DNA of 64,000 bases from positions 62,001 through 126,000 of the forward strand of contig NZ_CP014671.1 of assembly GCF_001697225.1 (NCBI RefSeq), in the 5' to 3' direction. Source of the DNA: Immundisolibacter cernigliae (GTDB taxonomy: Bacteria > Pseudomonadota > Gammaproteobacteria > Immundisolibacterales > Immundisolibacteraceae). Numbering within the stretch: the first letter of the stretch is position 1; each line of letters opens with the position of its first letter. Shown piece after piece: positions 1 to 64,000 of this stretch. A program made the translations under genes and the position numbers. The notes below the pieces were generated by a model. It did not search any database and was not told the DNA's origin. It worked only from the letters and a program-made list of their open reading frames with translations.

Positions 1-1
1 C

Positions 2-133
2 TTCGACGCCGTCAGCGGCAAGTGCGTGACGCACGCGGTGCGCAATGCGCTGCATGCCTACCCGTTGCGCATCGAGGGCGACGCGATCCAGGTCGACGTC
101 GGCCCCGTCAAGCCGCTGCGCCAGCCGGCCTGA
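2..133 (+). CDS. Rieske-type [2Fe-2S] ferredoxin, C-terminal end only
   Basis: The window opens inside this gene; only the last 43 codons are visible. The tail reads FDAVSGKC, then a YPLRIEGDAIQVDV segment, which matches the end of Rieske ferredoxins and NirD-like proteins (a beta hairpin after the second cluster-binding loop, then a 'YPVRVEGD' strand). The cluster ligands lie upstream of the window, so iron-sulfur binding is inferred and not seen. It ends 5 bp before the next gene and so is probably in one operon with it. The complete Rieske ferredoxin at 2643-2972 has a similar C-terminal strand, so two such proteins flank this region. Confidence 0.6.
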   Translation, partial: FDAVSGKCVTHAVRNALHAYPLRIEGDAIQVDVGPVKPLRQPA

Positions 134-138
134 CGCCG

Positions 139-984
139 ATGCCGATGCCCGCCGATCTCGTGCAGACCGAGCCGGGGCTGGCGGTGCTGCGCATGGCCGC
201 GCTGCTGGCCGAGGACGACGGCGCGCTCGATGAGGAACTGCTGGACGCCATGGCCGGCCACACCCTGCGCGGCGCGCTGCGGGTCACGCCGGGTCCGGCC
301 ATGTGGCCGGAGCTGCAACGCGGTCTCATGGCGTGCGGGCCCTCGCGCATGCTGGCGGCGCTGCGCCTGTCGGGCGCGCTCGGCGCGGTGCTGCCCGAGC
401 TCGCGGCACTGTTCGGCGTGCCGCAGCTCGGCGCCGACCAGCGCAGCGTCGACATCGGTCTGCACACCCTGAACGCGCTGGCCGAGGCCGCGCGCTGTGA
501 CGCGCCGTTGCCCGTGCGCTTTGCGCTGCTGGTGATGAACGTCGGCAAGTCCGACTCGCCGCCCGAGCATCTGCCGATTCACTACCGCCACATCGAGCGC
601 GGCGGGCCACGCATCGAGGCCATCTGCGCGCGTCTTGGCGTGCCGGCAGCCTGTCGCGAGCTGGCGCTGCTGGCGCTCGCCGAATGCGAGCGCGTGCATC
701 GCGTGTCGGAGGTGCGCGCGGGTCCGGTGGCGGCCATGCTGGCGCGCCTGGGCGCGTTCGATCGGCCGCAGCGTTTCGAGGCGCTGCTGCAGGTGTGTGC
801 CTGCGACTACCGCGCCCACGGCGAAGGCTTCGGCCCGGTCTATCCGAAGGCCGAGCTGCTGCACGCGGCGCTGCGCGCCTGCCGGGACGTGGCGGGCGAT
901 GCCGATGACATCGAGCTGGCGCGGGCGCAGGCGATTGCGGCGGCGCTGGGTTCGCAGCGCTGGTCGGCCGACGGCAATGTGTGA
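139..984 (+). CDS. CCA-enzyme-like HD-region protein lacking the nucleotidyltransferase domain
   Basis: A protein of 281 residues. It resembles the C-terminal two thirds of bacterial tRNA nucleotidyltransferase (Cca): the 'ALRLSGALGAVLPELAALFGVPQ' region, an IGLHTL segment, and the helix after the HD site. The N-terminal nucleotidyltransferase head with its GxD active site is absent. Where Cca has its HDxGK phosphohydrolase motif this protein has MNVGKSD, so the metal-binding His-Asp pair is lost. I infer a repurposed RNA-binding or regulatory protein and not a CCA-adding enzyme. The ATG at 139 is chosen because it follows the upstream stop by 5 bp; longer frames read into the ferredoxin gene. 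A GST gene follows 21 bp downstream. The function is unknown. Its position opposite a nif operon suggests, but does not show, a nitrogen-fixation link. Confidence 0.7.
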   Translation: MPMPADLVQTEPGLAVLRMAALLAEDDGALDEELLDAMAGHTLRGALRVTPGPAMWPELQRGLMACGPSRMLAALRLSGALGAVLPELAALFGVPQLGADQRSVDIGLHTLNALAEAARCDAPLPVRFALLVMNVGKSDSPPEHLPIHYRHIERGGPRIEAICARLGVPAACRELALLALAECERVHRVSEVRAGPVAAMLARLGAFDRPQRFEALLQVCACDYRAHGEGFGPVYPKAELLHAALRACRDVAGDADDIELARAQAIAAALGSQRWSADGNV

Positions 985-1005
985 TCCCGCGCCCGGAGCC
1001 CGACC

Positions 1006-1638
1006 ATGGCCATGAAGTTCTACATGACGCCCGGTTCCTGTTCGACCGGCATCCACATCCTGCTGGAAACGCTGGAGCTGCCGTTCGAGGCCTGGGTTCT
1101 GAACCTGCCGGCCGGCGATCACCTGAAACCGGAGTACCTGGCCATCAACCCGCGCGGCACCATCCCGACGCTGGTGCCGGACGACGGCCCGGCGCTGACC
1201 GACTTTCGCGCGATCGCGCTGTGGCTCGCCGAGCGTTATCCGCGCGCCAGGCTGCTGCCGGATGATCCGGCGCTCGCGGCGCGCGCCGTGGAGCTGCTCG
1301 ACTTCGCGCTCGGCCAGCTGCACGGCGAGGGCTTCAGGCGCATCTTCACCGCCGAGCGCTACCTCGCCGAGCCGGGTGCGCGGGCGCGGGACGACGTGAC
1401 GGCGCACGGCCGGCAGATCGTCACGCAGGCCTTCGAGGCCCTCGACACGCACCTGCCGGCCGCCGGTTACGCGGTCGGCGAGCACTTCACCATCGCCGAC
1501 GCCGCGCTGTTCTACAACGAATTCTGGGCCGACAAGACGGACATCCCGCTGCCGCCGCGCGTGGCGGCGCACTACCGGCGCCTGCGTGCGCTGCCGGTGG
1601 TGCGCCAGGTGCTGGCCGAGGAGGGGTATCGTTCCTGA
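1006..1638 (+). CDS. Glutathione S-transferase family protein
   Basis: 210 residues, the usual GST size. The N-terminal thioredoxin-like half has a MTPGSCSTGIHI start and the cis-Pro glutathione-binding turn (GTIPTLV) followed by the acidic 'LTDFRAIALWLAERYP' helix. The C-terminal all-helical domain contains FTIADAALFYNEF, the conserved N-capping region. The Ser/Cys cluster near residue 10 is the likely thiol-activating site. It lies 21 bp after the CCA-like gene and shares its strand. Azotobacter-type nif clusters are known to contain GST genes, so a role in redox protection of nitrogenase assembly is possible here; the substrate cannot be read from the sequence. A second, distinct GST is at 62895-63506. 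Confidence 0.85.
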   Translation: MAMKFYMTPGSCSTGIHILLETLELPFEAWVLNLPAGDHLKPEYLAINPRGTIPTLVPDDGPALTDFRAIALWLAERYPRARLLPDDPALAARAVELLDFALGQLHGEGFRRIFTAERYLAEPGARARDDVTAHGRQIVTQAFEALDTHLPAAGYAVGEHFTIADAALFYNEFWADKTDIPLPPRVAAHYRRLRALPVVRQVLAEEGYRS

Positions 1639-1712
1639 CACGCTTGCGGTCCAGCCAAGGCTCAGTGCCGTTGCGGGGGCCGTCCTGCGCCACGCTCCAA
1701 GGGGTCTTGCCC

Positions 1713-2015
1713 ATGTTCATCGCCATGAACCGTTTTCGCATCGCCGCCGGCCGCGAGGCCGAATTCATCGAGGTCTGGCGCACGCGCGACAGCCGTCTGG
1801 CCGAGGTGCCCGGTTTCCAGCGCTTCAACCTGCTGCAGGGGCCAGGCGACGGCCAGGCCACGGTGTTCATTTCGCACTCCACCTGGGACAGCGCCGCCGC
1901 CTTCGAGGCCTGGACGCGCTCGGAGGCGTTTCGTGCCGCCCACGCCGGCGCCGGCCAGAACAGGGATCTCTACCTCGGACCGCTCCAGTTCGAGGGCTTC
2001 GAAGCGGTGCTCTGA
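1713..2015 (+). CDS. Antibiotic-biosynthesis-monooxygenase (ABM) domain protein, HmoA/IsdG-like
   Basis: 100 residues forming one ferredoxin-like ABM fold. The start MFIAMNRFRIAAGREAEF, the VPGFQRFNLL core and the 'TWDSAAAFEAWTRSEAF' helix are typical of HmoA/IsdG-type small monooxygenases. Many such proteins bind haem; others are quinol monooxygenases, so the substrate is uncertain. The ATG at 1713 is preferred over an upstream frame because it follows an AAGGGG ribosome-binding site at the right distance and begins exactly where family members begin. It is the last gene of the plus-strand run and converges with the long minus-strand nif accessory operon. Confidence 0.75.
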   Translation: MFIAMNRFRIAAGREAEFIEVWRTRDSRLAEVPGFQRFNLLQGPGDGQATVFISHSTWDSAAAFEAWTRSEAFRAAHAGAGQNRDLYLGPLQFEGFEAVL

Positions 2016-2017
2016 CG

Positions 2018-2039
2018 CCGCCCGGACCGCGGCGGTTTT
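2018..2039. terminator. Possible terminator between convergent operons
   Basis: CCGCC at 2018-2022 pairs with GGCGG at 2031-2035 and is followed by TTTT on the plus strand. The stem is only five base pairs with an eight-base loop, so this is a weak call supported mainly by its place between two converging transcription units. Confidence 0.35.
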
Positions 2040-2064
2040 GTCGGGGAAGGCGCAGCGGCTTTCG

Positions 2065-2304
2065 CTACAGCGGCACCCCGAAATACTCGTCCTCGGCGCC
2101 GCCGCAGGCCTCGTGCAGGGCCAGGGCGTCGCGCCACTTGGCCAGTTCCCCGGCCTCCGCCGGGCGGTGGGAAATGGCCCCGTCCGGCCTTTTGCCGAGC
2201 AGGAACGGCCTGGCGTTGCGCAGGAAGCGATTCAGTGCCTTGGCGTCGTTCGGCCGCACGACACAGCGCGGCGCATCGTCGACCAGAATGGTGGTTGGCA
2301 ACAT
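2065..2304 (-). CDS. Small protein of unknown function, last gene of the nif accessory run
   Basis: 79 residues from the ATG at 2304. I do not recognise the family. It opens with a short hydrophobic strand (MLPTTILVDDAPR), continues with a basic helix (LNRFLRNARPFLLGKR) and ends with an acidic EDEYFGVPL tail. There are two cysteines but no metal-site spacing. It lies 29 bp downstream of another small unknown gene on the same strand, and there is no terminator between them. It is probably the end of the operon that starts at nifV. A role in nitrogen fixation is inferred from position only. Confidence 0.5.
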   Translation of the reverse strand: MLPTTILVDDAPRCVVRPNDAKALNRFLRNARPFLLGKRPDGAISHRPAEAGELAKWRDALALHEACGGAEDEYFGVPL

Positions 2305-2333
2305 GATCCGATTCCCGCGGCTTTGAGCGAGGC

Positions 2334-2579
2334 TCAGAATCCGTCTTGCCGGCTGCCCCACGGATGCGAGCCGGTGACCAGCGATGCCTTGATGCCGGCC
2401 TTTTCGATGTCGGCCAGGCTCAGGTAATACGTACCCTCATGCACCAGGGTGCCGCTTTTCGTGGTGACGGCAACGTAGCGGGCGCCGGTATCGATTTCGC
2501 AGCAATATCCACCTCCGGGATCATCCGTGCGGCGGGCATTGCCGTCCCAATCAATGAAGAATCCTTCGGCAATCGACAT
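2334..2579 (-). CDS. Small protein of unknown function in nif accessory operon
   Basis: 81 residues (MSIAEGFFIDWDGNARR...). It looks like a compact beta-rich protein: a GGGYCCEIDTG turn with adjacent cysteines, then alternating strands (YVAVTTKSG, VHEGTYYLSLADIEKAG). An AGGAG-like ribosome site precedes the ATG. It sits 63 bp after the Rieske ferredoxin gene and 29 bp before the last small gene. The family is not recognised and no catalytic motif is visible. The call rests on coding character, a good ribosome site and the operon context. Confidence 0.55.
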   Translation of the reverse strand: MSIAEGFFIDWDGNARRTDDPGGGYCCEIDTGARYVAVTTKSGTLVHEGTYYLSLADIEKAGIKASLVTGSHPWGSRQDGF

Positions 2580-2642
2580 GAGGAGTCTCCTGAAAACCGA
2601 CCTGGTCGAGTGGCTTGATGGGCCCGGGAATCGCTGATTGAT

Positions 2643-2972
2643 TCAAGCGGCCCGGTTGGGAACCACGCCGCTGACGTCGACGTGGACTTCTCCGTCTCGT
2701 ATCTGGACCGGATATTCGGCAAGCTTGCAGGGTTTTCCCCGGACACACTGGCCGGTGGCGCCGTCGAATTCCCAGTCATGATGCCGGCAGGCGAGAATGC
2801 TGCCATCGAATCTGGCGTCGGCGAGCGGTTCGTTCGCATGTGGGCACATACCCTGCAAGGCGACGAGTTGACCGCCCCGCGGCCAGACCAGCAGCACCAG
2901 GGTGCGGTTGACGGCGGCTACATCGTATTTTCCTTCACTCAATTCGCTCAAATCGCACGCTTTGGTGAACAT
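2643..2972 (-). CDS. Rieske [2Fe-2S] ferredoxin, aromatic-monooxygenase (TmoC) type
   Basis: 109 residues with both Rieske loops intact: CPHANEPL (Cys-x-His) and CRHHDWEFD (Cys-x-x-His), about 17 residues apart. The end VSGVVPNRAA closely resembles toluene-4-monooxygenase ferredoxin TmoC, which ends in a KGILPNKA-type tail. It is a soluble one-electron carrier. No monooxygenase subunits are present, so the partner here is not a TmoA-type oxygenase encoded nearby; the operon context suggests an electron donor for nitrogen fixation. The ATG at 2972 is chosen over one 15 bp upstream because it follows CAGGAG at five to six bases. The 123-bp gap upstream holds a short CCAGG/CCTGG inverted repeat (3039-3057) but no clear promoter. 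Confidence 0.85.
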   Translation of the reverse strand: MFTKACDLSELSEGKYDVAAVNRTLVLLVWPRGGQLVALQGMCPHANEPLADARFDGSILACRHHDWEFDGATGQCVRGKPCKLAEYPVQIRDGEVHVDVSGVVPNRAA

Positions 2973-3095
2973 GACGAGCTCCTGCAAGGCATCGTTGTGG
3001 AGTATTGGCCATCAATTTAAAAAGTCAGTTGCGTGATTCCAGGCAATGGGCACCTGGCTTTGGATAAAAGTCGCCGGTTGTGCTCGGCCCGGCGG

Positions 3096-3380
3096 TCATT
3101 TCAGGAACCGGGCATCGAACTCAATGATCTTTTCCGGCGTATTCAGACCTCGTTGCAAGGGCCATTTGTGCTGGAAAAAGAACGCGGTTACCTCACGCGT
3201 CACTTCCTTGCCGCGGACATACCAGATCTGGGCCCCGTCGGGGGAGAGCACGGCCGGCCCGTCGCCCCGGTGCACCTGGCCATCTTCGAGCCACAATTGG
3301 GTATCGACGTACAGGTAACGGCCGGCCTTGCGCGACAGGGTGTCCTGGTTGCGATCTTCCACGGTGATCATTTCGGCCAT
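3096..3380 (-). CDS. Small protein of unknown function in nif accessory operon
   Basis: 94 residues. The start MAEMITVEDRNQDTLSR is followed by a repeat-like strand pair (VHRGDGPAVLSPDGAQIWYVRG) that resembles the 'G-x-x-H-R-x-x-G-P-A' repeats of MORN-like or phage-tail beta proteins. An amphipathic helix and an EKIIEFDARFLK tail follow. I do not recognise a named family. It starts 50 bp after the Cys-rich gene. Reading frames that extend further upstream run antisense or out of frame through neighbours and are rejected. Function unknown. Confidence 0.55.
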   Translation of the reverse strand: MAEMITVEDRNQDTLSRKAGRYLYVDTQLWLEDGQVHRGDGPAVLSPDGAQIWYVRGKEVTREVTAFFFQHKWPLQRGLNTPEKIIEFDARFLK

Positions 3381-3430
3381 GGGGTTTCCCTGCGCGATCG
3401 AGCGGCCTGCGGCGTGTCGAAAGCGGACGA

Positions 3431-3646
3431 TCAGCCAGCCGGCTGCATGGCGTGCGCGCCGCACTTCAGGCACTGGTCGAGCACGTCGAAGGCCTGTTCG
3501 CTGCACAGGCCCGGCCGGTTCTGCTTGCAGCCGCGGGCGCCGCACTGGCCGCAGACATGGACGGTGCCGTTGCATTGCTGCCCGGCCTTGCGGGTGCCGG
3601 TGCATAGCGCGAGGTCGGCTTTCAGGTGGTCGTAGGCGATGGCCAT
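3431..3646 (-). CDS. Cysteine-rich small protein, probable metal-binding
   Basis: 71 residues with nine cysteines in pairs: LCTGTRKAGQQC, CGQCGARGC, LCSEQ and CLKCGAH. The CxxC spacing (CGQC, CLKC) is that of zinc knuckles or small iron-sulfur proteins. There is no signal peptide. The gene is 23 bp downstream of a DUF364 (putative heavy-metal-chelation) gene and in the same operon as NifV, NifW and FixABCX, so handling a metal or cluster for nitrogenase is a reasonable inference. No specific family is recognised. Confidence 0.6.
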   Translation of the reverse strand: MAIAYDHLKADLALCTGTRKAGQQCNGTVHVCGQCGARGCKQNRPGLCSEQAFDVLDQCLKCGAHAMQPAG

Positions 3647-3669
3647 CGGGTTTGCTCCAGGGTGGGGAT

Positions 3670-4488
3670 TCAGGTGGCGGCGTGCAGGGCCGCCAGGCGG
3701 TAGCGCACACCGCCTTCGAACAGGCGCGTGCCGCCACCCTCGGCGACGGTGCGGCGCAGTTGCGCGCTGTCCGTGACGTCCACGCCGGCTAGGTAGTCGA
3801 TACCGAAGTCCGCGAAATCGGCCAGCCAGGGCGTGCCTGGCCCCATCAGCACGGTGGTGGCGCGGCGCGACAGTTCGGCCAGGCGGGGAAAGGTCTTGTT
3901 GGCCAGACTGCTGGCGGTCAGGAATACCCAGTCGGCCTGCGGCAGCAGGTATTCGCAGGCCGGGTCGGGCAGGTCGCCTTCGGTCTGCTGGCGCTCCAGC
4001 ACGGTCAGGTCCAGTGCGCCCGCGTAGGCATCGAGGCCTGGGTAGCGGCCGATCACCACCACCCGCCGGCCTTTCAGCTGCGGGGCAAAGTGCTCGAAAA
4101 CGGCGAGGTTGCCGCCACCGGCCAGCGGCGTCGAATTCGCCAACAGCGGGTTGTCCGGCGTGTTCAGGGCGGCGTTGACGGCAGCCAGACCGATGCTTGC
4201 CTCGTGCGGGTTCCAGGCCGGCAGCCAGCTGGCCAGTTCCGCCAGGGGCCGGCCAGCCAGCGTGCCGGGCCACGGCAGGGTACGCGGCGCGCTGGCGGGC
4301 GTCATGGCAAGGCCGCAGGCGCGCTCGCCGCGGCACAGGGTCCAGATCAGGCCAAGCGTTATCTCGTGCACCGAGCCGACGTCCGCCACGCGGTTCAGCA
4401 GGCGCTCGTAGACGGACCATGGGTCCGGGCGGTCCGGGTGGGGGAGGGCGGTTTTCCACCCGACGCAGACGCCGGACTCAGGCCGCAT
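3670..4488 (-). CDS. DUF364/DUF4213-type putative heavy-metal-chelation protein
   Basis: 272 residues. The N-terminal DUF4213-like half contains the EITLGLIWTLC segment and WNPHEASIGLAAVNAALN, a hallmark of this family. The C-terminal Rossmann-like half has VVVIGRYPG, 'GDLPDPACEYLLPQADWV', the TASSLANKTFPRLAELS segment and VLMGPGTPW. Known members bind metal or flavin-like ligands, but the biochemical function is unsettled. The start at 4488 overlaps the upstream gene by 11 bp, as expected for translational coupling. DUF364 genes occur next to molybdenum-enzyme and nif genes in some bacteria, so a link to nitrogenase metal supply is plausible but unproven. Confidence 0.75.
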   Translation of the reverse strand: MRPESGVCVGWKTALPHPDRPDPWSVYERLLNRVADVGSVHEITLGLIWTLCRGERACGLAMTPASAPRTLPWPGTLAGRPLAELASWLPAWNPHEASIGLAAVNAALNTPDNPLLANSTPLAGGGNLAVFEHFAPQLKGRRVVVIGRYPGLDAYAGALDLTVLERQQTEGDLPDPACEYLLPQADWVFLTASSLANKTFPRLAELSRRATTVLMGPGTPWLADFADFGIDYLAGVDVTDSAQLRRTVAEGGGTRLFEGGVRYRLAALHAAT

Positions 4489-4966
4489 CGCTGATGGCTC
4501 CCCGGTACAGGGCGCGGATGACCTCGGCGCCGACCTGATCGGCCGGATCGATCCGCTGCAGTGTGTCCAGCAGGGCGAGGCAGTCCTGCACGGCGCCGCG
4601 GCGCAGACGCAGATACGCCAGCGCCTTGAGGCTGAACAGGTAGAAATGCGCCGCGCCGCGCACGTCGGACCAGTCGGCCGTGACCGGGCCGAGGCTGCGC
4701 CAGTCGGCGTCGAAGCCCGCCTGGCGGGCGGCCTCGGCCAGCGCCGTGCAGGCGGCCGCCTCGGCCAGTGCGTACTGGCCATGGCTGCTGTGGAATTTGT
4801 AGCGGGCGTAATGCAGCGCCAGGCAGTCCGGCGCCAGGGCCAGCGCCTCGCCGAGCAGGGCGGTTGCGGCGGCCGGATCGTGCCAGGCGGCGCGTGCCCG
4901 CTCCAGCAGCGCAGCCGCCGCGACCGGTTGCGGCGCGTCGAGGCCAATTGTGGCCGTCAGCTCCAT
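4478..4966 (-). CDS. TPR-like helical protein in nif accessory operon
   Basis: 162 residues, alanine/leucine-rich and almost entirely helical. Recurrent 34-residue-like units are visible, such as ALLGEALALAPDCLALHYAR and 'CLALLDTLQRIDPADQVGAE', with the small-large-aromatic pattern of tetratricopeptide repeats. There is no signal peptide or membrane segment. It overlaps the ferredoxin gene upstream by 10 bp and the DUF364 gene downstream by 11 bp, so the three are translationally coupled. Such proteins usually act as scaffolds; here it may bring the neighbouring ferredoxin and DUF364 protein together, an inference from coupling only. Confidence 0.65.
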   Translation of the reverse strand: MELTATIGLDAPQPVAAAALLERARAAWHDPAAATALLGEALALAPDCLALHYARYKFHSSHGQYALAEAAACTALAEAARQAGFDADWRSLGPVTADWSDVRGAAHFYLFSLKALAYLRLRRGAVQDCLALLDTLQRIDPADQVGAEVIRALYRGAISDAA

Positions 4967-5280
4967 ACCGTGGCCGGCGCCAACAGCCGCGTAACCGGTT
5001 CGCCACCGGTCAGGTGGTCCAGGATGCTGGGCACGTCGCCGCGGCTCACGCCGACGTAAAGCACGCCCTGCGGATACACCAGGACGCTGGGCCCGTCGCC
5101 GCAGGGTCCAAGACAGCCGCAGGAGGTCAGCGCCACCCGCTCGGCCAGTCCGGCCTGCTGCAGCCCCAGTCCCAGCGCCTGCAGCAGGTCGCCGCTGCCG
5201 CTTTGGCCGCAGGAGCCGCGCGGGTGCCCGGCCGGGCGGGTCTGGACACAGACGAAGACGTGCTGTTCCGGTCTTGGCAT
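4957..5280 (-). CDS. Thioredoxin-fold (2Fe-2S) ferredoxin
   Basis: 107 residues of the thioredoxin-like [2Fe-2S] ferredoxin family (Shethna I, FdI of Azotobacter, NuoE-like). Ligands are visible as CVQTRPAGHPRGSC near residues 11-24 and SCGCLGPCGDGPSV around residue 58. The PSVLVYPQGVLYVGVS strand and an acidic C-terminal helix are typical. Homologues are common in nif clusters of proteobacteria as an electron carrier or protective protein. It lies 5 bp after fixX and overlaps the TPR-like gene, so it is expressed with the FixABCX electron-transfer complex. Confidence 0.85.
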   Translation of the reverse strand: MPRPEQHVFVCVQTRPAGHPRGSCGQSGSGDLLQALGLGLQQAGLAERVALTSCGCLGPCGDGPSVLVYPQGVLYVGVSRGDVPSILDHLTGGEPVTRLLAPATVWS

Positions 5281-5285
5281 GGCGG

Positions 5286-5573
5286 TCAGCCGAACTTGAA
5301 CAGAATGCCGTAGCCGCCGCGCGGGTACTCCCACGCGACGTTGCGGTGATCGGTGCAGATCACCCGGCAGGTGCCGCATTCCAGGCAGCCGTCGGTGATC
5401 AGCGTGACGCGACCGTCACCCTCGCGGGTGTAGCAGGCCGCCGGGCAGCAGACGGTGCATTGTTTGGTTGGGCAGTCGTGCTGGCAGACCGATGCGTCGA
5501 CGATGGAGATGTGCGGCCGTCCGGCGTCGACCCGATACCGGTTCTGGAACAGTTTTTCCTCGACCTTGATCAT
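5286..5573 (-). CDS. fixX: Ferredoxin-like protein FixX
   Basis: 95 residues, starting [16 protein letters not shown] as FixX proteins do. Two iron-sulfur motifs are visible: a modified [14 protein letters not shown] and a complete [11 protein letters not shown], with the [14 protein letters not shown] tail diagnostic of FixX/ETF-QO small subunits. It carries electrons between FixC and quinone in the FixABCX complex. The ATG at 5573 overlaps the fixC stop (ATGA), showing translational coupling; an in-frame ATG five codons upstream is less likely because FixX members begin at MIKVEEK. Confidence 0.93.
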
Positions 5574-6865
5574 TCGAAGGCCCTCCACAGCTTGAAGGCA
5601 TCGCCCACCAGACCCAGCGGCGAGCGGCGCGTGACGAAGTTCTTGCGCACCTGTTTTTCCTTCGTTTTCTTGTCGACGCCGTCGACGGTGAGCAGGGTGT
5701 GGGCGGCGCCGTTGAGCAGGTCCGGGTAGTCGGTGAAGAACTGGTGGTTGCGGTCGAACACCTGCGGCAGGCGCTGGTATTTCTTCAGGTCCTTGAGCAC
5801 GAAGCTGTCTTCCAGGCGCGCACGGTAGGCGGCCAGGTTGCGCGCCGTCATGGGCTTGCCGGCGGCGGCCAGTTCGAGCGCGGTCTCGGCCGCCAGGCGG
5901 CCGGAGGTCATGGCCAGATTCGAGCCCTCGCGGTGCACGCTGTTGACCAGCATGGCGGCATCGCCAACCATCAGCCAGCCGTGCCCGCAGACCTGCGGCA
6001 CCGCCTTGTAGCCGCCCTCCGGGATCAGGTGGGCGCAGTACTCCTTCATCTCGCCGCCTTCGAGCAGCGGCGCGATGGCAGGGTGTTTCTTCATGTCCTC
6101 GAGCATCTGATAGGGCGGCACGCCGTTCGCCTTGAAGTCCGACAGCAGGCAGCCGACGCCGATGGTCAGCGACTCGCGGTTGGTGTACAGAAAACCGGTG
6201 CCGACCATGCCCTGCGTGATCTTGCCGGCCATCTCGATCACCACGCCCTGCTCGGGCTGCACGTTGAAGCGACTCTCGATGGTCGGTTCCGGCAGGAAGT
6301 GGATCTCCTTGACCGCCAATGCCACGTCGCGTGGCTTCAGCTCCGGGTGAAAGCCGGCCTTGTTGGCTAGCAGGGAGTTCACGCCGTCACCCAGGATCAC
6401 CAGGTCGGCGTACACCGTGCCGCCGCGGTCGGTGTGCACGCCGGCGACCCGGTCACCGTCCATCATCAGGCCGGTGACGGTGGTCTCGCACAGCAGCAGG
6501 GCGCCGGCTTCCTGCACCTTTTGCGAGAACCATTTGTCGAACTGGGCGCGGATGATGGTGTAGCGGTTGTAGGGCGGCTTGTCGAAGGCCGCCGAGCGGT
6601 AGGTGCTGCCGACGTAGGCATCGTCGGACAGCACCCACATGCGCTGCTCGATGATGTGCCGCTCCAGCGGCGCATCGTCGCGAAAGTCGGGAATGATCCG
6701 TTCCAGCGCGTCGGCGTAGAGGATGGCGCCCTGCACGTTCTTGGAGCCCGGCGACTCGCCGCGCTCGATCTGCAGCACTTTCAATCCGCCCTTGGCCAGC
6801 GTGTAGGCGGCGGCGTTGCCGGCCGGACCGGCGCCGACCACGATGACGTCGAATTTCTCGCTCAT
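5570..6865 (-). CDS. fixC: Electron-transfer flavoprotein-quinone oxidoreductase FixC
   Basis: 431 residues. The N-terminal FAD-binding beta-alpha-beta unit is [19 protein letters not shown] (about residues 9-27), followed by [15 protein letters not shown]. The ETF-QO features [19 protein letters not shown] (second FAD site) and the [16 protein letters not shown] region are present. With FixA, FixB and FixX it forms the membrane-associated bifurcating complex that oxidises NADH and splits electrons between quinone and ferredoxin/flavodoxin; FixC carries the quinone branch. It starts 15 bp after fixB. The length matches the family. Confidence 0.95.
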
Positions 6866-6880
6866 GACGATCTCCTCGGG

Positions 6881-7978
6881 TCAGCCCGCCTTGCGGGCGG
6901 TGGCCAGGTGCTGGCGAAACGCCTCGGTCAGCGCCGGCAATATCTGCATGGCGTTGCCGACGATGCCGTAGGTGGCAAAGTCGAAGATCGGCGCCGCCGG
7001 GTCTTCGTTGATGGCGATGATGACGTCCGAGGCTTCCATGCCGACCCGGTGCTGGATGGCGCCGGAAATGCCGGCGGCGATGTACAGCTTCGGCCGCACC
7101 GTCTTGCCGGTCTGGCCGACCTGGCGGTCGGCACTGACCCAGCCGGCCTGCGTCACCGGCCGCGAGGCGCCGACCTCGGCGCCCAGCACCTTGGCCAGAT
7201 CCCAGATCAACTGGAAGTTCTCGGGACGCTTCAGGCCCCGCCCGCCGGACACGATGATGTCGGCGTAGGCCAGCTGCGCCTGGTCGCGGTTCTGGTCGGG
7301 GATGAACTCCAGCACCTTGGTGACGATGTCGGTCTCGACGAGGCCCAGCGGGTGCTCGACGATGCGCCCGCTGCGGCCGGTGTCGGGCTCCGGCAAGCTC
7401 ATCACCCGCGGCCGCACGGTGGCCATCTGCGGCCGGTAGTTCAGGGTCTGGATGGTGCACAGCAGGCTGCCGCCGAAGGTGGGTCGGGTGGCGGCCAGGC
7501 TGCGGTTTTCCGGATCGATGTTCAGCTCCGTGCAGTCGGCGGTAAGACCCGTCTGCAACGTGGTGGCCACCGATCCGGCCAGGTCCCGGCCCAGCGTGGT
7601 GGCCCCCAGCAGCAGGATTTCCGGCTGGAAGACATTGACCAGATCGGTCAGGCCGCGCGTGTAGGGTTCGTTGCGGTACTCGGCCAGGATCGGGTCCTCG
7701 ACCAGGTAGCAAAGATCGGCGCCGTAGTGGAAGGCCTGCGCACAAAAGCGGCGCGTCGCCTCACCCGGCGCGCCCATTACCACGCCGGCCAGTTCCACAC
7801 CGAGCGCGTCGGCCAGCTTGCGGCCCTCGCCCAGCAGCTCGAAGGACACCTGATGCGCGGCGCCGCGCTCGTGCTCGATGAATACCCACACGCCCTTGTA
7901 GGCGGCCAGGCGCGGGTCGAGTTCGACCTTGCGTCGGCCAGTCGGCCGGGCGGGCGGGGAGGGGGCTTGTTCACTCAT
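6881..7978 (-). CDS. fixB: Electron-transfer flavoprotein alpha subunit FixB
   Basis: 365 residues from the ATG at 7978, which has a GGAGAA ribosome site about eight bases upstream. A GTG at 7999 overlapping the fixA stop is an alternative and would add seven residues. The N-terminal half holds the [11 protein letters not shown] strand. The C-terminal FAD domain shows [45 protein letters not shown] and [12 protein letters not shown], the canonical ETF-alpha FAD signature. It pairs with FixA to bind the flavins used in electron bifurcation for nitrogenase. Confidence 0.95.
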
Positions 7979-7995
7979 GGGTCGGTTCTCCGTGC

Positions 7996-8841
7996 TCACA
8001 GGGCCTGGCGTTCTACCTGTGCCTTGACCTGGGGATAGCGGGTGAACAGCTTGGCCAGCAGCGTGGCTGCCACATCGCTGGACGCGCCGCTGTGGGTCTC
8101 GATCAGTTCAGCCCGCTCGCGCCTGGCCTGCGGCGCGAAGACCTTGGCCACCACAGTGGGCGAGCCCTTGAGGCCGATCCTGGCCACGTCCTCGATGCCG
8201 GCCTGTTCCCGATTCCAGACTTTCAGTGGGTAGCGGGCGGCCCGGAACATGTCGTCGAGCGTCGCGAAGCGCATCTCGTTGATGCCTTCGAGCACGGTGA
8301 CCAGCGCCGGCAGGCGGGTCTTTAGCACCTGCACGCCGCCCTCGGCGCGGCGCTGTACGACGATTTCGCCCCGTTCCAGGTCGACCTCGTCGATATTGGA
8401 AACGTAGGTCAGCAGTTGCAGATCCAGCCGCTTGGCGACGCCGGGGCCGACCTGGGCGGTGTCGCCGTCGATGGTCTGCTTGCCGGTAAAGACGATATCC
8501 ACCGCCATGTCGCGCTGGATCTGCCGGATGGCGGAGGCCAGCGCGAAGCTGGTGGCCAGCGTGTCGGAGCCGGCAAACGCACGGTCGGTGACCAGGATCG
8601 CCTCGTCGGCGCCAAACGACAGCGCCTTGCGCAGCGCCGCCTCGGCCTGCGGCGGCCCCATGCACAGCGCCGTCACCCGACCGCCGTAGCGGTCCTTGAG
8701 CTTCAGGGCGGCCTCCAGGGCAAACAGGTCGTAGGGATTGATGATCGCCGGCACGCCCTGGCGCATGATGGTGTTGGTGACCGGATGCACGCGTATCTGC
8801 GAGCTGTCCGGTACCTGCTTGATGCATACGACGCTGTGCAT
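7996..8841 (-). CDS. fixA: Electron-transfer flavoprotein beta subunit FixA
   Basis: 281 residues, family-typical. It begins [18 protein letters not shown] and contains [35 protein letters not shown], and the ETF-beta signature region [18 protein letters not shown]. The [19 protein letters not shown] segment is characteristic of the Fix subgroup as opposed to the fatty-acid-oxidation ETF. It binds the bifurcating FAD and accepts NADH electrons. It starts 5 bp after nifW and is followed by overlapping or closely spaced fixB, fixC and fixX. Confidence 0.95.
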
Positions 8842-8846
8842 GGCGC

Positions 8847-9185
8847 TTATGTCCTCTCGCGTTGACTGGGCAGGGCGCCGCGCAGCGAGCTCAGCGACAC
8901 CGATTTGCCGTCCTGGTCCTGGAACACCTTGAACACCTTTTCCTGCGCGGCATTGGAGTGCACGAAATCGTCATGCGCCCGTGCCAGCAGCCCGCGGCAG
9001 ATGTCGCGCTGCGCCGCCTCGTCCTGGCCGTCCAGCTCCGGCGTGACGCGCAGGTACTGATTGAAGCGTTTCAGGATGTGCAGGCGGTTGACGTGCACCA
9101 CCTGCGGCTCGTAGGGCAGGTCGAGGAAAGCGAAGAACTCCTCGGCTGCCGACAGCTGCGCCATGCGATCGAGCAGGGCGCTCAT
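8847..9185 (-). CDS. nifW: Nitrogenase-stabilizing/protective protein NifW
   Basis: 112 residues. The core '[20 protein letters not shown]', [14 protein letters not shown] and the [20 protein letters not shown] helix match NifW, which protects the MoFe protein from oxygen damage and helps its maturation. The start at 9185 ([12 protein letters not shown]) is the family start; the longer open frame upstream is not NifW-like. It lies 46 bp after nifV and 5 bp before fixA, the arrangement seen in several proteobacterial nif regions. Confidence 0.93.
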
Positions 9186-9231
9186 CGGCCGGCTCCGGAC
9201 GCGGTGTACGGTGACCCGTGCAGTGCTCTCA

Positions 9232-10365
9232 TCAGGCAGCCTCCAGCGTAAGTTCTCGATAAAAGCGCAGCAGGTCGGCCACTTCCGGCGCCCGCTTGGT
9301 GGCGACAGCGTGGGCACGAATCTGCGCCAGCAGCTGTCCGGCCGCGGTGGGCTCAAGCGCAATGCCGAGCGCGGCATAGGCGGCGCGCACCGCGTTGCCG
9401 CCGGAATGCTTGCCGAGCACGGTGCGGTGGCTGCGGGCAAGTTCTGCCGGGTCGAAGCCCTGGTAGTTGGCGGCGTGCTTGATCAGGCCATCGACGTGGA
9501 TGCCGGCCTCATGGGTGAACACCCACTCGCCGACGATGCTCTTGCCGGCCGCCACCGGCCGCCCGGACGCGGTCGCCACCAGTGCCGACAGCATCGGCAG
9601 GCGGTGGCTGTCGACGCCGGTATCGATGCCGTACACGTGGCGCAGGGCCATCACGGCCTCTTCCAGCGGCGCATTGCCGGCGCGCTCGCCCAGGCCATTG
9701 ACCGTTGTGTTTATGTGCGTGGCGCCGGCACGCACGGCGGCCAGCGTGTTGGCGGTAGCCAGCCCCAGATCGTCGTGGGCGTGCATCTCGATGTCCAGAT
9801 CGACCGCCGCGCGCAGGCGGGCGATGCGCTCGTAGGTGCCGAACGGGTCGAGCACGCCCAGCGTGTCGGCAAAGCGCAGCCGGCAGGCGCCCGCCGCGGC
9901 AGCCGTTTCCGCCACGCGCAGCAGGAAATCGGTATCGGCGCGCGAGGCATCCTCGGCGCCCACGCACACCCTGAATCCGGCATCCAGCCCGGCCTTCACG
10001 TAGCGTTCCACCTGTCCGAGCGCCCAGGCCCGGTCGCGACCCAGCTTGTGGGCGAGGTGAATGTCCGACACCGGGATCGACAGGTTGACGAGGTCCACCC
10101 TGCAGGCACGGGTCGCGGCCAGATCCTGCGGCTGCATGCGACCCCAGACCATCAATTGCGGACCCAGCTGCAGGGCAGCGACGGCCTCGATGGTCTCGCG
10201 CTCGGCGCCGCCCATTACCGGAATGCCGATTTCGAGTTCCGGCACGCCGGCAGCGGCCAGTGCGCGGGCGATGGCGAGTTTTTCCCCGACACTGAACGCA
10301 ACCCCGGCGGTCTGCTCGCCGTCGCGCAGCGTGGTGTCGTTGACGATGACAGTGGCAGTGGACAT
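9232..10365 (-). CDS. nifV: Homocitrate synthase NifV
   Basis: 377 residues of the DRE-TIM metallolyase family. The N-terminal [16 protein letters not shown] gives the catalytic Arg-Asp and metal Asp. [19 protein letters not shown], the [17 protein letters not shown] metal-binding His-x-His strand and a [13 protein letters not shown] loop follow. NifV condenses acetyl-CoA with 2-oxoglutarate to give R-homocitrate, the organic ligand of the nitrogenase iron-molybdenum cofactor. It is the first gene of the operon and is preceded by a sigma-54 promoter (10401-10415) and a NifA-type upstream site (10508-10523), which favours NifV over a lysine or isopropylmalate pathway enzyme. Confidence 0.93.
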
Positions 10366-10400
10366 GACCGGCGACCGATGATGGCTTCAACCGGTTCATC

Positions 10401-10415
10401 GCAAGCAGTGTGCCA
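10401..10415 (-). promoter_or_regulatory. Sigma-54 (-24/-12) promoter of the nifV operon
   Basis: Read on the minus strand the site is TGGCACACTGCTTGC: a perfect TGGCAC -24 box, five bases, then TTGC at -12. It lies 36 bp upstream of the nifV ATG, so transcription would start near 10390 with a leader of about 25 bases. Confidence 0.85.
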
Positions 10416-10507
10416 GCCACGAATATTAAATAACTAGCTGTAATTGAATGAGGTTATTTATTAACGGCCAATCCCGGACCAGGCCGCCAAGGCAGGCCTG
10501 TGGGCTT

Positions 10508-10523
10508 TGTCGGGTTCGCGACA
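10508..10523. promoter_or_regulatory. NifA-type upstream activator site
   Basis: TGT-N10-ACA (TGTCGGGTTCGCGACA), the NifA consensus, about 95 bp upstream of the -24 box. The spacing is in the usual 80-150 bp range for activation through DNA looping. Confidence 0.65.
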
Positions 10524-10583
10524 GGTGGGGTTTGGGTGCGCCACGGGAGCATTTAGGACGACGCCGGATGGCCGGGGGAGTTT

Positions 10584-10766
10584 TCATAAACAGCACATGG
10601 CGCGCGGCGGCGGCTTGCTGGCGTCCTCCCAGCGCCTGACGGTGGCCTCGGTCACGGCGCACAGCTGGGCCACTTTCTGGCGCGTGATGCCGGCGTGCTG
10701 GCGCAGGGTCATGAAGTCCGCCTCGTGCGCCTGCCAGCGGTCCAGGCGGTCCAGCCACCAGCGCAC
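10584..10766 (-). pseudogene. Possible truncated helix-turn-helix protein
   Basis: 60 codons encode a clear HTH (TLRQHAGITRQKVAQLC, then AVTEATVRRWED) preceded by RWWLDRLDRWQAHEADF. This resembles small phage-type regulators whose N-terminus contacts the HTH. There is no ATG in frame upstream: the frame stays open from 10817 to a GTG at 10766, while an ATG at 10811 starts a different frame (MRNRARRA) that shifts away. It may be a GTG-started gene or a frameshifted remnant. An AT-rich inverted repeat lies just upstream. Confidence 0.35.
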
Positions 10767-10806
10767 CGGCCGCGGCGCGGGGTCCGGCTCGGCGCGCTCT
10801 ATTGCG

Positions 10807-10822
10807 CATAATGTATATTATG
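10807..10822. promoter_or_regulatory. AT-rich inverted repeat, possible operator/promoter of the HTH gene
   Basis: CATAATGTATATTATG: CATAAT and ATTATG are inverted around GTAT. It stands out in very G+C-rich DNA and lies about 40 bp upstream of the small HTH frame, the position of an autoregulatory operator. No binding evidence. Confidence 0.35.
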
Positions 10823-10830
10823 TTAAATAA

Positions 10831-10850
10831 TCGAATCGAATCGAATCGAA
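10831..10850. repeat. Pentanucleotide tandem repeat (TCGAA)x4
   Basis: Four exact copies of TCGAA in a row, directly after the AT-rich inverted repeat. This is a short microsatellite that could vary in copy number. Confidence 0.8.
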
Positions 10851-10880
10851 GCGCCAGTCGGCGTCGGTGATCGTTTGTGT

Positions 10881-10931
10881 GAGCGCAGCTTTGCTGCGCG
10901 ATGATCGCCCGGCACGGCCGGGCTCCCACAG
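10881..10931. repeat. REP-like double palindrome, copy 1
   Basis: Two perfect 7-bp hairpins, GCGCAGC-TTT-GCTGCGC and GCCCGGC-ACG-GCCGGGC, joined by GATGATC and framed by partly complementary ends (GTGTGAG...CTCCCACA). Nearly the same element recurs at 25808-25861. It lies 29 bp beyond the helicase stop. Confidence 0.8.
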
Positions 10932-10960
10932 TTCTTGAACGAAGCTCCGGTGCCGGAGCG

Positions 10961-12466
10961 TCAGTGCGTCCGTCGCGGTGGCCGGCGACGCGATGATCCG
11001 CCACCACTACCACCACCACCGGAACGACCACCACCGGCGCCGGGCCTGGGCGCCACGCGGTCTTCCTCCGCCAGGCGCACGCGCGGCTTCGGTCTGACCA
11101 GCATGTCGTGTGGCACCGGTTCTACCGGCAACTTCTGCCCGATGTACTTTTCGATCTCCGGCAGCGAGTACACGTAACGCTCACAGCCGAAGCTGATCGC
11201 CTCGCCGGCGGCGCCGGCGCGCGCCGTGCGGCCGATGCGGTGCACGTAATCCTCGGCATCCTGCGGCAGGTCGTAATTGAACACGTGCGTCACGCCGTCG
11301 ATGTGCAGGCCGCGGGCGGCCACGTCGGTGGCCACCAGTGCCGCCAGTTCACCCTTGCGGAACTGTTCGAGCAGACGCTCGCGCTTACGCTGCTGCACGT
11401 CGCCGGTCATCAGGCCGGCCGGAATGTCGTTGGTCTGCAAGTAGCCCCACACGCGCTCGGCTTCGGCCTTGGTGTTGACGAACACCATGCTGCGGGCCTC
11501 TGGCAGCGACTGCAGCAGACCGATCAGCAGGCGAATTTTCTCGTCGGTGGCGGTGTGGTAGATCACCTGACGCACGCGATCGACGGTGACCTTTTCCGGC
11601 TCGATGCGCACCAGTTCCGGGTCGTGCATGTGCTCGTAGGCCAGTTCCAGCACGCGCTGGGCGAGCGTCGCCGAGAACATCATCGACAGGCGTTCCTGCG
11701 GCGGCGGCAGGCGCCGCATCATGTAGCGCACGTCCTTGATGAAGCCCAGGTCGAACATCCGGTCGGCCTCGTCGAGCACAATCACCTGCCCTGCCGACAG
11801 GTCGTAAACGCCCTGGTTCAGAAAATCGATCAGGCGCCCGGGCGTGCCGATCAGCACATCCACGCCGGCGGCGATCTGGTCCCGCTGCTTGTCGTAATCA
11901 ACCCCGCCATAGGCCAGGCCCAGCGTGATGTCGAGTCCCTGCCCCAGCGCCTGCGCGTCGCGGTAAATCTGGATCACCAGCTCGCGGGTCGGCGCCATCA
12001 CCAGCGCCCGCGGCTGGGTTGGCAGGCGGCCGGGCCGCGGCGGTTCGCGCAGCAGATGATTGAACAGGGCCAGCAGGAAGGTCGCCGTCTTGCCGGTGCC
12101 GGTCTGCGCCTGGCCGGCGACGTCCTTGCCCGCCAGCAGCCGCGGCAAGGCCTGCTCCTGAATTGGCGTACAGTGCGTAAAACCCGTTGCAGCCACGCTC
12201 GCCTTCAGCCGCGGGTCCAGTGGCAGCACATCGAACGGCAGGCCGGTGGTATGGGCAGGCGCCTTGGGCGCAGGACGCGCCGCGCGGGGTGGGGCCGTCA
12301 AAGGCGCCTTCTGGCCGCTTTCACCGCCCCCGCGCTTGCTACGGCTCCGCTTGGCTGGCGGCTGCGCGGACGCTTGGACTGGGGTCGGCTCGGGCGCCAC
12401 TTCGGGTGGCGCGCTGGGGGTGGGGACGAACAAGGCCTTGATGGCCGCGATGACACGATTGATCAC
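10961..12466 (-). CDS. DEAD-box ATP-dependent RNA helicase, RhlB-like
   Basis: 501 residues. Residues 1-75 are a low-complexity Ala/Pro/Lys extension. The helicase core follows with the Q motif (GFTHCTPIQEQALP, ~95-108), Walker A AQTGTGKT (~120-127), APTRELVIQI, TPGRLIDFL, LDEADRMFDLGF (~231-242), MFSATL (~263) and HRIGRTARAG. The tail is Gly/Ser/Arg-rich (GGGRSGGGGSGGG) and likely RNA-binding. The EADRMFDLGFIKDVR segment and overall size match RhlB, which unwinds RNA in the degradosome. The start is a GTG. Divergent to katG. RhlE-type paralogues are the main alternative. Confidence 0.88.
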   Translation of the reverse strand: MINRVIAAIKALFVPTPSAPPEVAPEPTPVQASAQPPAKRSRSKRGGGESGQKAPLTAPPRAARPAPKAPAHTTGLPFDVLPLDPRLKASVAATGFTHCTPIQEQALPRLLAGKDVAGQAQTGTGKTATFLLALFNHLLREPPRPGRLPTQPRALVMAPTRELVIQIYRDAQALGQGLDITLGLAYGGVDYDKQRDQIAAGVDVLIGTPGRLIDFLNQGVYDLSAGQVIVLDEADRMFDLGFIKDVRYMMRRLPPPQERLSMMFSATLAQRVLELAYEHMHDPELVRIEPEKVTVDRVRQVIYHTATDEKIRLLIGLLQSLPEARSMVFVNTKAEAERVWGYLQTNDIPAGLMTGDVQQRKRERLLEQFRKGELAALVATDVAARGLHIDGVTHVFNYDLPQDAEDYVHRIGRTARAGAAGEAISFGCERYVYSLPEIEKYIGQKLPVEPVPHDMLVRPKPRVRLAEEDRVAPRPGAGGGRSGGGGSGGGSSRRRPPRRTH

Positions 12467-12503
12467 GTAATTGCTTGCTTTTGATTCGGTGACAGGAACT
12501 TAA

Positions 12504-14912
<2,409 letters not shown>

Positions 14913-14955
14913 CCCCCGGGCCTCAGAGGGGGCTGATTACAGCCCCTGCCCCATC

Positions 14956-15006
14956 GCCGGCTGTACCGAGTTGCCCGACGGGCACCGGGTGCAGCCGGCA
15001 TTTTTT
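14956..15006 (+). terminator. Intrinsic terminator of katG with nested hairpin
   Basis: GCCGGCTG (14956-14963) pairs with CAGCCGGC (14992-14999), followed by six T residues. An inner TGCCC/GGGCA hairpin makes a two-tier stem. Confidence 0.8.
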
Positions 15007-15050
15007 CAGGGCGCGGCGGTCTTGGGGACCGCGTCAGGCGGCATGCGAAC

Positions 15051-15138
15051 TGGCGGAGAGGGAGGGATTCGAACCCCCGGACCCTTTCGGGTCAACGGTT
15101 TTCAAGACCGCCGCTTTAAACCGCTCAGCCACCTCTCC
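15051..15138 (-). tRNA. tRNA-Ser(TGA)
   Basis: 88 bases including an encoded CCA. The acceptor stem GGAGAGG/CCTCTCC, a G discriminator, anticodon loop CTTGAAA (anticodon TGA), a long variable arm (stem ACCC/GGGT) and GGTTCGAATCC in the T arm are all visible on the minus strand. It reads serine UCA-type codons. It stands alone between katG and yccA. Confidence 0.97.
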
Positions 15139-15254
15139 GCGGCGGCGCGAAGGATAGCGGACCGGGCCGATGCCTGACCAGCCGACGACGCGGGGTGGCC
15201 AAGTGCGCTCAGATGCGTAGAATCGAAGTCCCTTGGCAAATCCGGGAATACCCC

Positions 15255-15923
15255 ATGAATTCCAGCCCCTACGAGATTGCACAGACCCGTGGCGTGGCGG
15301 CGACCAACTCGCTGATCCGCAATACCTACACCCTGCTGGCCATGACGCTGCTGTTCAGCGCTGCCACAGCGGCGTTTGCGATGGCGCTGGACCTGCGCGG
15401 TCCGGGCCTGTTGCTGACGCTGGTTGGCTACTTCGGGCTGCTGTTCGCCGTCCACAAGCTGCAAAACAGCGCCTGGGGCATCCTGGCGGTGTTCGCGCTG
15501 ACCGGCTTCATGGGCTTCACGCTGGGCCCAATCGTGGGCATGTACCTGAAGATGTTCAGCAACGGTCACCAGCTGGTGATGACGGCGCTGGGTGGCAGCG
15601 GCGCGATATTTCTTGGCTTGTCCACCTACGCGCTGACCTCGAAGCGGGATTTCAGCTTCATGGGCGGTTTTCTGTTCGCGGGCGTGATGGTGGCCTTCCT
15701 GACCGGCCTGGCGGCGGTTTTCCTGCAGATTCCCGCCCTGTCACTGGCGGTCAGCGCCATGTTCGTGCTGCTGATGAGCGCGGCGATCCTGTACCAGACC
15801 AGCGCGCTGGTGCACGGTGGCGAGACCAACTACCTGCTGGCCACGGTCGGCCTGTACGTGAGTATGTACAACCTGTTCCTGAGCCTACTGCAGTTGCTCG
15901 GATTCGCCAGCGGCGAGGATTGA
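15255..15923 (+). CDS. yccA: Bax inhibitor-1 / YccA family membrane protein
   Basis: 222 residues with seven hydrophobic segments (for example TLLAMTLLFSAATAAFAMAL, LLLTLVGYFGLLFAV, LAVFALTGFMGFTLG). The family signature TGFMGFTLGPIVGMYL, LGGSGAIFLGLSTYALTSKRDFSFM and the C-terminal TNYLLATVGLYVSMYNLFLS are present. In E. coli YccA interacts with the FtsH protease at the inner membrane. The start MNSSPYEI at 15255 is preferred to an upstream frame that enters the tRNA flank. A terminator shared with the convergent aldolase gene follows. Confidence 0.9.
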   Translation: MNSSPYEIAQTRGVAATNSLIRNTYTLLAMTLLFSAATAAFAMALDLRGPGLLLTLVGYFGLLFAVHKLQNSAWGILAVFALTGFMGFTLGPIVGMYLKMFSNGHQLVMTALGGSGAIFLGLSTYALTSKRDFSFMGGFLFAGVMVAFLTGLAAVFLQIPALSLAVSAMFVLLMSAAILYQTSALVHGGETNYLLATVGLYVSMYNLFLSLLQLLGFASGED

Positions 15924-15948
15924 GTACCGCCCCTGCCCTCCTGAAACG

Positions 15949-15974
15949 AAAAACCCCGCCGCAGCGGGGTTTTT
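15949..15974. terminator. Bidirectional intrinsic terminator
   Basis: AAAAACCCCGC-CGCA-GCGGGGTTTTT: a G+C-rich stem flanked by A5 and T5, which serves both yccA (plus) and the DapA-like gene (minus). Confidence 0.9.
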
Positions 15975-15989
15975 CTTGTCTGGCGCCGT

Positions 15990-16949
15990 TCAGGCCACGC
16001 CGAGTTTTTTCAGCTGATCGACCAGCCACTCGCGCCGCTCGGCCGGCAGGCTGCGCACCGGCGGCAATACCGGCCCGACCGGAAAGCCGATCGCTTCCAT
16101 CCACGGTTTCATCATGGCGATGTGGCTGGCGTAGGTGCCGGTGCGCGCCATGTCGGTGGCCAGGTCCTCGAAGAACACCCGCGCCGGCTGCAGCGCTTCC
16201 CAGGGCTTGCGCGCCTCTTCCCAGCGCCCGGCGCGGCCCAGCGTGTAGTACTCGCGCATCAGCGGGCGCAGCTTGCCGTAGGCCAGGTACCAGAACGCCG
16301 CCCACAGCACCTGCCCGCCGGCGCGCAGGTCGTCCAGGAAAAAGCTCTCCATCGGTTCGCTGACGATGAAATCCGGCCGCGCCCGGCGGCGCAGCACCAG
16401 CGTGTCGGAACGGCTGAAGCTGCCCTGCTTCACGCCGACGATGGTGTCGATCTCGGCCAGGCGCACGATCAGGTCCATCGACATCAGCGTGCCGGGCATC
16501 GGCGTGCGGTACAGCACCAGCGCCAGCGGCGAGCGGTCGGCCACGTACTTCATGAAATCGAAGATCTCGTCGTCGGAGCGCAGCTGCACGGACGGGTTCA
16601 TGATTTCGGCGCCGTCGTAGCCGAGCTTCTGCACGTAGGCCAGCTTCTCGACGGCCTGCTTGGCGGACGACTCCAGAATGATGGTGAACAGCGGCACCCG
16701 ACCGCGCACCGCCTGCGCCACCAGCTGGTGGTAACGCAGCCAGTCCTGGTAGGTCATGGTCCACAGCTCGGCGATGAAGCCCCCCACCACCAGGCCATCG
16801 ACGCCCAGCTCGATGTAGCGGTCGATGTTCTCCTGCAACTGCTTGGCGTCGATCTCGCCGTTGGCGTCGATGGGCGTGAACGGCGCCTCGAAGAAGCCGT
16901 GAAAGGTCTTGCCGGCCCAGGCCTTGGCCTCGCTGCGTGTGTAGTCCAT
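15990..16949 (-). CDS. DapA / N-acetylneuraminate lyase superfamily aldolase
   Basis: 319 residues, a TIM barrel of the pyruvate-dependent class I aldolase family. The catalytic Tyr is in LYRTPMPG and the Schiff-base Lys in IVGVKQGS; the N-terminal carboxylate-binding turn is replaced by GGFIAELW in place of GTTGE. That change, the FHGFFEAPFTPID start and its isolation from lysine genes argue against dihydrodipicolinate synthase. Related proteins include hydratase-aldolases of aromatic breakdown and keto-sugar lyases. The actual substrate is unknown. It is divergent from nothing close by; a small glutaredoxin gene lies 48 bp upstream on the same strand. Confidence 0.8.
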   Translation of the reverse strand: MDYTRSEAKAWAGKTFHGFFEAPFTPIDANGEIDAKQLQENIDRYIELGVDGLVVGGFIAELWTMTYQDWLRYHQLVAQAVRGRVPLFTIILESSAKQAVEKLAYVQKLGYDGAEIMNPSVQLRSDDEIFDFMKYVADRSPLALVLYRTPMPGTLMSMDLIVRLAEIDTIVGVKQGSFSRSDTLVLRRRARPDFIVSEPMESFFLDDLRAGGQVLWAAFWYLAYGKLRPLMREYYTLGRAGRWEEARKPWEALQPARVFFEDLATDMARTGTYASHIAMMKPWMEAIGFPVGPVLPPVRSLPAERREWLVDQLKKLGVA

Positions 16950-16997
16950 GTCAGTCTCCTCTTTGAAAGTGAATTCGAAACGCGCCGTGACGGCGGC

Positions 16998-17222
16998 TCA
17001 ACAGGCGGCAAGCACATCGGAAGCGGCGAACGGCCAGTCGATTTCGACCCCGCCCGGCTCGATCCGCAACACCGGGATACGCCAGCCGTAACGCTCGGCG
17101 AGCTGCGCGTCGTAGCCGATCTCGACCCGCTCCACCAGCTTGGCCAGGCCCGCCTGCACAAGCACGGCCTGCGCGTCCTCGCACAGATGGCAACCGGCGG
17201 TGACGTACAGCTTCAGGCGCAT
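16998..17222 (-). CDS. Small glutaredoxin-like protein
   Basis: 74 residues. The start MRLKLYVTAGCHLCEDA carries a CxxC (CHLC) at the head of the first helix; the RIPVLRIEPGG cis-Pro turn and a short C-terminal helix complete a mini-thioredoxin fold of the DUF836 glutaredoxin-like type. It probably performs dithiol redox exchange in the cytoplasm. It is divergent from idi with a 55-bp gap and lies upstream of the DapA-like gene on the same strand. Larger reading frames through this region extend antisense into idi and are rejected. Confidence 0.75.
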   Translation of the reverse strand: MRLKLYVTAGCHLCEDAQAVLVQAGLAKLVERVEIGYDAQLAERYGWRIPVLRIEPGGVEIDWPFAASDVLAAC

Positions 17223-17277
17223 GGCCCAATCATAATGGCGTCTTGGCCCGGCGGGCCGGCTCTGGCATGCTGCGGGC

Positions 17278-17835
17278 ATGAACCTGCCCTCCCCCACAGA
17301 CGAGTGGGTGCAGCTGGTGGACGACCAGGATCGTCCCACCGGCCGCGCCGAGAAGCTCGATGCCCACCGCCGGGCGCTGCTGCATCGGGCCTTTTCCGTA
17401 TTCGTGTTCGACGCCACCGGGCGCTTGCTGCTGCAGCGCCGGGCGGACAGCAAATACCACTCCGGCGGGCTGTGGACCAACACCTGCTGTGGTCACCCGC
17501 GCCCGGATCAGCCGCTGGTCGATGAAGCGCGGCGGCGTCTGCGCGAGGAAATGGGCTTCGACTGCCCGCTGATTCCGGTCGGCAGCCTGCATTACCGCCT
17601 GCCGGTGATCGGCGAGCTGACCGAACACGAGTTCGACCACCTGCTGTGCGGCATCCACGACGGCAATCCGCAGCCGGACCCGCTGGAAGCCAGCGCCTGG
17701 CGCTGGCTGGCCTGGCCGGCCCTGCTGGCCGAAGTGGCGCAGGCACCGGACACCTTCACGCCCTGGCTGCGGGAAATCCTCGCCCACCGCCAGACTGAAC
17801 TGGAAACCTGGGTCCATGCCCACTGCGCCGACTGA
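17278..17835 (+). CDS. idi: Isopentenyl-diphosphate delta-isomerase, type I
   Basis: 185 residues with the type I Nudix fold. HRAFSVFVFDATGRLLLQRR, the TNTCCGHPRP segment carrying the catalytic Cys, the Nudix helix 'EARRRLREEMGFDCPL' and a late EHEFDHLLCG metal-binding Glu are all present. The enzyme interconverts isopentenyl and dimethylallyl diphosphate for isoprenoid synthesis. The next gene begins 20 bp before its stop. Confidence 0.93.
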   Translation: MNLPSPTDEWVQLVDDQDRPTGRAEKLDAHRRALLHRAFSVFVFDATGRLLLQRRADSKYHSGGLWTNTCCGHPRPDQPLVDEARRRLREEMGFDCPLIPVGSLHYRLPVIGELTEHEFDHLLCGIHDGNPQPDPLEASAWRWLAWPALLAEVAQAPDTFTPWLREILAHRQTELETWVHAHCAD

Positions 17836-18643
17836 AGGCCGCGTCGACGTCGATGGCGGCTGTCTGCATTACCGGCGCGAGGGCCGGGGCGAGACGCTGG
17901 TGCTGGTGCACGGCTTCGGCCTGGACCACCGCGTGTGGGCGCCGCAGTGGCCGGCGCTGGTCGAATCCTTCGACCTCATCAGCTACGACCTGCGCGGCTT
18001 TGGGCGTTCCAGCCTGCCCGCTGAGGCGCCCTATGCTCACCACGAGGATCTGCGCGCCCTGCTGGATGCGCTCAATATCGACCGCGCGCACCTGATCGGC
18101 CATTCGCTGGGCGGCGGCATCGCCGCCAGCTTTGCCGTTGCCTATCCGGCGCGCACCGGCCGCGTGGTGCTGTCCGCCCCGCTGCTGCGCGGCTACACGC
18201 AACTTGGCGAGCTGATGGCGCTGCTCAAGAGCGTCTGGCAGATCGCTGCCCGGGATGGCCTGGACGCCGCCCGCAGCGCATGGCTGAACGCATCGCTGTT
18301 CGCCCCGACCCTGCAGACGCCGGCCGGCCGGGCCCTGCTCACCCAGATCATGGCCGACTACTCCGGCTGGCACTGGCAACACCGCGACCCGGAAACGGGC
18401 CTGGAACCGCCGCTGGCGCAACGTCTGCACGAACTGCTGGCGCCCACGCTGGTACTGGTCGGCACGCGCGACCTGCCGGATTTCGTCCACATGGGCGAAG
18501 CGCTGGCCGCGCAGGCGCCAAATGCGCACCTGGAGCTGTTGCCGGACCTGGGCCACGGGCCGTCCGTCGAAGACGCGGCGCTGTTCAATGCGCGCGTGCT
18601 GGCGTTCCTGCGCACGCGGCAAGCAAGCTCGGAAATACCCTAA
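17816..18643 (+). CDS. Alpha/beta hydrolase
   Basis: 275 residues. The oxyanion strand VLVHGFGLDHRVW, the nucleophile elbow IGHSLGGG, an acid in the GTRDLPDF segment and the catalytic His in DLGHGPSVED give a complete Ser-Asp-His triad. A helical lid lies between. There is no signal peptide, so it is cytoplasmic. It overlaps idi by 20 bp and is presumably co-transcribed. The substrate cannot be assigned: 3-oxoadipate enol-lactonase-like and other ester or C-C hydrolases share this pattern. It is the last gene before an accessory island. Confidence 0.8.
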   Translation: MPTAPTEGRVDVDGGCLHYRREGRGETLVLVHGFGLDHRVWAPQWPALVESFDLISYDLRGFGRSSLPAEAPYAHHEDLRALLDALNIDRAHLIGHSLGGGIAASFAVAYPARTGRVVLSAPLLRGYTQLGELMALLKSVWQIAARDGLDAARSAWLNASLFAPTLQTPAGRALLTQIMADYSGWHWQHRDPETGLEPPLAQRLHELLAPTLVLVGTRDLPDFVHMGEALAAQAPNAHLELLPDLGHGPSVEDAALFNARVLAFLRTRQASSEIP

Positions 18644-18798
18644 AACCAGGTAGGCGTTTGCCGCGATGCAGAATCGACGGTGGGCGACCAATGACACCGC
18701 CGTGAAGGTCTCGGTGAAGACGTTCAAGTGACACAAATAAGGAGTACCGCACGTGCCCCGTCCGCTTCAATCAAGTCAAGCCAAGGAGGCGCAACGAA

Positions 18799-21700
18799 AT
18801 GACTGAGGGCGCACCCCTCATTCTCGACCTGCTCAACTACATCGAGCAGGTCGAGAAGCTGAAGACCAAACCTGCCTTCTGCGTCCCGGACGACTACTTC
18901 GTTGCCTACCAGCACGAACTCAAGGGGCTGCCAGAACTCCAGTTCAACCTGCAGGTGGAAGGCGATGACGTGTGGCTACGCATCCCTCGATTACGGGAAA
19001 TAGCGGCGCCGGACCTGGATGAGAAGCTCGAACCCTGGGTCACGTTACCGAAAAGCCCAGAGAAGAGCCCGGAGATCAAGGGAGAGGCCGTGACCTATGA
19101 CGGCCAGCGTGAAGTCGCGCGGGCGCAGTTGACGGACCACCCGGAAATCCAAGAACTCTTTGACTGGTACGTCGAGAACCAATGGGAGCCCTGGGCGGCA
19201 GCCGAGCGCCCGCGGCGCAAAACCATCGCTCGATACAACAAGCTTTTTTCGCTGCAGCAGGCCATCGCATCGGAGGGCGCCGAGACGCCGCTCGAACTGG
19301 TCTGGGGCATTGGCTACGCGGCGTGGAAGAAGGAAGGTTTCGCGACGCCGCTGAAGCATCCATTGCTGGTGCAATCCTGCGAAATTGCGCTCAACGAGAA
19401 GACCTTCGACCTTGAGGTTCGTCCTCGCGATGTCGAGCCGCGTCTTGAGGCGGACTGCTACGCGGCGATGGAGTTGCCCGGCGTGCGACAACTGGAGGCG
19501 TATTGGCGCAGCGCCCTGGACACCGGTGCCCTGGACACCGGCGCCCATCGCGTCAATCCATTCGAGGCATCAACGTTTGATGGCACGCTCAAGGCCGCGG
19601 TCGGCTATCTCGACCCCACCGGCGCTTACGAGGTCAGGACCGACGATGTAACGCCACCGACGCCCAGTGACAAGCTCAAGATTACGAACACCTGGGTTCT
19701 ATTCGGTCGCAAACGTTCTGGCGACATCTTCCTTGAGGACATCCGACGCCTGAAGAAGTCGGTCGAGGAAGCCACGGAATTGCCGAACGTCATTCGCAGC
19801 TTTGTCGAGCGCGGTGACAACACTGTTCGAGTTCGTCCGGAGCAGCCATTCCGTGGCCTGTCGTCCAGCGACAGCCCATCAGGCGCCTTCGAACTGTATT
19901 TCCCGATGGCCTACAACGACGAGCAGGTCGCCATCGTCCAGAAGCTCGCGAACAATGACGGCGTTGTCGTTCAAGGCCCCCCGGGCACGGGCAAAACCCA
20001 CACGATTGCCAACGTCATCTGTCACTACCTGGCCCAAGGCAAGCGAGTCCTGGTGACGGCCAAGAGCGAGTCAGCCCTGGCCGTGCTGCAGGACAAACTT
20101 CCCGAACGCATTCGACCGCTCAGCGTCGCGCTGCTATCGGATGAGCGCGATGGTATGAAGCAGTTCGAGCACTCCATCCAGACGATTGCGTCGAGCGTCG
20201 CGGCCCTCAACCCAACCCACGCCTCGGCTGTCATCGCGGCGGCCGAGGAGAAGCTGAACCAGCTCCACGCCAAAATTGCCCATGTGGACCACACCGTCGC
20301 CGACTATGCGGGCAAGCACATGCGCAACTACTCATTCCAGGGCAAGGAGGTAACGCCGGAAGAGATGGCCAAACTGGTGCTCGACCATGCAGAGGAGCAT
20401 CAGTGGTTCGATGACGCGCCGCCCCCGACGCAGGATGGCGTGCTGCCCTTCGACGACGCTGACATCTGCGCACTTCGGCAAGCTCGCATCAAGGTTGGTA
20501 AGAATCTGGTCTACCTTGGGTGTTCACTGCCAGCCCAGGACGAGTTCCCCTCGTGGTCGGACTTGCTCGGGCTGCATCGAGACCTTGTCAAGGCCAAGTC
20601 CATCGACGACAGCGTGACCCAAGGCAACATTCTTGGGCTGGTCGATACGCGGCTGGAAACCTTCGAGAAGGCGCAGGCGCTGCTCAAGTTCCTCGAGGAC
20701 CGCCAAGCGCTCATGGCAAAGGTGGCTGGCGCACGAAGGCCCTGGCTCGACGAGTTGGGCAAGCGCATTGCAGACACGCGGCAGGGCGATCCGGCACTCC
20801 ATGCCCTGCTCGCCATCTGCGGCGACGTGCGTCACCTTGAGCAACGACGTCTCGAGTTGCTGGCCACAGCGGTGGACGTTCCCGCCGATGCCGAACGGCA
20901 CAAGGACTTCACAGAGGCCGTCGGCCGTTTGGTTGCCGGCAAGAGCGCGTTTGCACTGCCCTTCGGCCAGAGCGAGGCGCGCAAGATGGTCGCCGCGGTC
21001 ACCGTCCTTGGCATTCCACCGGCATCCAAGGGTGACTGGGAGCTAGCCCAACAAACACTCGCTTGGCGCACTGAGGCCCGCAAGGCCGTGGCACGGTGGA
21101 CAGCACTGTCCGGTGAGTTCGGGCTGGAGGCGCTCGACGCGAACCTGGATGCCGCCTTCAAGCAGGTGATGTCTTGGCAGGCGAGCATTGAGGCCGTGCG
21201 GCATCTGACCATCGTGTTCGACGCCAGTCTGCACACACGGCTTGAAGAAGTCTTCGGCAAAACGACCGCCAACCGGATGTGGGACGGAGGCGAGGGTTTC
21301 GTGACTACGGCCTCCGCCAGCCTGCACGCACACGTCGACAAGGGGCGCCTGGCCTACGCGATGACACGGGTTCAGGAGTTGGTGCGAAAGCTCGAGGGCC
21401 GCAGTGGAAGCATCGTCGATGAATTGCGATGTTTCCTGACCGAGTCCCTGGGCGGGGCATCGACCGACGAGTCGGCCTTGCAGGCCACTTGGCTCGCGTT
21501 ACAGGCCGAGTTGTCTCACCTGACCACCCTTCGGCCGGCGTTCGAGGACATCGCGCGAGTGGCTGACGCCATTGAGGCGGCCGGCGCCGTTCAGTGGGCA
21601 AATCGCGTACGGACGCAGGTCGCAGCCTCGGACCTCGACGCGATAGTTCCGGTGAAGTGGCGCGAGGCTTGGAACTGGCGACTGGCCGTGACGTTTCTGG

Positions 21701-23292
21701 ACCGTATCGACGGACACCAGAGGCTGCGCGAGCTGTTCGAAGAGCGTAAGGCGCTAACCACCGCGCTGGCGCGCACGTACCAAGACCTGGTGGCAGAGAA
21801 AACCTGGCTGGGCGTGTTCAACAACTCACCGGACAGCGTGCGGCAGGCGCTGCAGACCTATCTGAACGCAGTGCAGGCAATGGGTGGCGGCAATGGTGTG
21901 AGGGCCATCCGGCACCGCAGGACTGCACGCAACGCCATGCAGCGAGCCTACCAAGCGGTTCCTTGTTGGGTATTACCACAGTGGCGCGTATCCGAAACCA
22001 TTCCAGCTGAAGTGGGCCTGTTTGATCTCGTTGTGATCGATGAGGCTTCGCAATCGGACATCTGGGCACTGCCAGCGCTATTGCGGGGCAAGAAACTACT
22101 GGTCGTCGGTGACCACAAACAGGTCTCGCCGTTGGCCATAGGCACGGCGGAAGAGAAAATCAAGGAGCTCAGCCGCCGATTCCTGGCCAACCAGCCTCAC
22201 GGCTCGGAGATGACTCCAGGCAAGTCCATCTACGATCTTGCACGCGTGGTGTTCGCAGGCAACTCCGTGATGCTTAAAGAACACTTCCGCTGCGTGCCAG
22301 CCATCATCGAATTCTCGAACCGGGAGTTCTACGAGAACGACATCCGGGCCTTGCGCGTTCCGAAGGCGAACGAGCGCCTCGACCCGCCGCTAGTTGATGT
22401 GTTCGTCAAGGGCGGTTTCCGCCAAGGGGATGTGAACCGTCCCGAAGCCAAGGCAATCGTCGACGAAATCGAAGCCATCCTGGCCGATCCCCAGTTCGAC
22501 GGGCGCAGCATCGGCGTCGTGACGCTGCTCGGTACCGCCCAGGCGGCCCACATCCACGAGCTCGTGAGCGAGCGCATTTCGCCGGTCGACGTCGTGGGTC
22601 GCCAGATTGCGATCGGTCCGCCGCCTGTATTCCAGGGGCGTGAGCGCGACATCATGCTGGTGTCAATGGTTCTTGGCCCCGGGAACCGGGCTGCTTTGGA
22701 CCGCCCCGACATGAACCAGCGTTTCAACGTGGCGCTGTCGCGTGCCCGTGACCGCATGTACCTGTTCCGTTCGGTGGTTGAAACCGACTTCCAACCGAAT
22801 TCCCTCAACAGCCGGGTGATGCGCCATTTCAAGCAGCCGTTCCGACAGGACGTACGCAGGGTCCAATCGCTGCGCGAAAAATGCGAGTCGGGGTTCGAGT
22901 TGGAGATGTTCGACGAGCTTGTCAAGCGCGGATTCCGCGTCGAGCCGCAAGTGCCCAGTGGGGGCTATCGTATCGACTTTGTCGTCGAGGGCAACGAGGG
23001 CCGCCGCCTGGCCATCGAATGTGATGGCGACCGCTTCCACGGACCTGGACAGTGGCACGACGACATGGCACGTCAACGGGTTTTAGAGCGTGCCGGCTGG
23101 ACGTTCTGGCGCTGTTTCGCATCGAGCTTCGTGCGTCGCCGCGATGCGATCATCAACGAATTGCTGCAAACCTTGGAGCGCATGGGGATCGAGCCGCTCG
23201 GCTCAGAGTCTGCCGACAACACCGCATGGGTGCATTACAAGGAAGTCGACCCGTACGGCGTGGAAGAACAACGCGAAGTGGCGTTGGAATGA
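18799..23292 (+). CDS. Large superfamily 1 helicase fused to a Vsr/MTES_1575-like nuclease
   Basis: 1,497 residues. An N-terminal region (1-360) of unknown fold precedes an SF1 (AAA_11/AAA_12, Upf1-like) motor: Walker A GPPGTGKT at 393-400, DEAS (motif II) at 1081-1084, GDHKQVSP (motif III) from 1104, HFRCVPAIIEF and ALSRARDRMYLF. About 650 residues of helical insert separate Walker A from motif II. The C-terminus is a restriction-endonuclease fold with Asp1393 (YRIDFVV) and Glu1407/Asp1409 (AIECDGD), as in REase_MTES_1575/Vsr nucleases. Such architecture is typical of phage- or plasmid-defence proteins. A strong AAGGAGG site precedes the ATG. The next gene overlaps by ATGA. G+C content is lower than the flanking genes. 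Confidence 0.85.
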   Translation: MTEGAPLILDLLNYIEQVEKLKTKPAFCVPDDYFVAYQHELKGLPELQFNLQVEGDDVWLRIPRLREIAAPDLDEKLEPWVTLPKSPEKSPEIKGEAVTYDGQREVARAQLTDHPEIQELFDWYVENQWEPWAAAERPRRKTIARYNKLFSLQQAIASEGAETPLELVWGIGYAAWKKEGFATPLKHPLLVQSCEIALNEKTFDLEVRPRDVEPRLEADCYAAMELPGVRQLEAYWRSALDTGALDTGAHRVNPFEASTFDGTLKAAVGYLDPTGAYEVRTDDVTPPTPSDKLKITNTWVLFGRKRSGDIFLEDIRRLKKSVEEATELPNVIRSFVERGDNTVRVRPEQPFRGLSSSDSPSGAFELYFPMAYNDEQVAIVQKLANNDGVVVQGPPGTGKTHTIANVICHYLAQGKRVLVTAKSESALAVLQDKLPERIRPLSVALLSDERDGMKQFEHSIQTIASSVAALNPTHASAVIAAAEEKLNQLHAKIAHVDHTVADYAGKHMRNYSFQGKEVTPEEMAKLVLDHAEEHQWFDDAPPPTQDGVLPFDDADICALRQARIKVGKNLVYLGCSLPAQDEFPSWSDLLGLHRDLVKAKSIDDSVTQGNILGLVDTRLETFEKAQALLKFLEDRQALMAKVAGARRPWLDELGKRIADTRQGDPALHALLAICGDVRHLEQRRLELLATAVDVPADAERHKDFTEAVGRLVAGKSAFALPFGQSEARKMVAAVTVLGIPPASKGDWELAQQTLAWRTEARKAVARWTALSGEFGLEALDANLDAAFKQVMSWQASIEAVRHLTIVFDASLHTRLEEVFGKTTANRMWDGGEGFVTTASASLHAHVDKGRLAYAMTRVQELVRKLEGRSGSIVDELRCFLTESLGGASTDESALQATWLALQAELSHLTTLRPAFEDIARVADAIEAAGAVQWANRVRTQVAASDLDAIVPVKWREAWNWRLAVTFLDRIDGHQRLRELFEERKALTTALARTYQDLVAEKTWLGVFNNSPDSVRQALQTYLNAVQAMGGGNGVRAIRHRRTARNAMQRAYQAVPCWVLPQWRVSETIPAEVGLFDLVVIDEASQSDIWALPALLRGKKLLVVGDHKQVSPLAIGTAEEKIKELSRRFLANQPHGSEMTPGKSIYDLARVVFAGNSVMLKEHFRCVPAIIEFSNREFYENDIRALRVPKANERLDPPLVDVFVKGGFRQGDVNRPEAKAIVDEIEAILADPQFDGRSIGVVTLLGTAQAAHIHELVSERISPVDVVGRQIAIGPPPVFQGRERDIMLVSMVLGPGNRAALDRPDMNQRFNVALSRARDRMYLFRSVVETDFQPNSLNSRVMRHFKQPFRQDVRRVQSLREKCESGFELEMFDELVKRGFRVEPQVPSGGYRIDFVVEGNEGRRLAIECDGDRFHGPGQWHDDMARQRVLERAGWTFWRCFASSFVRRRDAIINELLQTLERMGIEPLGSESADNTAWVHYKEVDPYGVEEQREVALE

Positions 23293-23858
23293 CCCGTCCC
23301 TTGACGCGCCACACCATTGCGGAACTGGAGAAGTTGTTCGCCTCGTCAAAGGAAGACGACAGAGTACTTGAACATCTTGCGCACGAGCTCCAGTTTCGCC
23401 AGGCACCGCGAGCAATTGAGCTGCTGCGAGAGGTTCAAGCGGCCTTGTCGGAGACAGAACCGTCGGCGGGGAAACCGAGGTTGGACACTACCGGTCCGGT
23501 GCAGCATCGGCTGGATATGGGAGAGGCTGCGTCCTCTGGGATACCGCCGACGCCTGCGGTCAAACCTATTGCGTCTGGTGGGGCCAGCGACTCTATGAAG
23601 CTGCCGGTCGCCCTGGCCACGCATCCAAATCGCCCAGCACTCACGATGACCGTTGAAGACGCCTACAAGATACTCGGGGTGACGCAGACCTCTACATGGG
23701 AATCAATCGAGCAGATACGACGCCAATTGGTTCAGCGGGCGCATCCGGAGCACCTTGCGCCCATGAGCAAGGAGAAACGTGCGCAGACGCAGGTCGAGGC
23801 CAAGCGGGTCAATGCGGCCTATTCAGTGCTGATACAGCACAGAACACGGCACTCGTAA
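23289..23858 (+). CDS. J-domain-like partner protein of the helicase-nuclease
   Basis: 189 residues. The start overlaps the helicase stop (ATGA), so it is translationally coupled. The N-terminus (HTIAELEKLFASSKEDDRVL, then ELQFRQAPRAIELLREV) is a small helical module; a Pro/Ser-rich linker (about 60-115) follows. The C-terminus resembles a J domain: DAYKILGVTQTSTWESIEQI, RRQLVQRAHPEHL, and an AKRVNAAYSVL helix. The HPD tripeptide that activates Hsp70 is HPE here, so chaperone stimulation may be altered. Function unknown; tight coupling suggests it works with the helicase-nuclease. Confidence 0.75.
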   Translation: MTRPLTRHTIAELEKLFASSKEDDRVLEHLAHELQFRQAPRAIELLREVQAALSETEPSAGKPRLDTTGPVQHRLDMGEAASSGIPPTPAVKPIASGGASDSMKLPVALATHPNRPALTMTVEDAYKILGVTQTSTWESIEQIRRQLVQRAHPEHLAPMSKEKRAQTQVEAKRVNAAYSVLIQHRTRHS

Positions 23859-23907
23859 ATCTTCGGTAGCGGGACATGGGTTGCTCGGGTTCTGCGTGAT
23901 AGTCCGC

Positions 23908-23931
23908 GTGGGCACACTGCGCTTTGCCCAC
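23908..23931. repeat. Short inverted repeat of intergenic-element type
   Basis: GTGGGCA (23908-23914) and TGCCCAC (23925-23931) around ACTGCGCT. The 'GGGCAAAGCGCA' theme resembles short palindromic elements scattered between genes of gammaproteobacteria. The surrounding 212-bp gap (23859-24070) shows no gene. Confidence 0.5.
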
Positions 23932-24070
23932 CCTACAGGAGGCTGGATCGGCGACGAGCGCGGATCCCAGATCAGTGATCCCCATCCCAAACACGCGATT
24001 GTCATGGTTGTTCGCCGTCTAACGCATGAATTAAGCCGACTCGCGAAACGGGTTCGGCCTGAATGAATTA

Positions 24071-24535
24071 TTAGTCATCAATCCACACGACCTCACGGAT
24101 TATGGCGTCGTTGGCTACCCGGCCAAGAATGACATGCGCTGTGTGAGCATACCCAAGCTCATGGCGAAAGGCGCGAAGCTTACGCTCATCGTATGAAATG
24201 TCCTCTCCAGGTTTCTTGAGCTCGAGCACGACATGGTTGTTTACGTCCGTGTTGCGCTCATGCACCAGGATGTCAGGAAATACGGTTGTTGCGCGAATTT
24301 CGCGATCTAGAGCTTTGCGAGGTGGCAGCCTGAGCCTTTTTGGATCTCCAAAATGGCGGTTGTACTCGCAGTCCACGGTAAGCGGTGGCTGGATAGCGTC
24401 GGAAAGTGCCATGTAATGCGCCAGACGATACGAGAGCGAACGCTCTGTAACATCAAGGTCAAGCAATGCATAGTCGTTCTGCACGAGTAGATCAATTGCA
24501 GAATTAACTAAGGTGGCTGCTTCTTCTCGGGTCAT
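24071..24535 (-). CDS. PD-(D/E)XK nuclease-like protein, horizontally acquired
   Basis: 154 residues from ATG 24535 (a TTG two codons upstream is possible). A PD-(D/E)XK-like core is visible: VFPDILVHERN gives the Asp, and VVLELKKPGE gives Glu-x-Lys. N-terminal helices (REEAATLVNSAIDLLVQ) and the YRLAHYMALSDAI segment precede it. The gene is clearly A+T-richer than its neighbours. An IS element is inserted only 21 bp upstream of the start, so the original promoter was cut away or displaced. The exact role is unknown: type II restriction subunits and orphan defence nucleases are options. Confidence 0.65.
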   Translation of the reverse strand: MTREEAATLVNSAIDLLVQNDYALLDLDVTERSLSYRLAHYMALSDAIQPPLTVDCEYNRHFGDPKRLRLPPRKALDREIRATTVFPDILVHERNTDVNNHVVLELKKPGEDISYDERKLRAFRHELGYAHTAHVILGRVANDAIIREVVWIDD

Positions 24536-24556
24536 CGGCAATATTGCTATTTATAA

Positions 24557-24560
24557 CTAA
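24557..24560. repeat. Target-site duplication CTAA (left)
   Basis: Directly precedes the left terminal repeat; the matching right copy is at 25781-25784. Confidence 0.85.
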
Positions 24561-25780
24561 GGAAACGCTGATTTATTCCCTCCCGTTGGAGGCATGAGAC
24601 CTTGGTCCTGAGACAATGTGACCTGGTCCGCAGCGGTGGTGAGCAGACGTCATGCAAACGAGCTTTTCCGACCTCGAGTACGCCGGCAAGAAGAAGCAGA
24701 CGCGCCGCGAGCGCTTCCTGGCGCAGCTGCAGGCGGTGACGCCGTGGGCGCAGCTGGAGGCGGCGCTGGCGCCGTTCTACCCGGCCGGCAAGGGCCCGGG
24801 CCGCCCGCCGCTGGGGCTGTCGCGCATGCTGCGCATGTACGTGGCGCAGCAGTGCTTTGGGCTGTCGGACGAGGGCATCGAGGACGCCGTGTACGACAGC
24901 CACGCCATCCGCTGCTTCATCGGCATCGACCTGGCCCGCGAGGCGGCGCCGGATGCGACCACGCTGCTGAAGTTCCGCCGCCTGCTGGAAGATCAGGGTC
25001 TGAGCCGGGTGATCTTCGAGACGATTCGCGATCACCTGGCCCGCCAGGGCCTGCTGCTGCGTGAGGGCACCCTCGTGGATGCGACGCTGATCGCCGCCCC
25101 GCCGTCGACCAAGAACCGCGACCGGGCGCGCGATCCGGACATGCATCAGGCCAAGAAGGGGAACCAGTGGCACTTTGGCATGAAGGCGCACATCGGGGTC
25201 GACCTGGACTCGGGGCTGGTGCACACGGTGCTGACCACGCCGGCCAACGTCAACGACGTGACCCAGGCGCACGCCCTGCTGCACGGGCAGGAAACGGACG
25301 CGCTGGGCGATGCCGGCTACCAGGGCGTAGCCAAGCGCCCGGAGAATCGGGACACGCCGGTCACCTGGCACGTGGCGCTGCGCCCGGGCGTGCGCCGGGC
25401 CCTGCCCGATGACGCGCTGGGCCGCCTGCAGGAACGGATCGAACAGGTCAAGGCGAGCCTGCGGGCCAAGGTCGAGCATCCGTTTCACATCATCAAGAAC
25501 CTGTTCAAGCACCGCAAGGCGCGTTACCGGGGGCTGGCCAAGAACCAGGCGCAGCTGTTCACGCTGTTCGGCCTGGCCAACGTGGTGATTGCCGGCTGGC
25601 GCCTTCGGGCGCGGCACACCCTCCGTGCGTCCTGAGGGAGCCCAAAACCGGAATATCCGGCCAGAACACGCACATTGGCCCGATCCACACCCGAAAACGG
25701 GCCGTTTTTCCCCAGGGGCGGTCACGCGTCAGCGCCGTCATGTCCATAGCGCTGGTTTCGGGGGATTGATCAGCGTTTCC
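24561..25780 (+). mobile_element. IS5-family insertion sequence, complete, 1,220 bp
   Basis: The left end GGAAACGCTGATTTATTCCC and the right end, read inward as GGAAACGCTGATCAATCCCC, form imperfect terminal inverted repeats with the first 12 bases identical. Both ends are flanked by the 4-bp target duplication CTAA (24557-24560 and 25781-25784), matching the YTAR target of the IS5 group. One intact transposase gene fills most of it. The last 145 bp after the transposase are non-coding. Confidence 0.93.
24652..25635 (+). CDS. IS5-family transposase
   Basis: 327 residues, a DDE enzyme. The N-terminal DUF772-like part has RKKQT-type basic residues, 'YPAGKGPGRPPLGLSRMLRM' and ECFGLS-type QQCFGLSDEGIEDAVYDS. 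Catalytic acids are visible at LVDATLIAAPPST (first Asp), DALGDAGYQG (second Asp) and KVEHPFHIIKNLFKHRK (Glu, in the Y/H-rich C-terminal motif). The gene is uninterrupted and the element has matching ends and a target duplication, so it may still be active. A 392-codon reading frame on the opposite strand is an antisense artefact. Confidence 0.93.
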   Translation: MQTSFSDLEYAGKKKQTRRERFLAQLQAVTPWAQLEAALAPFYPAGKGPGRPPLGLSRMLRMYVAQQCFGLSDEGIEDAVYDSHAIRCFIGIDLAREAAPDATTLLKFRRLLEDQGLSRVIFETIRDHLARQGLLLREGTLVDATLIAAPPSTKNRDRARDPDMHQAKKGNQWHFGMKAHIGVDLDSGLVHTVLTTPANVNDVTQAHALLHGQETDALGDAGYQGVAKRPENRDTPVTWHVALRPGVRRALPDDALGRLQERIEQVKASLRAKVEHPFHIIKNLFKHRKARYRGLAKNQAQLFTLFGLANVVIAGWRLRARHTLRAS

Positions 25781-25795
25781 CTAAGGAAACGCTGA
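25781..25795. repeat. Right target duplication followed by a second IS-end remnant
   Basis: After the right CTAA comes GGAAACGCTGA (25785-25795), identical to the first 11 bases of the IS end. This suggests that the element inserted next to a solo end left by an earlier copy, or that a neighbouring copy was deleted. Confidence 0.6.
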
Positions 25796-25807
25796 GAAAA
25801 AACCTGA

Positions 25808-25861
25808 TAGGAGCGCAGCTTCGCTGCGCGATGATCGCCCGGCGAAGCCGGGCTCCTACAG
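25808..25861. repeat. REP-like double palindrome, copy 2
   Basis: TAGGAGC, hairpin GCGCAGC-TTC-GCTGCGC, linker GATGATC, hairpin GCCCGGC-GAA-GCCGGGC, then GCTCCTA closing the outer stem. It is nearly identical to the element at 10881-10931; the differences lie in the loops and outer arms, as expected if stem structure is conserved. Confidence 0.85.
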
Positions 25862-25955
25862 TTTTTCGATGGCTCACATAACCAGCAGCGTACAGCCGCC
25901 GATCTTGGCAGCGCATCCCTGCGCTGCGTGAAACGCTGAATACTTCCGCGCTCCT

Positions 25956-27407
25956 TCATGCCCCGCGCGGCACGGTCTGCGCCTCGGCGAACTCGTAGAT
26001 GCCCTCGGCGCCGCCCTCGCGGCCGAAGCCGGATTGCTTGATGCCGCCGAATGGCGCTTCCGGGGTGGGGCCGGAGCCGGTGTTCCAGCCGACGTGCTGG
26101 AACTGCAGCGCCATGATGGAGCGCTGGGCGCGGGCCTCGTCGCGGGTGAATACGTAGGCGGCCAGGCCAAACTCGGTGTCGTTGGCCATGTCCAGCACCT
26201 GCGCCTCGGTGTCGAACTCGATCACCGGCACCAGCGGGCCGAAGGTTTCTTCCTTGCAGCAGGCCATGTCGTGGGTCACGCCGCGCACGACGGTGGGAGG
26301 GTGAAAGCCGCCCCATTCGGTGTCGATCGGCTTGGCGCCGCCGCCGACCAGCAGGGTCGCGCCCTTGGCCAGGGCGTCCTCGACGTGGAAACGCACTTTC
26401 TCGTAGCCGGCGCGGTCCACCAGCGGGCCGATGTCGGTGTCGGTCTCGATGCCGTTGCCCAGCTTGAGCTTGCGCACCCGCGCGACGACTTTTTCCAGGT
26501 ACGCATCGGCCACGCTGCGCTGCACGTACACGCGGTTGGCACACACGCAGGTCTGGCCGTTGCCGCGGAATTTGCTCGCCATCAGCTGGTCGGCGGCGTG
26601 GTCGAGGTCGGCATCCTCATAAACGATGAACGGCGCATTGCCGCCCAGCTCCAGGGTCAGGCGCTTGACCAGCGGCGCGCTTTTTTCGATCAGCTCGCGG
26701 CCGACCTCAGTCGAGCCGGTGAAGCTGACCACGGCTACGTCGGGGTGGGTCAGCAGCGCGTCGCCGATCATGCCGGCCGAGCCCATCACCAGATTGGCAC
26801 GCCCGGCCGGCAGTTTGACCACCCGATCCAGCAGCGTGAACAGGGCCAGCATGGTCAGCGGGGTCTTGGAGGCCGGCTTGATGACGCTGGCGCAGTCGGC
26901 GGCGATGGCCGACGACAGCTTCTTGGCGATCATGCCGATCGGGAAGTTCCACGGCACGATCAGGCCGACCACGCCGGCCGGGCGGTACTGCACGGTCCAC
27001 TCGCAGCCGCGCGGCTTTTCGGCCAGCTTGCGGGGCTTGAGCAGGTCCAGGTGCTCGGCGCAGTAGGCAAAAAAGCCGGCTGCGTAGTCGGCCTCGCCGG
27101 CGCCCTCCTTCCACGGCTTGCCGTGCTCCAGGGTCAGGATGCGGCCGATCTCCTCGCGGTGTTCGCGCAGCGCCTGGGCGATGCCGGTCAGCCAGGCATG
27201 GCGCTGCTCGAAAGTCGACGGCGTGCGCAGCGCCTGCTTGGCGGCGGTGATGGCGGACAGCACTTCGTCATGGCCCAGCGAGGCCACGTCGGCCAGGTGG
27301 TCACCGGTGGCGGGGTTGATGACCTTGAAGGTCTTGCCGGACGCGGCCGCGGTCCAGCGGCCGTCGATGTAAGCGTCCAGATGCGGCAGCAGCGGGGAGT
27401 CGATCAT
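25956..27407 (-). CDS. NAD(P)-dependent aldehyde dehydrogenase, succinate-semialdehyde dehydrogenase-like
   Basis: 483 residues. VVGLIVPWNFPIGMIAKKLS, the IKPASKTPLTMLAL cofactor Lys region, VVSFTGSTEVGRELI, catalytic Glu in LELGGNAPFIV and catalytic Cys in FRGNGQTCVCANRVYV give a complete active site. The FGLAAYVFTRD and GRLG-like FGREGGAEGIYEF tail match the GabD/class V group more than glycolaldehyde or betaine enzymes, but the substrate is not certain. It starts at ATG 27407, divergent from the 2-oxoacid dehydrogenase operon with a 100-bp gap, so the two may share regulation. Confidence 0.88.
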   Translation of the reverse strand: MIDSPLLPHLDAYIDGRWTAAASGKTFKVINPATGDHLADVASLGHDEVLSAITAAKQALRTPSTFEQRHAWLTGIAQALREHREEIGRILTLEHGKPWKEGAGEADYAAGFFAYCAEHLDLLKPRKLAEKPRGCEWTVQYRPAGVVGLIVPWNFPIGMIAKKLSSAIAADCASVIKPASKTPLTMLALFTLLDRVVKLPAGRANLVMGSAGMIGDALLTHPDVAVVSFTGSTEVGRELIEKSAPLVKRLTLELGGNAPFIVYEDADLDHAADQLMASKFRGNGQTCVCANRVYVQRSVADAYLEKVVARVRKLKLGNGIETDTDIGPLVDRAGYEKVRFHVEDALAKGATLLVGGGAKPIDTEWGGFHPPTVVRGVTHDMACCKEETFGPLVPVIEFDTEAQVLDMANDTEFGLAAYVFTRDEARAQRSIMALQFQHVGWNTGSGPTPEAPFGGIKQSGFGREGGAEGIYEFAEAQTVPRGA

Positions 27408-27507
27408 GATCCGTCCTTGATAGCCGAAGGCGCCTGCCCGGCGCTGATTGATGTCGATGGCATTATAGGCCGGCCGGTCGTTCGGGCCGGCGGACGAGGA
27501 GGCAGCG

Positions 27508-28647
27508 ATGGGACAGCACAAGTGGGCCGAGCAGGCCCCGGACGAGGACTTTTTCCGCATCCTGGCGCCCGATGGCGGGCTGGTCGGGGAGGCGCCGGAT
27601 CTGGACGACGCCACGCTGCTGCGCATGTACCGCACGCTGGTGCAGACGCGCGCCTACGAGACGCACACCATCCGCATGCAGCGGCGCGGCGAACTGAGCG
27701 TGACCGCGCAGTCCATGTACGAGGAAGCCGTGGGCCTGGGCGCCGCGGCGGCGTTGCGGGACGGCGACTGGTGCTTTCCGTCCTACCGGCAGTTCGCGGC
27801 GCACCTGTACTGGGGCGTGCCGATGGACCGCACGCTGGCCATCCTGCGCGGCGGTGCGCCCGAGACCGTCGCCGAACATCTGCCGATGGAGCGCCCGCCC
27901 GGCGTCACCTTCACCCCCTACGGCGTGATCCTGGGCACCAATGTGCTGAACGGCGCCGGCTCGGCCATGGCCGACAAGCTCAACGGCCGCGACACGGTGA
28001 CGCTGGCCTTCACCGGCGAGGGCTCGACCAGCGAGGGTGATTTCCACGACGCGCTGAACTTCGCCGCCGTGTTCAAGGCGCCGCTGGTCGTCGTGGTCCA
28101 CAACAACCAGTGGGCGATTTCCACCCCCGCACACCGCCAGCACGCGGCGCCCACCTTCGCCCACAAGGCGCTGGCGCACGGGCTGCCCGGCGAGCGGGTG
28201 GATGGCAACGACGTGCTGGCCATGTACCAGAAGACGCGCGAGGCGGTGGACCGCGCCCGCGCCGGCGGCGGCCCGACGCTGATCGAGGCCGTCACCTACC
28301 GCGTGGTGGACCACAACACCTCCGACAGCGCCGAGGTCTACCGCGACCAGGGCCTGGCCGAACACTGGAAGCAGTTCGACCCGCGCCCGCGCTTCGAGGC
28401 TTACCTGACGGCCCGCGGCCTGTTCACCGAGGTGCTGCGCGAGCAGTACGAGGCCGAGTGCCTGGCCGAGGTGCAGGCCGCTGCGGCGCGGGCACTGGCC
28501 CTGCCGCGCTCGGACCCGATGACCATGTTCGACAGCCAGTTGCAAGGCGATCCGGGCTGGCACCTGCGCCTGCAGCAGCGGGAGCTGGCGGCGGAGCTCA
28601 ATGGCGCCAATCCGTTCACCAGCATCGACCCGGAGACCCTGGCATGA
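27508..28647 (+). CDS. 2-oxoacid dehydrogenase E1 component, alpha subunit
   Basis: 379 residues. The thiamin-diphosphate motif is GEGSTSEGDFHDALNFAAVF ending with VVHNNQWAIS. RTLVQTRAYETHTIRMQRRG, QSMYEEAVGLGAAAAL and the late YRVVDHNTSDSAEVYRD segment match the alpha subunits of pyruvate and branched-chain 2-oxoacid dehydrogenases. It decarboxylates the 2-oxoacid and acylates the E2 lipoyl group. A GAGGA ribosome site precedes the ATG. The next gene starts inside its stop (ATGA). Branched-chain versus pyruvate specificity cannot be separated by eye. Confidence 0.92.
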   Translation: MGQHKWAEQAPDEDFFRILAPDGGLVGEAPDLDDATLLRMYRTLVQTRAYETHTIRMQRRGELSVTAQSMYEEAVGLGAAAALRDGDWCFPSYRQFAAHLYWGVPMDRTLAILRGGAPETVAEHLPMERPPGVTFTPYGVILGTNVLNGAGSAMADKLNGRDTVTLAFTGEGSTSEGDFHDALNFAAVFKAPLVVVVHNNQWAISTPAHRQHAAPTFAHKALAHGLPGERVDGNDVLAMYQKTREAVDRARAGGGPTLIEAVTYRVVDHNTSDSAEVYRDQGLAEHWKQFDPRPRFEAYLTARGLFTEVLREQYEAECLAEVQAAAARALALPRSDPMTMFDSQLQGDPGWHLRLQQRELAAELNGANPFTSIDPETLA

Positions 28648-29639
28648 ACGCGCCGACTACCGGAACCACCGATCTGAATCTGGTGCAGGCTGTGAACCAG
28701 GCCCTGCGCGACGAGCTGGCGCACGATCCGCGCGTGCGGGTGATGGGCTACGACATCGGCCCGATCGGCGGCGTGTTTCGCGCCACCGAGGGCCTGTACG
28801 ACACCTTCGGCGGCGAGCGGGTCATCGACACGCCGCTGTCGGAAAACGGCCTCATCGGCGCCGCTGTCGGCATGGCCATGCGCGGCGAACGGCCGGTGGT
28901 CGAGATCCAGTTCCTGGGCTTTCTGTACAACGCCTTCGGGCAGTTCGTGTGCCTGATGTCGAACGTGCGCGAGCGCTCGGGGGGCCAGTTCTCGGTGCCG
29001 ATGACCATCCGCACGCCGTTTGGCGGCGGCATCAAGCCGCTGCAGTTCCATTCCGAATCGACCGAGTCGTACCTGATCCACACGCCCGGCCTGCGCGTGG
29101 TATGCCCCAGCACACCGGCCGAGGCCAAGGGCCTGCTGTCGGCCAGCATCCGCTGCGACGACCCGGTGGTGTTTCTGGAACACAGCCGCCTGTATCGGGC
29201 ATTTCGTGAGGCGGTGCCGGACGCGCCTTATGTGCTGCCGCTCGACCAGGCACGCGTGGTGCGGGAGGGGCGGGACGTGACCGTGCTCGCCTGGGGCGCG
29301 ATGGTGCATACGGCCCGCCAGGCCATCGACGAGATGGAAGTGGACGCGGAGCTGATCGATCTGCGCGTGCTGGCGCCGCTGGACGTGCGCACCATCCTGG
29401 ATTCGGTGCGCCGGACCGGTCGCTGCGTCATCGTCCACGAGGCACGGCGCACGCTGGGCCTGGGCGCGGAACTGTCGGCGCTGGTCAACGAGCACGTGTT
29501 CGATTGCCTGAAGGCGCCGGTGCGGCGGGTGACGGCGTTTGACGTGCAGTTCCCGGAGAACCAGACCGAGGACTTCTACCTGCCGGACGTGCGGCGCGTG
29601 CGCCACGGCATCGAGTCGGTGCTGCAGTACCGGTTTTGA
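28644..29639 (+). CDS. 2-oxoacid dehydrogenase E1 component, beta subunit
   Basis: 331 residues. The 'ALRDELAHDPRVRVMGYDIG' start, RVIDTPLSENGLIGAAVGMA, EIQFLGFLYNAFGQ (the phenyl-rich TPP-dimer strand), and the transketolase C-terminal domain ELIDLRVLAPLDVRTILDSV are hallmarks of E1-beta. It overlaps the alpha subunit gene by four bases, so alpha and beta are made together. FPENQTEDFYLPDVRRV near the end is typical of branched-chain/pyruvate E1-beta. It forms an alpha2-beta2 heterotetramer with the upstream product. Confidence 0.92.
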   Translation: MNAPTTGTTDLNLVQAVNQALRDELAHDPRVRVMGYDIGPIGGVFRATEGLYDTFGGERVIDTPLSENGLIGAAVGMAMRGERPVVEIQFLGFLYNAFGQFVCLMSNVRERSGGQFSVPMTIRTPFGGGIKPLQFHSESTESYLIHTPGLRVVCPSTPAEAKGLLSASIRCDDPVVFLEHSRLYRAFREAVPDAPYVLPLDQARVVREGRDVTVLAWGAMVHTARQAIDEMEVDAELIDLRVLAPLDVRTILDSVRRTGRCVIVHEARRTLGLGAELSALVNEHVFDCLKAPVRRVTAFDVQFPENQTEDFYLPDVRRVRHGIESVLQYRF

Positions 29640-29651
29640 GGAGACTTTCGA

Positions 29652-30875
29652 ATGCGCTTTGAATTTCGTCTGCCCGACGTCGGCGAGGGCATCACTGAAT
29701 CCGAACTGCTGGCCTGGCACGTGGCGCCCGGGGACGAGGTGCAGGAAGACCAGACCCTGTGTGAGATCGAGACCGACAAGGCGACGGTGGAAATCCCGGC
29801 GCCGTGCAGCGGACGGGTGGAACAACTGGCTGCGCAGGTAGGGCAGATCGTCAAGGTCGGCGAAATCCTGGCCGTGTTCGATGCCGAGCGGGCGCCGGCG
29901 CAGCAGTTCTCCGGCGAGAAACACGCAGCGCCCGCGATGGCGGTGACACCCGCCGCCGCGCCGCTGGCGCAGCCCGCCGGCCCGGTGCGTGCCGCGCCAA
30001 GCACGCGCCGTTACGCGCACCAGCAGGACGTGGACCTGGCCACCGTCACCGGCAGCGGCCCCAAGGGGCGCGTGCTGCGGGAAGACATCGATGCCGCCGT
30101 GGCGCGCGTCGCTCGCCCCGCGCCAACACCGGCAGCGGCGCCCTCCCCTGCCATTGCCTCATCGCCAACCCCCGCCGGCGGAGAGCGGCGCTGGCGCCTG
30201 TCCGGCGTCGCCAGGGCCATGTACGACAGCATGAGCCGCGCCGCCCACGTGCCGCAGGCGACCACCGGCTTTGCCGTGAACGCCGCCGCCTTCGAGGCCG
30301 CCCGCGCACGCCTGGCCGCCCACACCGGCCAGCGCATTTCCTACATCGCGCTGCTGATCAAGGCGCTGATCCCGGCCCTGAAGGCCATGCCGCAGTTCAA
30401 CGCCAGCATCGACGACCAGACACTCGAAGTCGTCGAAAAACACTACTACCACATCGGCTTTGCCGCCTATACCGATGCGGGTCTGGTAGTTCCCGTGATC
30501 CGCGACGCGGAGCGCCTGAACGTGGTGCAGCTGTCGGCCGCCATCGACGAACTGGCCGCCCGCGCCCGTGACCGCAAGCTGGCCCCGGACGACATGCGTG
30601 GTGCGACCTTCACCTTGAGCAACTGGGGCAGCCACGGCGGGCAGGACATCTTCGGCACGCCCATCATCAACCCGCCGCAGGTGGCCATCCTGGGGATGGG
30701 CCGGGTACGCAGCGAGCCGGTGGTGGTCGACGACAGCCGCATCGAAATCCAGCGCCGCCTGAACCTGGTGCTGTCCTACGACCACCGCCTGATCGACGGC
30801 GTGACCGCACTGCGCTTCATGCAGCCGATCCTGGCGACGGTAGAAGACCCGCTGCTGCTGCTGGCGGATGCTTGA
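29652..30875 (+). CDS. 2-oxoacid dehydrogenase E2, dihydrolipoamide acyltransferase
   Basis: 407 residues with domains in order: one lipoyl domain (1-80, lipoylated Lys in EIETDKATVEIP), an Ala/Pro linker, a peripheral-subunit-binding domain around 115-150 (ATVTGSGPKGRVLREDI), a second Ala/Pro linker, and the catalytic trimer domain from about 180 with the active-site DHRLIDG and a LSNWGSHGG loop. It transfers the acyl group to CoA and binds E1 and E3. No E3 (lipoamide dehydrogenase) gene follows, so E3 must come from elsewhere. It lies 12 bp after E1-beta. Confidence 0.93.
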   Translation: MRFEFRLPDVGEGITESELLAWHVAPGDEVQEDQTLCEIETDKATVEIPAPCSGRVEQLAAQVGQIVKVGEILAVFDAERAPAQQFSGEKHAAPAMAVTPAAAPLAQPAGPVRAAPSTRRYAHQQDVDLATVTGSGPKGRVLREDIDAAVARVARPAPTPAAAPSPAIASSPTPAGGERRWRLSGVARAMYDSMSRAAHVPQATTGFAVNAAAFEAARARLAAHTGQRISYIALLIKALIPALKAMPQFNASIDDQTLEVVEKHYYHIGFAAYTDAGLVVPVIRDAERLNVVQLSAAIDELAARARDRKLAPDDMRGATFTLSNWGSHGGQDIFGTPIINPPQVAILGMGRVRSEPVVVDDSRIEIQRRLNLVLSYDHRLIDGVTALRFMQPILATVEDPLLLLADA

Positions 30876-31051
30876 AGTCGCGTGGCCGTCGGGCCATGTC
30901 ACGGTCGTATTTGCTGCGGACAACCGCGGGAGCGCCTCGGGCCGGCCGGTAGCTGACGGACCGCCTGACCTCGACGGGGCCTGCGCCCCAGGCAGCAAAC
31001 CAGCGTCCCGCGACACGAGTTACGCACGCGGCCGGGGGGTATATTTCCGCC

Positions 31052-31723
31052 ATGCGCAGCGCAATATCCAAGACCAGCATCGATGCCCTCGGAGAGCGGC
31101 TTCGCGGCGGCAACCTCTCCGACGACGATCTGCGACAACTCGATTCCTATCGTCGCACCTTCGCCGATGCCTATGAGTCAGTCATCAGCGCAGTGCGCGG
31201 CCTCGACCTGGAACCTACGGGTCGGCCGGCGAAATCCACACCCGCAATAGTGGCAAAGCTCAGGCGGGGATCCATCCGTCTGAGCCAGATGCAAGACATT
31301 GCCGGTTGCCGTCTGGTCATCGACGACACACTTCACCAGAACCGGGTGATCCATGGATTGACCAGCCTCTTTGATAACACTCTGGTCCATGACCGTAGAG
31401 AGATGCCCAATAATGGCTACCGTGGTGTGCACGTTATAGTCGTGATAAATGACCGGGCCGTGGAAATTCAAGTTCGGACGGCCCTTCAACACGTATGGGC
31501 CGAACTTTCGGAAAAGCTCTCGGACGTGGTTGGCCCCGATATCAAATACGGGATGGGTGATCCTCTTTGCCTAGAGCTTTTGGAACGGTACTCGCTTTTG
31601 ATCGCCGCCATTGAGGGCCTTGAGATGGACGCGGCCCCTCAAAAGTTACTTGAAATGAAGCAATATCTTAAGAATAAAATTCAGGCCGCAATTCGCCAGC
31701 TGGCCGATTTCACCGGAGGTTAG
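31052..31723 (+). CDS. Small RelA/SpoT-type (p)ppGpp synthetase-domain protein
   Basis: 223 residues: only the synthetase domain, without HD hydrolase, TGS or ACT. The nucleotide-binding segment AKSTPAIVAKLRR, the QDIAGCRLVIDD motif, GYRGVHVIVVIN and the catalytic VEIQVRTALQHVWAELSEK are all present, so it looks active. C-terminal helices (residues 185-220) probably give the oligomer. From about 31300 on the DNA is visibly A+T-richer than the neighbours, a sign of acquisition. A coupled 78-residue gene follows. Stand-alone synthetases paired with a small gene can be housekeeping alarmone enzymes or toxSAS toxins; the sequence alone does not decide. Confidence 0.85.
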   Translation: MRSAISKTSIDALGERLRGGNLSDDDLRQLDSYRRTFADAYESVISAVRGLDLEPTGRPAKSTPAIVAKLRRGSIRLSQMQDIAGCRLVIDDTLHQNRVIHGLTSLFDNTLVHDRREMPNNGYRGVHVIVVINDRAVEIQVRTALQHVWAELSEKLSDVVGPDIKYGMGDPLCLELLERYSLLIAAIEGLEMDAAPQKLLEMKQYLKNKIQAAIRQLADFTGG

Positions 31724-31724
31724 A

Positions 31725-31961
31725 ATGCTATTTCTCATTGAATATGATCGCCTTCGGGGCCAAGTGATATCGCTCCGGCCTTTCGGCGCGTCAGAGGTTT
31801 CTATCGCGCAGGATGCCCGACTGTCACTCGAACTCGATCTAAAAAGAAAGGGCGTCGAGCGGGAAGTCGTGGTACTGGAAGCAAACGATGAAGAGGCATT
31901 GCGGCGCACCCATCGTCGTTACTTTGAAACTCTACAGGAGCTTGCAGAATCCCCAAAGTAA
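31725..31961 (+). CDS. Small acidic/basic protein coupled to the RelA-like gene
   Basis: 78 residues. It starts two bases after the upstream stop with GGAGG five bases before the ATG, inside the 3' end of the synthetase gene, so the two are translationally coupled. The predicted shape is a short beta hairpin (MLFLIEYDRLRGQVISL) followed by charged helices (ARLSLELDLKRKGVEREV and EEALRRTHRRYFETLQEL). It shares the lower G+C content of its partner. The family is not recognised. A neutralising antitoxin or an allosteric partner are the obvious hypotheses. Confidence 0.7.
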   Translation: MLFLIEYDRLRGQVISLRPFGASEVSIAQDARLSLELDLKRKGVEREVVVLEANDEEALRRTHRRYFETLQELAESPK

Positions 31962-32052
31962 CGCATTGAAATAAATACGAGGGTGATGCGTCAGCGAAGC
32001 ACAACGCGACGCCTCGTTGCCGCTACGCCCGGCCAAACAATCCGGCCAGGAT

Positions 32053-32850
32053 TCACGCCGCTCGCGCCGGATGCGCCGCGTGCAAAAAGCGCAGCAGCTC
32101 GGCGCGGCAATGTGTGAAGGCGGCGTCCTCGGCCAGGGCCAGGCGCTCGCGCGGGCGGGCCAACGGCACGGTCATGACTTCACCGACGCGGGCGTGCGGG
32201 CCGTTGGTGAGCATCACCACCTTGTCCGACAGCAGCACCGCCTCGTCCACGTCGTGGGTGACCAGGATGACGGTCATGCCAAGACTGGCGTGCAGTTCCA
32301 GTAGCGCGTCCTGCAGCTGGGCGCGGGTGAGGGCATCCAGGGCGCCGAAGGGTTCGTCCATCAGCAGCACCTTGGGCTGCATGGCCAGCGCCCGGGCGAT
32401 GCCTACCCGCTGGCGCATACCGCCGGAAATCTCGGCCGGTTTGCGATCGGCGGCGTGCGCCATGTGCACCAGTTCCAGGTGCTGCACGGTCCAGTCGTGG
32501 CGCTCGGCCTTGGTCTTGGTTTTGCCGAACACTCGGTCCACCGCCAGGCGCACGTTGTCGTAGGCCGACAGCCACGGCAGCAGGGCGTGGGTCTGGAACA
32601 CCATGGCCCGATCCGGGCCGGGCTCGGTGACTTCGCGGCCTTCCAGGATCACGCCGCCGCGGCTGGCGGTGTGCAGGCCGGCGATGACGTTCAGCAGCGT
32701 CGATTTGCCGCAGCCGGAATGGCCGATCAGTGCCACCACCTCGCCGCGCGCCACTTCGAAACTGGCGCCCTCCAGCACGGTGAGCGGGCCTTTGGGCGTC
32801 GGAAAGGTCACGTCGACCCGTTCCACGGCCAGGAATTTCGATTCGTTCAT
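32053..32850 (-). CDS. nrtD: Nitrate/nitrite ABC transporter ATP-binding protein
   Basis: 265 residues. Walker A GHSGCGKST, signature ISGGMRQRVGIARALA, Walker B VLLMDEPFGALDALTR and the H-loop VTHDVDEAVLLSDKV are complete. The VMLTNGPHARVGEVMTVPLARPR stretch is typical of the NrtD/TauB/SsuB group. Only one ATPase gene is present and it lacks the C-terminal solute-binding-like domain of NrtC, so it presumably acts as a homodimer. It is 65 bp downstream of the permease gene. The end converges with the RelA-like pair. Confidence 0.92.
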   Translation of the reverse strand: MNESKFLAVERVDVTFPTPKGPLTVLEGASFEVARGEVVALIGHSGCGKSTLLNVIAGLHTASRGGVILEGREVTEPGPDRAMVFQTHALLPWLSAYDNVRLAVDRVFGKTKTKAERHDWTVQHLELVHMAHAADRKPAEISGGMRQRVGIARALAMQPKVLLMDEPFGALDALTRAQLQDALLELHASLGMTVILVTHDVDEAVLLSDKVVMLTNGPHARVGEVMTVPLARPRERLALAEDAAFTHCRAELLRFLHAAHPARAA

Positions 32851-32915
32851 GGTCTGGCTCCCGCAAGAAAAATCGCAACCGTTTTCAACCGCTGCCGGCC
32901 TTGAAAACAAAAAAA

Positions 32916-33830
32916 TCAAGGCAATCGACGGGCCAGCAGCAGCAGGGCCTGCTCCAGCAGCAGGCCAACCGCGCCGATGACGAAAATCGCGATCAGGATG
33001 TGTTCGACGTTCAGGTTGTTCCACTCGTCCCACACCCAAAAGCCGATACCCACGCCGCCGGTCAGCATCTCGGCAGCGACGATCACCAGCCAGGCGATGC
33101 CCACCGACAGGCGCACGCCGGTCAGCACATGCGGCAGGCTGGACGGCAGCAGGATGCGTCTGAACACGGTCCATTCGGACAACCGCAGCACGCGTGCCAC
33201 GTCCAGATACTCGCGCGGCACCTGCTGCACACCCGACGCGGTGTTGATGATCATCGGCCAGATGCTGCAGATGAAGATGGCGAAGATCGCCGACGGCTCG
33301 GCCGACCTGAACAGCAGCAGCCCGATCGGCAGCCAGGCCAGCGGCGATACCGGCCGCAGCAGGCTGATGACCGGCCCGGCGGCATCGCCCAGAAAGCGGA
33401 AGCGGCCGATCACGAAGCCAAGCGGAATGCCGACCAGCGCCGCCGCACCAAAACCCAGCGCCACCCGCCGCAGCGAGGCCAGCACGTTCCAGCCGATGCC
33501 CTGGTCGTTGGGCGAGTTTCTATAGAACGGATCGCTGAACAGCTCGACCGCCGACACCCAGGTGGCGGCCGGCCCCGGCAGGCGCGTGTTGGCTGCCAGC
33601 AGTGACCACAGCGCCACCAGCACCAGCAGGCCGACCGCCGCGGCAATCGCCTGTCTGGCAAAGGCCTGCGCACGCGGGTTCGGACCGCTGGCGCGCAGCC
33701 ATGCCGGGCCGTGCGGCGCCGGCGGCGTACCGCCGGGCACCGTTGCCGCGCCCGCGGGCGCGGGTTCTGTCGTGGCCGGTGCAAGCACGGGCCCCTGGGC
33801 TGCCGACACGAACGGGATAACCGCAGCCAT
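32916..33830 (-). CDS. nrtB: Nitrate/nitrite ABC transporter permease
   Basis: 304 residues with a cytoplasmic Pro/Ala-rich N-terminus and about six membrane segments (AIAAAVGLLVLVALWSLLA, ALVGIPLGFVIGRFRFLG, WLVIVAAEMLTGG). The EAA-like coupling loop is RVLRLSEWTVFRRILLPSSL. ATWVSAVELFSDPFY and 'GIGFWVWDEWNNLNVEHILI' are characteristic of NrtB. It moves nitrate across the inner membrane with NrtA and NrtD. It starts 4 bp after the nrtA stop. Confidence 0.93.
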   Translation of the reverse strand: MAAVIPFVSAAQGPVLAPATTEPAPAGAATVPGGTPPAPHGPAWLRASGPNPRAQAFARQAIAAAVGLLVLVALWSLLAANTRLPGPAATWVSAVELFSDPFYRNSPNDQGIGWNVLASLRRVALGFGAAALVGIPLGFVIGRFRFLGDAAGPVISLLRPVSPLAWLPIGLLLFRSAEPSAIFAIFICSIWPMIINTASGVQQVPREYLDVARVLRLSEWTVFRRILLPSSLPHVLTGVRLSVGIAWLVIVAAEMLTGGVGIGFWVWDEWNNLNVEHILIAIFVIGAVGLLLEQALLLLARRLP

Positions 33831-33833
33831 GGC

Positions 33834-35138
33834 TCAACTCCTGATCTTGAAACTGGCCGCATAGGCGGCCGGGTCGGTGCCGTCCCACACCGTGCCGTCG
33901 ATGAGCGTGGATTTGCGCAGCGTGTCCTTGGGAACTGCCACGCCCACCGCCGCTGCCGCCTGCGCGTACACGTCGAGGCGGTTCACTTTCTTGGCCACCG
34001 CCAGATAGTCCGGGTCGCCGGCCATCAAGCCCCAGCGTTTGTGCTGGGTCAGGAACCACATGCCGTCCGACAGCCAGGGATAGGTGACCTCGCCGTCGCG
34101 GAAAAAGCGCATGGGCCTGGCGTCGGTCCATTTCTTGCCCAGGCCGTTCTCGTACTCGCCCAGGATGCGCCCCTTGATGATGTCGACCGGGCAGTTCACA
34201 TACGACTTGGTGGCCACCGCCTCGGCCATCTCGGCGCGGTTCTCCTGCGCGTCGCACCAGCGGGCGGCGTCCAGGATGGCGGCCGTCATGGCGCGCGCCG
34301 TATTGGGGTACTGGGCGACGAACTCGGCGCTGGTGCCGAGCACCTTTTCCGGGTGATCGGGCCAGATTTCCTGGCTGGTGACGGCGGTAAAGCCGATGTC
34401 GTCGGCGATGGCGCGCGCGTTCCAGGGCTCGCCCACGCAAAAGCCGTCCATGTTGCCGACGCGCATGTTGGCCACCATCTGCGGTGGCGGCACGACGATG
34501 TTCTTGACGTCCCGGAACGGATCGATGCCGTTGGCCGCCAGCCAGTAGTACAGCCACATGGCATGCGTGCCGGTCGGGAAGGTCTGCGCGAAGGTGTAGT
34601 CGCGGGCCTTGCCGTCGACCAGCTTTTTCAGACCCGCCCCGTCGGTGACGCCGGCCTTCTTGAGATCGTTCGAGAGCGTGATGGCCTGACCGTTGTTGTT
34701 GAGCGTCAGCAGCACGGCCATGTCCTTTTGCGGGCCGCGGGTGCCCAGCTGCACGCCGTAGATCAGGCCGTACAGCACGTGCGCGGCGTCGATCTCGCCA
34801 TACATCAGCTTGTCGCGCACCGCCGCCCAGGAGGCTTCCTTGGTCGGGGTGATGTTCAGGCCGTATTTCTTGTCGAAACCCTTCAAGGCCGCCATCACCA
34901 CCGGCGCGCAATCGGTCAGCGGAATGAAGCCGATCTTGAGGTCCGGCTTTTCCGGCGCGTCCGAGCCGGCCGCCCAGGCCGCGCTGCGAATGGCCGACGG
35001 CACCAGGTTCAGCAGCGCCGCCGCGCCGGTGGTGACCAGGGCGCCGCGCAGCAGGCTGCGACGGCCCGGATCGACCGGCTGATCGGCCGGCTTGTCCGGG
35101 GTAGCGACGGGGCTGCCGGGGATCTTCGAATCGTTCAT
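33834..35138 (-). CDS. nrtA: Nitrate/nitrite ABC transporter substrate-binding protein
   Basis: 434 residues. A twin-arginine signal (GRRSLLRGALVTTGAAALL, residues about 25-43) sends it folded to the periplasm. The NrtA core follows: KIGFIPLTDCAPVVMAALKG, EASWAAVRDKLMYGEIDAAH, 'VLYGLIYGVQLGTRG', VVPPPQMVANMRVGNMDGFC and VGEPWNARAI, which are nitrate-binding segments. The paralogue NasS at 46996-48222 lacks the signal peptide and acts in the cytoplasm. The gene is preceded by an ANTAR-type leader with a terminator, so it is expected to be induced by nitrate through NasS/NasT. Confidence 0.95.
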   Translation of the reverse strand: MNDSKIPGSPVATPDKPADQPVDPGRRSLLRGALVTTGAAALLNLVPSAIRSAAWAAGSDAPEKPDLKIGFIPLTDCAPVVMAALKGFDKKYGLNITPTKEASWAAVRDKLMYGEIDAAHVLYGLIYGVQLGTRGPQKDMAVLLTLNNNGQAITLSNDLKKAGVTDGAGLKKLVDGKARDYTFAQTFPTGTHAMWLYYWLAANGIDPFRDVKNIVVPPPQMVANMRVGNMDGFCVGEPWNARAIADDIGFTAVTSQEIWPDHPEKVLGTSAEFVAQYPNTARAMTAAILDAARWCDAQENRAEMAEAVATKSYVNCPVDIIKGRILGEYENGLGKKWTDARPMRFFRDGEVTYPWLSDGMWFLTQHKRWGLMAGDPDYLAVAKKVNRLDVYAQAAAAVGVAVPKDTLRKSTLIDGTVWDGTDPAAYAASFKIRS

Positions 35139-35167
35139 GCACAGGCTCCTTGCGCTGCTGTGAGGCC

Positions 35168-35207
35168 AAAAAAAAGCCCGCCGTCACAAGGGTGTGTGAC
35201 GGCGGGC
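35168..35207 (-). terminator. Leader terminator upstream of nrtA
   Basis: On the minus strand a perfect 13-bp stem (GCCCGCCGTCACA paired with TGTGACGGCGGGC) is followed by eight T residues. It stops transcription before nrtA unless the overlapping hexaloop hairpin forms. Confidence 0.92.
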
Positions 35208-35244
35208 TCCGTTGCCCGCGACCACCACGCCGTCGGTGGCGTGG
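35202..35244 (-). promoter_or_regulatory. ANTAR-target two-hexaloop antiterminator upstream of nrtA
   Basis: Minus-strand RNA forms CCACGCC-ACCGAC-GGCGTGG (35225-35244), five bases, then GCGGGC-AACGGA-GCCCGC (35202-35219). Both loops are six bases with A at position 1 and G at position 4, the ANTAR recognition rule. The 3' arm of the second hairpin is the 5' arm of the terminator, so the two are mutually exclusive. A third such hairpin, GCGGC-AGCGAA-GCCGC, lies upstream at 35271-35286. Confidence 0.88.
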
Positions 35245-35314
35245 GTCGGTCCGTTGGGTGGGTCGTGCAGGCGGCTTCGCTGCCGCACACACGACGCTTA
35301 CGCTGTTGCTTAAA

Positions 35315-35329
35315 GCACAACGCGTGCCA
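35315..35329 (-). promoter_or_regulatory. Sigma-54-like promoter of the nrt leader
   Basis: Minus strand TGGCACGCGTTGTGC: a perfect -24 box and a -12 box with one mismatch (GTGC for TTGC). It lies just upstream of the leader hairpins and just past the kinase/phosphatase stop. Confidence 0.6.
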
Positions 35330-35335
35330 GCTGCA

Positions 35336-37030
35336 TCAAGCCCGCGCCAAAAGCACCAGCAGCGCGATCGCCAGCAGCGCGCACAGGCCCTGCCAGAAGC
35401 GCAGCGGATTGCGCGCATACAGTGGCTGACGGCGCTGCGGCGCGGTGCCGGCAGCCCCCGAAAGACCGTGTTCCAGATCGCTCACCAGGTCCGCCACGTG
35501 GGCGTAGCGGTCGGTGGCCTGCACCGCCGTGGCGCGCGCGAGCACCGAATCGAGCCAGGCCGGCAGCTCGGGCCGGTAGTGCGCCAGCGGCTGACGGCGC
35601 GCAAAGCGCGGCCGGGCGAAGGCCTCGGTCTCGCCGTACGGGTAATGCCCGCTGAACATGCGGTACAGCGTGACGCCCAACGCGTACACGTCGGTGCGCT
35701 CGTCGCCGGCATTGCCCTCGAACAGCTCCGGCGCCAGGTAGCTGGGTGTGCCGGGGATGTCCTCGTCGGGCGTGCTCTCCAGACCCGGCAGGCGCGCCAC
35801 GCCCAGATCGAGCAGTTTCAGCCCGCCACCGGCCAGCAACAGCACGTTGTCGGGCTTGATATCGCGGTGCACGATGCGCCGCCGGTGCAGGGCATCCACC
35901 GCCCGCCCGAGCTGGCTGGCGATGGCCACGCCCTCGGCCAGCTCCAGCGGACTGCGCCGGAGGCGTTGCTCCAGCGTTTCGCCGACGTAGAACGGCATCA
36001 CCGAATACAGGCGCGTCTGGCGATCGGGCGCCAGCTCGATGACCTCCGCCACGTAGGGACTGCGCACCTGCGCCGCCACCGCCGCCTCGCGCAGAAAGGC
36101 ATGCCGGTAGATGTCCTCGCCTTCCAGGCGCGGATGCGGGAACTTGAGCGCCACCTGGCGTGGCTCGCGCGTGTCCTGGGCCCGGAACAGCCGGCTGTAG
36201 CGGCCGTCCGAGATCTGCTCCAGCAGCACGAAGCCGTCCACTTCGTCGTCCACCTTCGGCAGCGGCAACAGTGGCAAAGCCGCCAGGGTGGCCTCAAGAC
36301 CCGTCTGATCCAGCGGCGGCAGCGCCAGCACGTCCAGCACCAGCGCCGTGACGTTGTCGCGGCTGCCGGCCTCCAGCGCCGCCGCGACGATGTCGGCCGC
36401 ACTTGCCTGTGGATCCCCGCGGGTCGCCAGCAGGGCTTCGATGCGCCGGTCCGGCAGCGTGCCGTGCACCCCATCCGTACACAGCAGGTAACGGTCATGC
36501 ACGCGCAGCTCGTGCCGGCTGGCGTCGGCGCGCACGTTGTCTTCCAGCGCCACGGCGCGCAGCAATACGTGCTGCAGGTCCGGATGATCGTGGGCGTGAT
36601 CGGTGGTCACCCGGTGCAGGCTCGCGTCGCGCAGCCGGTACACGCGGCTGTCGCCGACGTGCAGCACGTAGCCCTCGCGCCCGCGCAGCAGCAGGGCGCT
36701 GAAGGTGGTCGCCATGCCGCGCAGGGCGGTGTTCTGTCGCGCCAGGCCGTGCAGCCAGCGGTTGATGGCCTGCAGAGCACGGCCGGCGGCGCGTTCCGTG
36801 CCCAGCGTCGCCGGCAGCCCGAAGTAGCCGTCCAGAAACCCGCGAACCGCCGTTTCGGCGGCCAATCGACCGCCCGGACCGCCGCCAACGCCGTCGGCAA
36901 TCACAGCCGCGAACTCGTACCCGCCGCGACTGCCGGCAGGCCGGTCGGCGGCGACGAAATCCTCGTTCTGCGGCCGACGACCGGTCTGGCTGACCAGGCC
37001 GACGCCGACCTCCAGCCGCTCCCTACTCAT
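35336..37030 (-). CDS. Bifunctional PP2C phosphatase / Ser-Thr protein kinase of the nitrate cluster
   Basis: 564 residues. The N-terminal PP2C domain (1-240) has RPQNEDFVAA, VIADGVGGGPGG, LHVGDSRVYRL, LLCTDGVHG and GSRDNVTALVL. A Hanks-type kinase follows: the ATP-binding Lys in VALKFPHPR, the catalytic loop IVHRDIKPDN, DLGVAR in place of DFG, and GTPSYLAPELFEG. A C-terminal membrane anchor is WQGLCALLAIALLVLLARA. The glycine loop (ISDGRYSRLFRA) is atypical. The same fusion is found in nas clusters of pseudomonads, next to narK and nirB, but its target is not established. It is 28 bp downstream of narK. Confidence 0.92.
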   Translation of the reverse strand: MSRERLEVGVGLVSQTGRRPQNEDFVAADRPAGSRGGYEFAAVIADGVGGGPGGRLAAETAVRGFLDGYFGLPATLGTERAAGRALQAINRWLHGLARQNTALRGMATTFSALLLRGREGYVLHVGDSRVYRLRDASLHRVTTDHAHDHPDLQHVLLRAVALEDNVRADASRHELRVHDRYLLCTDGVHGTLPDRRIEALLATRGDPQASAADIVAAALEAGSRDNVTALVLDVLALPPLDQTGLEATLAALPLLPLPKVDDEVDGFVLLEQISDGRYSRLFRAQDTREPRQVALKFPHPRLEGEDIYRHAFLREAAVAAQVRSPYVAEVIELAPDRQTRLYSVMPFYVGETLEQRLRRSPLELAEGVAIASQLGRAVDALHRRRIVHRDIKPDNVLLLAGGGLKLLDLGVARLPGLESTPDEDIPGTPSYLAPELFEGNAGDERTDVYALGVTLYRMFSGHYPYGETEAFARPRFARRQPLAHYRPELPAWLDSVLARATAVQATDRYAHVADLVSDLEHGLSGAAGTAPQRRQPLYARNPLRFWQGLCALLAIALLVLLARA

Positions 37031-37058
37031 GCGAAGTCATGCGAATGGCGGACGCGGG

Positions 37059-38339
37059 TCAAACGCGCGCCTCGGCCACCGCGCCCCAGGTGGTACGCCA
37101 GCGGGTCTTGACCGCGGCCAGCCCGATCAGGCCGACCAGCGCCAGGCCGGCGAACAGGAAAAAGCCCGCCCCGAAACCGCCCGTCGCCACCTTCGACCAG
37201 CCCAAGGTCTTGGCCAGAAAGAAGCCACCCACGCCGCCGGCCGCGCCGACCAGGCCGGTCACCACACCCATCTCGCGCCGAAACCGCAGCGGCACCAGCT
37301 GGAACACCGATCCGTTGCCCATGCCCAGCGCCATGGCGCCGACGAAGAACGCCGCCACCGCCAGCCAGGCAATGCCCGGCAGCTCGCCAATGCCCCACCC
37401 GGCCACCTTGGCATCGGCCACCGCGCCGGCCAGAGGCGCCGGACCCTGCGGCAGCAGACCCACCACGACGTAGCTGACCGCCACCACACAGAACAGCACC
37501 TGCAGTGAGCGGATGCCGCCGACCCGGTCCGCCAGCCAGCCGCCGACCGGTCGGAACATCGAGCCGGCGAACACCACCAGCGCCACCATCAGGCCCGCCG
37601 CCACGCCGGACACGTGATACCAGGTGGTGAAGTACAGCGGCAGCGCATTGCCCAGGCCGACGAAGCCGCCAAAGGTGATCGAATAGAAAAACATGAACCA
37701 CCAGGTGTCACGATCGCCCAGCACCGCCCGGTAATTGGCCAGCGACACCGGCGTGCGCTGTTCCGGTGCGTCCTTCGCCATCAGCACGTACAGCACGAAC
37801 ACGATCGCCATTGGGATCAGCAATACACCGAACACCGCCCGCCAGCCCCAGGCCTCGGCCGCCTGCGGCACCAGCAGCGAATCGAGCACCACGCCCATGT
37901 TGCCGGCGCCGGCGATGCCCAGCACGATGCCCTGATATTTGGGCGGATACCAGCGCGAGGCCTGCGGCAGCGCCACCGCAAAACTGGCACCGGCCATGCC
38001 CAGCATGAAGCCGAACACCTCCAGTGCCAGCACCGAGTGCAGGCCCACCAGCCAGGCATAGGCCAGGGCCGCCATCACCAGCACCTGCGCCAGCAGCCCG
38101 GCGCGCTTGGGGCCGATGTGGTCGGCCAGCATGCCCAGCGGCACCCGCAGCAGCGCCCCGAACAGCACCGGGATGGCGACCACGGTGAACTTCTGCGACA
38201 CGTCGAGCGCGATGTCCTGCGCGATGTACAGCGACAGCGGCCCCAGCACCACCCACACCATGAAGCTGAAGTCGAAATACAGAAATGCCGCCAGCAGCGT
38301 CGGCCAGTGGCCCGACTTTCGAAAATCCCGCCAGTCCAT
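37059..38339 (-). CDS. narK: Nitrate/nitrite transporter of the NarK/NasA MFS family
   Basis: 426 residues with about twelve membrane segments. The start is MDWRDFRKSGHWPTLLAAFL. The nitrate-signature motifs of NarK-type carriers are visible: 'FMLGMAGASFAVALPQASRW' (about 110-130) and the later GMGNGSVFQLVPLRFRREMG. RVPLGMLADHIGPKRAG is the MFS loop 2-3 motif. It takes up nitrate or exports nitrite at the inner membrane, in parallel with NrtABD. It follows the porin gene with a hairpin between, suggesting partial read-through control. Confidence 0.92.
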   Translation of the reverse strand: MDWRDFRKSGHWPTLLAAFLYFDFSFMVWVVLGPLSLYIAQDIALDVSQKFTVVAIPVLFGALLRVPLGMLADHIGPKRAGLLAQVLVMAALAYAWLVGLHSVLALEVFGFMLGMAGASFAVALPQASRWYPPKYQGIVLGIAGAGNMGVVLDSLLVPQAAEAWGWRAVFGVLLIPMAIVFVLYVLMAKDAPEQRTPVSLANYRAVLGDRDTWWFMFFYSITFGGFVGLGNALPLYFTTWYHVSGVAAGLMVALVVFAGSMFRPVGGWLADRVGGIRSLQVLFCVVAVSYVVVGLLPQGPAPLAGAVADAKVAGWGIGELPGIAWLAVAAFFVGAMALGMGNGSVFQLVPLRFRREMGVVTGLVGAAGGVGGFFLAKTLGWSKVATGGFGAGFFLFAGLALVGLIGLAAVKTRWRTTWGAVAEARV

Positions 38340-38427
38340 GTTCCATCCTCTTGAATAAAGCAAAACGCTGCTGGCAAGGCAACGGCGACAAACAGTCAGC
38401 AACAAGCAACGTATGCGCCGGAACAAA

Positions 38428-38463
38428 CAGGCCGGACGCCCCCCGACGGGGACGCCCGGCCTG
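38428..38463 (-). terminator. Hairpin between porin and narK, possible attenuator
   Basis: On the minus strand CAGGCCGG...CCGGCCTG forms the outer stem with a G+C-rich interior, followed by TTTGTT. The U tract is imperfect, so partial termination is more likely than a full stop. Confidence 0.5.
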
Positions 38464-38484
38464 TCTACCCGCTGCGCTGGGGGC

Positions 38485-39807
38485 TCAGATCTTGATCTGC
38501 ACCCACAGCCAGCTCTTGCTGACGTCGCTGGTGTCCGGCCGGCCGGCGACGAAGGCCTGCGCATCGGTGCTGTAGTCGGCGTACTTGAGGCCGATGGTGT
38601 ACTTCTCGGCAAAGGTCTTGCTCAGCAGCACGCCCCACTCATCGCCGTAGTCGTTGCTGCCGGCGTCCGACTTGTAGCTGTCGTAACGCAGCAGCCAGTC
38701 CATGGCCAGCCCCGGTACCGGCCCGCCGACCGTGAAATAGGTGTCCTTCAGACCCGCCGCCGGCGTGCGCAGGAACTGATCCGTCCAGCCGTTGAAGGCA
38801 TGCAGCGTGGCCAGCGGCGTCTGCAGGGCGCGGGTGCCGTTCATGGCGCCGCCTTCCAGCAGCTCGTAGGCGGCCTTGAAGCTGACGCCAAACAGACGCA
38901 CGCCGCCTTCCAGCAGGCCGTAGTCCAGATCGAAACTGCCGGCATTGTCGGCGTAATCGCTCTGGCGGGCGTACTCGGCGGCATATAGGATGGCCGAACC
39001 GGCGGCGCCGGGCAGGGTCGGCAATTTCAGCTTCGGCAAGGGGATTTCGCCCATCGCACGCAGGCCATAGGTGGCGGTGGACTCCGCCGCAAAGTCGTCG
39101 AAGTCGAGCAGGTAGGCGTAGCCGGTCAGCGTAGTGACCGGATTTGGCTTCCATTGCAGGTTGATCAGATGCCCGGCCATCTGAAAGTCGCCGGTGTTTG
39201 CGAAGGCGGCGCTGGGCGTGTCCTCACCGAACACGCGGTTCACGTTGTAGACGTAGGCATAGCTGCCGGTCACGCCCGGCAGCATCTTGTTCTCGTAAAA
39301 GAAGCTGTCGAAGGTCTGCTGGTTCTGGCGCCAGCCGACGTCACCGACGAAGCGGTGGTTGTCGAAGAAGAACGCCTGGCGACCGTAGCGGAAGGTGTTG
39401 CCCTTCAGGCCCAGGTAACCCAGGTACGCCTGGTTGACCTCGGTGCCGTCCGGGTCGGCCACGACCGGGAACCGGGTCTTGCCGTTGTAGGTATTGTTGT
39501 AGTCCTCCTCGCCGACCACCGACACGTTCTCAGCTTCGCCATAGGCAAAGAAGCCGTGGAACAAACCGGTGCGCCAACCCAGGCGCGTGCGCACGGTTTG
39601 GGCACTGGCCTCGTCGAGAATGCTCGCTGGCCGGTCCTGGTCGACCTGTTCGAAGCGGTAGCGCACGTCCAGGCTGACCTTGCCCTGCATGAGCGAATCG
39701 GTCAGTGGGAACAACGCGTCGTCGATGGCGTGGGCAGCCGCCGTGCCGGTCGCCAGGCTGCCTGCAAACAGCGCACTGGCGCCGATGGTTGCGATGTGGG
39801 CTTTCAT
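38485..39807 (-). CDS. Outer-membrane porin, alginate-export-like, of the nitrate cluster
   Basis: 440 residues. A signal peptide is clear (MKAHIATIGASALFAGSLAT, cleavage near AAHA-ID at about residue 26). The rest is alternating amphipathic strands rich in Tyr, Gly and Asp (VSLDVRYRFEQ, FRYGRQAFFFDNHRFVG, GLKYADYSTDAQAF) and ends in an aromatic-containing strand (KSWLWVQIKI). This matches the AlgE/alginate-export porin type found beside narK in other proteobacteria. It probably lets nitrate or other small anions through the outer membrane. An ANTAR-type leader precedes it. The start at 39807 is chosen because the signal peptide begins there. Confidence 0.85.
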   Translation of the reverse strand: MKAHIATIGASALFAGSLATGTAAAHAIDDALFPLTDSLMQGKVSLDVRYRFEQVDQDRPASILDEASAQTVRTRLGWRTGLFHGFFAYGEAENVSVVGEEDYNNTYNGKTRFPVVADPDGTEVNQAYLGYLGLKGNTFRYGRQAFFFDNHRFVGDVGWRQNQQTFDSFFYENKMLPGVTGSYAYVYNVNRVFGEDTPSAAFANTGDFQMAGHLINLQWKPNPVTTLTGYAYLLDFDDFAAESTATYGLRAMGEIPLPKLKLPTLPGAAGSAILYAAEYARQSDYADNAGSFDLDYGLLEGGVRLFGVSFKAAYELLEGGAMNGTRALQTPLATLHAFNGWTDQFLRTPAAGLKDTYFTVGGPVPGLAMDWLLRYDSYKSDAGSNDYGDEWGVLLSKTFAEKYTIGLKYADYSTDAQAFVAGRPDTSDVSKSWLWVQIKI

Positions 39808-39850
39808 GGTTCCATCCCTGATGTGAACGCGCCCGCCTTGAAACGGGCAC

Positions 39851-39889
39851 AAAAAAAAAGGCCGCACCCGCCTGTTGGCAGGTACGACC
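39851..39889 (-). terminator. Leader terminator upstream of the porin gene
   Basis: On the minus strand GGTCGTACCTGCC-AACA-GGCGGGTGCGGCC (13 pairs, several G-U) is followed by nine T residues. It lies 44 bp before the porin start. Confidence 0.88.
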
Positions 39890-39963
39890 TCGTTGTCGTT
39901 GCGTGACGCGACCGCGCGTCGGGTGGGGCGAACCCCGTTGGCTGCAGCGTTGCAGCCAACGGG
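39884..39963 (-). promoter_or_regulatory. ANTAR-target two-hexaloop antiterminator upstream of the porin gene
   Basis: P1 is a 12-bp perfect stem CCCGTTGGCTGC with loop AACGCT (39934-39963). P2 is ACGAC-AACGAG-GTCGT (39884-39899). Both loops obey A1/G4. The 3' arm of P2 is part of the terminator's 5' arm. The linker is 34 bases, longer than in the nrtA leader. Confidence 0.85.
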
Positions 39964-39969
39964 ATGTCA

Positions 39970-39984
39970 GCAATAACTGGGCCA
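39970..39984 (-). promoter_or_regulatory. Sigma-54-like promoter of the porin leader
   Basis: Minus strand TGGCCCAGTTATTGC: -24 box with one mismatch (TGGCCC), perfect TTGC at -12, correct five-base spacer. Transcription would start at about 39958, inside the first arm of P1, leaving a shortened but still stable hairpin. Confidence 0.6.
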
Positions 39985-40022
39985 GCTCCCGGCGACCGGT
40001 CACTGCCCCGCGAGCAAGCCCC

Positions 40023-42683
40023 TCAGGCGGCCCGCGTGTCCTGGGCGCTCGCCAGCAGCTGGCGCAGTTCCGGCACGCAGGAGCCGCAGTTGGTACCGGC
40101 CTTGAGCGCGGTGCCGATGGCTTCCGGGGTGCTCAGGCCCTGCTCGGCGATGGCCTGGCGCAGCGTGTTGATGCCGACCTGAAAGCAGGCGCACACGGTG
40201 CGGCCGGCATCGGCACCGCCCGCCCCCGGCACGCCGGCCAGCAGGCAACGGCGCTCATCGGCGGCCAGCTCGCTGCCAAAACGCGCCACCAGCCAGTCGC
40301 CGGCCAGCCAGTCCACATCGCGCCCGCTGAACAGCGCCAGCATCAGCCGGCCCTCGTGCAAGGCGGCCGCGCGGTAGGCGCCGGCGCTGTCGCGGTATTC
40401 GAGCCACTGCCAGGCCGGATCGACGCCCGGCAGCTCGCGCAGCCAGGCGGCGCTGTCCTGCGGCGCGCGGCTCGCCGCCAGCTGGTGCCGCCAGCAATCG
40501 GCGGCGCGGGCAGTGGCCCAGTAGTCGACGCCGCGCGGCCTGAGCTCAGACCGCGTCAGCAGCAGCGCCCGCCACGGCAGTGACACACCCTGTACGCGCA
40601 CCGGCGTGTGCTTGAACTCCGGCTGGCCGGAGATCGGGTCCAGATGGGCGCCGACCAGCGCATCGGCCGGGCCGGTGCTGGCGAAGGCGTGGCTCCAGTG
40701 CATCGGCAGAAACACGCTGCCCTGGCGCTGGCCCGGATCGATCGCGACGCGCACCACGCACTGCCCGTGGCGGCTCGTCACGCGCGCGAAACCGCCCGTC
40801 TCCAACCCCAGCCGGGCAGCGTCTTCCGGATGCAGATCCAGGCGCGGTTCGGGCGAGTGGGCGGACAGGCGCGCCGATTTGCCGGTGCGGGTGAGCGTGT
40901 GCCAGTGGTCGCGCACGCGGCCGGTGTTCAGCAGCAGCGGGTAGTCGGCATCCGGCTGGTCGACCGCAGCGCGCTGGGTCACGGCCACCATGCGACCGCG
41001 CCGATCCGGCGTGAAGAACCGGCCGTCGCCCAGCAGGCGCGGCGTGCCGGCGCGTGACGTCGCATTCACGGGCCACTGCACCGGCTCCAGAGCGTCGAAC
41101 CCGGCCCGGCCCAGACCCGCCAGCGCACTGATGTCGAAATCCCGCCCGGCCTGGCCGGCCACGGCCGACAGACGCGCGTACTCGTCGAAGACCTCCGCCT
41201 CGTCGGCAAAGCCGAAGCCGGCGTGACCCAGACGCCTGCCGACTTCGCACAGCGCCCACCAGTCCGCCCGCGCCAGCCCCGGCGGCGGCAGAAACGCCCG
41301 CTGGCGCGACAGCCGCCGCTCGCTGTTGGTCACCGTGCCGCTTTTCTCGCCCCAGGCCAGCGCCGGCAGCAGCACGTGCGCCAGCGCCGTGGTGTCGGTG
41401 TGGCGCACGCAGTCGCTGACGACCACCAGTTCACAGCCGGCGAGCGCGGCCCGGAAGCGGTCCGCCTCCGGCAGGCTGACCAGCGGGTTGGTGCCCATGA
41501 TCCACACCGCCCGCACCTGCCCGGCCTTGATGGCGCGAAACAGGTCGACCGCCTTGTGGCCCGGCGCGTGGGCAACCGGCCCGCTGCCCCAGAACTGCGC
41601 CACCTGCGCGCGGTGCTCGGGATTGGCCAGATCGAGGTGGCAGGCCAGCGCGTTGGCCAGCCCCCCCACCTCGCGCCCGCCCATGGCGTTCGGCTGGCCA
41701 GTGAACGACAGCGGCCCCATGCCCGGCCGGCCGATGCGGCCGGTGGCGAGGTGGCAGTTGATGATGGCGTTGACCTTGTCGGTGCCGGCCGTGGACTGGT
41801 TGACGCCCTGCGAGTAGACGGTGACTGTTTTGTCGGTGGCCGTGAACCAGTCGAACAGCGTCTGCACGTCGGCCGGATCGAGCCCGCACGCGGCAGCGAC
41901 CGCGGCCACATCCGGCGCATCCGCACGCGCCGCAGCCAATGCAGCATCGAAGCCGTCTACGTGGGCCGCCAAGTAGTCCCGGTCCACCGCGCCCGCCTCC
42001 GCCAGCGCCACCAGCAGGCCGTTGAACAGCGCCACGTCGCTGCCCGGCGCCAGCGGCAGATGCAGATCGGCGATGTCGCAGGTCGGCGTGCGGCGCGGGT
42101 CGATCACCACCACGCGCAATCCGGGCCGGGCCGCCCTGGCGGCGCGGATGCGCTGGTAGAGCACCGGGTGACACCAGGCCGCATTGCTGCCGACAAGCAG
42201 CAGCAGCTCGCACTGTTCAAGGTCCTCGTAGCAACCAGGCACGGTGTCGGCGCCGAACGCCCGGACGTGACCGGCCACGCTCGAGGCCATGCACAGGCGC
42301 GAGTTGGTGTCGATGTTGTTGCTGCCGATGAAGCCTTTCATCAGCTTGTTGGCGACGTAATAGTCCTCGTTCAGCAGCTGGCCGGAGACGTAGAAGGCGA
42401 CCGCCTGCGGGCCGTGTTCGGCGATGACGGATGCGAAGCCGCCCGCCACGGCATCGAGGGCCCGATCCCACGACACCGGCTGCCCGTGCAGCAACGGCTC
42501 CAGCAGGCGGCCGTCCAGGTCCAGCGTCTCGCCCAGCGCCGCGCCCTTGGAGCACAAACGGCCCAGATTGGCCGGATGCTGCGGATCCCCGGCGATGGCC
42601 GCGCCGCCTGCGCCGTCCGGCGTCGCCAGCACGCCGCAGCCGACCCCGCAGTAGGGGCAGGTAGTGCGGACCGGGCCGTTCAC
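40023..42683 (-). CDS. nasA: Assimilatory nitrate reductase catalytic subunit
   Basis: 886 residues, a molybdopterin oxidoreductase. The N-terminal [4Fe-4S] ligands are CPYCGVGCGVLA plus the later RLCSKG. The Mo-bis-MGD region (NTNSRLCMASSVAG, VGSNAAWCHPVLYQR, GTNPLVSLPEADRF) and the molydopterin-dinucleotide C-terminal domain (LLLNTGRVRDHWHTLTR) are complete. A C-terminal BFD-like [2Fe-2S] domain (CACFQVG...TNCGSC) accepts electrons. It reduces nitrate to nitrite in the cytoplasm. The start is GTG 42683, overlapping the nirD stop (GTGA); there is no ATG nearer. Longer frames upstream run antisense to function. Confidence 0.95.
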   Translation of the reverse strand: MNGPVRTTCPYCGVGCGVLATPDGAGGAAIAGDPQHPANLGRLCSKGAALGETLDLDGRLLEPLLHGQPVSWDRALDAVAGGFASVIAEHGPQAVAFYVSGQLLNEDYYVANKLMKGFIGSNNIDTNSRLCMASSVAGHVRAFGADTVPGCYEDLEQCELLLLVGSNAAWCHPVLYQRIRAARAARPGLRVVVIDPRRTPTCDIADLHLPLAPGSDVALFNGLLVALAEAGAVDRDYLAAHVDGFDAALAAARADAPDVAAVAAACGLDPADVQTLFDWFTATDKTVTVYSQGVNQSTAGTDKVNAIINCHLATGRIGRPGMGPLSFTGQPNAMGGREVGGLANALACHLDLANPEHRAQVAQFWGSGPVAHAPGHKAVDLFRAIKAGQVRAVWIMGTNPLVSLPEADRFRAALAGCELVVVSDCVRHTDTTALAHVLLPALAWGEKSGTVTNSERRLSRQRAFLPPPGLARADWWALCEVGRRLGHAGFGFADEAEVFDEYARLSAVAGQAGRDFDISALAGLGRAGFDALEPVQWPVNATSRAGTPRLLGDGRFFTPDRRGRMVAVTQRAAVDQPDADYPLLLNTGRVRDHWHTLTRTGKSARLSAHSPEPRLDLHPEDAARLGLETGGFARVTSRHGQCVVRVAIDPGQRQGSVFLPMHWSHAFASTGPADALVGAHLDPISGQPEFKHTPVRVQGVSLPWRALLLTRSELRPRGVDYWATARAADCWRHQLAASRAPQDSAAWLRELPGVDPAWQWLEYRDSAGAYRAAALHEGRLMLALFSGRDVDWLAGDWLVARFGSELAADERRCLLAGVPGAGGADAGRTVCACFQVGINTLRQAIAEQGLSTPEAIGTALKAGTNCGSCVPELRQLLASAQDTRAA

Positions 42684-43063
42684 GGGCCTGCGTCCGGCAT
42701 GGCTATCAACACCCGCTCGCCGTCCAGGCGCACCGGGTAGCTGGCCACGCGCACCGCCGGGTCTTCCAGGCACTGGCCGTCGAGGAGCCGGAAATGCTGT
42801 TTGTACAGCGGCGAGGCCACCACCAGCTGCCCGCCAAGATCGCCGACGATGCCGCGCGCCAGCACGGCGGCCTCACCCAGCGGGTCCCAGTTGTCGAGCG
42901 CATAAACAGCCGGAGTCTCGGCCGGCAGGTAGAAGATCGCCACCTGCCGGCCGGCCACGCGCGCCGCCACGCCGGCGTTGTTCGGCAGATCCTGCACAGC
43001 GCATACGTCGATCCACATCGGTTCCACACCCGGGTTCAGTTGCAGGGCGGCGCTGTCAGCCAT
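42680..43063 (-). CDS. nirD: Nitrite reductase (NADH) small subunit
   Basis: 127 residues with a Rieske-like fold but without the Cys/His cluster ligands: the two loops read LDNWDPLGEA and ASPLYKQHFRLLDGQC. This loss is normal for NirD. The IFYLPAETPAVYALDN and YPVRLDGERVLIAMP strands match the family. It associates with NirB for full siroheme nitrite reductase activity. It overlaps nirB by 8 bp and nasA by 4 bp, so the three are one translational unit. Confidence 0.92.
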   Translation of the reverse strand: MADSAALQLNPGVEPMWIDVCAVQDLPNNAGVAARVAGRQVAIFYLPAETPAVYALDNWDPLGEAAVLARGIVGDLGGQLVVASPLYKQHFRLLDGQCLEDPAVRVASYPVRLDGERVLIAMPDAGP

Positions 43064-46000
43064 GGTCGGCGGCCGCGGTGGCGCGCTCGTCGGCCCGTGC
43101 CGGGCGCGGCTGGCCGCGCTCGCGCACGAAGTGGATCGTCTCGTCCGGCGTGTCGCTGTTCACGAAGGCGCGGAAACGGCGCAGGCGCTCCGGATCGTCG
43201 ACGGTCTTTTTCCACTCGCACTCGTAGGTGTCGATCACGTGGCCCATTTCGGCTTCCAGCTCGGCGCCCAGGCCCAGGCGATCGTCGATGACCACCTCGC
43301 GCACGTACTCGATGCCGCCTTCCAGGTTGTCCAGCCACACCGAGGTGCGCTGCAGGCGGTCGGCGGTGCGGATGTAGAACATCAGGAAGCGGTCGATGTA
43401 GCGGATCAGCGTCGATTTATCGAGCGCGGTGGCGAACAGATCCGCGTGGCGCGGCTTCATGCCGCCGTTGCCGCAGATGTACAGGTTCCAGCCGTGCTCG
43501 GTGGCGATCACGCCGACGTCCTTGCTTTGTGCCTCGGCGCATTCGCGGGTGCAGCCGGACACGGCGAACTTGAGCTTGTGCGGCGAGCGCAGGCCCTTGT
43601 AGCGCTCCTCCAGTTCGATCGCCAGGCCCACGCTGTCGTCCACGCCATAGCGGCACCAGGTGCTGCCGACGCAGGATTTGACCGTGCGCAGCGCCTTGGC
43701 ATAGGCGTGGCCGGATTCGAAGCCGGCGTCCACCAGCCGCCGCCAGATGGCCGGCAGTTGATCCACCCGCGCGCCCAGCAGGTCGATGCGCTGGCCGCCG
43801 GTGATCTTGGTGTAGAGGTCGAATTCCTTGGCCACCTCGCCCAGCACGATCAGCTTGTCCGGCGTGATCTCGCCGCCCGGCACGCGCGGGATGACCGAAT
43901 AGGTGCCGTCCTTTTGCAGGTTGGCCAGGAAGCGGTCGTTGCTGTCCTGCAGGCCCTCGTGGGCGGGCTTGAGCACGTAGTCGTTCCAGCAGGCGGCCAG
44001 GATGGCGGCCACGGTGGGCTTGCAGATGTCGCAGCCGCGGCCGCGGCCGTGTTTTTCCAGCAGCGCGTCGAAGGTCTCGATCCGGCCCATGCGCACCAGG
44101 TTGTACAGATCCTGGCGCGTGTAGGGGAAGTGCTCGCACAGGTCGGTGTTGACCGTGAGGCCGCGCTTTTTGAGCTCCAGCTCCAGCAGGGATTTGACCA
44201 GCGGCGCGCAACCGCCGCAGCCGGTGCCGGCCTTGGTGCAGGTCTTCAGATCCGCCACCGTGGTGCAGCCGCCGTCGATGGCGGCCACCAGCGCGCCCTT
44301 GCTCACGTCGTGGCAGGAGCAGATCTGCGCCGTGGTCGGCAGCTTGTCGGGCCCGAAGGCCGGCTTGCCGCCCCCGCTGTCCGGCAGGATCAGCGCCTGC
44401 GGCTGCGCCGGCAGCTCGATGCCGTTCAGGCAGTACTGCAGCAGGCCGCCGTAGTCGGCGGCATCGCCGACCAGCACCGCGCCCAGCAGGCGCTTGCCGT
44501 CGCCGTCGACCACCAGCTTCTTGTACACGCCCGCCTGGTCGTCCTGGTAGGTGTAGCACAGCGCGCCGGGCGTTCTGGCGTGGGCATCGCCGATGCTGCC
44601 GACGTCCACGCCGAGCAGTTTCAGCTTGGTGCTCATGTCGGCGCCGGTGAAGCTGGCATCGCCGCCGCACAGGTCGGCCGCCGCGGTCTTGGCCATCTGG
44701 TAGCCGGGCGCGACCAGGCCGTAGATGCGCCCGCTCCACAGCGCGCACTCGCCGATGGCGTAGATGTCGGGGTCGCAGGTGCGGCACTGGTCGTCGACCA
44801 CGATGCCGCCGCGCTCGCCGACTTCAAGACCGCAAGCGCGGGCCAGTTCGTCGCGCGGGCGGATGCCGGCCGAGAACACGATCAGATCCGTTTCCAGGTG
44901 CTCGCCGTCGGCAAACACCATGCGGTGACGGCACGATTCGCCGTCCACGATCTCGCGCGTGTTGCGCCCGGTGTGCACGCGCACGCCGAGCGCCTCGATC
45001 TTGCGCCGCAGCACGGCGCCGCCACCGCCGTCGAGCTGTACGCCCATCAGCTGCGGGGCGAACTCCACCACGTGCGCCTCCAGCCCCAGGGCCTTGAGGG
45101 CATTGGCGGCCTCAAGGCCCAGCAGGCCACCGCCGACCACCACGCCAACCCGCGCGCCCTGCGCGCTGGCGCGGATGGCATCCAGGTCATCGAGCGTGCG
45201 GTAGACGAAGCAGCCCGGCCGCTCGCGCCCCGGTACCGGCGGCACGAACGGAAACGAGCCGCTGGCGATCACCAGCTTGTCGTAGGACAGCTGTTCGCCG
45301 GCGGCGGTCGTCACGCTGCGCGCGGCGCGGTCGATGGTCGTCACCGGCGTGGCCGTGCGCAGGCGAAAGCCATGCCGGGCGTAGAAATCCGGCGTGGTCA
45401 GGGCGAGTTCTTCGGCCGTTTTCTCGCCGAAGTACTCACTCAGGTGCACGCGGTCGTAGGCCGGCCGGGTTTCCTCGCCACAGACGATGAGTTCGAAGCG
45501 GTCGGCCGCCGTCTCGGCCAGCGTGTCCACCAGATGCTGGCCGACCATGCCGTTGCCGATCACCAACAGTCGCGTCTTTTGCATGGGCTTGTCCTCGCAG
45601 GCAGATGGGGGAATGCCGGCCGCCAGACGCGGCTCGGCCAACGACCGACCAAACAGCAGCACCTCGCGGGCGGCTGAAATGTCGGTGCGGGAAGCGATGA
45701 GTTGCTGAAACCAGGGGCCGTCCGACACGTCGCCGACCAGCACCGCGCCGACCACCCGCGGGCCGGCCAGCACCAGGCGCCGGTACACGCCGGCCGCCGG
45801 ATCGCGCAGCACCAGATCGTCGGCATCGGGCGCGTCGAAGTCGCCGCTGGAGAACACGTCGATGCCGCTGACCTTCAGCTGTGCCGACACCACCGAGCCG
45901 ACGTAGAGCGCGCTGTCGTCGCCGGCCCTGCGGCGCGCCCACACCGCTGCCTGCTCGTGGACCGGCGCCACCACGCCGTAGCTGATGCCGCGGTGCTCGG

Positions 46001-46838
46001 CGCACTCGCCGACGGCGTCGATGTGCGGATCGGAGGTGGCCAGCGCGTCGTCGACCAGCACGCCGCGGTTGCAGGCCAGCCCGGCCTCGCGGGCCAGTTC
46101 GGCGCGCGGGCCGATGCCGACCGCGAACACCACCAGGCGCGCCGGCAACTCGCGGCCATCGGCCAGCCGGACGGCTTCAACGTGGTGCTCGCCCAGCAGC
46201 GCCTCGGCGCGGGCGTTCAGCTCGAAGCTGATACCGCGGGCCTCGAGCTGGGCTTGCAGGATGGCCGCGGCGAGCGGGTCGAGCTGGCGGTTCAGCAGAT
46301 GGCCGGCCGCGTGCAGCACCGTGACCGCCATACCCTGACGCGCCAGACCGGCGGCGGTTTCCAGGCCCAGCAGCCCGCCGCCGACGACCACCGCCTCGCC
46401 GCCGGCCGCGCAGGCGTCCTGCAGGCGCTGCAGGTGGCTCAGGGTGCGAAAGGCGATCACGCCCGGCAGGCGGCTGCCCTGCAGCGGCGGGTGCGTGGCG
46501 CGGGCACCGGTGGCCAGCAGCAGGCGGTCGTACGTGAGCGACTCGCCATCCGCCAGCAGCACGCGGCGCGTCTGCGGCTGGATGCCTGCCACGCGCTGAC
46601 CGGTCAGCACACGCACGCCGTGGGCCTGCGGATCGTTTTTGGGCTGCAAACGCAGCTGCTCGGCGGCCGCCTCGCCCGCCAGCACGGCCGACAACAGCAC
46701 GCGGTTGTAGGCGGGCGCCGGTTCGGCGCCCAATACGGTCATGCAGTAACGCTGCGGCGCACGGGCCAGCAGCTCGTCCACGGCACGGCTGGCTGCCATG
46801 CCGTTGCCGATCACGATCAGGTGGGGGCGTTCGTCCAT
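43056..46838 (-). CDS. nirB: NADH nitrite reductase large subunit with an extra N-terminal flavoprotein (fusion)
   Basis: 1,260 residues, far longer than the usual ~840. Residues 1-418 are a FAD/NAD(P)H oxidoreductase of the NirB/rubredoxin-reductase type (LIVIGNGMAASRAVDELL, VVVGGGLLGLETAAGLA, VGECAEHRGISYGVVAPV). From residue 419 (MQKTRLLVIGNGMVGQHLVD) a complete NirB begins: FAD and NAD sites, BFD-like [2Fe-2S] (CSCHDV, GCGGCAPL), and the siroheme/[4Fe-4S] ligands in VGSTWCRYG and VSGCTRECAEAQ. A GAGGAC ribosome-like sequence precedes the internal ATG at 45584, so two separate products are also possible. It reduces nitrite to ammonium with six electrons from NADH. An ANTAR-type leader precedes it. 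Confidence 0.9.
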   Translation of the reverse strand: MDERPHLIVIGNGMAASRAVDELLARAPQRYCMTVLGAEPAPAYNRVLLSAVLAGEAAAEQLRLQPKNDPQAHGVRVLTGQRVAGIQPQTRRVLLADGESLTYDRLLLATGARATHPPLQGSRLPGVIAFRTLSHLQRLQDACAAGGEAVVVGGGLLGLETAAGLARQGMAVTVLHAAGHLLNRQLDPLAAAILQAQLEARGISFELNARAEALLGEHHVEAVRLADGRELPARLVVFAVGIGPRAELAREAGLACNRGVLVDDALATSDPHIDAVGECAEHRGISYGVVAPVHEQAAVWARRRAGDDSALYVGSVVSAQLKVSGIDVFSSGDFDAPDADDLVLRDPAAGVYRRLVLAGPRVVGAVLVGDVSDGPWFQQLIASRTDISAAREVLLFGRSLAEPRLAAGIPPSACEDKPMQKTRLLVIGNGMVGQHLVDTLAETAADRFELIVCGEETRPAYDRVHLSEYFGEKTAEELALTTPDFYARHGFRLRTATPVTTIDRAARSVTTAAGEQLSYDKLVIASGSFPFVPPVPGRERPGCFVYRTLDDLDAIRASAQGARVGVVVGGGLLGLEAANALKALGLEAHVVEFAPQLMGVQLDGGGGAVLRRKIEALGVRVHTGRNTREIVDGESCRHRMVFADGEHLETDLIVFSAGIRPRDELARACGLEVGERGGIVVDDQCRTCDPDIYAIGECALWSGRIYGLVAPGYQMAKTAAADLCGGDASFTGADMSTKLKLLGVDVGSIGDAHARTPGALCYTYQDDQAGVYKKLVVDGDGKRLLGAVLVGDAADYGGLLQYCLNGIELPAQPQALILPDSGGGKPAFGPDKLPTTAQICSCHDVSKGALVAAIDGGCTTVADLKTCTKAGTGCGGCAPLVKSLLELELKKRGLTVNTDLCEHFPYTRQDLYNLVRMGRIETFDALLEKHGRGRGCDICKPTVAAILAACWNDYVLKPAHEGLQDSNDRFLANLQKDGTYSVIPRVPGGEITPDKLIVLGEVAKEFDLYTKITGGQRIDLLGARVDQLPAIWRRLVDAGFESGHAYAKALRTVKSCVGSTWCRYGVDDSVGLAIELEERYKGLRSPHKLKFAVSGCTRECAEAQSKDVGVIATEHGWNLYICGNGGMKPRHADLFATALDKSTLIRYIDRFLMFYIRTADRLQRTSVWLDNLEGGIEYVREVVIDDRLGLGAELEAEMGHVIDTYECEWKKTVDDPERLRRFRAFVNSDTPDETIHFVRERGQPRPARADERATAAADHG

Positions 46839-46893
46839 GATTGTCGGTTCAAGCGCGTAACACCGCCCTGGCACAAACCAGGGTCCTGTTCGG

Positions 46894-46937
46894 CTCACCG
46901 TCTTTGGCGAACACGGGCCGCTCCATCGTTGGGGCGG
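46894..46937 (-). promoter_or_regulatory. ANTAR-target hexaloop pair upstream of nirB
   Basis: P1 is CCGCCCC-AACGAT-GGAGCGG (46918-46937, one C-A mismatch); six bases later P2 is TTCGCC-AAAGAC-GGTGAG (46894-46911, two G-U pairs). Both loops have A1 and G4. A further CCCTGG/CCAGGG hairpin follows at about 46865-46885, but without a U tract, so the terminator is not evident. Confidence 0.65.
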
Positions 46938-46995
46938 TTTCGAACCGGTGGGCGGACTCATATGAACCCGCCCCGCCGATTCGGATTACGTGAAA

Positions 46996-48222
46996 TTAGT
47001 GAGCAATCTTCGCGCCAACGTCCGCCGGGTCGAACACGGCCCCGTCGATGAATCGGTCGGGGCCCAGCGCGACCGCCGCATTGCCCTCACCGAGTTTCCA
47101 GGCGCAGCGATGGCCGCCTTCGGCCTTCATGTCCACGGCCGGCGGCGCCACGCCCAGGCGCGCCGCGGCCAGCCGGTAAATGTCCGGTCGGTACGTGGCA
47201 TGGGCCGCGGCCAGCAGATCGGCATCGGCCGGCAGCTGTCCCCAACGGACCATTTGCCGCAGCATCCACAAAGCATGGGAGCGCCAGGGGAAGTTGGCGG
47301 CATAGCGGTAAAAGACGTGAAAGTCCGTCAGCTCGCGCTGCGTGCCGCGCTGGTCGACCGTCAGGCGCCCGCTGAGCGAGGCCGCAATCACCTCCACCGG
47401 CAGGTTGAGGTAGGTCTCGCCGGCCAGCAGATGCGCGGCCCGCAGGCGATTTTCGGGGCTTTCATCGAGCCAACGAGCGGCCTCGACGATGGCGCAGATC
47501 AGCGCCATGTGCGTGGCCGGGTAGCGCTGCGCCCAGGCGGCGCCCACGGCCAGCACCTTTTCCGGCGCGTTGTTCCACACGTCGTGTCCGGCGGCGACGA
47601 TGCAGCCGATGCCGTCGCGCACCGCCAGCGTGTTCCAAGGCTCGCCGACACAATAACCGTAGATGTCACCCTGTTTCAGGCGCTGCACCATCTGCGGCGG
47701 CGGCACCACGATCAGGCGCAGGTCACGGTCCGGGTCGATGCCCGCCGCGGCCAGCCAGTAGCGCAGCAGATAGGTGTGGTTGGAGGTGGGGTACACGGTC
47801 GCGAAGGTCAGTGGATCCGCGCCTGCCGCCCGGCGCCGCGCGATGACACTGGCCAGCGCCTGCGCGGTCACGGGCTGGCCGTCCGCGGCCGCCTGCATGT
47901 CCCGGTACAGGTTGTCGGCGACGGTGATGGCATTGCCGCCCAGGCCAAGACTGAGGGCCGTCACCAGCCGCTGCGGCACGCCTTCCACACCCAGCGAACA
48001 GGCCAGCGCCATCGGCGCCAGCAGGTGCGCGCCGTCCAAATGACCGATGCCGAGCTTGTCGCGCAGCGTGGCCCACGAGGGCTGGCGCGACAGGCTGACG
48101 TCCAGGCCGTAGTGCTCGAAGTGGCCGTTTTCGAGCGCCACCACCAGCGGCGCGGCGTCCGTGAGCGGGATATAGCCCAGACGCAGTCGGGGCAGTTCCG
48201 GGGTCGGCAGGCTCGGGCTCAT
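46996..48222 (-). CDS. nasS: Nitrate-sensing regulator NasS (NrtA-like, cytoplasmic)
   Basis: 408 residues, homologous to NrtA (RLGYIPLTDAAPLVVALENG, PSWATLRDKLGIGHLDGAHL, IVVPPPQMVQRLKQGDIYGY, CVGEPWNTLAVRDG) but starting directly with the mature domain and no signal peptide. This is the NasS pattern: it binds nitrate or nitrite in the cytoplasm and, when empty, holds NasT inactive. Its start overlaps the nasT stop (ATGA), as expected for a sensor and antiterminator made in fixed ratio. A transporter-component role is the alternative but fits the lack of export signal poorly. Confidence 0.92.
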   Translation of the reverse strand: MSPSLPTPELPRLRLGYIPLTDAAPLVVALENGHFEHYGLDVSLSRQPSWATLRDKLGIGHLDGAHLLAPMALACSLGVEGVPQRLVTALSLGLGGNAITVADNLYRDMQAAADGQPVTAQALASVIARRRAAGADPLTFATVYPTSNHTYLLRYWLAAAGIDPDRDLRLIVVPPPQMVQRLKQGDIYGYCVGEPWNTLAVRDGIGCIVAAGHDVWNNAPEKVLAVGAAWAQRYPATHMALICAIVEAARWLDESPENRLRAAHLLAGETYLNLPVEVIAASLSGRLTVDQRGTQRELTDFHVFYRYAANFPWRSHALWMLRQMVRWGQLPADADLLAAAHATYRPDIYRLAAARLGVAPPAVDMKAEGGHRCAWKLGEGNAAVALGPDRFIDGAVFDPADVGAKIAH

Positions 48223-48806
48223 TTGAACAACTCGGCGGTGTCGATCACGCCCTGGGCAATGTCGGCGATGGTCTTGTTCTGGTCCATGGCCAGCTTGCGC
48301 AGGGCGTGGTAGGCCTCGCTTTCGGTACGCCGGCCGCGCTCCATGAGAATGCCCTTGGCGCGATCGATAAGCTTTCGCTGCGCCAGACTGGTGCGCGCCT
48401 CGGCCAGTTCGCGCTGTAGCGATGCGTACTGACGAAAGCGCGCGACCGCCACCTCCACCACCGAGTGCACCCGGCCAGGACTGAGGCCGTCGACCACGTA
48501 GGCGCTGACGCCGGCCTCGATGGCCTCGCGAATGGCCTCGCTATCGGACGAGGTGGCGAACATCACCACCGGATGCGGATTGTCGCGCGACAGGCAGCGC
48601 ATGTTCTCGAGAATGTCGCGGTCGGGCGATTCCAGGTCGATGATCACCACGTCCGGCGTGCAAGCGGCCACCGCCCGCAACAGCCCGTCGGCGGTGCCGA
48701 GCTCGGCCACCACCGCGAGGCCGGCGCCGTCCAATGCGGCGGCCACCAGCGCGCGGCGTTCGAGGTCGTCATCGACCAGCATGACGCGCAAGGAGGCAGA
48801 TTTCAT
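48219..48806 (-). CDS. nasT: ANTAR-domain transcription antiterminator NasT
   Basis: 195 residues. The N-terminal receiver-like domain (1-120) has RVMLVDDDLERRALV and the phosphoacceptor-region VVIIDLESPDRD. A coiled-coil linker (RFRQYASLQRELAEARTSLA) leads to the C-terminal ANTAR three-helix bundle: RKLIDRAKGILMERGRRTES, EAYHALRKLAMDQNKTIADI, AQGVIDT. ANTAR dimers bind paired hexaloop hairpins and prevent terminator formation. Three matching RNA targets lie within this window, before nirB, the porin gene and nrtA. A sigma-54-like promoter lies 38 bp upstream. Confidence 0.95.
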   Translation of the reverse strand: MKSASLRVMLVDDDLERRALVAAALDGAGLAVVAELGTADGLLRAVAACTPDVVIIDLESPDRDILENMRCLSRDNPHPVVMFATSSDSEAIREAIEAGVSAYVVDGLSPGRVHSVVEVAVARFRQYASLQRELAEARTSLAQRKLIDRAKGILMERGRRTESEAYHALRKLAMDQNKTIADIAQGVIDTAELFK

Positions 48807-48843
48807 CCGGGACAGGCAATGTCGGGGGCTTGTAACTTGCATA

Positions 48844-48858
48844 GCAGTGGCCGTGCCA
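48844..48858 (-). promoter_or_regulatory. Sigma-54-like promoter of nasT
   Basis: Minus strand TGGCACGGCCACTGC: perfect -24 TGGCACG, -12 CTGC with one mismatch, correct spacing. It lies in the 84-bp gap between priA and nasT, which would place nasTS under nitrogen control. Confidence 0.6.
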
Positions 48859-48890
48859 GGGGCGGCCAATCGGCCTCGCGCGGGTATCGA

Positions 48891-51074
48891 TCAGTAGGTA
48901 TCCAGCGGGTCCACGTCCAGCGACCAGCGCACCTGGCGCGCCGCCGGCAGCAGCGCCAGCGCCGGCAGCCAGGCACGCAACAAGGCGTGCAGCGGCGCCC
49001 GGCGCTGGGCCTGCAGCAGGAGCTGCGCGCGGTAGCGCCCGGCGCGTTTGGGCATCGGCGCCGGCACCGGACCGAGCAGATCGACCCCGGCGTGACCGAG
49101 TTCCGCCGCCAGCGACAGCGTCTCGCCCAGGAACCACAGCGCGTCCTCCTGCCGTGTCGATTCCGCCCGCAGCAGCGCCAGATGGCTGAACGGCGGCCAG
49201 CCGGCGGCCTCGCGCTCGGCCAGCAGCTCGGCCGCAAACGTGCCGTAGCCGCCGTGCAGCAGCGCGCGCAGCACCGGATGCTGCGGCTGGTGGGTCTGGA
49301 TCAGCACCCGGCCGGGCTGCTCGCCGCGCCCGCAGCGGCCGGAGACTTGATAAATGGTCTGCGCCAGACGCTCGCTGGCGCGAAAGTCCGCGGCGAACAG
49401 GCCCTGGTCGGCGTCGAGAATCCCGACCAGCGTCACGGCCGGAAAATGATGACCCTTGGCCAGCATCTGCGTGCCGACCAGGATGTCGGCACTGCCGTCG
49501 CGCGCGGCTTCCAGATGCGCGTCCAGCGCCCCGCGCCGACGCGTACTGTCGCGGTCCACGCGCAGCACCCGGTGGTCCGGAAACAGCGCCGCGATGTCGT
49601 TCTCGATGCGCTCGGTGCCGGCCCCCAGCGGCAGCAGGTCCTGCGCGCCGCAGCCCTCGCAACGGATCGGCAGCGGTCGCTCGCGCCCGCAGTGATGGCA
49701 CAGCAGCAGGCGGCGGCCGCGATGCAGCGTGTAGTGCGCGTCGCAGCGGTCGCACTTGGGTACCCAGCCGCAGGCATGGCACAGCAGCACCGGCGCATAG
49801 CCGCGGCGGTTCAGGAACAGCATCACCTGCCGGCCGGCGGCCAGTTCCTCGCGCACCGCCCCGGCCAGCGCGGGCGACACCAGGCCCGCCATGCGCTGGT
49901 GACGCACGTCGAGCAGTTCCAGCTGCGGCAGGCGCGCGCTGCCGGCCCGCTCGCGCAAATGCAGCACCCGGTACTGGCCGCTCCGGCCGTGGGCCAGGCT
50001 CTCCAGCGACGGCGTGGCGCTGCCCAGCAACACCGGCACGTCCTCGATGCGCGCCCGCAGCACCGCCATGTCGCGGGCGTGGTAGCGAAAACCGTCCTGC
50101 TGCTTGTAGGAGCCGTCGTGTTCCTCGTCGACCACGATCAGGCCCGGCCGCGCCAGCGGCGCGAACACCGCCGAGCGGGTGCCGATCAGCACCCCGGCCT
50201 GGCCGCCGCGGGCGGCCAGCCAGGCGGCCAGGCGCTCGGTGTCGGAAAGGCCCGAGTGCAGCACCGCCACGGCGGCCCCGAAGCGCGCCCGAAAGCGCGC
50301 CTCGGTCTGCGGCGTGAGGCTGATTTCCGGCACCAGCACCAGCGCCTGACGACCGGCGGCAAGCACCCGCTCGATGGCGGTCAGATACACCTCGGTCTTG
50401 CCGCTGCCGGTGACGCCGTCGAGCAGGAAGGCGCCGAAGCCGCTGCCGGCGGCGACCGCATCGACTGCCGCGCGCTGCGCCGTGGTCAGCGGGTGGCCGC
50501 GCTCGGGCGCCCAGTCGGTGGCTGCGTCCGGGGCGATTTGCGCGCGCTCGATCCAGCCCTTGTCAGCCAGCGTGCGGGCGGTGACACGCCAACCGGGAAG
50601 CGCCGCGTCGAGCTGCGACTCCTCGCATGGAGCCTGCGTCAGGGCACCGAGCAAGGCAGCCTGCCGGGGCGCCCGGCTCAAGCTGTCTGGACTGGGCGCC
50701 GCTTCGGTCAGCGACCATTGCCAGACCTGCATCGGCCGCGCCGGCCGGCCGGCGCGCAGCAGGCCCGGCAGCGTGCCGACCAGCACTTCGCCGGGCGGGG
50801 CATGGTAGTAGTCGGCGGCCCGGCGCAGCAGTTCGAGCACGCTGGCCGGCAGCAGCGGATCGCTGTCGAGCGGCTCGTGGATGTGCCGCAGCTGCGCGTC
50901 GGCCACCTCGGCGTGGCGGGCATGGGCGACCACCAGACCGACCTGGCTGCGCCGACCGAACGGCACGCGCACGCGGCAACCCACCGCCGGCGGCGGTGCG
51001 TTGAACAAGGGCAGGTAGTCGAACAGATGCCGCAGCGGCGCGTCGATGGCGACCTTCAGGATCAGCCGGGGCAC
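48891..51074 (-). CDS. priA: Primosomal replication protein N' (helicase PriA)
   Basis: 727 residues. The N-terminal DNA-binding domain starts MPRLILKVAIDAPLRHLFDY from a GTG. The SF2 helicase has Walker A LLDGVTGSGKTEVYL, IVVDEEHDGSYKQQDGFRYH (DEEH) and GSATPSLESLAHG. Zinc-binding cysteines are present in LLCHACGWVPKCDRCDAHYT and LLCHHCGRERPLPIRCEGCG. It reloads DnaB at stalled forks. It is the last gene of gltB-gltD-hemE-priA, 9 bp after hemE. Confidence 0.96.
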   Translation of the reverse strand: MPRLILKVAIDAPLRHLFDYLPLFNAPPPAVGCRVRVPFGRRSQVGLVVAHARHAEVADAQLRHIHEPLDSDPLLPASVLELLRRAADYYHAPPGEVLVGTLPGLLRAGRPARPMQVWQWSLTEAAPSPDSLSRAPRQAALLGALTQAPCEESQLDAALPGWRVTARTLADKGWIERAQIAPDAATDWAPERGHPLTTAQRAAVDAVAAGSGFGAFLLDGVTGSGKTEVYLTAIERVLAAGRQALVLVPEISLTPQTEARFRARFGAAVAVLHSGLSDTERLAAWLAARGGQAGVLIGTRSAVFAPLARPGLIVVDEEHDGSYKQQDGFRYHARDMAVLRARIEDVPVLLGSATPSLESLAHGRSGQYRVLHLRERAGSARLPQLELLDVRHQRMAGLVSPALAGAVREELAAGRQVMLFLNRRGYAPVLLCHACGWVPKCDRCDAHYTLHRGRRLLLCHHCGRERPLPIRCEGCGAQDLLPLGAGTERIENDIAALFPDHRVLRVDRDSTRRRGALDAHLEAARDGSADILVGTQMLAKGHHFPAVTLVGILDADQGLFAADFRASERLAQTIYQVSGRCGRGEQPGRVLIQTHQPQHPVLRALLHGGYGTFAAELLAEREAAGWPPFSHLALLRAESTRQEDALWFLGETLSLAAELGHAGVDLLGPVPAPMPKRAGRYRAQLLLQAQRRAPLHALLRAWLPALALLPAARQVRWSLDVDPLDTY

Positions 51075-51083
51075 GGGCCGCGC

Positions 51084-52157
51084 TCAGGCGTGATACGGCG
51101 CGCTCAGCTCGTGGACCGCATCCACCAGCACCGCCACGTGATCCGGATCGGTCTGCTGCAGCACGCCGTGGCCCAGGTTGAACACATGCCCCGGGCCGGC
51201 GCCATAACTTTGCAGAATGCGCGCCACCTCGGCCCGAATGCGCTCCGGTGGACCGAACAGCGCAATCGGGTCCAGATTGCCCTGCAGCGCGACCCGGCCG
51301 CCGGTGGCCTGGCGTACGTCGCCGAGCTCTTGCGTCCAGTCGACGCCCAGCGCCGCGCAGCCGATCTGCGCCTGTTCGGCCAGCCAGCGGCCGGCGCCCT
51401 TGGTGAACACGATCAGCGGCAGCTGCCGTGTCGCCGGCCGGGATTTGAGCAGCTCGGTCACGCGCGCCTGGTAGGCCAGCGAGAACTCGCGGTAACCGGG
51501 CGTGCTCAGCACGCCGCCCCAGGTGTCGAACAGCATCAGCGCTTGGGCACCGGCCGCCGCCTGCGCGGTAAGGTAATCGGCCACCGATTCGGCCAGCAGC
51601 GCGAGCAGCCGATGCAGGGCCGCAGGATCGGTGTAGGACAGGCCCTTGATGAGCCGGAAATCGTCGCTGCCGCCGCCTTCCACCATGTAGCAGGCCAGCG
51701 TCCACGGGCTGCCGGCAAAGCCGATCAGCGGCACCCGGCCGGCCAGCTCGCGGCGCAGCATGCGCACCGTGTCGAACACATAGGGCAGCGCGCGCTCGAT
51801 GTCCGGCGGGCGCAGCGCGTCGATGTCGGCGCGGCTTCGGACCGGCCGCGCGAAGCGCGGCCCCTCGCCTTCCACGAAATGCAGGCCAAGACCCAGTGCG
51901 TCGGGGATGGTCAGGATGTCCGAGAACAGGATGGCGGCGTCCAGATCGAAGCGCGCCAGCGGCTGCAGCGTGACTTCGGTAGCCAGCTCCGGGCTGCGCA
52001 TCAGGTTCAGAAAACTGCCGGCCCGCTCGCGCGTGGCGCGGTATTCCGGCAGGTAGCGCCCGGCCTGGCGCATGATCCACACCGGCGTGCGGTCCACCGG
52101 CTCACGGCGCAGGGCGCGCAGCAGGCGGTCGTTGCGCAGCGGCGGCAGGCTGCCCAC
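51084..52157 (-). CDS. hemE: Uroporphyrinogen III decarboxylase
   Basis: 357 residues. The signature [15 protein letters not shown] (carboxylate-binding Arg residues), [44 protein letters not shown] and [14 protein letters not shown] are all present. It decarboxylates the four acetates of uroporphyrinogen III in haem synthesis; siroheme for NirB branches off just before this step. The start is GTG 52157, 2 bp after the gltD stop; the [19 protein letters not shown] that follows is the family N-terminus. Confidence 0.95.
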
Positions 52158-52159
52158 GG

Positions 52160-58103
<5,944 letters not shown>

Positions 58104-58467
58104 TGAGTTTCCAAAAGGTCTCTGGTAACGGCGCCGGGATGGCAACCGGCGCCCCCGACCGGCCGGCGGCAGCCGGGAACGAACCGGCGATTTTATCCAT
58201 CCACAGCATGCCCCACAAATGTGCAAACCGTCAGCGCCTGCACCGTGGGGACGGATCGGCCTCGCGCCATTCATCCGAACCGAGCCGGTTGTGCGCGCCA
58301 AAACCGCCCACCGCCGTGCAACTGGCAGAACTGCTGCGGCAACCTGCTAGACTCGAACCGCCTTGCAGCATCAGTCTTTGCAAAGGCCGTGCCGGCCTGC
58401 GGCTGGCGCGACACCCTATCCCGGACCGTGCCCGTCACGTCCACTTTCTGTGCAACGAGGAGCCCCC
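58104..58467. other. 364-bp divergent intergenic region between gltB and sodB
   Basis: A GGCGCCGG/CCGGCGCC inverted repeat (58130-58153) lies 27 bp upstream of the gltB GTG, without a U tract. I see no gene, no clear sigma-54 site for gltB and no confident Fur or OxyR site for sodB. Promoters for both genes must lie here. Confidence 0.5.
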
Positions 58468-59046
58468 ATGACCCACGAACTGCCCCCCCTGCCCTACGCC
58501 ATCGACGCCCTGGCGCCACACATTTCGGCCGAAACCCTGGAGTTTCACCACGGCAAGCACCACAAGACCTACGTCGACAACCTGAACAAGCTGATCCCGG
58601 GCACCGAGTTCGAGAACCTGTCCCTGGAAGACATCGTGCGCAAGTCCAGCGGCGGCATCTTCAACAATGCCGCGCAGATCTGGAACCACACCTTCTACTG
58701 GAACTGCCTGGCGCCCAAGGCCGGCGGCAAGCCGACCGGCGCCCTCGCGGCTGCCATCGACACGGCCTTCGGCTCGTTCGACACCTTCAAGGAAAAGTTC
58801 AGCCAGACCGCCATCACCACCTTTGGCTCGGGCTGGGGCTGGCTGGTGAAGAACGCCGCCGGCGGTGTGGAACTGGTCAGCACCAGCAACGCCGGCTGCC
58901 CGCTGACCGCCGGGCAGACGCCGCTGCTGACCTGCGACGTGTGGGAGCACGCCTACTACATCGACTACCGCAATGCGCGGCCGAAGTATGTGGAGTCGTT
59001 CTGGAACCTGGTGAACTGGGACTTCGTGGCGCGCAACTTCGGTTGA
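58468..59046 (+). CDS. sodB: Superoxide dismutase [Fe]
   Basis: 192 residues. Metal ligands are visible: His in [15 protein letters not shown], His in [15 protein letters not shown], and Asp/His in [14 protein letters not shown]. The [15 protein letters not shown] and FGSGWGWLV segments are of the iron type. It is cytoplasmic, with no signal peptide. A GAGGAG site precedes the ATG at 58468. A strong terminator follows. Confidence 0.95.
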
Positions 59047-59063
59047 GGTCACCGTCGCGATCG

Positions 59064-59097
59064 GGCACGGGGCGCTGCGGCGCCCCGTGCCTTGTCT
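59064..59097 (+). terminator. Intrinsic terminator of sodB
   Basis: A perfect 12-bp stem GGCACGGGGCGC-TGCG-GCGCCCCGTGCC followed by TTGTCT. The U tract is short but the stem is very strong. Confidence 0.75.
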
Positions 59098-59124
59098 GAC
59101 ACCTGAATCGACCCGGACACAGCC

Positions 59125-59628
59125 TTGCCCATCCCAAGTCCCCGTCAATGGTTCGCGCTTGGTGCAGCAGCCTGCGCCGGCCTGCTCGGCTTCGGTTACT
59201 ACCTGCAGTTCGTGCAGAACCTGGAACCGTGCCCGCTGTGCATCCTGCAGCGGCTGGCGTTCATGGCGCTGGGTCTGAGCTTTCTGATCGGCGCGCTGAT
59301 CGGTCCTGGCCGCATCGGCACCCGCAGTGTGGCGGGCATGGGCCTGCTGTTCGCGGATCTGGGCGCTGCCATCGCCGGTCGCCAGGTGTGGCTGCAATCC
59401 CTGCCGGTCGATCAGGTGCCGGCCTGCGGGCCGGGCCTGGATTACATGATCGAGAACTTCCCGCTGCTGAAAACCCTGTCGATGGTCCTGCGCGGCTCCG
59501 GCGAGTGCGCCGAAAACGCCTGGCAGCTCCTGGGCCTTGGCATCGCCGCCTGGGCGCTGGTGTGGTTCGCGTTGCTGGGCGCGCTGTCGATTTACTTGCT
59601 GCTGCGCCCTGGCCGCCCGGCGGCCTGA
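59125..59628 (+). CDS. dsbB: Disulfide bond formation protein DsbB
   Basis: 167 residues with four membrane segments (FALGAAACAGLLGFGYYLQF, FMALGLSFLIGALIG, SVAGMGLLFADLGAAIAG, LLGLGIAAWALVWFALLGAL). The first periplasmic loop has the redox pair EPCPLCILQR; the second holds VPACGPGLDY and GSGECAENAW. It re-oxidises DsbA and passes electrons to quinone. The start is a TTG, since no ATG precedes the first membrane helix. Confidence 0.92.
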   Translation: MPIPSPRQWFALGAAACAGLLGFGYYLQFVQNLEPCPLCILQRLAFMALGLSFLIGALIGPGRIGTRSVAGMGLLFADLGAAIAGRQVWLQSLPVDQVPACGPGLDYMIENFPLLKTLSMVLRGSGECAENAWQLLGLGIAAWALVWFALLGALSIYLLLRPGRPAA

Positions 59629-59714
59629 GCGCAGTTATCTTCGATGGGCGTTGTCGATCGGCAAGGCGCCCTCCTACACTGATCCGTCACTACAGCCCGA
59701 AGGAGGAGTCCACA

Positions 59715-60707
59715 ATGAAGATCGACTGTTTCACCCACGTCATGCCCAAGCCCTACATCGAGCGCTTCAGCGCGGCGGTGAAGGACTTCTACCTGGGCGA
59801 TCTGCCGGCGAAGATCCCGGAGATGGTCGATCTGGCGCCGCGCATCGCCATGATGGATCGTCTGGGCATCGACCAGCAGGTGCTGACCATCGCCACGCCG
59901 CCGATCGAGGAAGTGGTCAGCGATCCGAAGCTGGCTGCCGAGCTGGCCACGGTGGCCAACGACGCCATTGCCGAGATGGCGGCCAAGCGGCCGGATCGGT
60001 TCATGGCCGTCGGCACGATTGCCATGAACAACATGGACGCCGCCCTGCGCGAGGCCGAACGGGCCGTCACGCAGCTGGGCATGAAGGGCATTCTGATCTA
60101 TACCAACTGCCAGGGTCGGGCCATCGACGCGGCCGAGTTCATGCCGTTCTATGAGCTGATGGCCAAGCTCGACCTGCCGATCTGGCTGCACCCGGCGCGC
60201 ACGCCCATGCGCCCGGACTACGTGGACGAGGACCGCTCGCAGTACGCCATGTGGCAGATCTTCGGCTGGCCGTTCGAGACCAGCATGGCCATGACGCGGC
60301 TGATCTTTTCCGGCGTGCTGGACCGCCACCCGGACCTGAAGATCATCACCCACCACGCCGGGGCGATGATTCCCTACTTCGACAAGCGCATCGAGTACGT
60401 GTACCCGCTGTTTCAGTCGCTGGGCCAGATGGGCGACGCGCTCGAGCGCCTGCAAAAGCCGCTGATCGAGTACTACCGCATGTTCTACAACGACACGGCA
60501 GTGATGGGATCGGTCGGTGGCATGCACGCGGCATACGCGTTCTTTGGCGCCGACAAGCTGCTGTTTGGCACCGACACGCCCTTCGATACCAAGGGCGGCT
60601 CGCTGTTCACCAGCGAGACGGTGTTCAGCATCGAGGCACTGGCCATCCCGCCGGCCGAGAAGGCGGCGATTTACGCCGGCAACCTCAAGCGTTTGCTCAA
60701 GCTGTAG
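59715..60707 (+). CDS. Amidohydrolase (ACMSD-like metal-dependent hydrolase/decarboxylase)
   Basis: 330 residues. The start MKIDCFTHVMPKPYIERF has the first metal ligand region, although the usual HxH is CFTHV here, so only one His is kept. LPIWLHPARTP, KIITHHAGAMIPYF and the late catalytic FGTDTPFDTKGG match amidohydrolase_2 enzymes such as aminocarboxymuconate-semialdehyde and gamma-resorcylate decarboxylases. An AGGAGGAG ribosome site precedes the ATG. The substrate is not known. It converges with a second, different amidohydrolase. Confidence 0.85.
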   Translation: MKIDCFTHVMPKPYIERFSAAVKDFYLGDLPAKIPEMVDLAPRIAMMDRLGIDQQVLTIATPPIEEVVSDPKLAAELATVANDAIAEMAAKRPDRFMAVGTIAMNNMDAALREAERAVTQLGMKGILIYTNCQGRAIDAAEFMPFYELMAKLDLPIWLHPARTPMRPDYVDEDRSQYAMWQIFGWPFETSMAMTRLIFSGVLDRHPDLKIITHHAGAMIPYFDKRIEYVYPLFQSLGQMGDALERLQKPLIEYYRMFYNDTAVMGSVGGMHAAYAFFGADKLLFGTDTPFDTKGGSLFTSETVFSIEALAIPPAEKAAIYAGNLKRLLKL

Positions 60708-60720
60708 CCCTGCGACAATC

Positions 60721-60746
60721 GCCCGGCAGGCGGCTACCTGCCGGGC
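60721..60746. terminator. Hairpin between convergent amidohydrolase genes
   Basis: A perfect 10-bp inverted repeat GCCCGGCAGG-CGGCTA-CCTGCCGGGC followed by CCATCTTT. Probable bidirectional terminator. Confidence 0.65.
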
Positions 60747-60753
60747 CCATCTT

Positions 60754-61890
60754 TCAGGCCGCGATCGGAAACCCGAACACCCGCGCCACGTTCTCGTAGA
60801 CGATCTTGCGCGTCTGGTCGGCCGGGCAGTCGGCGAAGTCACGCCCCACCTGGCGGCGCGAGAACGGCCACACGCCCTCGGTGTGCGGGTAGTCCGAGCC
60901 CCACATGATGTTGTCGATGCCGATGATGTCGCGCGTGCGCACGCCGGCCCGGTCGTCCTCGAAGGTCGCGAAGAAATTGCGGTGGAAATAGGTGCTGGGC
61001 GTTTCTTCCAGCCGCGGCTTCATCCAGCCCTTGTGGTCGTTCCACCAGTGGTCCATCAGGTCGAGCACAGCGGCGATCCAGCCGATGCCGCCCTCGACCA
61101 GGGACCATTTCATGTTCGGAAAGCGCATCGGCGCGCCGCCCCAGATGACCAGATTCAGCGGCTCGGCCAGCTGCTGAAACTTGCCGCCGCAGACCAGCGA
61201 GCCGCTGGCACCGGGGCCGCGGATATGCGCCGGAAAGCTCGTTCCGCCAAGGTGAAAGGTGGCCACCACGCGCATCTCCTCCAGCCGCGCCCACAGCGCA
61301 TCCCACACCGGCTGGTTGTAAGGCTGGGCGGTATTGGTGGCAGGCAACATCACGGCCGCCAGGCCCAGTTTGCCGATCGCCCGCTCGGCCTCGGCCACGG
61401 CCCACTCGATCGGCCCCTTGCCAGGCAGCATGGCAGCGCCTTTCAGGCGCGTCGGATGCGCCGCGCAGAACTCGGCCAGCCAATCGTTGTAGGTGCGGCA
61501 GACGGCGTATTCGTACTCGGCGTCCGGCGTCTCGCACACGAACAGGCCAACGCCGGGGTAGATCACCTCGCCGCTGACGCCGTCCATGTCCTGATCCTGC
61601 ATGCGGGCGTCCGGATCCCAGCCGCCGGGACGGGTGTCCTCGTAGCGAAAATCAGTGATCTTGGGAATCTCGACGCCGCGCGCCTTGAATTCGATCATCG
61701 GCCCTTCGAAAGCCAGCGGACGAGGCTTGAGGCCGTCCACCAGCATGCAGTCGCCAAGGCCATCGAGGGATTCGATCCGCGGCGCGCGGTCGCGCCATTT
61801 GCTGTCCATGCGCTTGACCCACAGGTCGCGCGGCTCCACGACATGCGAGTCGGCCGACAGCAGGGGGCCCTGGTAATTGGTTTCGGACAT
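60754..61890 (-). CDS. Amidohydrolase family protein
   Basis: 378 residues of the amidohydrolase_2 type. SADSHVVEPRDLW carries an N-terminal metal His (DSH form), ATFHLGGTSF and the late NIMWGSDYPHTEG give the remaining metal and catalytic residues. LEGG-like SLVEGGIGWIAAVLDLMDHW is typical of a large subgroup found in catabolic gene clusters of soil and hydrocarbon-degrading bacteria. The substrate is unknown. It shares strand and spacing (29 bp) with the SDR gene upstream. Confidence 0.85.
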   Translation of the reverse strand: MSETNYQGPLLSADSHVVEPRDLWVKRMDSKWRDRAPRIESLDGLGDCMLVDGLKPRPLAFEGPMIEFKARGVEIPKITDFRYEDTRPGGWDPDARMQDQDMDGVSGEVIYPGVGLFVCETPDAEYEYAVCRTYNDWLAEFCAAHPTRLKGAAMLPGKGPIEWAVAEAERAIGKLGLAAVMLPATNTAQPYNQPVWDALWARLEEMRVVATFHLGGTSFPAHIRGPGASGSLVCGGKFQQLAEPLNLVIWGGAPMRFPNMKWSLVEGGIGWIAAVLDLMDHWWNDHKGWMKPRLEETPSTYFHRNFFATFEDDRAGVRTRDIIGIDNIMWGSDYPHTEGVWPFSRRQVGRDFADCPADQTRKIVYENVARVFGFPIAA

Positions 61891-61919
61891 GATTCGATTT
61901 CTCCTCGAAGTGGTTGTAT

Positions 61920-62819
61920 TTAAAAATGGTTGAAGTGCTCGGGCCGCTGCGTCAGCCAGGTCTCGCCCCACAGCCGCCCGCCGCCGTCCACCACCAGCGT
62001 CTCGCCGGTCACGAACTTGGCTGCCGGGCTTGCCAGGTACGCGCAGGCCTCGGCCACGTCGTACACGTCGCCCAGCGCCCGCATCGGGTTGGCGTTGTAG
62101 AACTGGTTCAGTTGCCCGGCCGGGTACTGCGCAAAGCCGCTGCTCTCGATGGCGCCGGGCGCCACGCAGTTGATGCGGATGCGGTGCGGCGCCCACTCCA
62201 CCGCCAGCGTGCGCGCCAGGTTCATCACCGCCGCGCGGGCGGCGCTGGAATGCGCGATCGACGGCATGCCGCGGAAGTTGTCGAGCACGATGCTGACCAC
62301 GTTGCCCGGCTGCGCGTGCTCGCGCCAGGCGCGCGCCGCCGCCTGCGTCACGTACCAGGTGCCGTTCAGGTTGGTATCCACGACCGCGTTCCAGCCGCGC
62401 GGGCTCAGGTCCAGCGCCGGCTGCGCAAACTGCCCCCCGGCGTTGTTGATCAGCACATCGAGCCGACCAAAGCGCTGCCAGGTGTGGTCGATCAGCGCCT
62501 GCACCTGGTCCGGGTCGCGGATGGTCATGGCCCGTGCATCCGCTTGCGCGCCCAGTTCCCGCAGCAAAGCCAGCGTTTCCTGCAGCGGCTCCGGCCGGCG
62601 GCCGCAGATCATCACCGACGCGCCCAGCCGCGCGAACAGCACGGCTATCGCCTTGCCGATACCGCTGCCACCACCGGTGACCAGCACGGTCTGGCCGGCA
62701 AAAAGATCGGCGCGGAACACGATCGGGCGGGTCCGCAGCACCTCATCGTCCAGGCCAAAGGACGTGCGCACGGACAGGTCGTCGAACACGGAAGTCTCCT
62801 CGCGCGTGAACCAGGCCAT
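61920..62819 (-). CDS. Short-chain dehydrogenase/reductase with non-standard active site
   Basis: 299 residues. The NAD(P) site is VLVTGGGSGIGKAIA and the NNAG motif is LINNAGGQFAQPAL. The usual catalytic Tyr-x-x-x-Lys is missing: the corresponding stretch reads IAHSSAARAAVMNLARTLA. This S-x-x-x-R form is typical of the 2,4-dienoyl-CoA/trans-2-enoyl-CoA reductase branch, which favours an acyl-CoA substrate over a simple alcohol. INCVAPGAIESSG and FVTGETLVVDGGGRL complete the fold. It precedes the amidohydrolase in an apparent operon. Confidence 0.85.
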   Translation of the reverse strand: MAWFTREETSVFDDLSVRTSFGLDDEVLRTRPIVFRADLFAGQTVLVTGGGSGIGKAIAVLFARLGASVMICGRRPEPLQETLALLRELGAQADARAMTIRDPDQVQALIDHTWQRFGRLDVLINNAGGQFAQPALDLSPRGWNAVVDTNLNGTWYVTQAAARAWREHAQPGNVVSIVLDNFRGMPSIAHSSAARAAVMNLARTLAVEWAPHRIRINCVAPGAIESSGFAQYPAGQLNQFYNANPMRALGDVYDVAEACAYLASPAAKFVTGETLVVDGGGRLWGETWLTQRPEHFNHF

Positions 62820-62894
62820 CCGTGGCCGCGCCCGAACTACACGGGCGTTTAGTTATTTTATGCGCGAAAGAGGGCCGCCGGTGTCAGAAGCGGT

Positions 62895-63506
62895 TCAGGC
62901 CTGCGCGCTGGGCCGGGCAGAAACAGCGGCGTGCCAGCGCGCCAGGTGCGGCCGCTCACCGATGCGGATGCCGCTGATGCGGCCAAAATCGATGCCGCAC
63001 AGGGCCGTGACGTCGGCAATCGTGTACCTGTCACCGGCGATGAACGGCCGCCCGTCGGCGAGTTCGCCATCCAGCCAGTCCAGACGCTTGAGCGCATGCG
63101 CCCGGCATACCTCGCCGTACTCCGGCAACTGTGGGTGCTTGCCCTTGAAGAACGGATGAATATGCCGGAACACGTTGGCAATTGGCCAGAACAGCTCGAA
63201 CTCCATGCGCCGGTTCCACATTTCCACCCGCGCCATCTCCAAGCCGGGCTCTCCAAAAAGCGCAGGTTTCGGATGCAAATATTCGAAGTAACGACAGATT
63301 GCTACCGATTCCGTCAGGCAACTGCCGTCATCCAGCTCCAGAACCGGCACCTGAGCCAGCGCATTGCGGCGCAGGAACTGCGGCGCCAGGATGCCGCCCT
63401 CGCCGATGCTGACGGCGACAAATTCGACATCCGTGATGCCCTTTTCGGCCAGGAACACCCGCACCCGTCGCGGGTTCGGGGCCACGCGGTCTTCGTAGAT
63501 CTTCAT
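62895..63506 (-). CDS. Glutathione S-transferase family protein
   Basis: 203 residues. The N-terminal domain reads MKIYEDRVAPNPRRVRVFLA, then the cis-Pro turn AQVPVLELDDGSCLTESVAI. The C-terminal domain has FIAGDRYTIADVTALCGID. The PNPRRVR start is common in GSTs of catabolic clusters. It overlaps the UspA gene stop/start (ATGA) and lies 75 bp from the SDR gene. Substrate not known. Confidence 0.87.
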   Translation of the reverse strand: MKIYEDRVAPNPRRVRVFLAEKGITDVEFVAVSIGEGGILAPQFLRRNALAQVPVLELDDGSCLTESVAICRYFEYLHPKPALFGEPGLEMARVEMWNRRMEFELFWPIANVFRHIHPFFKGKHPQLPEYGEVCRAHALKRLDWLDGELADGRPFIAGDRYTIADVTALCGIDFGRISGIRIGERPHLARWHAAVSARPSAQA

Positions 63507-63946
63507 GTCATTGCCGCCGGTAGCACCAGCACCGCGCAGGGCGCGTGATGCACCACCTTGGCCGCCACCGACGGGACAAACACCCGCTCCAGCAGGGAGC
63601 GCGGCCGGGTTTCGAGCACGATCAGATCGACGCCGTGTTCGCGAGCCAGGGCCAAGATTCCGTCGCCTGGATCGTCAACCCGCGCCACCGCCTCGTGCGG
63701 CAGATCGCCGAATTCCTCCTCAATGATGACACCCAGCGCACCTTCCAGGCGGTCGCGAATCTGATCCAGGCTTTCCAGTCTGAAACCGACCTGCTCCATA
63801 TGGCCGGGCTCCGGCGATACATAGGCCAGGATCAAGCGGCAGCCGAGTTCACGCGCCATCTGTCCGGCGGCGCGCAGGGCCAGTCGCGCCGGCCGCTCGG
63901 CGGTAAGGGGCACCATGATGGTTTTCGGGGCCAGTGAGTTGTGCAT
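63503..63946 (-). CDS. Universal stress protein, UspA family
   Basis: 147 residues. The core strand TIMVPLTAERPARLALRAAG, LILAYVSPEPGH, and the nucleotide-binding ARHG-like end ALAREHGVDLIVLETRPRS, then SVAAKVVHHAPCAVLVLP match UspA. The usual G-2x-G-9x-G(S/T) ATP loop is incomplete (FVPSVAAKVV), so ATP binding is doubtful. It is coupled to the GST gene by ATGA. Confidence 0.87.
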   Translation of the reverse strand: MHNSLAPKTIMVPLTAERPARLALRAAGQMARELGCRLILAYVSPEPGHMEQVGFRLESLDQIRDRLEGALGVIIEEEFGDLPHEAVARVDDPGDGILALAREHGVDLIVLETRPRSLLERVFVPSVAAKVVHHAPCAVLVLPAAMT

Positions 63947-64000
63947 GATCGCGTCCTTGTGTTGCGCCTGTTCAACCGGCCATCGAGTAACCGCCGCTGA
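63947..64000. other. Right edge of the window
   Basis: The last 54 bases precede the UspA start on the minus strand and show no recognisable feature. Confidence 0.4.

Follow-up and report, generated by a model that had tools for sequence, protein, structure and literature searches.

A locus of Immundisolibacter cernigliae encodes a very large helicase-nuclease and, overlapping its end, a small protein with a J-like domain. It raises the question of whether the two form a defence system, whether such a system is already described, and what a J-like protein would do in it. We analysed a window of 64,000 nucleotides (contig NZ_CP014671.1, positions 62,001 to 126,000); I. cernigliae coordinates below count from its first letter. 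A preliminary description had reported a 1,497-residue SF1 protein overlapping a 189-residue protein by ATGA, and both frames were recovered at those lengths and are intact. The features of the locus are:

18644-18798, + strand: leader upstream of the helicase, 155 bp, with no room for a gene of ~66 codons
18799-23292, + strand: SF1B (UPF1/DNA2-type) helicase fused to a C-terminal MTES_1575 PD-(D/E)XK nuclease, 1497 aa, ATG start
helicase residues before Walker A: N-terminal region of ~370 aa, with strands and a 48-residue helix
helicase residues 393-400: Walker A, GPPGTGKT
helicase, between Walker A and motif II: insert of ~680 aa
helicase residues 1081-1084: motif II, DEAS
helicase residues 1366-1459: MTES_1575 nuclease domain (Pfam)
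23289-23858, + strand: partner protein, 189 aa, overlapping the helicase frame by ATGA at 23289-23292
23289-23453, + strand: partner residues 1-55, N-terminal three-helix module (RPL..LExLF..L..ELxxRxxPRA..L..V)
partner residues 56-118: disordered linker
23643-23855, + strand: partner residues 119-189, J-like domain, DjlA-type, HPD lost
24071-24541, - strand: orphan PD-Lambda-3_A-like (nuclease-like) protein in the same variable segment (PADLOC PD-Lambda-3_A, 2.5e-30)
24557-25783, + strand: IS element, with DDE_Tnp_1 transposase at 24652-25635 (Pfam)
24558-24580 and 25761-25783: terminal inverted repeats of the IS

The large protein has a Walker A motif, a DExx motif II, Pfam matches to AAA_11 (3.9e-20) and AAA_12 (1e-14) that constitute an SF1 core, and an arginine motif VI, which places it in SF1B (UPF1-like). 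The best solved relatives of this core are UPF1, SMUBP-2 and SEN1, and it is also related to DNA2. The insert between Walker A and motif II had been put at ~650 residues; it is real and somewhat longer, at the ~680 listed. The Vsr/MTES_1575-like nuclease noted earlier, with D1393, E1407 and D1409, was borne out, scoring 100.4 bits against a Pfam cut-off of 38.2 and showing the D...ExD catalytic residues of MTES_1575 PD-(D/E)XK nucleases. K399, E1082, D1393, E1407, D1409 and H1414 are invariant in an alignment of 15 homologues whose identity goes as low as 40%. Helicase dN/dS is ~0.05-0.1, and the value of ~0.05 between close relatives indicates strong purifying selection, so the reading frame is far from a chance one. 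The N-terminal 372 residues have a mean predicted pLDDT of 78 and gave no credible match to a solved fold; their pattern of strands and a long helix may be read, and only read, as a UPF1-like 1B barrel and stalk.

Taken alone, such a helicase is not new. PDC-S37, a single-gene putative defence candidate in PADLOC, likewise combines an SF1 helicase with an MTES_1575-type nuclease, and its profile matches the I. cernigliae protein at 2.5e-68 (an E-value only, over two stretches, the best covering profile positions 710-1341 of 1550); helicase relatives at ~40% identity score similarly. PDCs are unvalidated candidates proposed through guilt by embedding (PMC12988326). ProA (NCBIfam NF058533) and Hhe (NF042953, PDLC02194) are of the same helicase-nuclease superfamily, but the I. 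cernigliae protein reaches only 261.7 bits against the curated ProA cut-off of 1500 and 170.6 bits against the Hhe cut-off of 2000, is smaller, has a partner, and lacks DUF4011, which Hhe requires, and DUF3320 in Pfam searches. Mokosh MkoA/MkoC share the SF1 core, and the partner's N-terminal module occurs in cis in L059, an MkoC-like protein, and in relatives of L059; the I. cernigliae helicase has no NERD or PLD by Pfam and an MTES_1575 nuclease instead, and so falls outside Mokosh. The giant HEPN-transglutaminase-SF1 helicase-Vsr nuclease-wHTH proteins with an MTES_1575-type nuclease, predicted to attack invading DNA (Anantharaman et al., 2013; PMC3710099), share the helicase and nuclease families, whereas HEPN, transglutaminase and wHTH were not found by Pfam in the I. 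cernigliae protein.

The preliminary description had called the system a candidate for an undescribed one and allowed that it might already bear a name. For the pairing the first part stands: the J-partnered helicase-nuclease architecture is in no profile library searched, and in the literature searched we found no defence system in which a helicase is paired with a J-domain protein. It does not stand for the helicase by itself, since profile matches assign it to a superfamily already known to include the candidate PDC-S37 as well as Hhe and ProA, which are named antiphage proteins. What is new here, as far as sequence comparison goes, is the J-partnered architecture within that superfamily of defence proteins and candidates; the PDC-S37 model has a single gene, whereas in the I. 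cernigliae clade a J-like partner is obligate and is frequently joined by a ribbon-helix-helix-like gene. In the literature searched, PDC-S37 was not found by name, nor was the origin of the NCBIfam name ProA.

Whether the two genes are always paired had been posed as the obvious check. A scan of genome contigs gave 20 helicase relatives, 14 at 62-80% identity to the I. cernigliae protein and six at ~40%. Thirteen of the 14 extend past the 3′ end of the helicase gene, and a partner homologue lies directly behind it in all 13; the remaining one (L014) ends before the partner position. A Variovorax plasmid (L022, helicase 74% identical) also has the partner, which is absent from the plasmid's gene table. 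The partner is thus directly downstream in 15 of the 15 clade members whose DNA can be read beyond the helicase (I. cernigliae, L002-L013, L015 and L022), across helicase identities of 58-95%. Helicase and partner distances are correlated (Mantel r=0.80, p=0.0002). A profile search of 369 genomes of the class found no full-length partner, with both domains, other than that of I. cernigliae; the other matches were DjlA-like J domains or helicases bearing the N-terminal part. The ~40% relatives (L016-L021) have no separate partner where their downstream DNA is readable, and the same is true of further relatives at that distance. Within the clade, the helicase-nuclease and J-like partner are a conserved, obligate unit.

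What kind of protein is the partner? Its J-like C-terminus, as described earlier, matches Pfam DnaJ at 32.3 bits (cut-off 27.8, residues 124-187), and AlphaFold predicts helices for the N-terminal module (pLDDT ~90), disorder in the linker and, with pLDDT ~97, a J fold. The top solved matches are J-domain structures, with probability ~1 but E-values >0.1. The partner thus has the fold of a J protein without the HPD tripeptide; it shares that fold with DjlA and DnaJ proteins and differs from them in the loss of HPD, in its new N-terminal module and in having no TerB, membrane or substrate-binding domain. Mean identity among partners is 54% for the N-terminal module, 46% for the J domain and 20% for the linker, and partner dN/dS of 0.2-0.4 indicates weaker, yet clear, constraint than on the helicase.

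The preliminary description had singled out HPE in place of HPD. The tripeptide is really there in I. cernigliae; as a family hallmark it fails, since the site is decaying and takes several forms, of which HPE is one. HPE recurs in L013 and L015, and the other partners have HPA (L002, L008), HPS (L003, L022), SPV (L004), QPD (L006), RPD (L009), SPA (L012) or HPD itself (L005, L007, L010, L011). HPD is therefore kept in four of 15 partners and lost in 11, with only the proline constant. At least three switches between HPD and non-HPD are required on the helicase tree, on which the placement of L023 is unreliable owing to a very long branch, and one switch separates copies whose helicases are 95% identical (L005, HPD; L006, QPD). 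In known J proteins, loss of HPD abolishes Hsp70 stimulation. Because HPD is not the rule and has changed repeatedly, the partner's J domain probably does not work as an Hsp70 co-chaperone, and Hsp70 stimulation is probably not what maintains it.

The N-terminal module, overlooked in the preliminary description together with the ribbon-helix-helix-like gene found upstream in most relatives, has no Pfam family. Profile searches found it at the N-terminus of the following helicases:

L019:9710-14581: PDC-S37-type helicase, 1623 aa
L059:3814-7344: MkoC-like SF1 helicase
L060:907-3810: MkoC-like SF1 helicase
L068:8327-11812: MkoC-like SF1 helicase
L069:8137-10023: MkoC-like SF1 helicase
L070:3569-5383: UvrD-type helicase, adjoining a TIR gene

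The profile matches mark the module as helicase-associated, occurring in cis with three other kinds of SF1 helicase, and as a candidate new domain family. No separate partner gene was found near the module-fused L019. Fusion to three helicase types is a Rosetta-stone sign that the free-standing module would bind its helicase, and hence that the partner would dock on the helicase through it.

A frame of ~66 codons precedes the helicase in nine clade loci (L002, L003, L005, L006, L010, L011, L015, L022 and, in part, L014), overlapping the helicase start by four bases in the complete cases. Its product has no Pfam match, and we call it ribbon-helix-helix-like from a reading of its sequence. The frame also precedes the helicases of the ~40% relatives L023, L090 and L091, so its association with the helicase is probably older than that of the J partner. 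DNA and profile comparison gave no significant match to a remnant of it in the I. cernigliae leader.

The surroundings agree with the island noted in the preliminary description. G+C at the locus is 0.59-0.63, against 0.65-0.70 across most of the flanking DNA, and both the nuclease and the IS reported nearby are present, as the PD-Lambda-3_A-like gene and the DDE_Tnp_1 element. The second gene of PD-Lambda-3 was not identified beside the former; the latter has 12 full-length copies in the genome. The I. cernigliae segment (18611-25911) is flanked by alpha/beta-hydrolase and aldehyde-dehydrogenase genes, and in a same-genus genome (L077, L078) this site is instead taken up by ~4.3 kb of other cargo, which includes a PDDEXK_4 nuclease and is bounded by ends of the same IS. 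A 43-bp REP-like repeat (GTCCGCGTGGGCACACTGCGCTTTGCCCACCCTAC-like) occurs at 23894-23936 and at L077:7973-8015, the L077 copy adjoining an apparent REP-associated transposase fragment.

Vertical inheritance in a housekeeping context, which would speak against a defence system, is not what the distribution looks like. Any helicase relative at all was found in just four of the 369 genomes of the class, and none in a same-genus genome. The helicases of L002, a betaproteobacterium, and L008, a Xanthomonas, are 95% identical. Some copies are plasmid-borne or have transposon or conjugation genes nearby, and L002 lies beside TnsB/TniQ-like genes. The pair has spread horizontally, with a sporadic distribution and a variable integration site. 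Viral contigs gave no close helicase relative, and phage records only weak, partial matches.

Genes of known systems clearly adjoin three of 15 clade members (a raw count): Wadjet JetA near L022 (5e-223), type I R-M near L013, and CBASS cyclases (placed by motif) with a GajB-like helicase near L015. No recognised defence gene was seen in several other clade neighbourhoods. A 32% relative on the Acinetobacter baumannii AYE plasmid p3ABAYE (L025:7764-12494) comes immediately after brxL of a type I BREX operon. Copies similar to this relative are common on Acinetobacter plasmids.

A role of the pair in antiviral or antiplasmid defence is likely. We lean, with some reserve, towards a mobile nucleic-acid interference module of two genes, three in many relatives, with the partner as a regulatory or adaptor subunit. 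The large protein would translocate on DNA that is foreign or damaged, or possibly on RNA, unwind it, and cut it with the C-terminal MTES_1575 nuclease. The small protein would be a dedicated subunit that attaches to the helicase by its N-terminal module. Its J-like domain, which in most copies would no longer serve Hsp70, would be an arm for protein contacts, sensing a trigger or holding the nuclease in check; the ribbon-helix-helix-like protein, where there is one, would probably be an autorepressor. We infer the docking, the sensing or restraint, the autoregulation and the antiphage or antiplasmid purpose. Several points weigh against such a module: some clade neighbourhoods have no recognised defence gene, the ~40% relatives do without the J protein, and a UPF1-like core could act on RNA. 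An extension that we hold only tentatively is a new kind of immune adaptor, in which a helicase-docking module is either part of various SF1 helicases or comes in trans on an Hsp70-independent pseudo-J domain, through which the helicase-nuclease is triggered or restrained.

Somewhat more doubtful than that extension is a partner that acts as an antitoxin-like inhibitor, holding the nuclease off until infection in an abortive-infection module. A small, fast-evolving protein translationally coupled to a conserved nuclease would suit such a role, and the logic has a counterpart in Hachiman HamAB, where helicase and nuclease form one immune machine and the nuclease is kept in check by the helicase subunit (PMC12278908). 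HamB is Hel308-like and the nuclease HamA a separate protein, and the likeness to the I. cernigliae pair is one of logic rather than of demonstrated homology. Against an inhibitor, the partner gene is downstream rather than upstream, and the ~40% relatives without a partner apparently tolerate the enzyme. It is unlikely that the helicase serves chromosomal DNA repair or recombination, or stabilises mobile elements, instead of defence: its kinship with UPF1, SMUBP-2 and DNA2 and the copies on plasmids or near transposon and conjugation genes would be at home there, but its absence from close relatives, its sporadic occurrence, its variable site and its defence neighbours are not.

Still less probable is action on RNA, by cleavage of phage transcripts or translation complexes, which the UPF1, SMUBP-2 and SEN1 likeness of the core would favour and the description of the MTES_1575/Vsr fold as a DNA endonuclease lineage (PMC3710099) disfavours. 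We give least credence to the view that the partner is a true Hsp40 co-chaperone, bringing in host DnaK so that the giant helicase or phage proteins are folded or remodelled. The Pfam DnaJ and DjlA-type similarity, the confidently predicted J fold and the four intact HPD copies are what one would expect of it, and the 11 losses, the repeated changes on the tree, the L005-L006 switch and the dependence of Hsp70 stimulation on HPD are what one would not.

Helicase-nuclease fusions are a large and mostly unvalidated share of the bacterial immune repertoire. As the obligate second component here is missed by annotation and by the single-gene PDC-S37 model, assays of the helicase by itself may come out falsely negative. 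The common N-terminal module is a previously unnamed link among several SF1 helicases. Recurrent HPD decay would exemplify a J domain recruited for an Hsp70-free job.

Two loci have features of their own. In Nitrosospira briensis Nsp8 (L013) the partner frame is interrupted (L013:14476-15113) and the helicase, starting near 10001, has an early stop, from decay of this copy or sequencing errors. Behind the helicase of L023, a ~40% relative, a GIY-YIG nuclease gene (L023:12687-13544) occupies the position that the J partner has in the I. cernigliae clade.

Follow-up and report, generated by a model that had tools for sequence, protein, structure and literature searches.

A predicted NasT antitermination leader with a third hexaloop hairpin in front of nrtABC

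Genes, promoter and leader at the nrtABC locus

The stretch of DNA analysed here (64 kb; hereafter the window) carries on its minus strand an nrtABC gene set, a leader directly in front of nrtA and, farther upstream, genes for the ANTAR protein NasT and a candidate nitrate sensor. The features needed below are the following, in positions of the window.

33834 to 35138, minus strand: nrtA-type nitrate-binding protein, the target gene (Pfam NMT1_2, E 6.4e-109)
32916 to 33830, minus strand: nrtB-type permease (NCBIfam TIGR01183, 248.3 bits, cut-off 209.05)
32053 to 33174, minus strand: nrtC-type ATPase (NCBIfam TIGR01184, 319.9 bits, cut-off 291.8); this is the open reading frame as listed, and the true start is probably later
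48219 to 48869, minus strand: nasT, with receiver and ANTAR domains (Pfam PF03861, 69.1 bits; PF00072)
46996 to 48222, minus strand: nasS candidate, an NrtA-like nitrate sensor gene overlapping nasT (Pfam NMT1_2, E 5.2e-84)
35314 to 35329, minus strand: sigma54 -24/-12 promoter element TGGCACGCGTTGTGCT (GG-N10-GC, score 11/12), with a predicted start at about 35303
35262 to 35295, minus strand: P0, third ANTAR-type hairpin (34 nt, 13 pairs, one mismatch), hexaloop AGCGAA at 35281-35276
35244 to 35225, minus strand: P1, ANTAR hairpin CCACGCC-ACCGAC-GGCGTGG (7-bp stem), hexaloop ACCGAC at 35237-35232
35219 to 35202, minus strand: P2, antiterminator hairpin GCGGGC-AACGGA-GCCCGC (6-bp stem), hexaloop AACGGA at 35213-35208
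35168 to 35210, minus strand: intrinsic terminator of 13 bp (16 with GGA:UUU), with a 6-nt loop and U8
35146 to 35151, minus strand: AAGGAG, 7 nt before the nrtA ATG, which we take to be the likely ribosome-binding site of nrtA

A search of the whole 3.24-Mb genome gave one match, nasT, as the only ANTAR protein found. The adjoining gene, whose product is 41% identical to the NrtA of the window, is named as a candidate nasS for its position beside nasT. Both lie about 13 kb upstream of the leader on the same strand, and are followed in order by genes for a nirB-type nitrite reductase, an assimilatory nitrate reductase-like protein, a porin-like protein, a NarK-like transporter and a kinase/phosphatase, and then by the leader and nrtABC; the porin, nitrate reductase and NarK labels come from sub-cut-off or general matches combined with context.

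Several genes of this neighbourhood have features of their own. The gene between narK and the nrtA leader (35336-37030, minus strand) encodes a PP2C phosphatase fused to a Ser/Thr kinase. NirB (43056-46841, minus strand) is a single frame of 1261 aa with an extra N-terminal reductase half, the NirB model covering residues 425-1217, and the nirB open frame is also long (1312 aa) in G001, the genome of a close relative. The nrtA locus of G001 (L088) has a kinase remnant after the porin gene, narK and the bulk of the kinase gene having seemingly been lost; promoter and leader are intact there despite this apparent loss. In the gap between nasS and nirB (46912-46893, minus strand) we found a single A1/G4 hexaloop hairpin, AAAGAC on 7 pairs, which is conserved in G001. 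A second leader before nirB was considered and dropped, as the covariance model gave only 13.6 bits and no terminator follows.

The leader fills 197 nt between the stop of the kinase/phosphatase gene (35336) and the start of nrtA (35138). Reading 5' to 3', it contains the sigma54 element, the predicted start, P0, P1, P2, and the terminator with its U8. P1 and P2 are separated by 5 nt, and the 3' arm of P2 is the start of the 5' arm of the terminator, whose stem, GCCCGCCGTCACA-CACCCT-TGTGACGGCGGGC, spans 35207-35176, with U8 at 35175-35168. P0 stands 17 nt before P1, makes no contact with the terminator, and presents its A1/G4 hexaloop on a closed stem with a C-G closing pair. An earlier note on this DNA had described a pair of A1/G4 hairpins with six-base loops (ACCGAC and AACGGA) separated by five bases, a 13-bp terminator with U8 sharing the 3' arm of the second hairpin, and a third hexaloop upstream, AGCGAA; we recovered all of these, the pair being P1 (35244-35225) and P2 (35219-35202), the terminator lying at 35207-35168, and the third loop at 35281-35276 within the 13-pair hairpin P0. 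It had overlooked the sigma54 element, at the edge of the stretch it dealt with, and the length of the P0 stem.

None of 200 shuffles was as stable as the whole leader (z = -4.96) or as the terminator alone (z = -6.51). In computed folding the terminator state reaches -79.4 kcal/mol against -70.4 kcal/mol with P2 forced, a gap of 9 kcal/mol in favour of the terminator; the folding order is P0, P1, P2, and all three hexaloops form before the 3' arm of the terminator emerges. Single A1/G4 hexaloop hairpins with stems of at least 4 pairs are frequent by chance (88 per strand in the 64 kb). A dual A1/G4 hexaloop with a fused terminator was found only in this leader within the window, the second dual-hexaloop row of the scan being an overlapping frame of P1 and no separate site.

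An Rfam search found no family at gathering score in the leader, the family names listed including no ANTAR motif. The best sub-threshold match was the Burkholderia anti-hemB RNA (RF02837; 21.1 bits against a gathering score of 49.5), at 35168-35245 on the minus strand, over P1, P2 and the terminator; an anti-hemB identity was set aside, the score being far under the gathering threshold.

The leader class across nrtA loci

We compared 99 nrtA loci, comprising the best 80 of 558, the window, two further loci of the genus (L083 and L084), and 16 of the 21 from a class-wide sample, in which L108, L109, L111, L112 and L113 were left out for a missing anchor motif. In 75 of the 99 (the best 80 of 558 among them), a rule based on the loop and the 3' arm found a terminator-linked A1/G4 hexaloop hairpin. 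With each of the 15 alternative letter pairs in loop positions 1 and 4, the same rule retrieved 1 to 9 loci of 99. Strict terminator rules caught P2 in only 29/83 and 31/99 loci, because many terminators are bulged. The 24 loci that fail the loop and 3' arm rule include contig ends (L004, L049), visible hexaloops that it missed (such as L006, L007, L010, L017 and L040), and hexaloop-free loci. In some loci (e.g., L002, L018, L042 and L072) the rule seems to take P1 as P2, which leaves counts of extra hexaloops rough; 12 of the 75 leaders have no second hexaloop by the relaxed rule, and in some of these P1 was mistaken for P2.

The stems covary. In an alignment of 39 of the 40 leaders with P1-P2 loop spacing of 17-33 (L003, with 17, fell under the lower bound of 18), double changes occur at 7 of 10 pairs of P1 and P2, in 65 cells against 14.3 in shuffles; 97.9% of cells are paired, a figure inflated by the choice of rows for their hexaloop stems. 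The P1-P2 covariance model R1, made from 39 leaders with our own among its rows, gave this leader as the best match in the genome at 38.1 bits. The next scored 18.6 bits, and the matches at or below that score that were aligned each lacked a proper P1 or P2. The loops AGCGAA (P0) and ACCGAC (P1) of our leader deviate from the AA-G-- form of most relatives.

The link with nasT is also common: among the 99 loci (including the best 80 of 558), 79 have nasT nearby, and in 72 it is on the same strand and ends within 1.5 kb upstream. Our leader thus combines paired A1/G4 hexaloops on stems of at least 3 bp, a linker within range, mutual exclusivity of P2 and terminator, an ANTAR protein in the genome, and stem covariation. 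It is a member of the known class of ANTAR/NasT antitermination leaders, its binding by NasT being predicted. The claim of a NasT-responsive leader made in the earlier note is strongly supported by the presence of nasT and nasS in the window, the frequency of nasT near nrtA and the covarying stems; the check it had proposed, folding and covariance across relatives, was run, and both the P1/P2 and the P0 stems covary.

Elements resembling the promoter are similarly widespread. Scoring GG-N10-GC with TGGCACG-N4-TTGC-like letters (maximum 12), we found an element of score 10 or more in 79 of the 99 nrtA upstream regions, the best 80 of 558 again included, against 1/99 in each of two controls, which were nrtA coding stretches of the same length. 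The genome has rpoN. The number of Ntr-type enhancer sites in the window does not differ from chance (33 against 33.3 expected); one site with 2 mismatches is at 35520-35536. In 46 of the 52 leaders that have a promoter, the first hexaloop is located between +8 and +23 relative to the predicted start; in ours, the sigma54 element just upstream puts P0 at the predicted 5' end of the transcript. At least eight sigma54-promoted nrtA genes appeared by eye to have no A1/G4 hexaloop hairpin (L019, L020, L030, L036, L070, L076, L094 and L098). At L095, L096, L097 and L100-L103 the leader comes immediately after nasT, and the DNA upstream of P2 gave no sigma54 element; the attenuator therefore seems to be internal to a nasT-nrtA operon.

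The spacing between the last two hexaloops falls into a short group (17-33 nt; 40 of the 62 leaders) and a long one (38 nt or more; the other 22). Under the relaxed rule, 20 long-gap leaders have two hexaloops, and in 10 of them the linker folds more stably than roughly 95% or more of its simple shuffles. In these leaders the middle hexaloop often has a plain spacer hairpin in its place, which suggests that distance along the folded RNA, rather than the number of nucleotides, is held; judging from this folding of long linkers, the middle hexaloop of three-hexaloop leaders may also be a spacer hairpin. Five loci of Thiobacillus-type, Hydrogenophilus-type and related origin (L008, L009, L034, L053 and L067) have CATGTCGCTCCTT, or nearly so, conserved in the linker before P2.

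Conservation and recurrence of the third hairpin

P0 occurs in all three genomes of the genus examined, two of which are near-identical. In the third (L084) the stem is altered at many positions and is still fully paired (14 pairs), and the loop has changed from AGCGAA to AGTGCG, keeping A1 and G4 while three other letters differ. Across the three genomes, double changes affect 5 pairs of P0, where shuffles average 1.6 and slid controls give 0 or 1, and RNAalifold recovers P0 unaided. In the Undibacterium group, RNAalifold also finds a third hairpin, with double changes at two pairs, the loop being drawn with an A-U pair across positions 1 and 6. A pooled count of P0 pairs over the three-hexaloop leaders was set aside as evidence, as those rows were chosen for having stems. 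P0 is very probably under selection.

The earlier note had called the third hairpin unusual, which is only half right: the strict rule detects a third A1/G4 hexaloop in 18 of the 75 leaders and the relaxed rule in 23, our own genus included. On the NrtA tree these leaders belong to our genus, the Undibacterium group, a Sulfuricella-like group, Methylophilaceae, and gamma groups. By the relaxed rule the three-hexaloop label takes 11 changes (gain or loss) on this tree, at least nine of them forced by starred branches, against a mean of 19.9 when shuffled; the label thus clusters in clades, yet is spread over several. The loop can also be lost, as L055, a close sister of L045, keeps the P0 stem with a GTTTT loop. 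Most of the 23 three-hexaloop leaders have their P0 and P1 loops 27 to 44 nt apart (outliers at 22, 59, 73, 99 and 129), and 22 of the 23 have a P1-P2 loop spacing of 17 to 27 (L039, with 55, is the exception). The leader class itself is already known; what is new here is the third hairpin, recurrent in several clades. In the open-licence literature of PubMed Central we found no description of three hexaloops in a NasT or NasR leader.

As a 13- to 14-pair stem near the predicted transcription start, P0 could be merely a 5'-terminal stability hairpin that protects the mRNA, or the 5' end of the attenuated RNA, with A1 and G4 there by coincidence and NasT using P1 and P2 alone. The stem retained without a hexaloop in L055 is in line with this, as is the finding, in the portion of PMC7496416 drawn on here, that two hairpins are enough for full NasR binding. 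The loops argue otherwise. All three genomes of the genus retain A1 and G4, even with three other loop letters replaced in L084. Of the 30 hexaloop hairpins that lie upstream of P1, 19 are of the A1/G4 type (7.5 per kb), against 8.8% in both controls (41 of 465, or 0.73 per kb, in nrtA coding DNA; 20 of 228, or 0.82 per kb, in DNA preceding the promoter), a density about tenfold above control DNA. Moreover, the gamma leaders L096, L099, L100, L102 and L103 carry extra hexaloops with no sigma54 start found nearby. We therefore consider a role in stability alone unlikely.

The earlier note had suggested a second register for NasT binding. On this reading P0 and P1 would form a dual motif of their own, bound by one NasT dimer before it moves to P1 and P2. 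Such a pairing would be compatible with the 27 to 44 nt between the P0 and P1 loops of most three-hexaloop leaders and with the 22 of 62 leaders whose last two hexaloops are 38 nt or more apart; given these long-gap leaders, NasT may tolerate longer spacing than EutV. As far as the cited sources go, ANTAR linkers work at 5-12 nt in eut leaders, a range of 2-25 nt has been used (PMC8164766), and a linker of 14 nt drastically lowered the induction of eutP by EutV, the A1/G4 loops and the length of the linker both being important (PMC3369931). The linker between P0 and P1 in our leader is 17 nt, P0 does not touch the terminator, and P0-P1 spacing varies widely, against the narrow P1-P2 spacing of 22 of the 23 leaders. 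A second register is thus not the best reading for this leader and seems quite improbable to us; an additional recruitment hairpin fits better. Finally, a leader read by some other RNA-binding protein, or acting as a plain constitutive attenuator, would agree with the lack of an Rfam family at gathering score, and is hardly credible given the loop letters, the genomic link to nasT, the single ANTAR protein of the genome and the covariation.

Proposed mechanism and comparison with known systems

Our preferred reading, to which we assign a probability of about 0.75, is that this leader regulates a sigma54-dependent nrtABC transcript through antitermination by NasT, with P0 as an extra docking hairpin. 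From the promoter, sigma54 RNA polymerase would start near 35303 under nitrogen shortage. The emerging RNA is computed to fold P0, then P1, then P2; unaided, the 3' arm of the terminator would then displace P2, and transcription should stop at U8. By analogy with known NasS-NasT systems, nitrate would bind NasS and free NasT, which would grip the A1/G4 hexaloops and hold P2, so that the terminator is blocked and nrtABC is transcribed. This antitermination switch is, with high confidence, the predicted function of the leader. P0, the first hairpin to fold, may serve at the 5' end of the RNA as an extra docking hairpin, which would recruit or load NasT, in dimeric or higher oligomeric form, before P1 and P2 exist, thus widening a short decision time. 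Judged from sequence features, a docking site for NasT is the predicted role of P0 that we favour, with some reserve, and the recruitment-hairpin model of PMC8934654, as set out in the parts cited, fits it best. More tentatively, three-hexaloop leaders might be a distinct, recurrent ANTAR architecture in which oligomeric NasT is loaded close to the promoter and handed from P0 to P1 to P2, the number and spacing of hexaloops tuning the nitrate response.

There is disagreement over how two hexaloops are used by an ANTAR dimer. In the relevant parts of PMC3369931 and PMC3369936 both are bound at once, whereas the alternative published in PMC8934654 is sequential, a recruitment hairpin followed by the antitermination hairpin; the portion of that paper considered here also gives EutV a similar affinity for isolated P1 and P2. 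A natural three-hexaloop leader, with sisters that have two hexaloops or have lost the loop, provides ready variants to discriminate between these models, and searches for dual hexaloops alone under-describe NasT targets.

As far as it is described in the cited part of Ramesh et al. 2012 (PMC3369931), the dual-hexaloop RNA of EutV, NasR and AmiR shares with our leader two small A1/G4 hairpins, a short linker, an overlap of P2 and terminator, and an ANTAR protein in the genome; ours differs in its third A1/G4 hairpin upstream and in stems that exceed the three-pair minimum. The NasS-NasT leaders of nas genes in Paracoccus denitrificans (PMC3795266, PMC5424462) and of nosR in Bradyrhizobium (PMC6759348) are alike, in the sections used, in having nasT and nasS with a nitrate-assimilation operon and a hairpin leader. 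In Paracoccus, according to the same sections of PMC3795266 and PMC5424462, nitrate or nitrite makes NasS release NasT, which binds the nasA leader, for which two hairpins, HI and HII, are described; freed NasT is oligomeric, in broad agreement with a hexamer, and causes a shift of the leader RNA (PMC3795266). In contrast to these systems, our target is nrtABC, the leader lies about 13 kb from nasT, and it has three hexaloops.

The nasF/NasR system of Klebsiella (PMC3369936, PMC7496416; Ntr control in PMC5424462), on the evidence of the parts cited, likewise joins transcription control by nitrogen limitation to nitrate-dependent ANTAR antitermination. Unlike our NasT, NasR carries its own nitrate sensor, and two hexaloops are reported for the nasF leader. 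The nearest precedent we found for P0 is in EutX/Rli55 RNA, which combines a dual hexaloop motif with one additional single hexaloop with G4. In the portion of PMC8934654 that deals with it, EutX is a small RNA thought to sequester EutV, and not an mRNA leader with an extra hairpin before the antiterminator, which is the arrangement of the leader described here.

Follow-up and report, generated by a model that had tools for sequence, protein, structure and literature searches.

The leader preceding an outer-membrane porin gene of Immundisolibacter cernigliae is probably initiated at a sigma-54-type promoter and controlled by NasT through antitermination, with its hairpins laid out on a three-hairpin plan; the antitermination itself is deduced from sequence. 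The leader lies within a 64-kb window (the whole stretch of DNA that was analyzed) and runs on the minus strand from 39984 to 39851, between nasA (40023-42773) and the porin ATG (39807). In transcription order, it comprises a sigma-54 site, a 5' hairpin (HpA), a small GGGG-UUCG-CCCC hairpin, a middle hairpin (HpM), the P2 antiterminator hairpin and a terminator ending in U9. A previous sequence-only reading of this region had the elements that it described, and their coordinates, right; it left the strand unstated and missed the middle hairpin.

Anatomy and conservation of the porin leader

The minus-strand RNA of the leader folds 5.9 standard deviations below shuffles. A plus-strand reading of 39851-39990 also yields an RNA that folds, but without a matching gene, and was rejected. 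The window was searched with a descriptor combining an upstream A1/G4 hexaloop hairpin with an A1/G4 hexaloop P2 that has its 3' arm inside a terminator; two matches were found, before the porin gene and before nrtA, compared with none in 60 dinucleotide shuffles. For P2 and terminator alone, three matches were found in the window vs. a shuffle mean of 0.25.

P2 (ACGAC-AACGAG-GTCGT, 39884..39899, minus strand) carries an A1/G4 hexaloop and is mutually exclusive with the intrinsic terminator (39851..39891, minus strand; 15 pairs followed by U9), the 5' arm of which starts within the P2 loop and takes in the P2 3' arm. Both the AACGAG loop and the inclusion of the P2 3' arm in a U9 terminator had been proposed previously and were confirmed. 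Folding from the predicted transcript start with RNAfold gave -58.1 kcal/mol with the terminator vs. -49.7 kcal/mol with P2 enforced; because the free RNA favors the terminator form, termination is the predicted default state.

The sigma-54-type -24/-12 promoter, TGGCCCAGTTATTGCT, is located at 39969..39984 on the minus strand, and the +1 is predicted at approximately 39958, about 12 nt beyond the C of the -12 element. Its TGGCCC-N5-TTGC core (39984-39970) is the only match in the window to TGGCMCNNNNNTTGCW, with 0.22 expected. The GG and GC elements are spaced 10 nt apart and have consensus flanks, rpoN is present in the genome and the element is identical in the sister species (G001), all of which backs the suggestion that a sigma-54-like site would start transcription inside the first arm of the 5' hairpin, the start being a predicted one. 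A search for an NtrC-like enhancer (GCACC-N5-GGTGC) returned 118 matches vs. 103 expected, no better than chance.

In the DNA, HpA (39934..39963, minus strand) is a perfect 12-bp inverted repeat, CCCGTTGGCTGC-AACGCT-GCAGCCAACGGG. The predicted +1 leaves 7-8 bp of it in the RNA, with the transcribed core TGGCTGC-AACGCT-GCAGCCA at 39958-39939, and places the outer five pairs upstream of the start. In the sister species, exactly 7 bp are kept, the outer 5 bp are lost and the loop is GACGCT, without A1. Since the outer pairs would be untranscribed and are lost in the sister species, the stem is best read as a 7-8 bp RNA stem with a chance extension in the DNA; the sequence-only reading's 12-bp P1 with an AACGCT loop therefore stands as a DNA repeat and is not supported as a functional 12-bp stem. 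HpA lies 39 nt from P2 when measured from the 7-bp core and 34 nt when measured from the 12-bp stem. The latter figure had been given as the separation of the two hexaloops, which are actually 51 nt apart from loop to loop. HpA (AACGCT) and P2 (AACGAG) are the two A1/G4 hexaloop hairpins of at least 3 bp in the porin leader, a property that is not kept in HpA of the sister species.

HpM (GACGCGCGGTCGCGTC, 39905..39920, minus strand) occupies the canonical P1 slot, 5 nt ahead of P2, and can pair as GACGC-GCGGUC-GCGUC or as GACGCG-CGGU-CGCGUC. Its GCGGUC loop has G4, but G1 instead of A1, and no alternative register of HpM was found to regain A1/G4. Among the 28 upstream hexaloop hairpins in the collected loci, HpM is the only one with a G1/G4 loop. 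The small spacer hairpin (39925..39936, minus strand) is predicted by RNAfold and is kept in the sister species. Taken whole, the linker of the porin leader folds no more than shuffles do, and the proposal that linker folding proves a bridging helix was dropped because of this.

The resulting RNA layout is HpA - 18 nt - HpM - 5 nt - P2, compared with 17 and 5 nt in the sister species, which retains the sigma-54 element, the 7-bp HpA core, HpM, P2 and the terminator. HpM, P2 and the terminator are identical between the two species, and the outer arms of HpA differ. Two alleles of the porin leader are known, from this species and its sister, and their core stems are the same. No further porin leader was obtained from the genus, the contig of the third species (G002) stopping within the porin; in a member of the next genus (G003), the porin gene lacks a leader.

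Porin gene, regulators and ANTAR co-occurrence

The gene downstream of the leader (38485..39807, minus strand) encodes an outer-membrane porin of 440 aa that matches Pfam PF13372 Alginate_exp with 29.7 bits (cut-off 25.2) and is 95% identical to the porin of the sister species. Relatives of this porin adjoin nrtABC, nirBD or nasT in many Gammaproteobacteria, and most of those checked do so. The presumed antiterminator, NasT (receiver plus ANTAR; 48219..48869, minus strand), is the only ANTAR protein of the genome, and a NasS-like nitrate sensor (NMT1_2; 46996..48222, minus strand) overlaps the end of nasT.

The sequence-only reading had called for a search for the same leader before porins elsewhere. 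Across 62 porin-bearing Gammaproteobacteria, a leader with an A1/G4 P2 and terminator was found ahead of the porin in 11 of 38 ANTAR-positive and 0 of 24 ANTAR-negative genomes (p=0.0024; one genome, G007, was scored ANTAR-positive from a nasT match). In many of the others, the porin is placed after nrtABC without a leader of its own. This co-occurrence, the single ANTAR protein, the overlap of P2 with the terminator and the nrt/nas/nir gene context are consistent with the proposed tie between the porin and nitrate antitermination.

Under a control chain like that of Paracoccus, RNA polymerase would start near 39958, at the base of HpA. When nitrate is missing, NasT would be held by NasS and the 15-bp terminator would stop the transcript ahead of the porin ATG. 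When nitrate is present, freed NasT would engage the hexaloop hairpins and hold P2, whose 3' arm would then be denied to the terminator, allowing the porin to be transcribed. The P1 partner in such a scheme could be HpA, which has the right loop but is far off and loses A1 in the sister species, or HpM, which has the right distance but G1. Under the proposed control, a single nitrate-sensing antiterminator would govern both the inner-membrane transporter and outer-membrane entry of nitrate through an uncharacterized Alginate_exp-type porin, and this sharing suggests a function for the porin.

Several other features of the locus were observed. Between the porin and narK (38475-38425, minus strand), a strong hairpin (ACAGGCCGGGCGTCCCC...GGGGGGCGTCCGGCCTGT) is accompanied by a weak T tract and may confine leader control to the porin. 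The NarK-type transporter (37059-38363, minus strand) sits between the porin and a kinase and is missing at that place in the sister species (L059). The kinase is a PP2C phosphatase-Ser/Thr kinase fusion (35336-37030, minus strand), with the nitrate MFS transporter on one side and nrtA on the other; such a fusion is also a neighbor of the porin in both other species of the genus. The NirB open reading frame (43056-46961, minus strand) is 1301 aa long, and an additional NAD(P)H-dependent oxidoreductase unit appears to be fused to the N-terminus of NirB. In another genome (G126, L158), the porin leader has a 10-bp 5' hairpin with a GATGAC loop, followed by P1 (AACGGC) and P2 (AAAGAA).

Candidates for P1 and the proposed three-hairpin plan

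A second leader in the window, preceding nrtA (35168..35295, minus strand) and presumably the one that the sequence-only reading had counted as the first, contains three A1/G4 hexaloops: HpA (AGCGAA, 35295-35262), HpM (ACCGAC, 35244-35225) and P2 (AACGGA, 35219-35202), with a terminator at 35209-35168. In the nrtA leader of the third species, the 14-bp HpA stem is rewritten and still paired, and A1/G4 is kept (AGTGCG). Three-hexaloop leaders were also found before nrtA in G176, twice in G128 (once near an MFS transporter) and before NasS/NrtA-type genes in G253 and G160. Including this genus, they cover at least five lineages, with HpA-to-middle spacings of 15-23 nt and middle-to-P2 spacings of 2-9 nt, some of which were taken by eye from the sequences.

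When hairpins with any loop were counted in the collected loci, 27 of 35 hexaloop hairpins overlapping strong terminators were A1/G4 (approximately 2 expected), as were 24 of 28 upstream hexaloop hairpins. Third hairpins were A1/G4 in 9 of 13 cases vs. approximately 1 expected, and some of these nine may be due to chance or relatedness. Because its spacings match those of the three-hexaloop leaders, the porin leader is read as built from three hairpins, the upstream loops of which have drifted, and as a putative degenerate copy of the nrtA-type plan. That the plan is functionally important is a tentative suggestion. It is equally speculative that some NasT leaders, the porin leader among them, form a distinct subclass in which three hexaloop hairpins stand at set distances and are recognized by a NasT assembly that exceeds the EutV dimer in size. 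In such a subclass, the three sites would be redundant and the loops of the porin leader could therefore drift; if the subclass is real, the two-hairpin and short-linker rules fail for NasT.

The assignment of HpA as P1 is uncertain, given that A1 is missing in the sister species, that the distance exceeds the EutV tolerance and that HpM occupies the canonical P1 slot. EutV has natural linkers of 5-12 nt, and over-long linkers abolish antitermination (PMC3369931; +20 nt, PMC8934654); HpM, without A1, is 5 nt from P2, and HpA is 34-39 nt away. A two-hairpin reading of the leader thus needs either an exception to this range or HpM. It is possible, if somewhat doubtful, that HpA is nevertheless the P1 of a two-hairpin leader and that HpM serves to bridge the long linker and has no role with NasT. 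The A1/G4 loop of HpA in this genome would fit, as would the single-P1 leaders of G229 and G017 with folding linkers of 39-43 nt and the leaders of several relatives in which P1 likewise starts 1-5 nt past the predicted +1. Opposed to these are the loss of A1 from HpA in the sister species, the predicted pairing between A1 and U6 of the HpA loop and the agreement of the porin-leader spacing with that of the three-hexaloop leaders.

The absence of A1/G4 from both upstream loops of the sister species would also suit a decayed leader in which P2 and the terminator are left over, NasT is weak or inactive, and porin expression is set by the sigma-54 promoter with partial read-through. The chance-level score of the porin leader against a canonical NasT model (see below) and the off-consensus middle hairpins in the porin leaders of G007 and G135 point the same way. 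Such decay is nonetheless unlikely, with HpM, P2 and the terminator being identical in the sister species while the outer arms of HpA differ, with the P2-terminator overlap intact and with the leader associated with ANTAR proteins. It is very improbable that the feature, which directly follows nasA, is an ordinary nasA 3'-end terminator accompanied by unrelated hairpins: an A1/G4 P2 overlaps the terminator, a sigma-54 site is immediately upstream and, ahead of the porin, the plan is seen again solely in ANTAR-positive genomes. Control by NasT from a sigma-54 promoter, on a three-hairpin plan, is preferred.

Comparison with known RNA families and ANTAR systems

Among known RNA families, the Rfam narK RNA (RF03032) matched the porin leader with 24.2 bits (E 0.0076, search space of 221 bases), below its gathering score of 43.2. 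The two are alike in a -24/-12-like 5' part, the first 15 model positions aligning onto the porin sigma-54 site, in an AACGG-loop hairpin and in a subsequent CAACGACAA.GA.GUCG that resembles the porin P2; the 3' part of the model corresponds to the P2 sequence, left unpaired. They differ in that the model has one upstream hairpin and the match to the porin leader needs a 21-nt insertion. In a set of 274 genomes, an ANTAR protein was present in 21 of the 24 with narK RNA, all gammaproteobacterial, vs. 87 of 274 overall (p=5e-9), yet in G040, G108 and G201 narK RNA was matched and no ANTAR protein was detected. The comparison indicates that, for the most part at least, the Rfam narK RNA consists of a sigma-54 promoter joined to a predicted NasT target.

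A covariance model of P1, linker and P2 (R1) was additionally constructed from 27 canonical gammaproteobacterial NasT leaders. Covariation of P1 and P2 in the underlying alignment was strong, with 65 double-sided pair changes compared with 14.6 in shuffles; the percentage paired in this alignment is circular, the leaders having been chosen for pairing, and the compensatory changes and any-loop counts are less so. R1 had matches in 42 genomes, 41 of them ANTAR-positive; its source leaders are included in this count. The only clear match in this genome was the nrtA leader (40.2 bits). The porin leader scored at chance level (8.2 bits; E 1.3 for the 19 kb searched) and thus diverges from the canonical leaders instead of belonging to them.

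The dual-hairpin ANTAR systems (EutV/eut, NasR/nasF and AmiR/amiE; Ramesh et al. 2012, PMC3369931; PMC8934654) share with the porin leader the A1/G4 hexaloops, the P2-terminator overlap, an ANTAR protein encoded in the cluster and nitrogen genes downstream. The porin leader differs from them in its three hairpins (approximately 18 and 5 nt apart), its G1/G4 middle loop, its porin target and an HpA-P2 distance far over the EutV optimum, the published ANTAR motif search having permitted a variable linker (PMC3369931). The three-hairpin plan accordingly bears on the question, raised by the EutV structures, of why two hairpins are needed and what distance between them is allowed.

In Paracoccus denitrificans, nitrate separates NasS from NasT, the nasA leader is bound by NasT, and released NasT was reported to be an oligomer of approximately 130 kDa (PMC3795266). 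That system (PMC3795266, PMC5424462) resembles the present one in its NasT/NasS pair and in a hairpin leader before nitrate-assimilation genes, and differs in its target, nasA; no porin or three-hexaloop plan was found in the portions consulted. Overall, the porin leader is probably of a known kind, NasT/ANTAR antitermination, and what would set it apart is a plan of three hairpins rather than the textbook two, a plan that recurs in unrelated bacteria.
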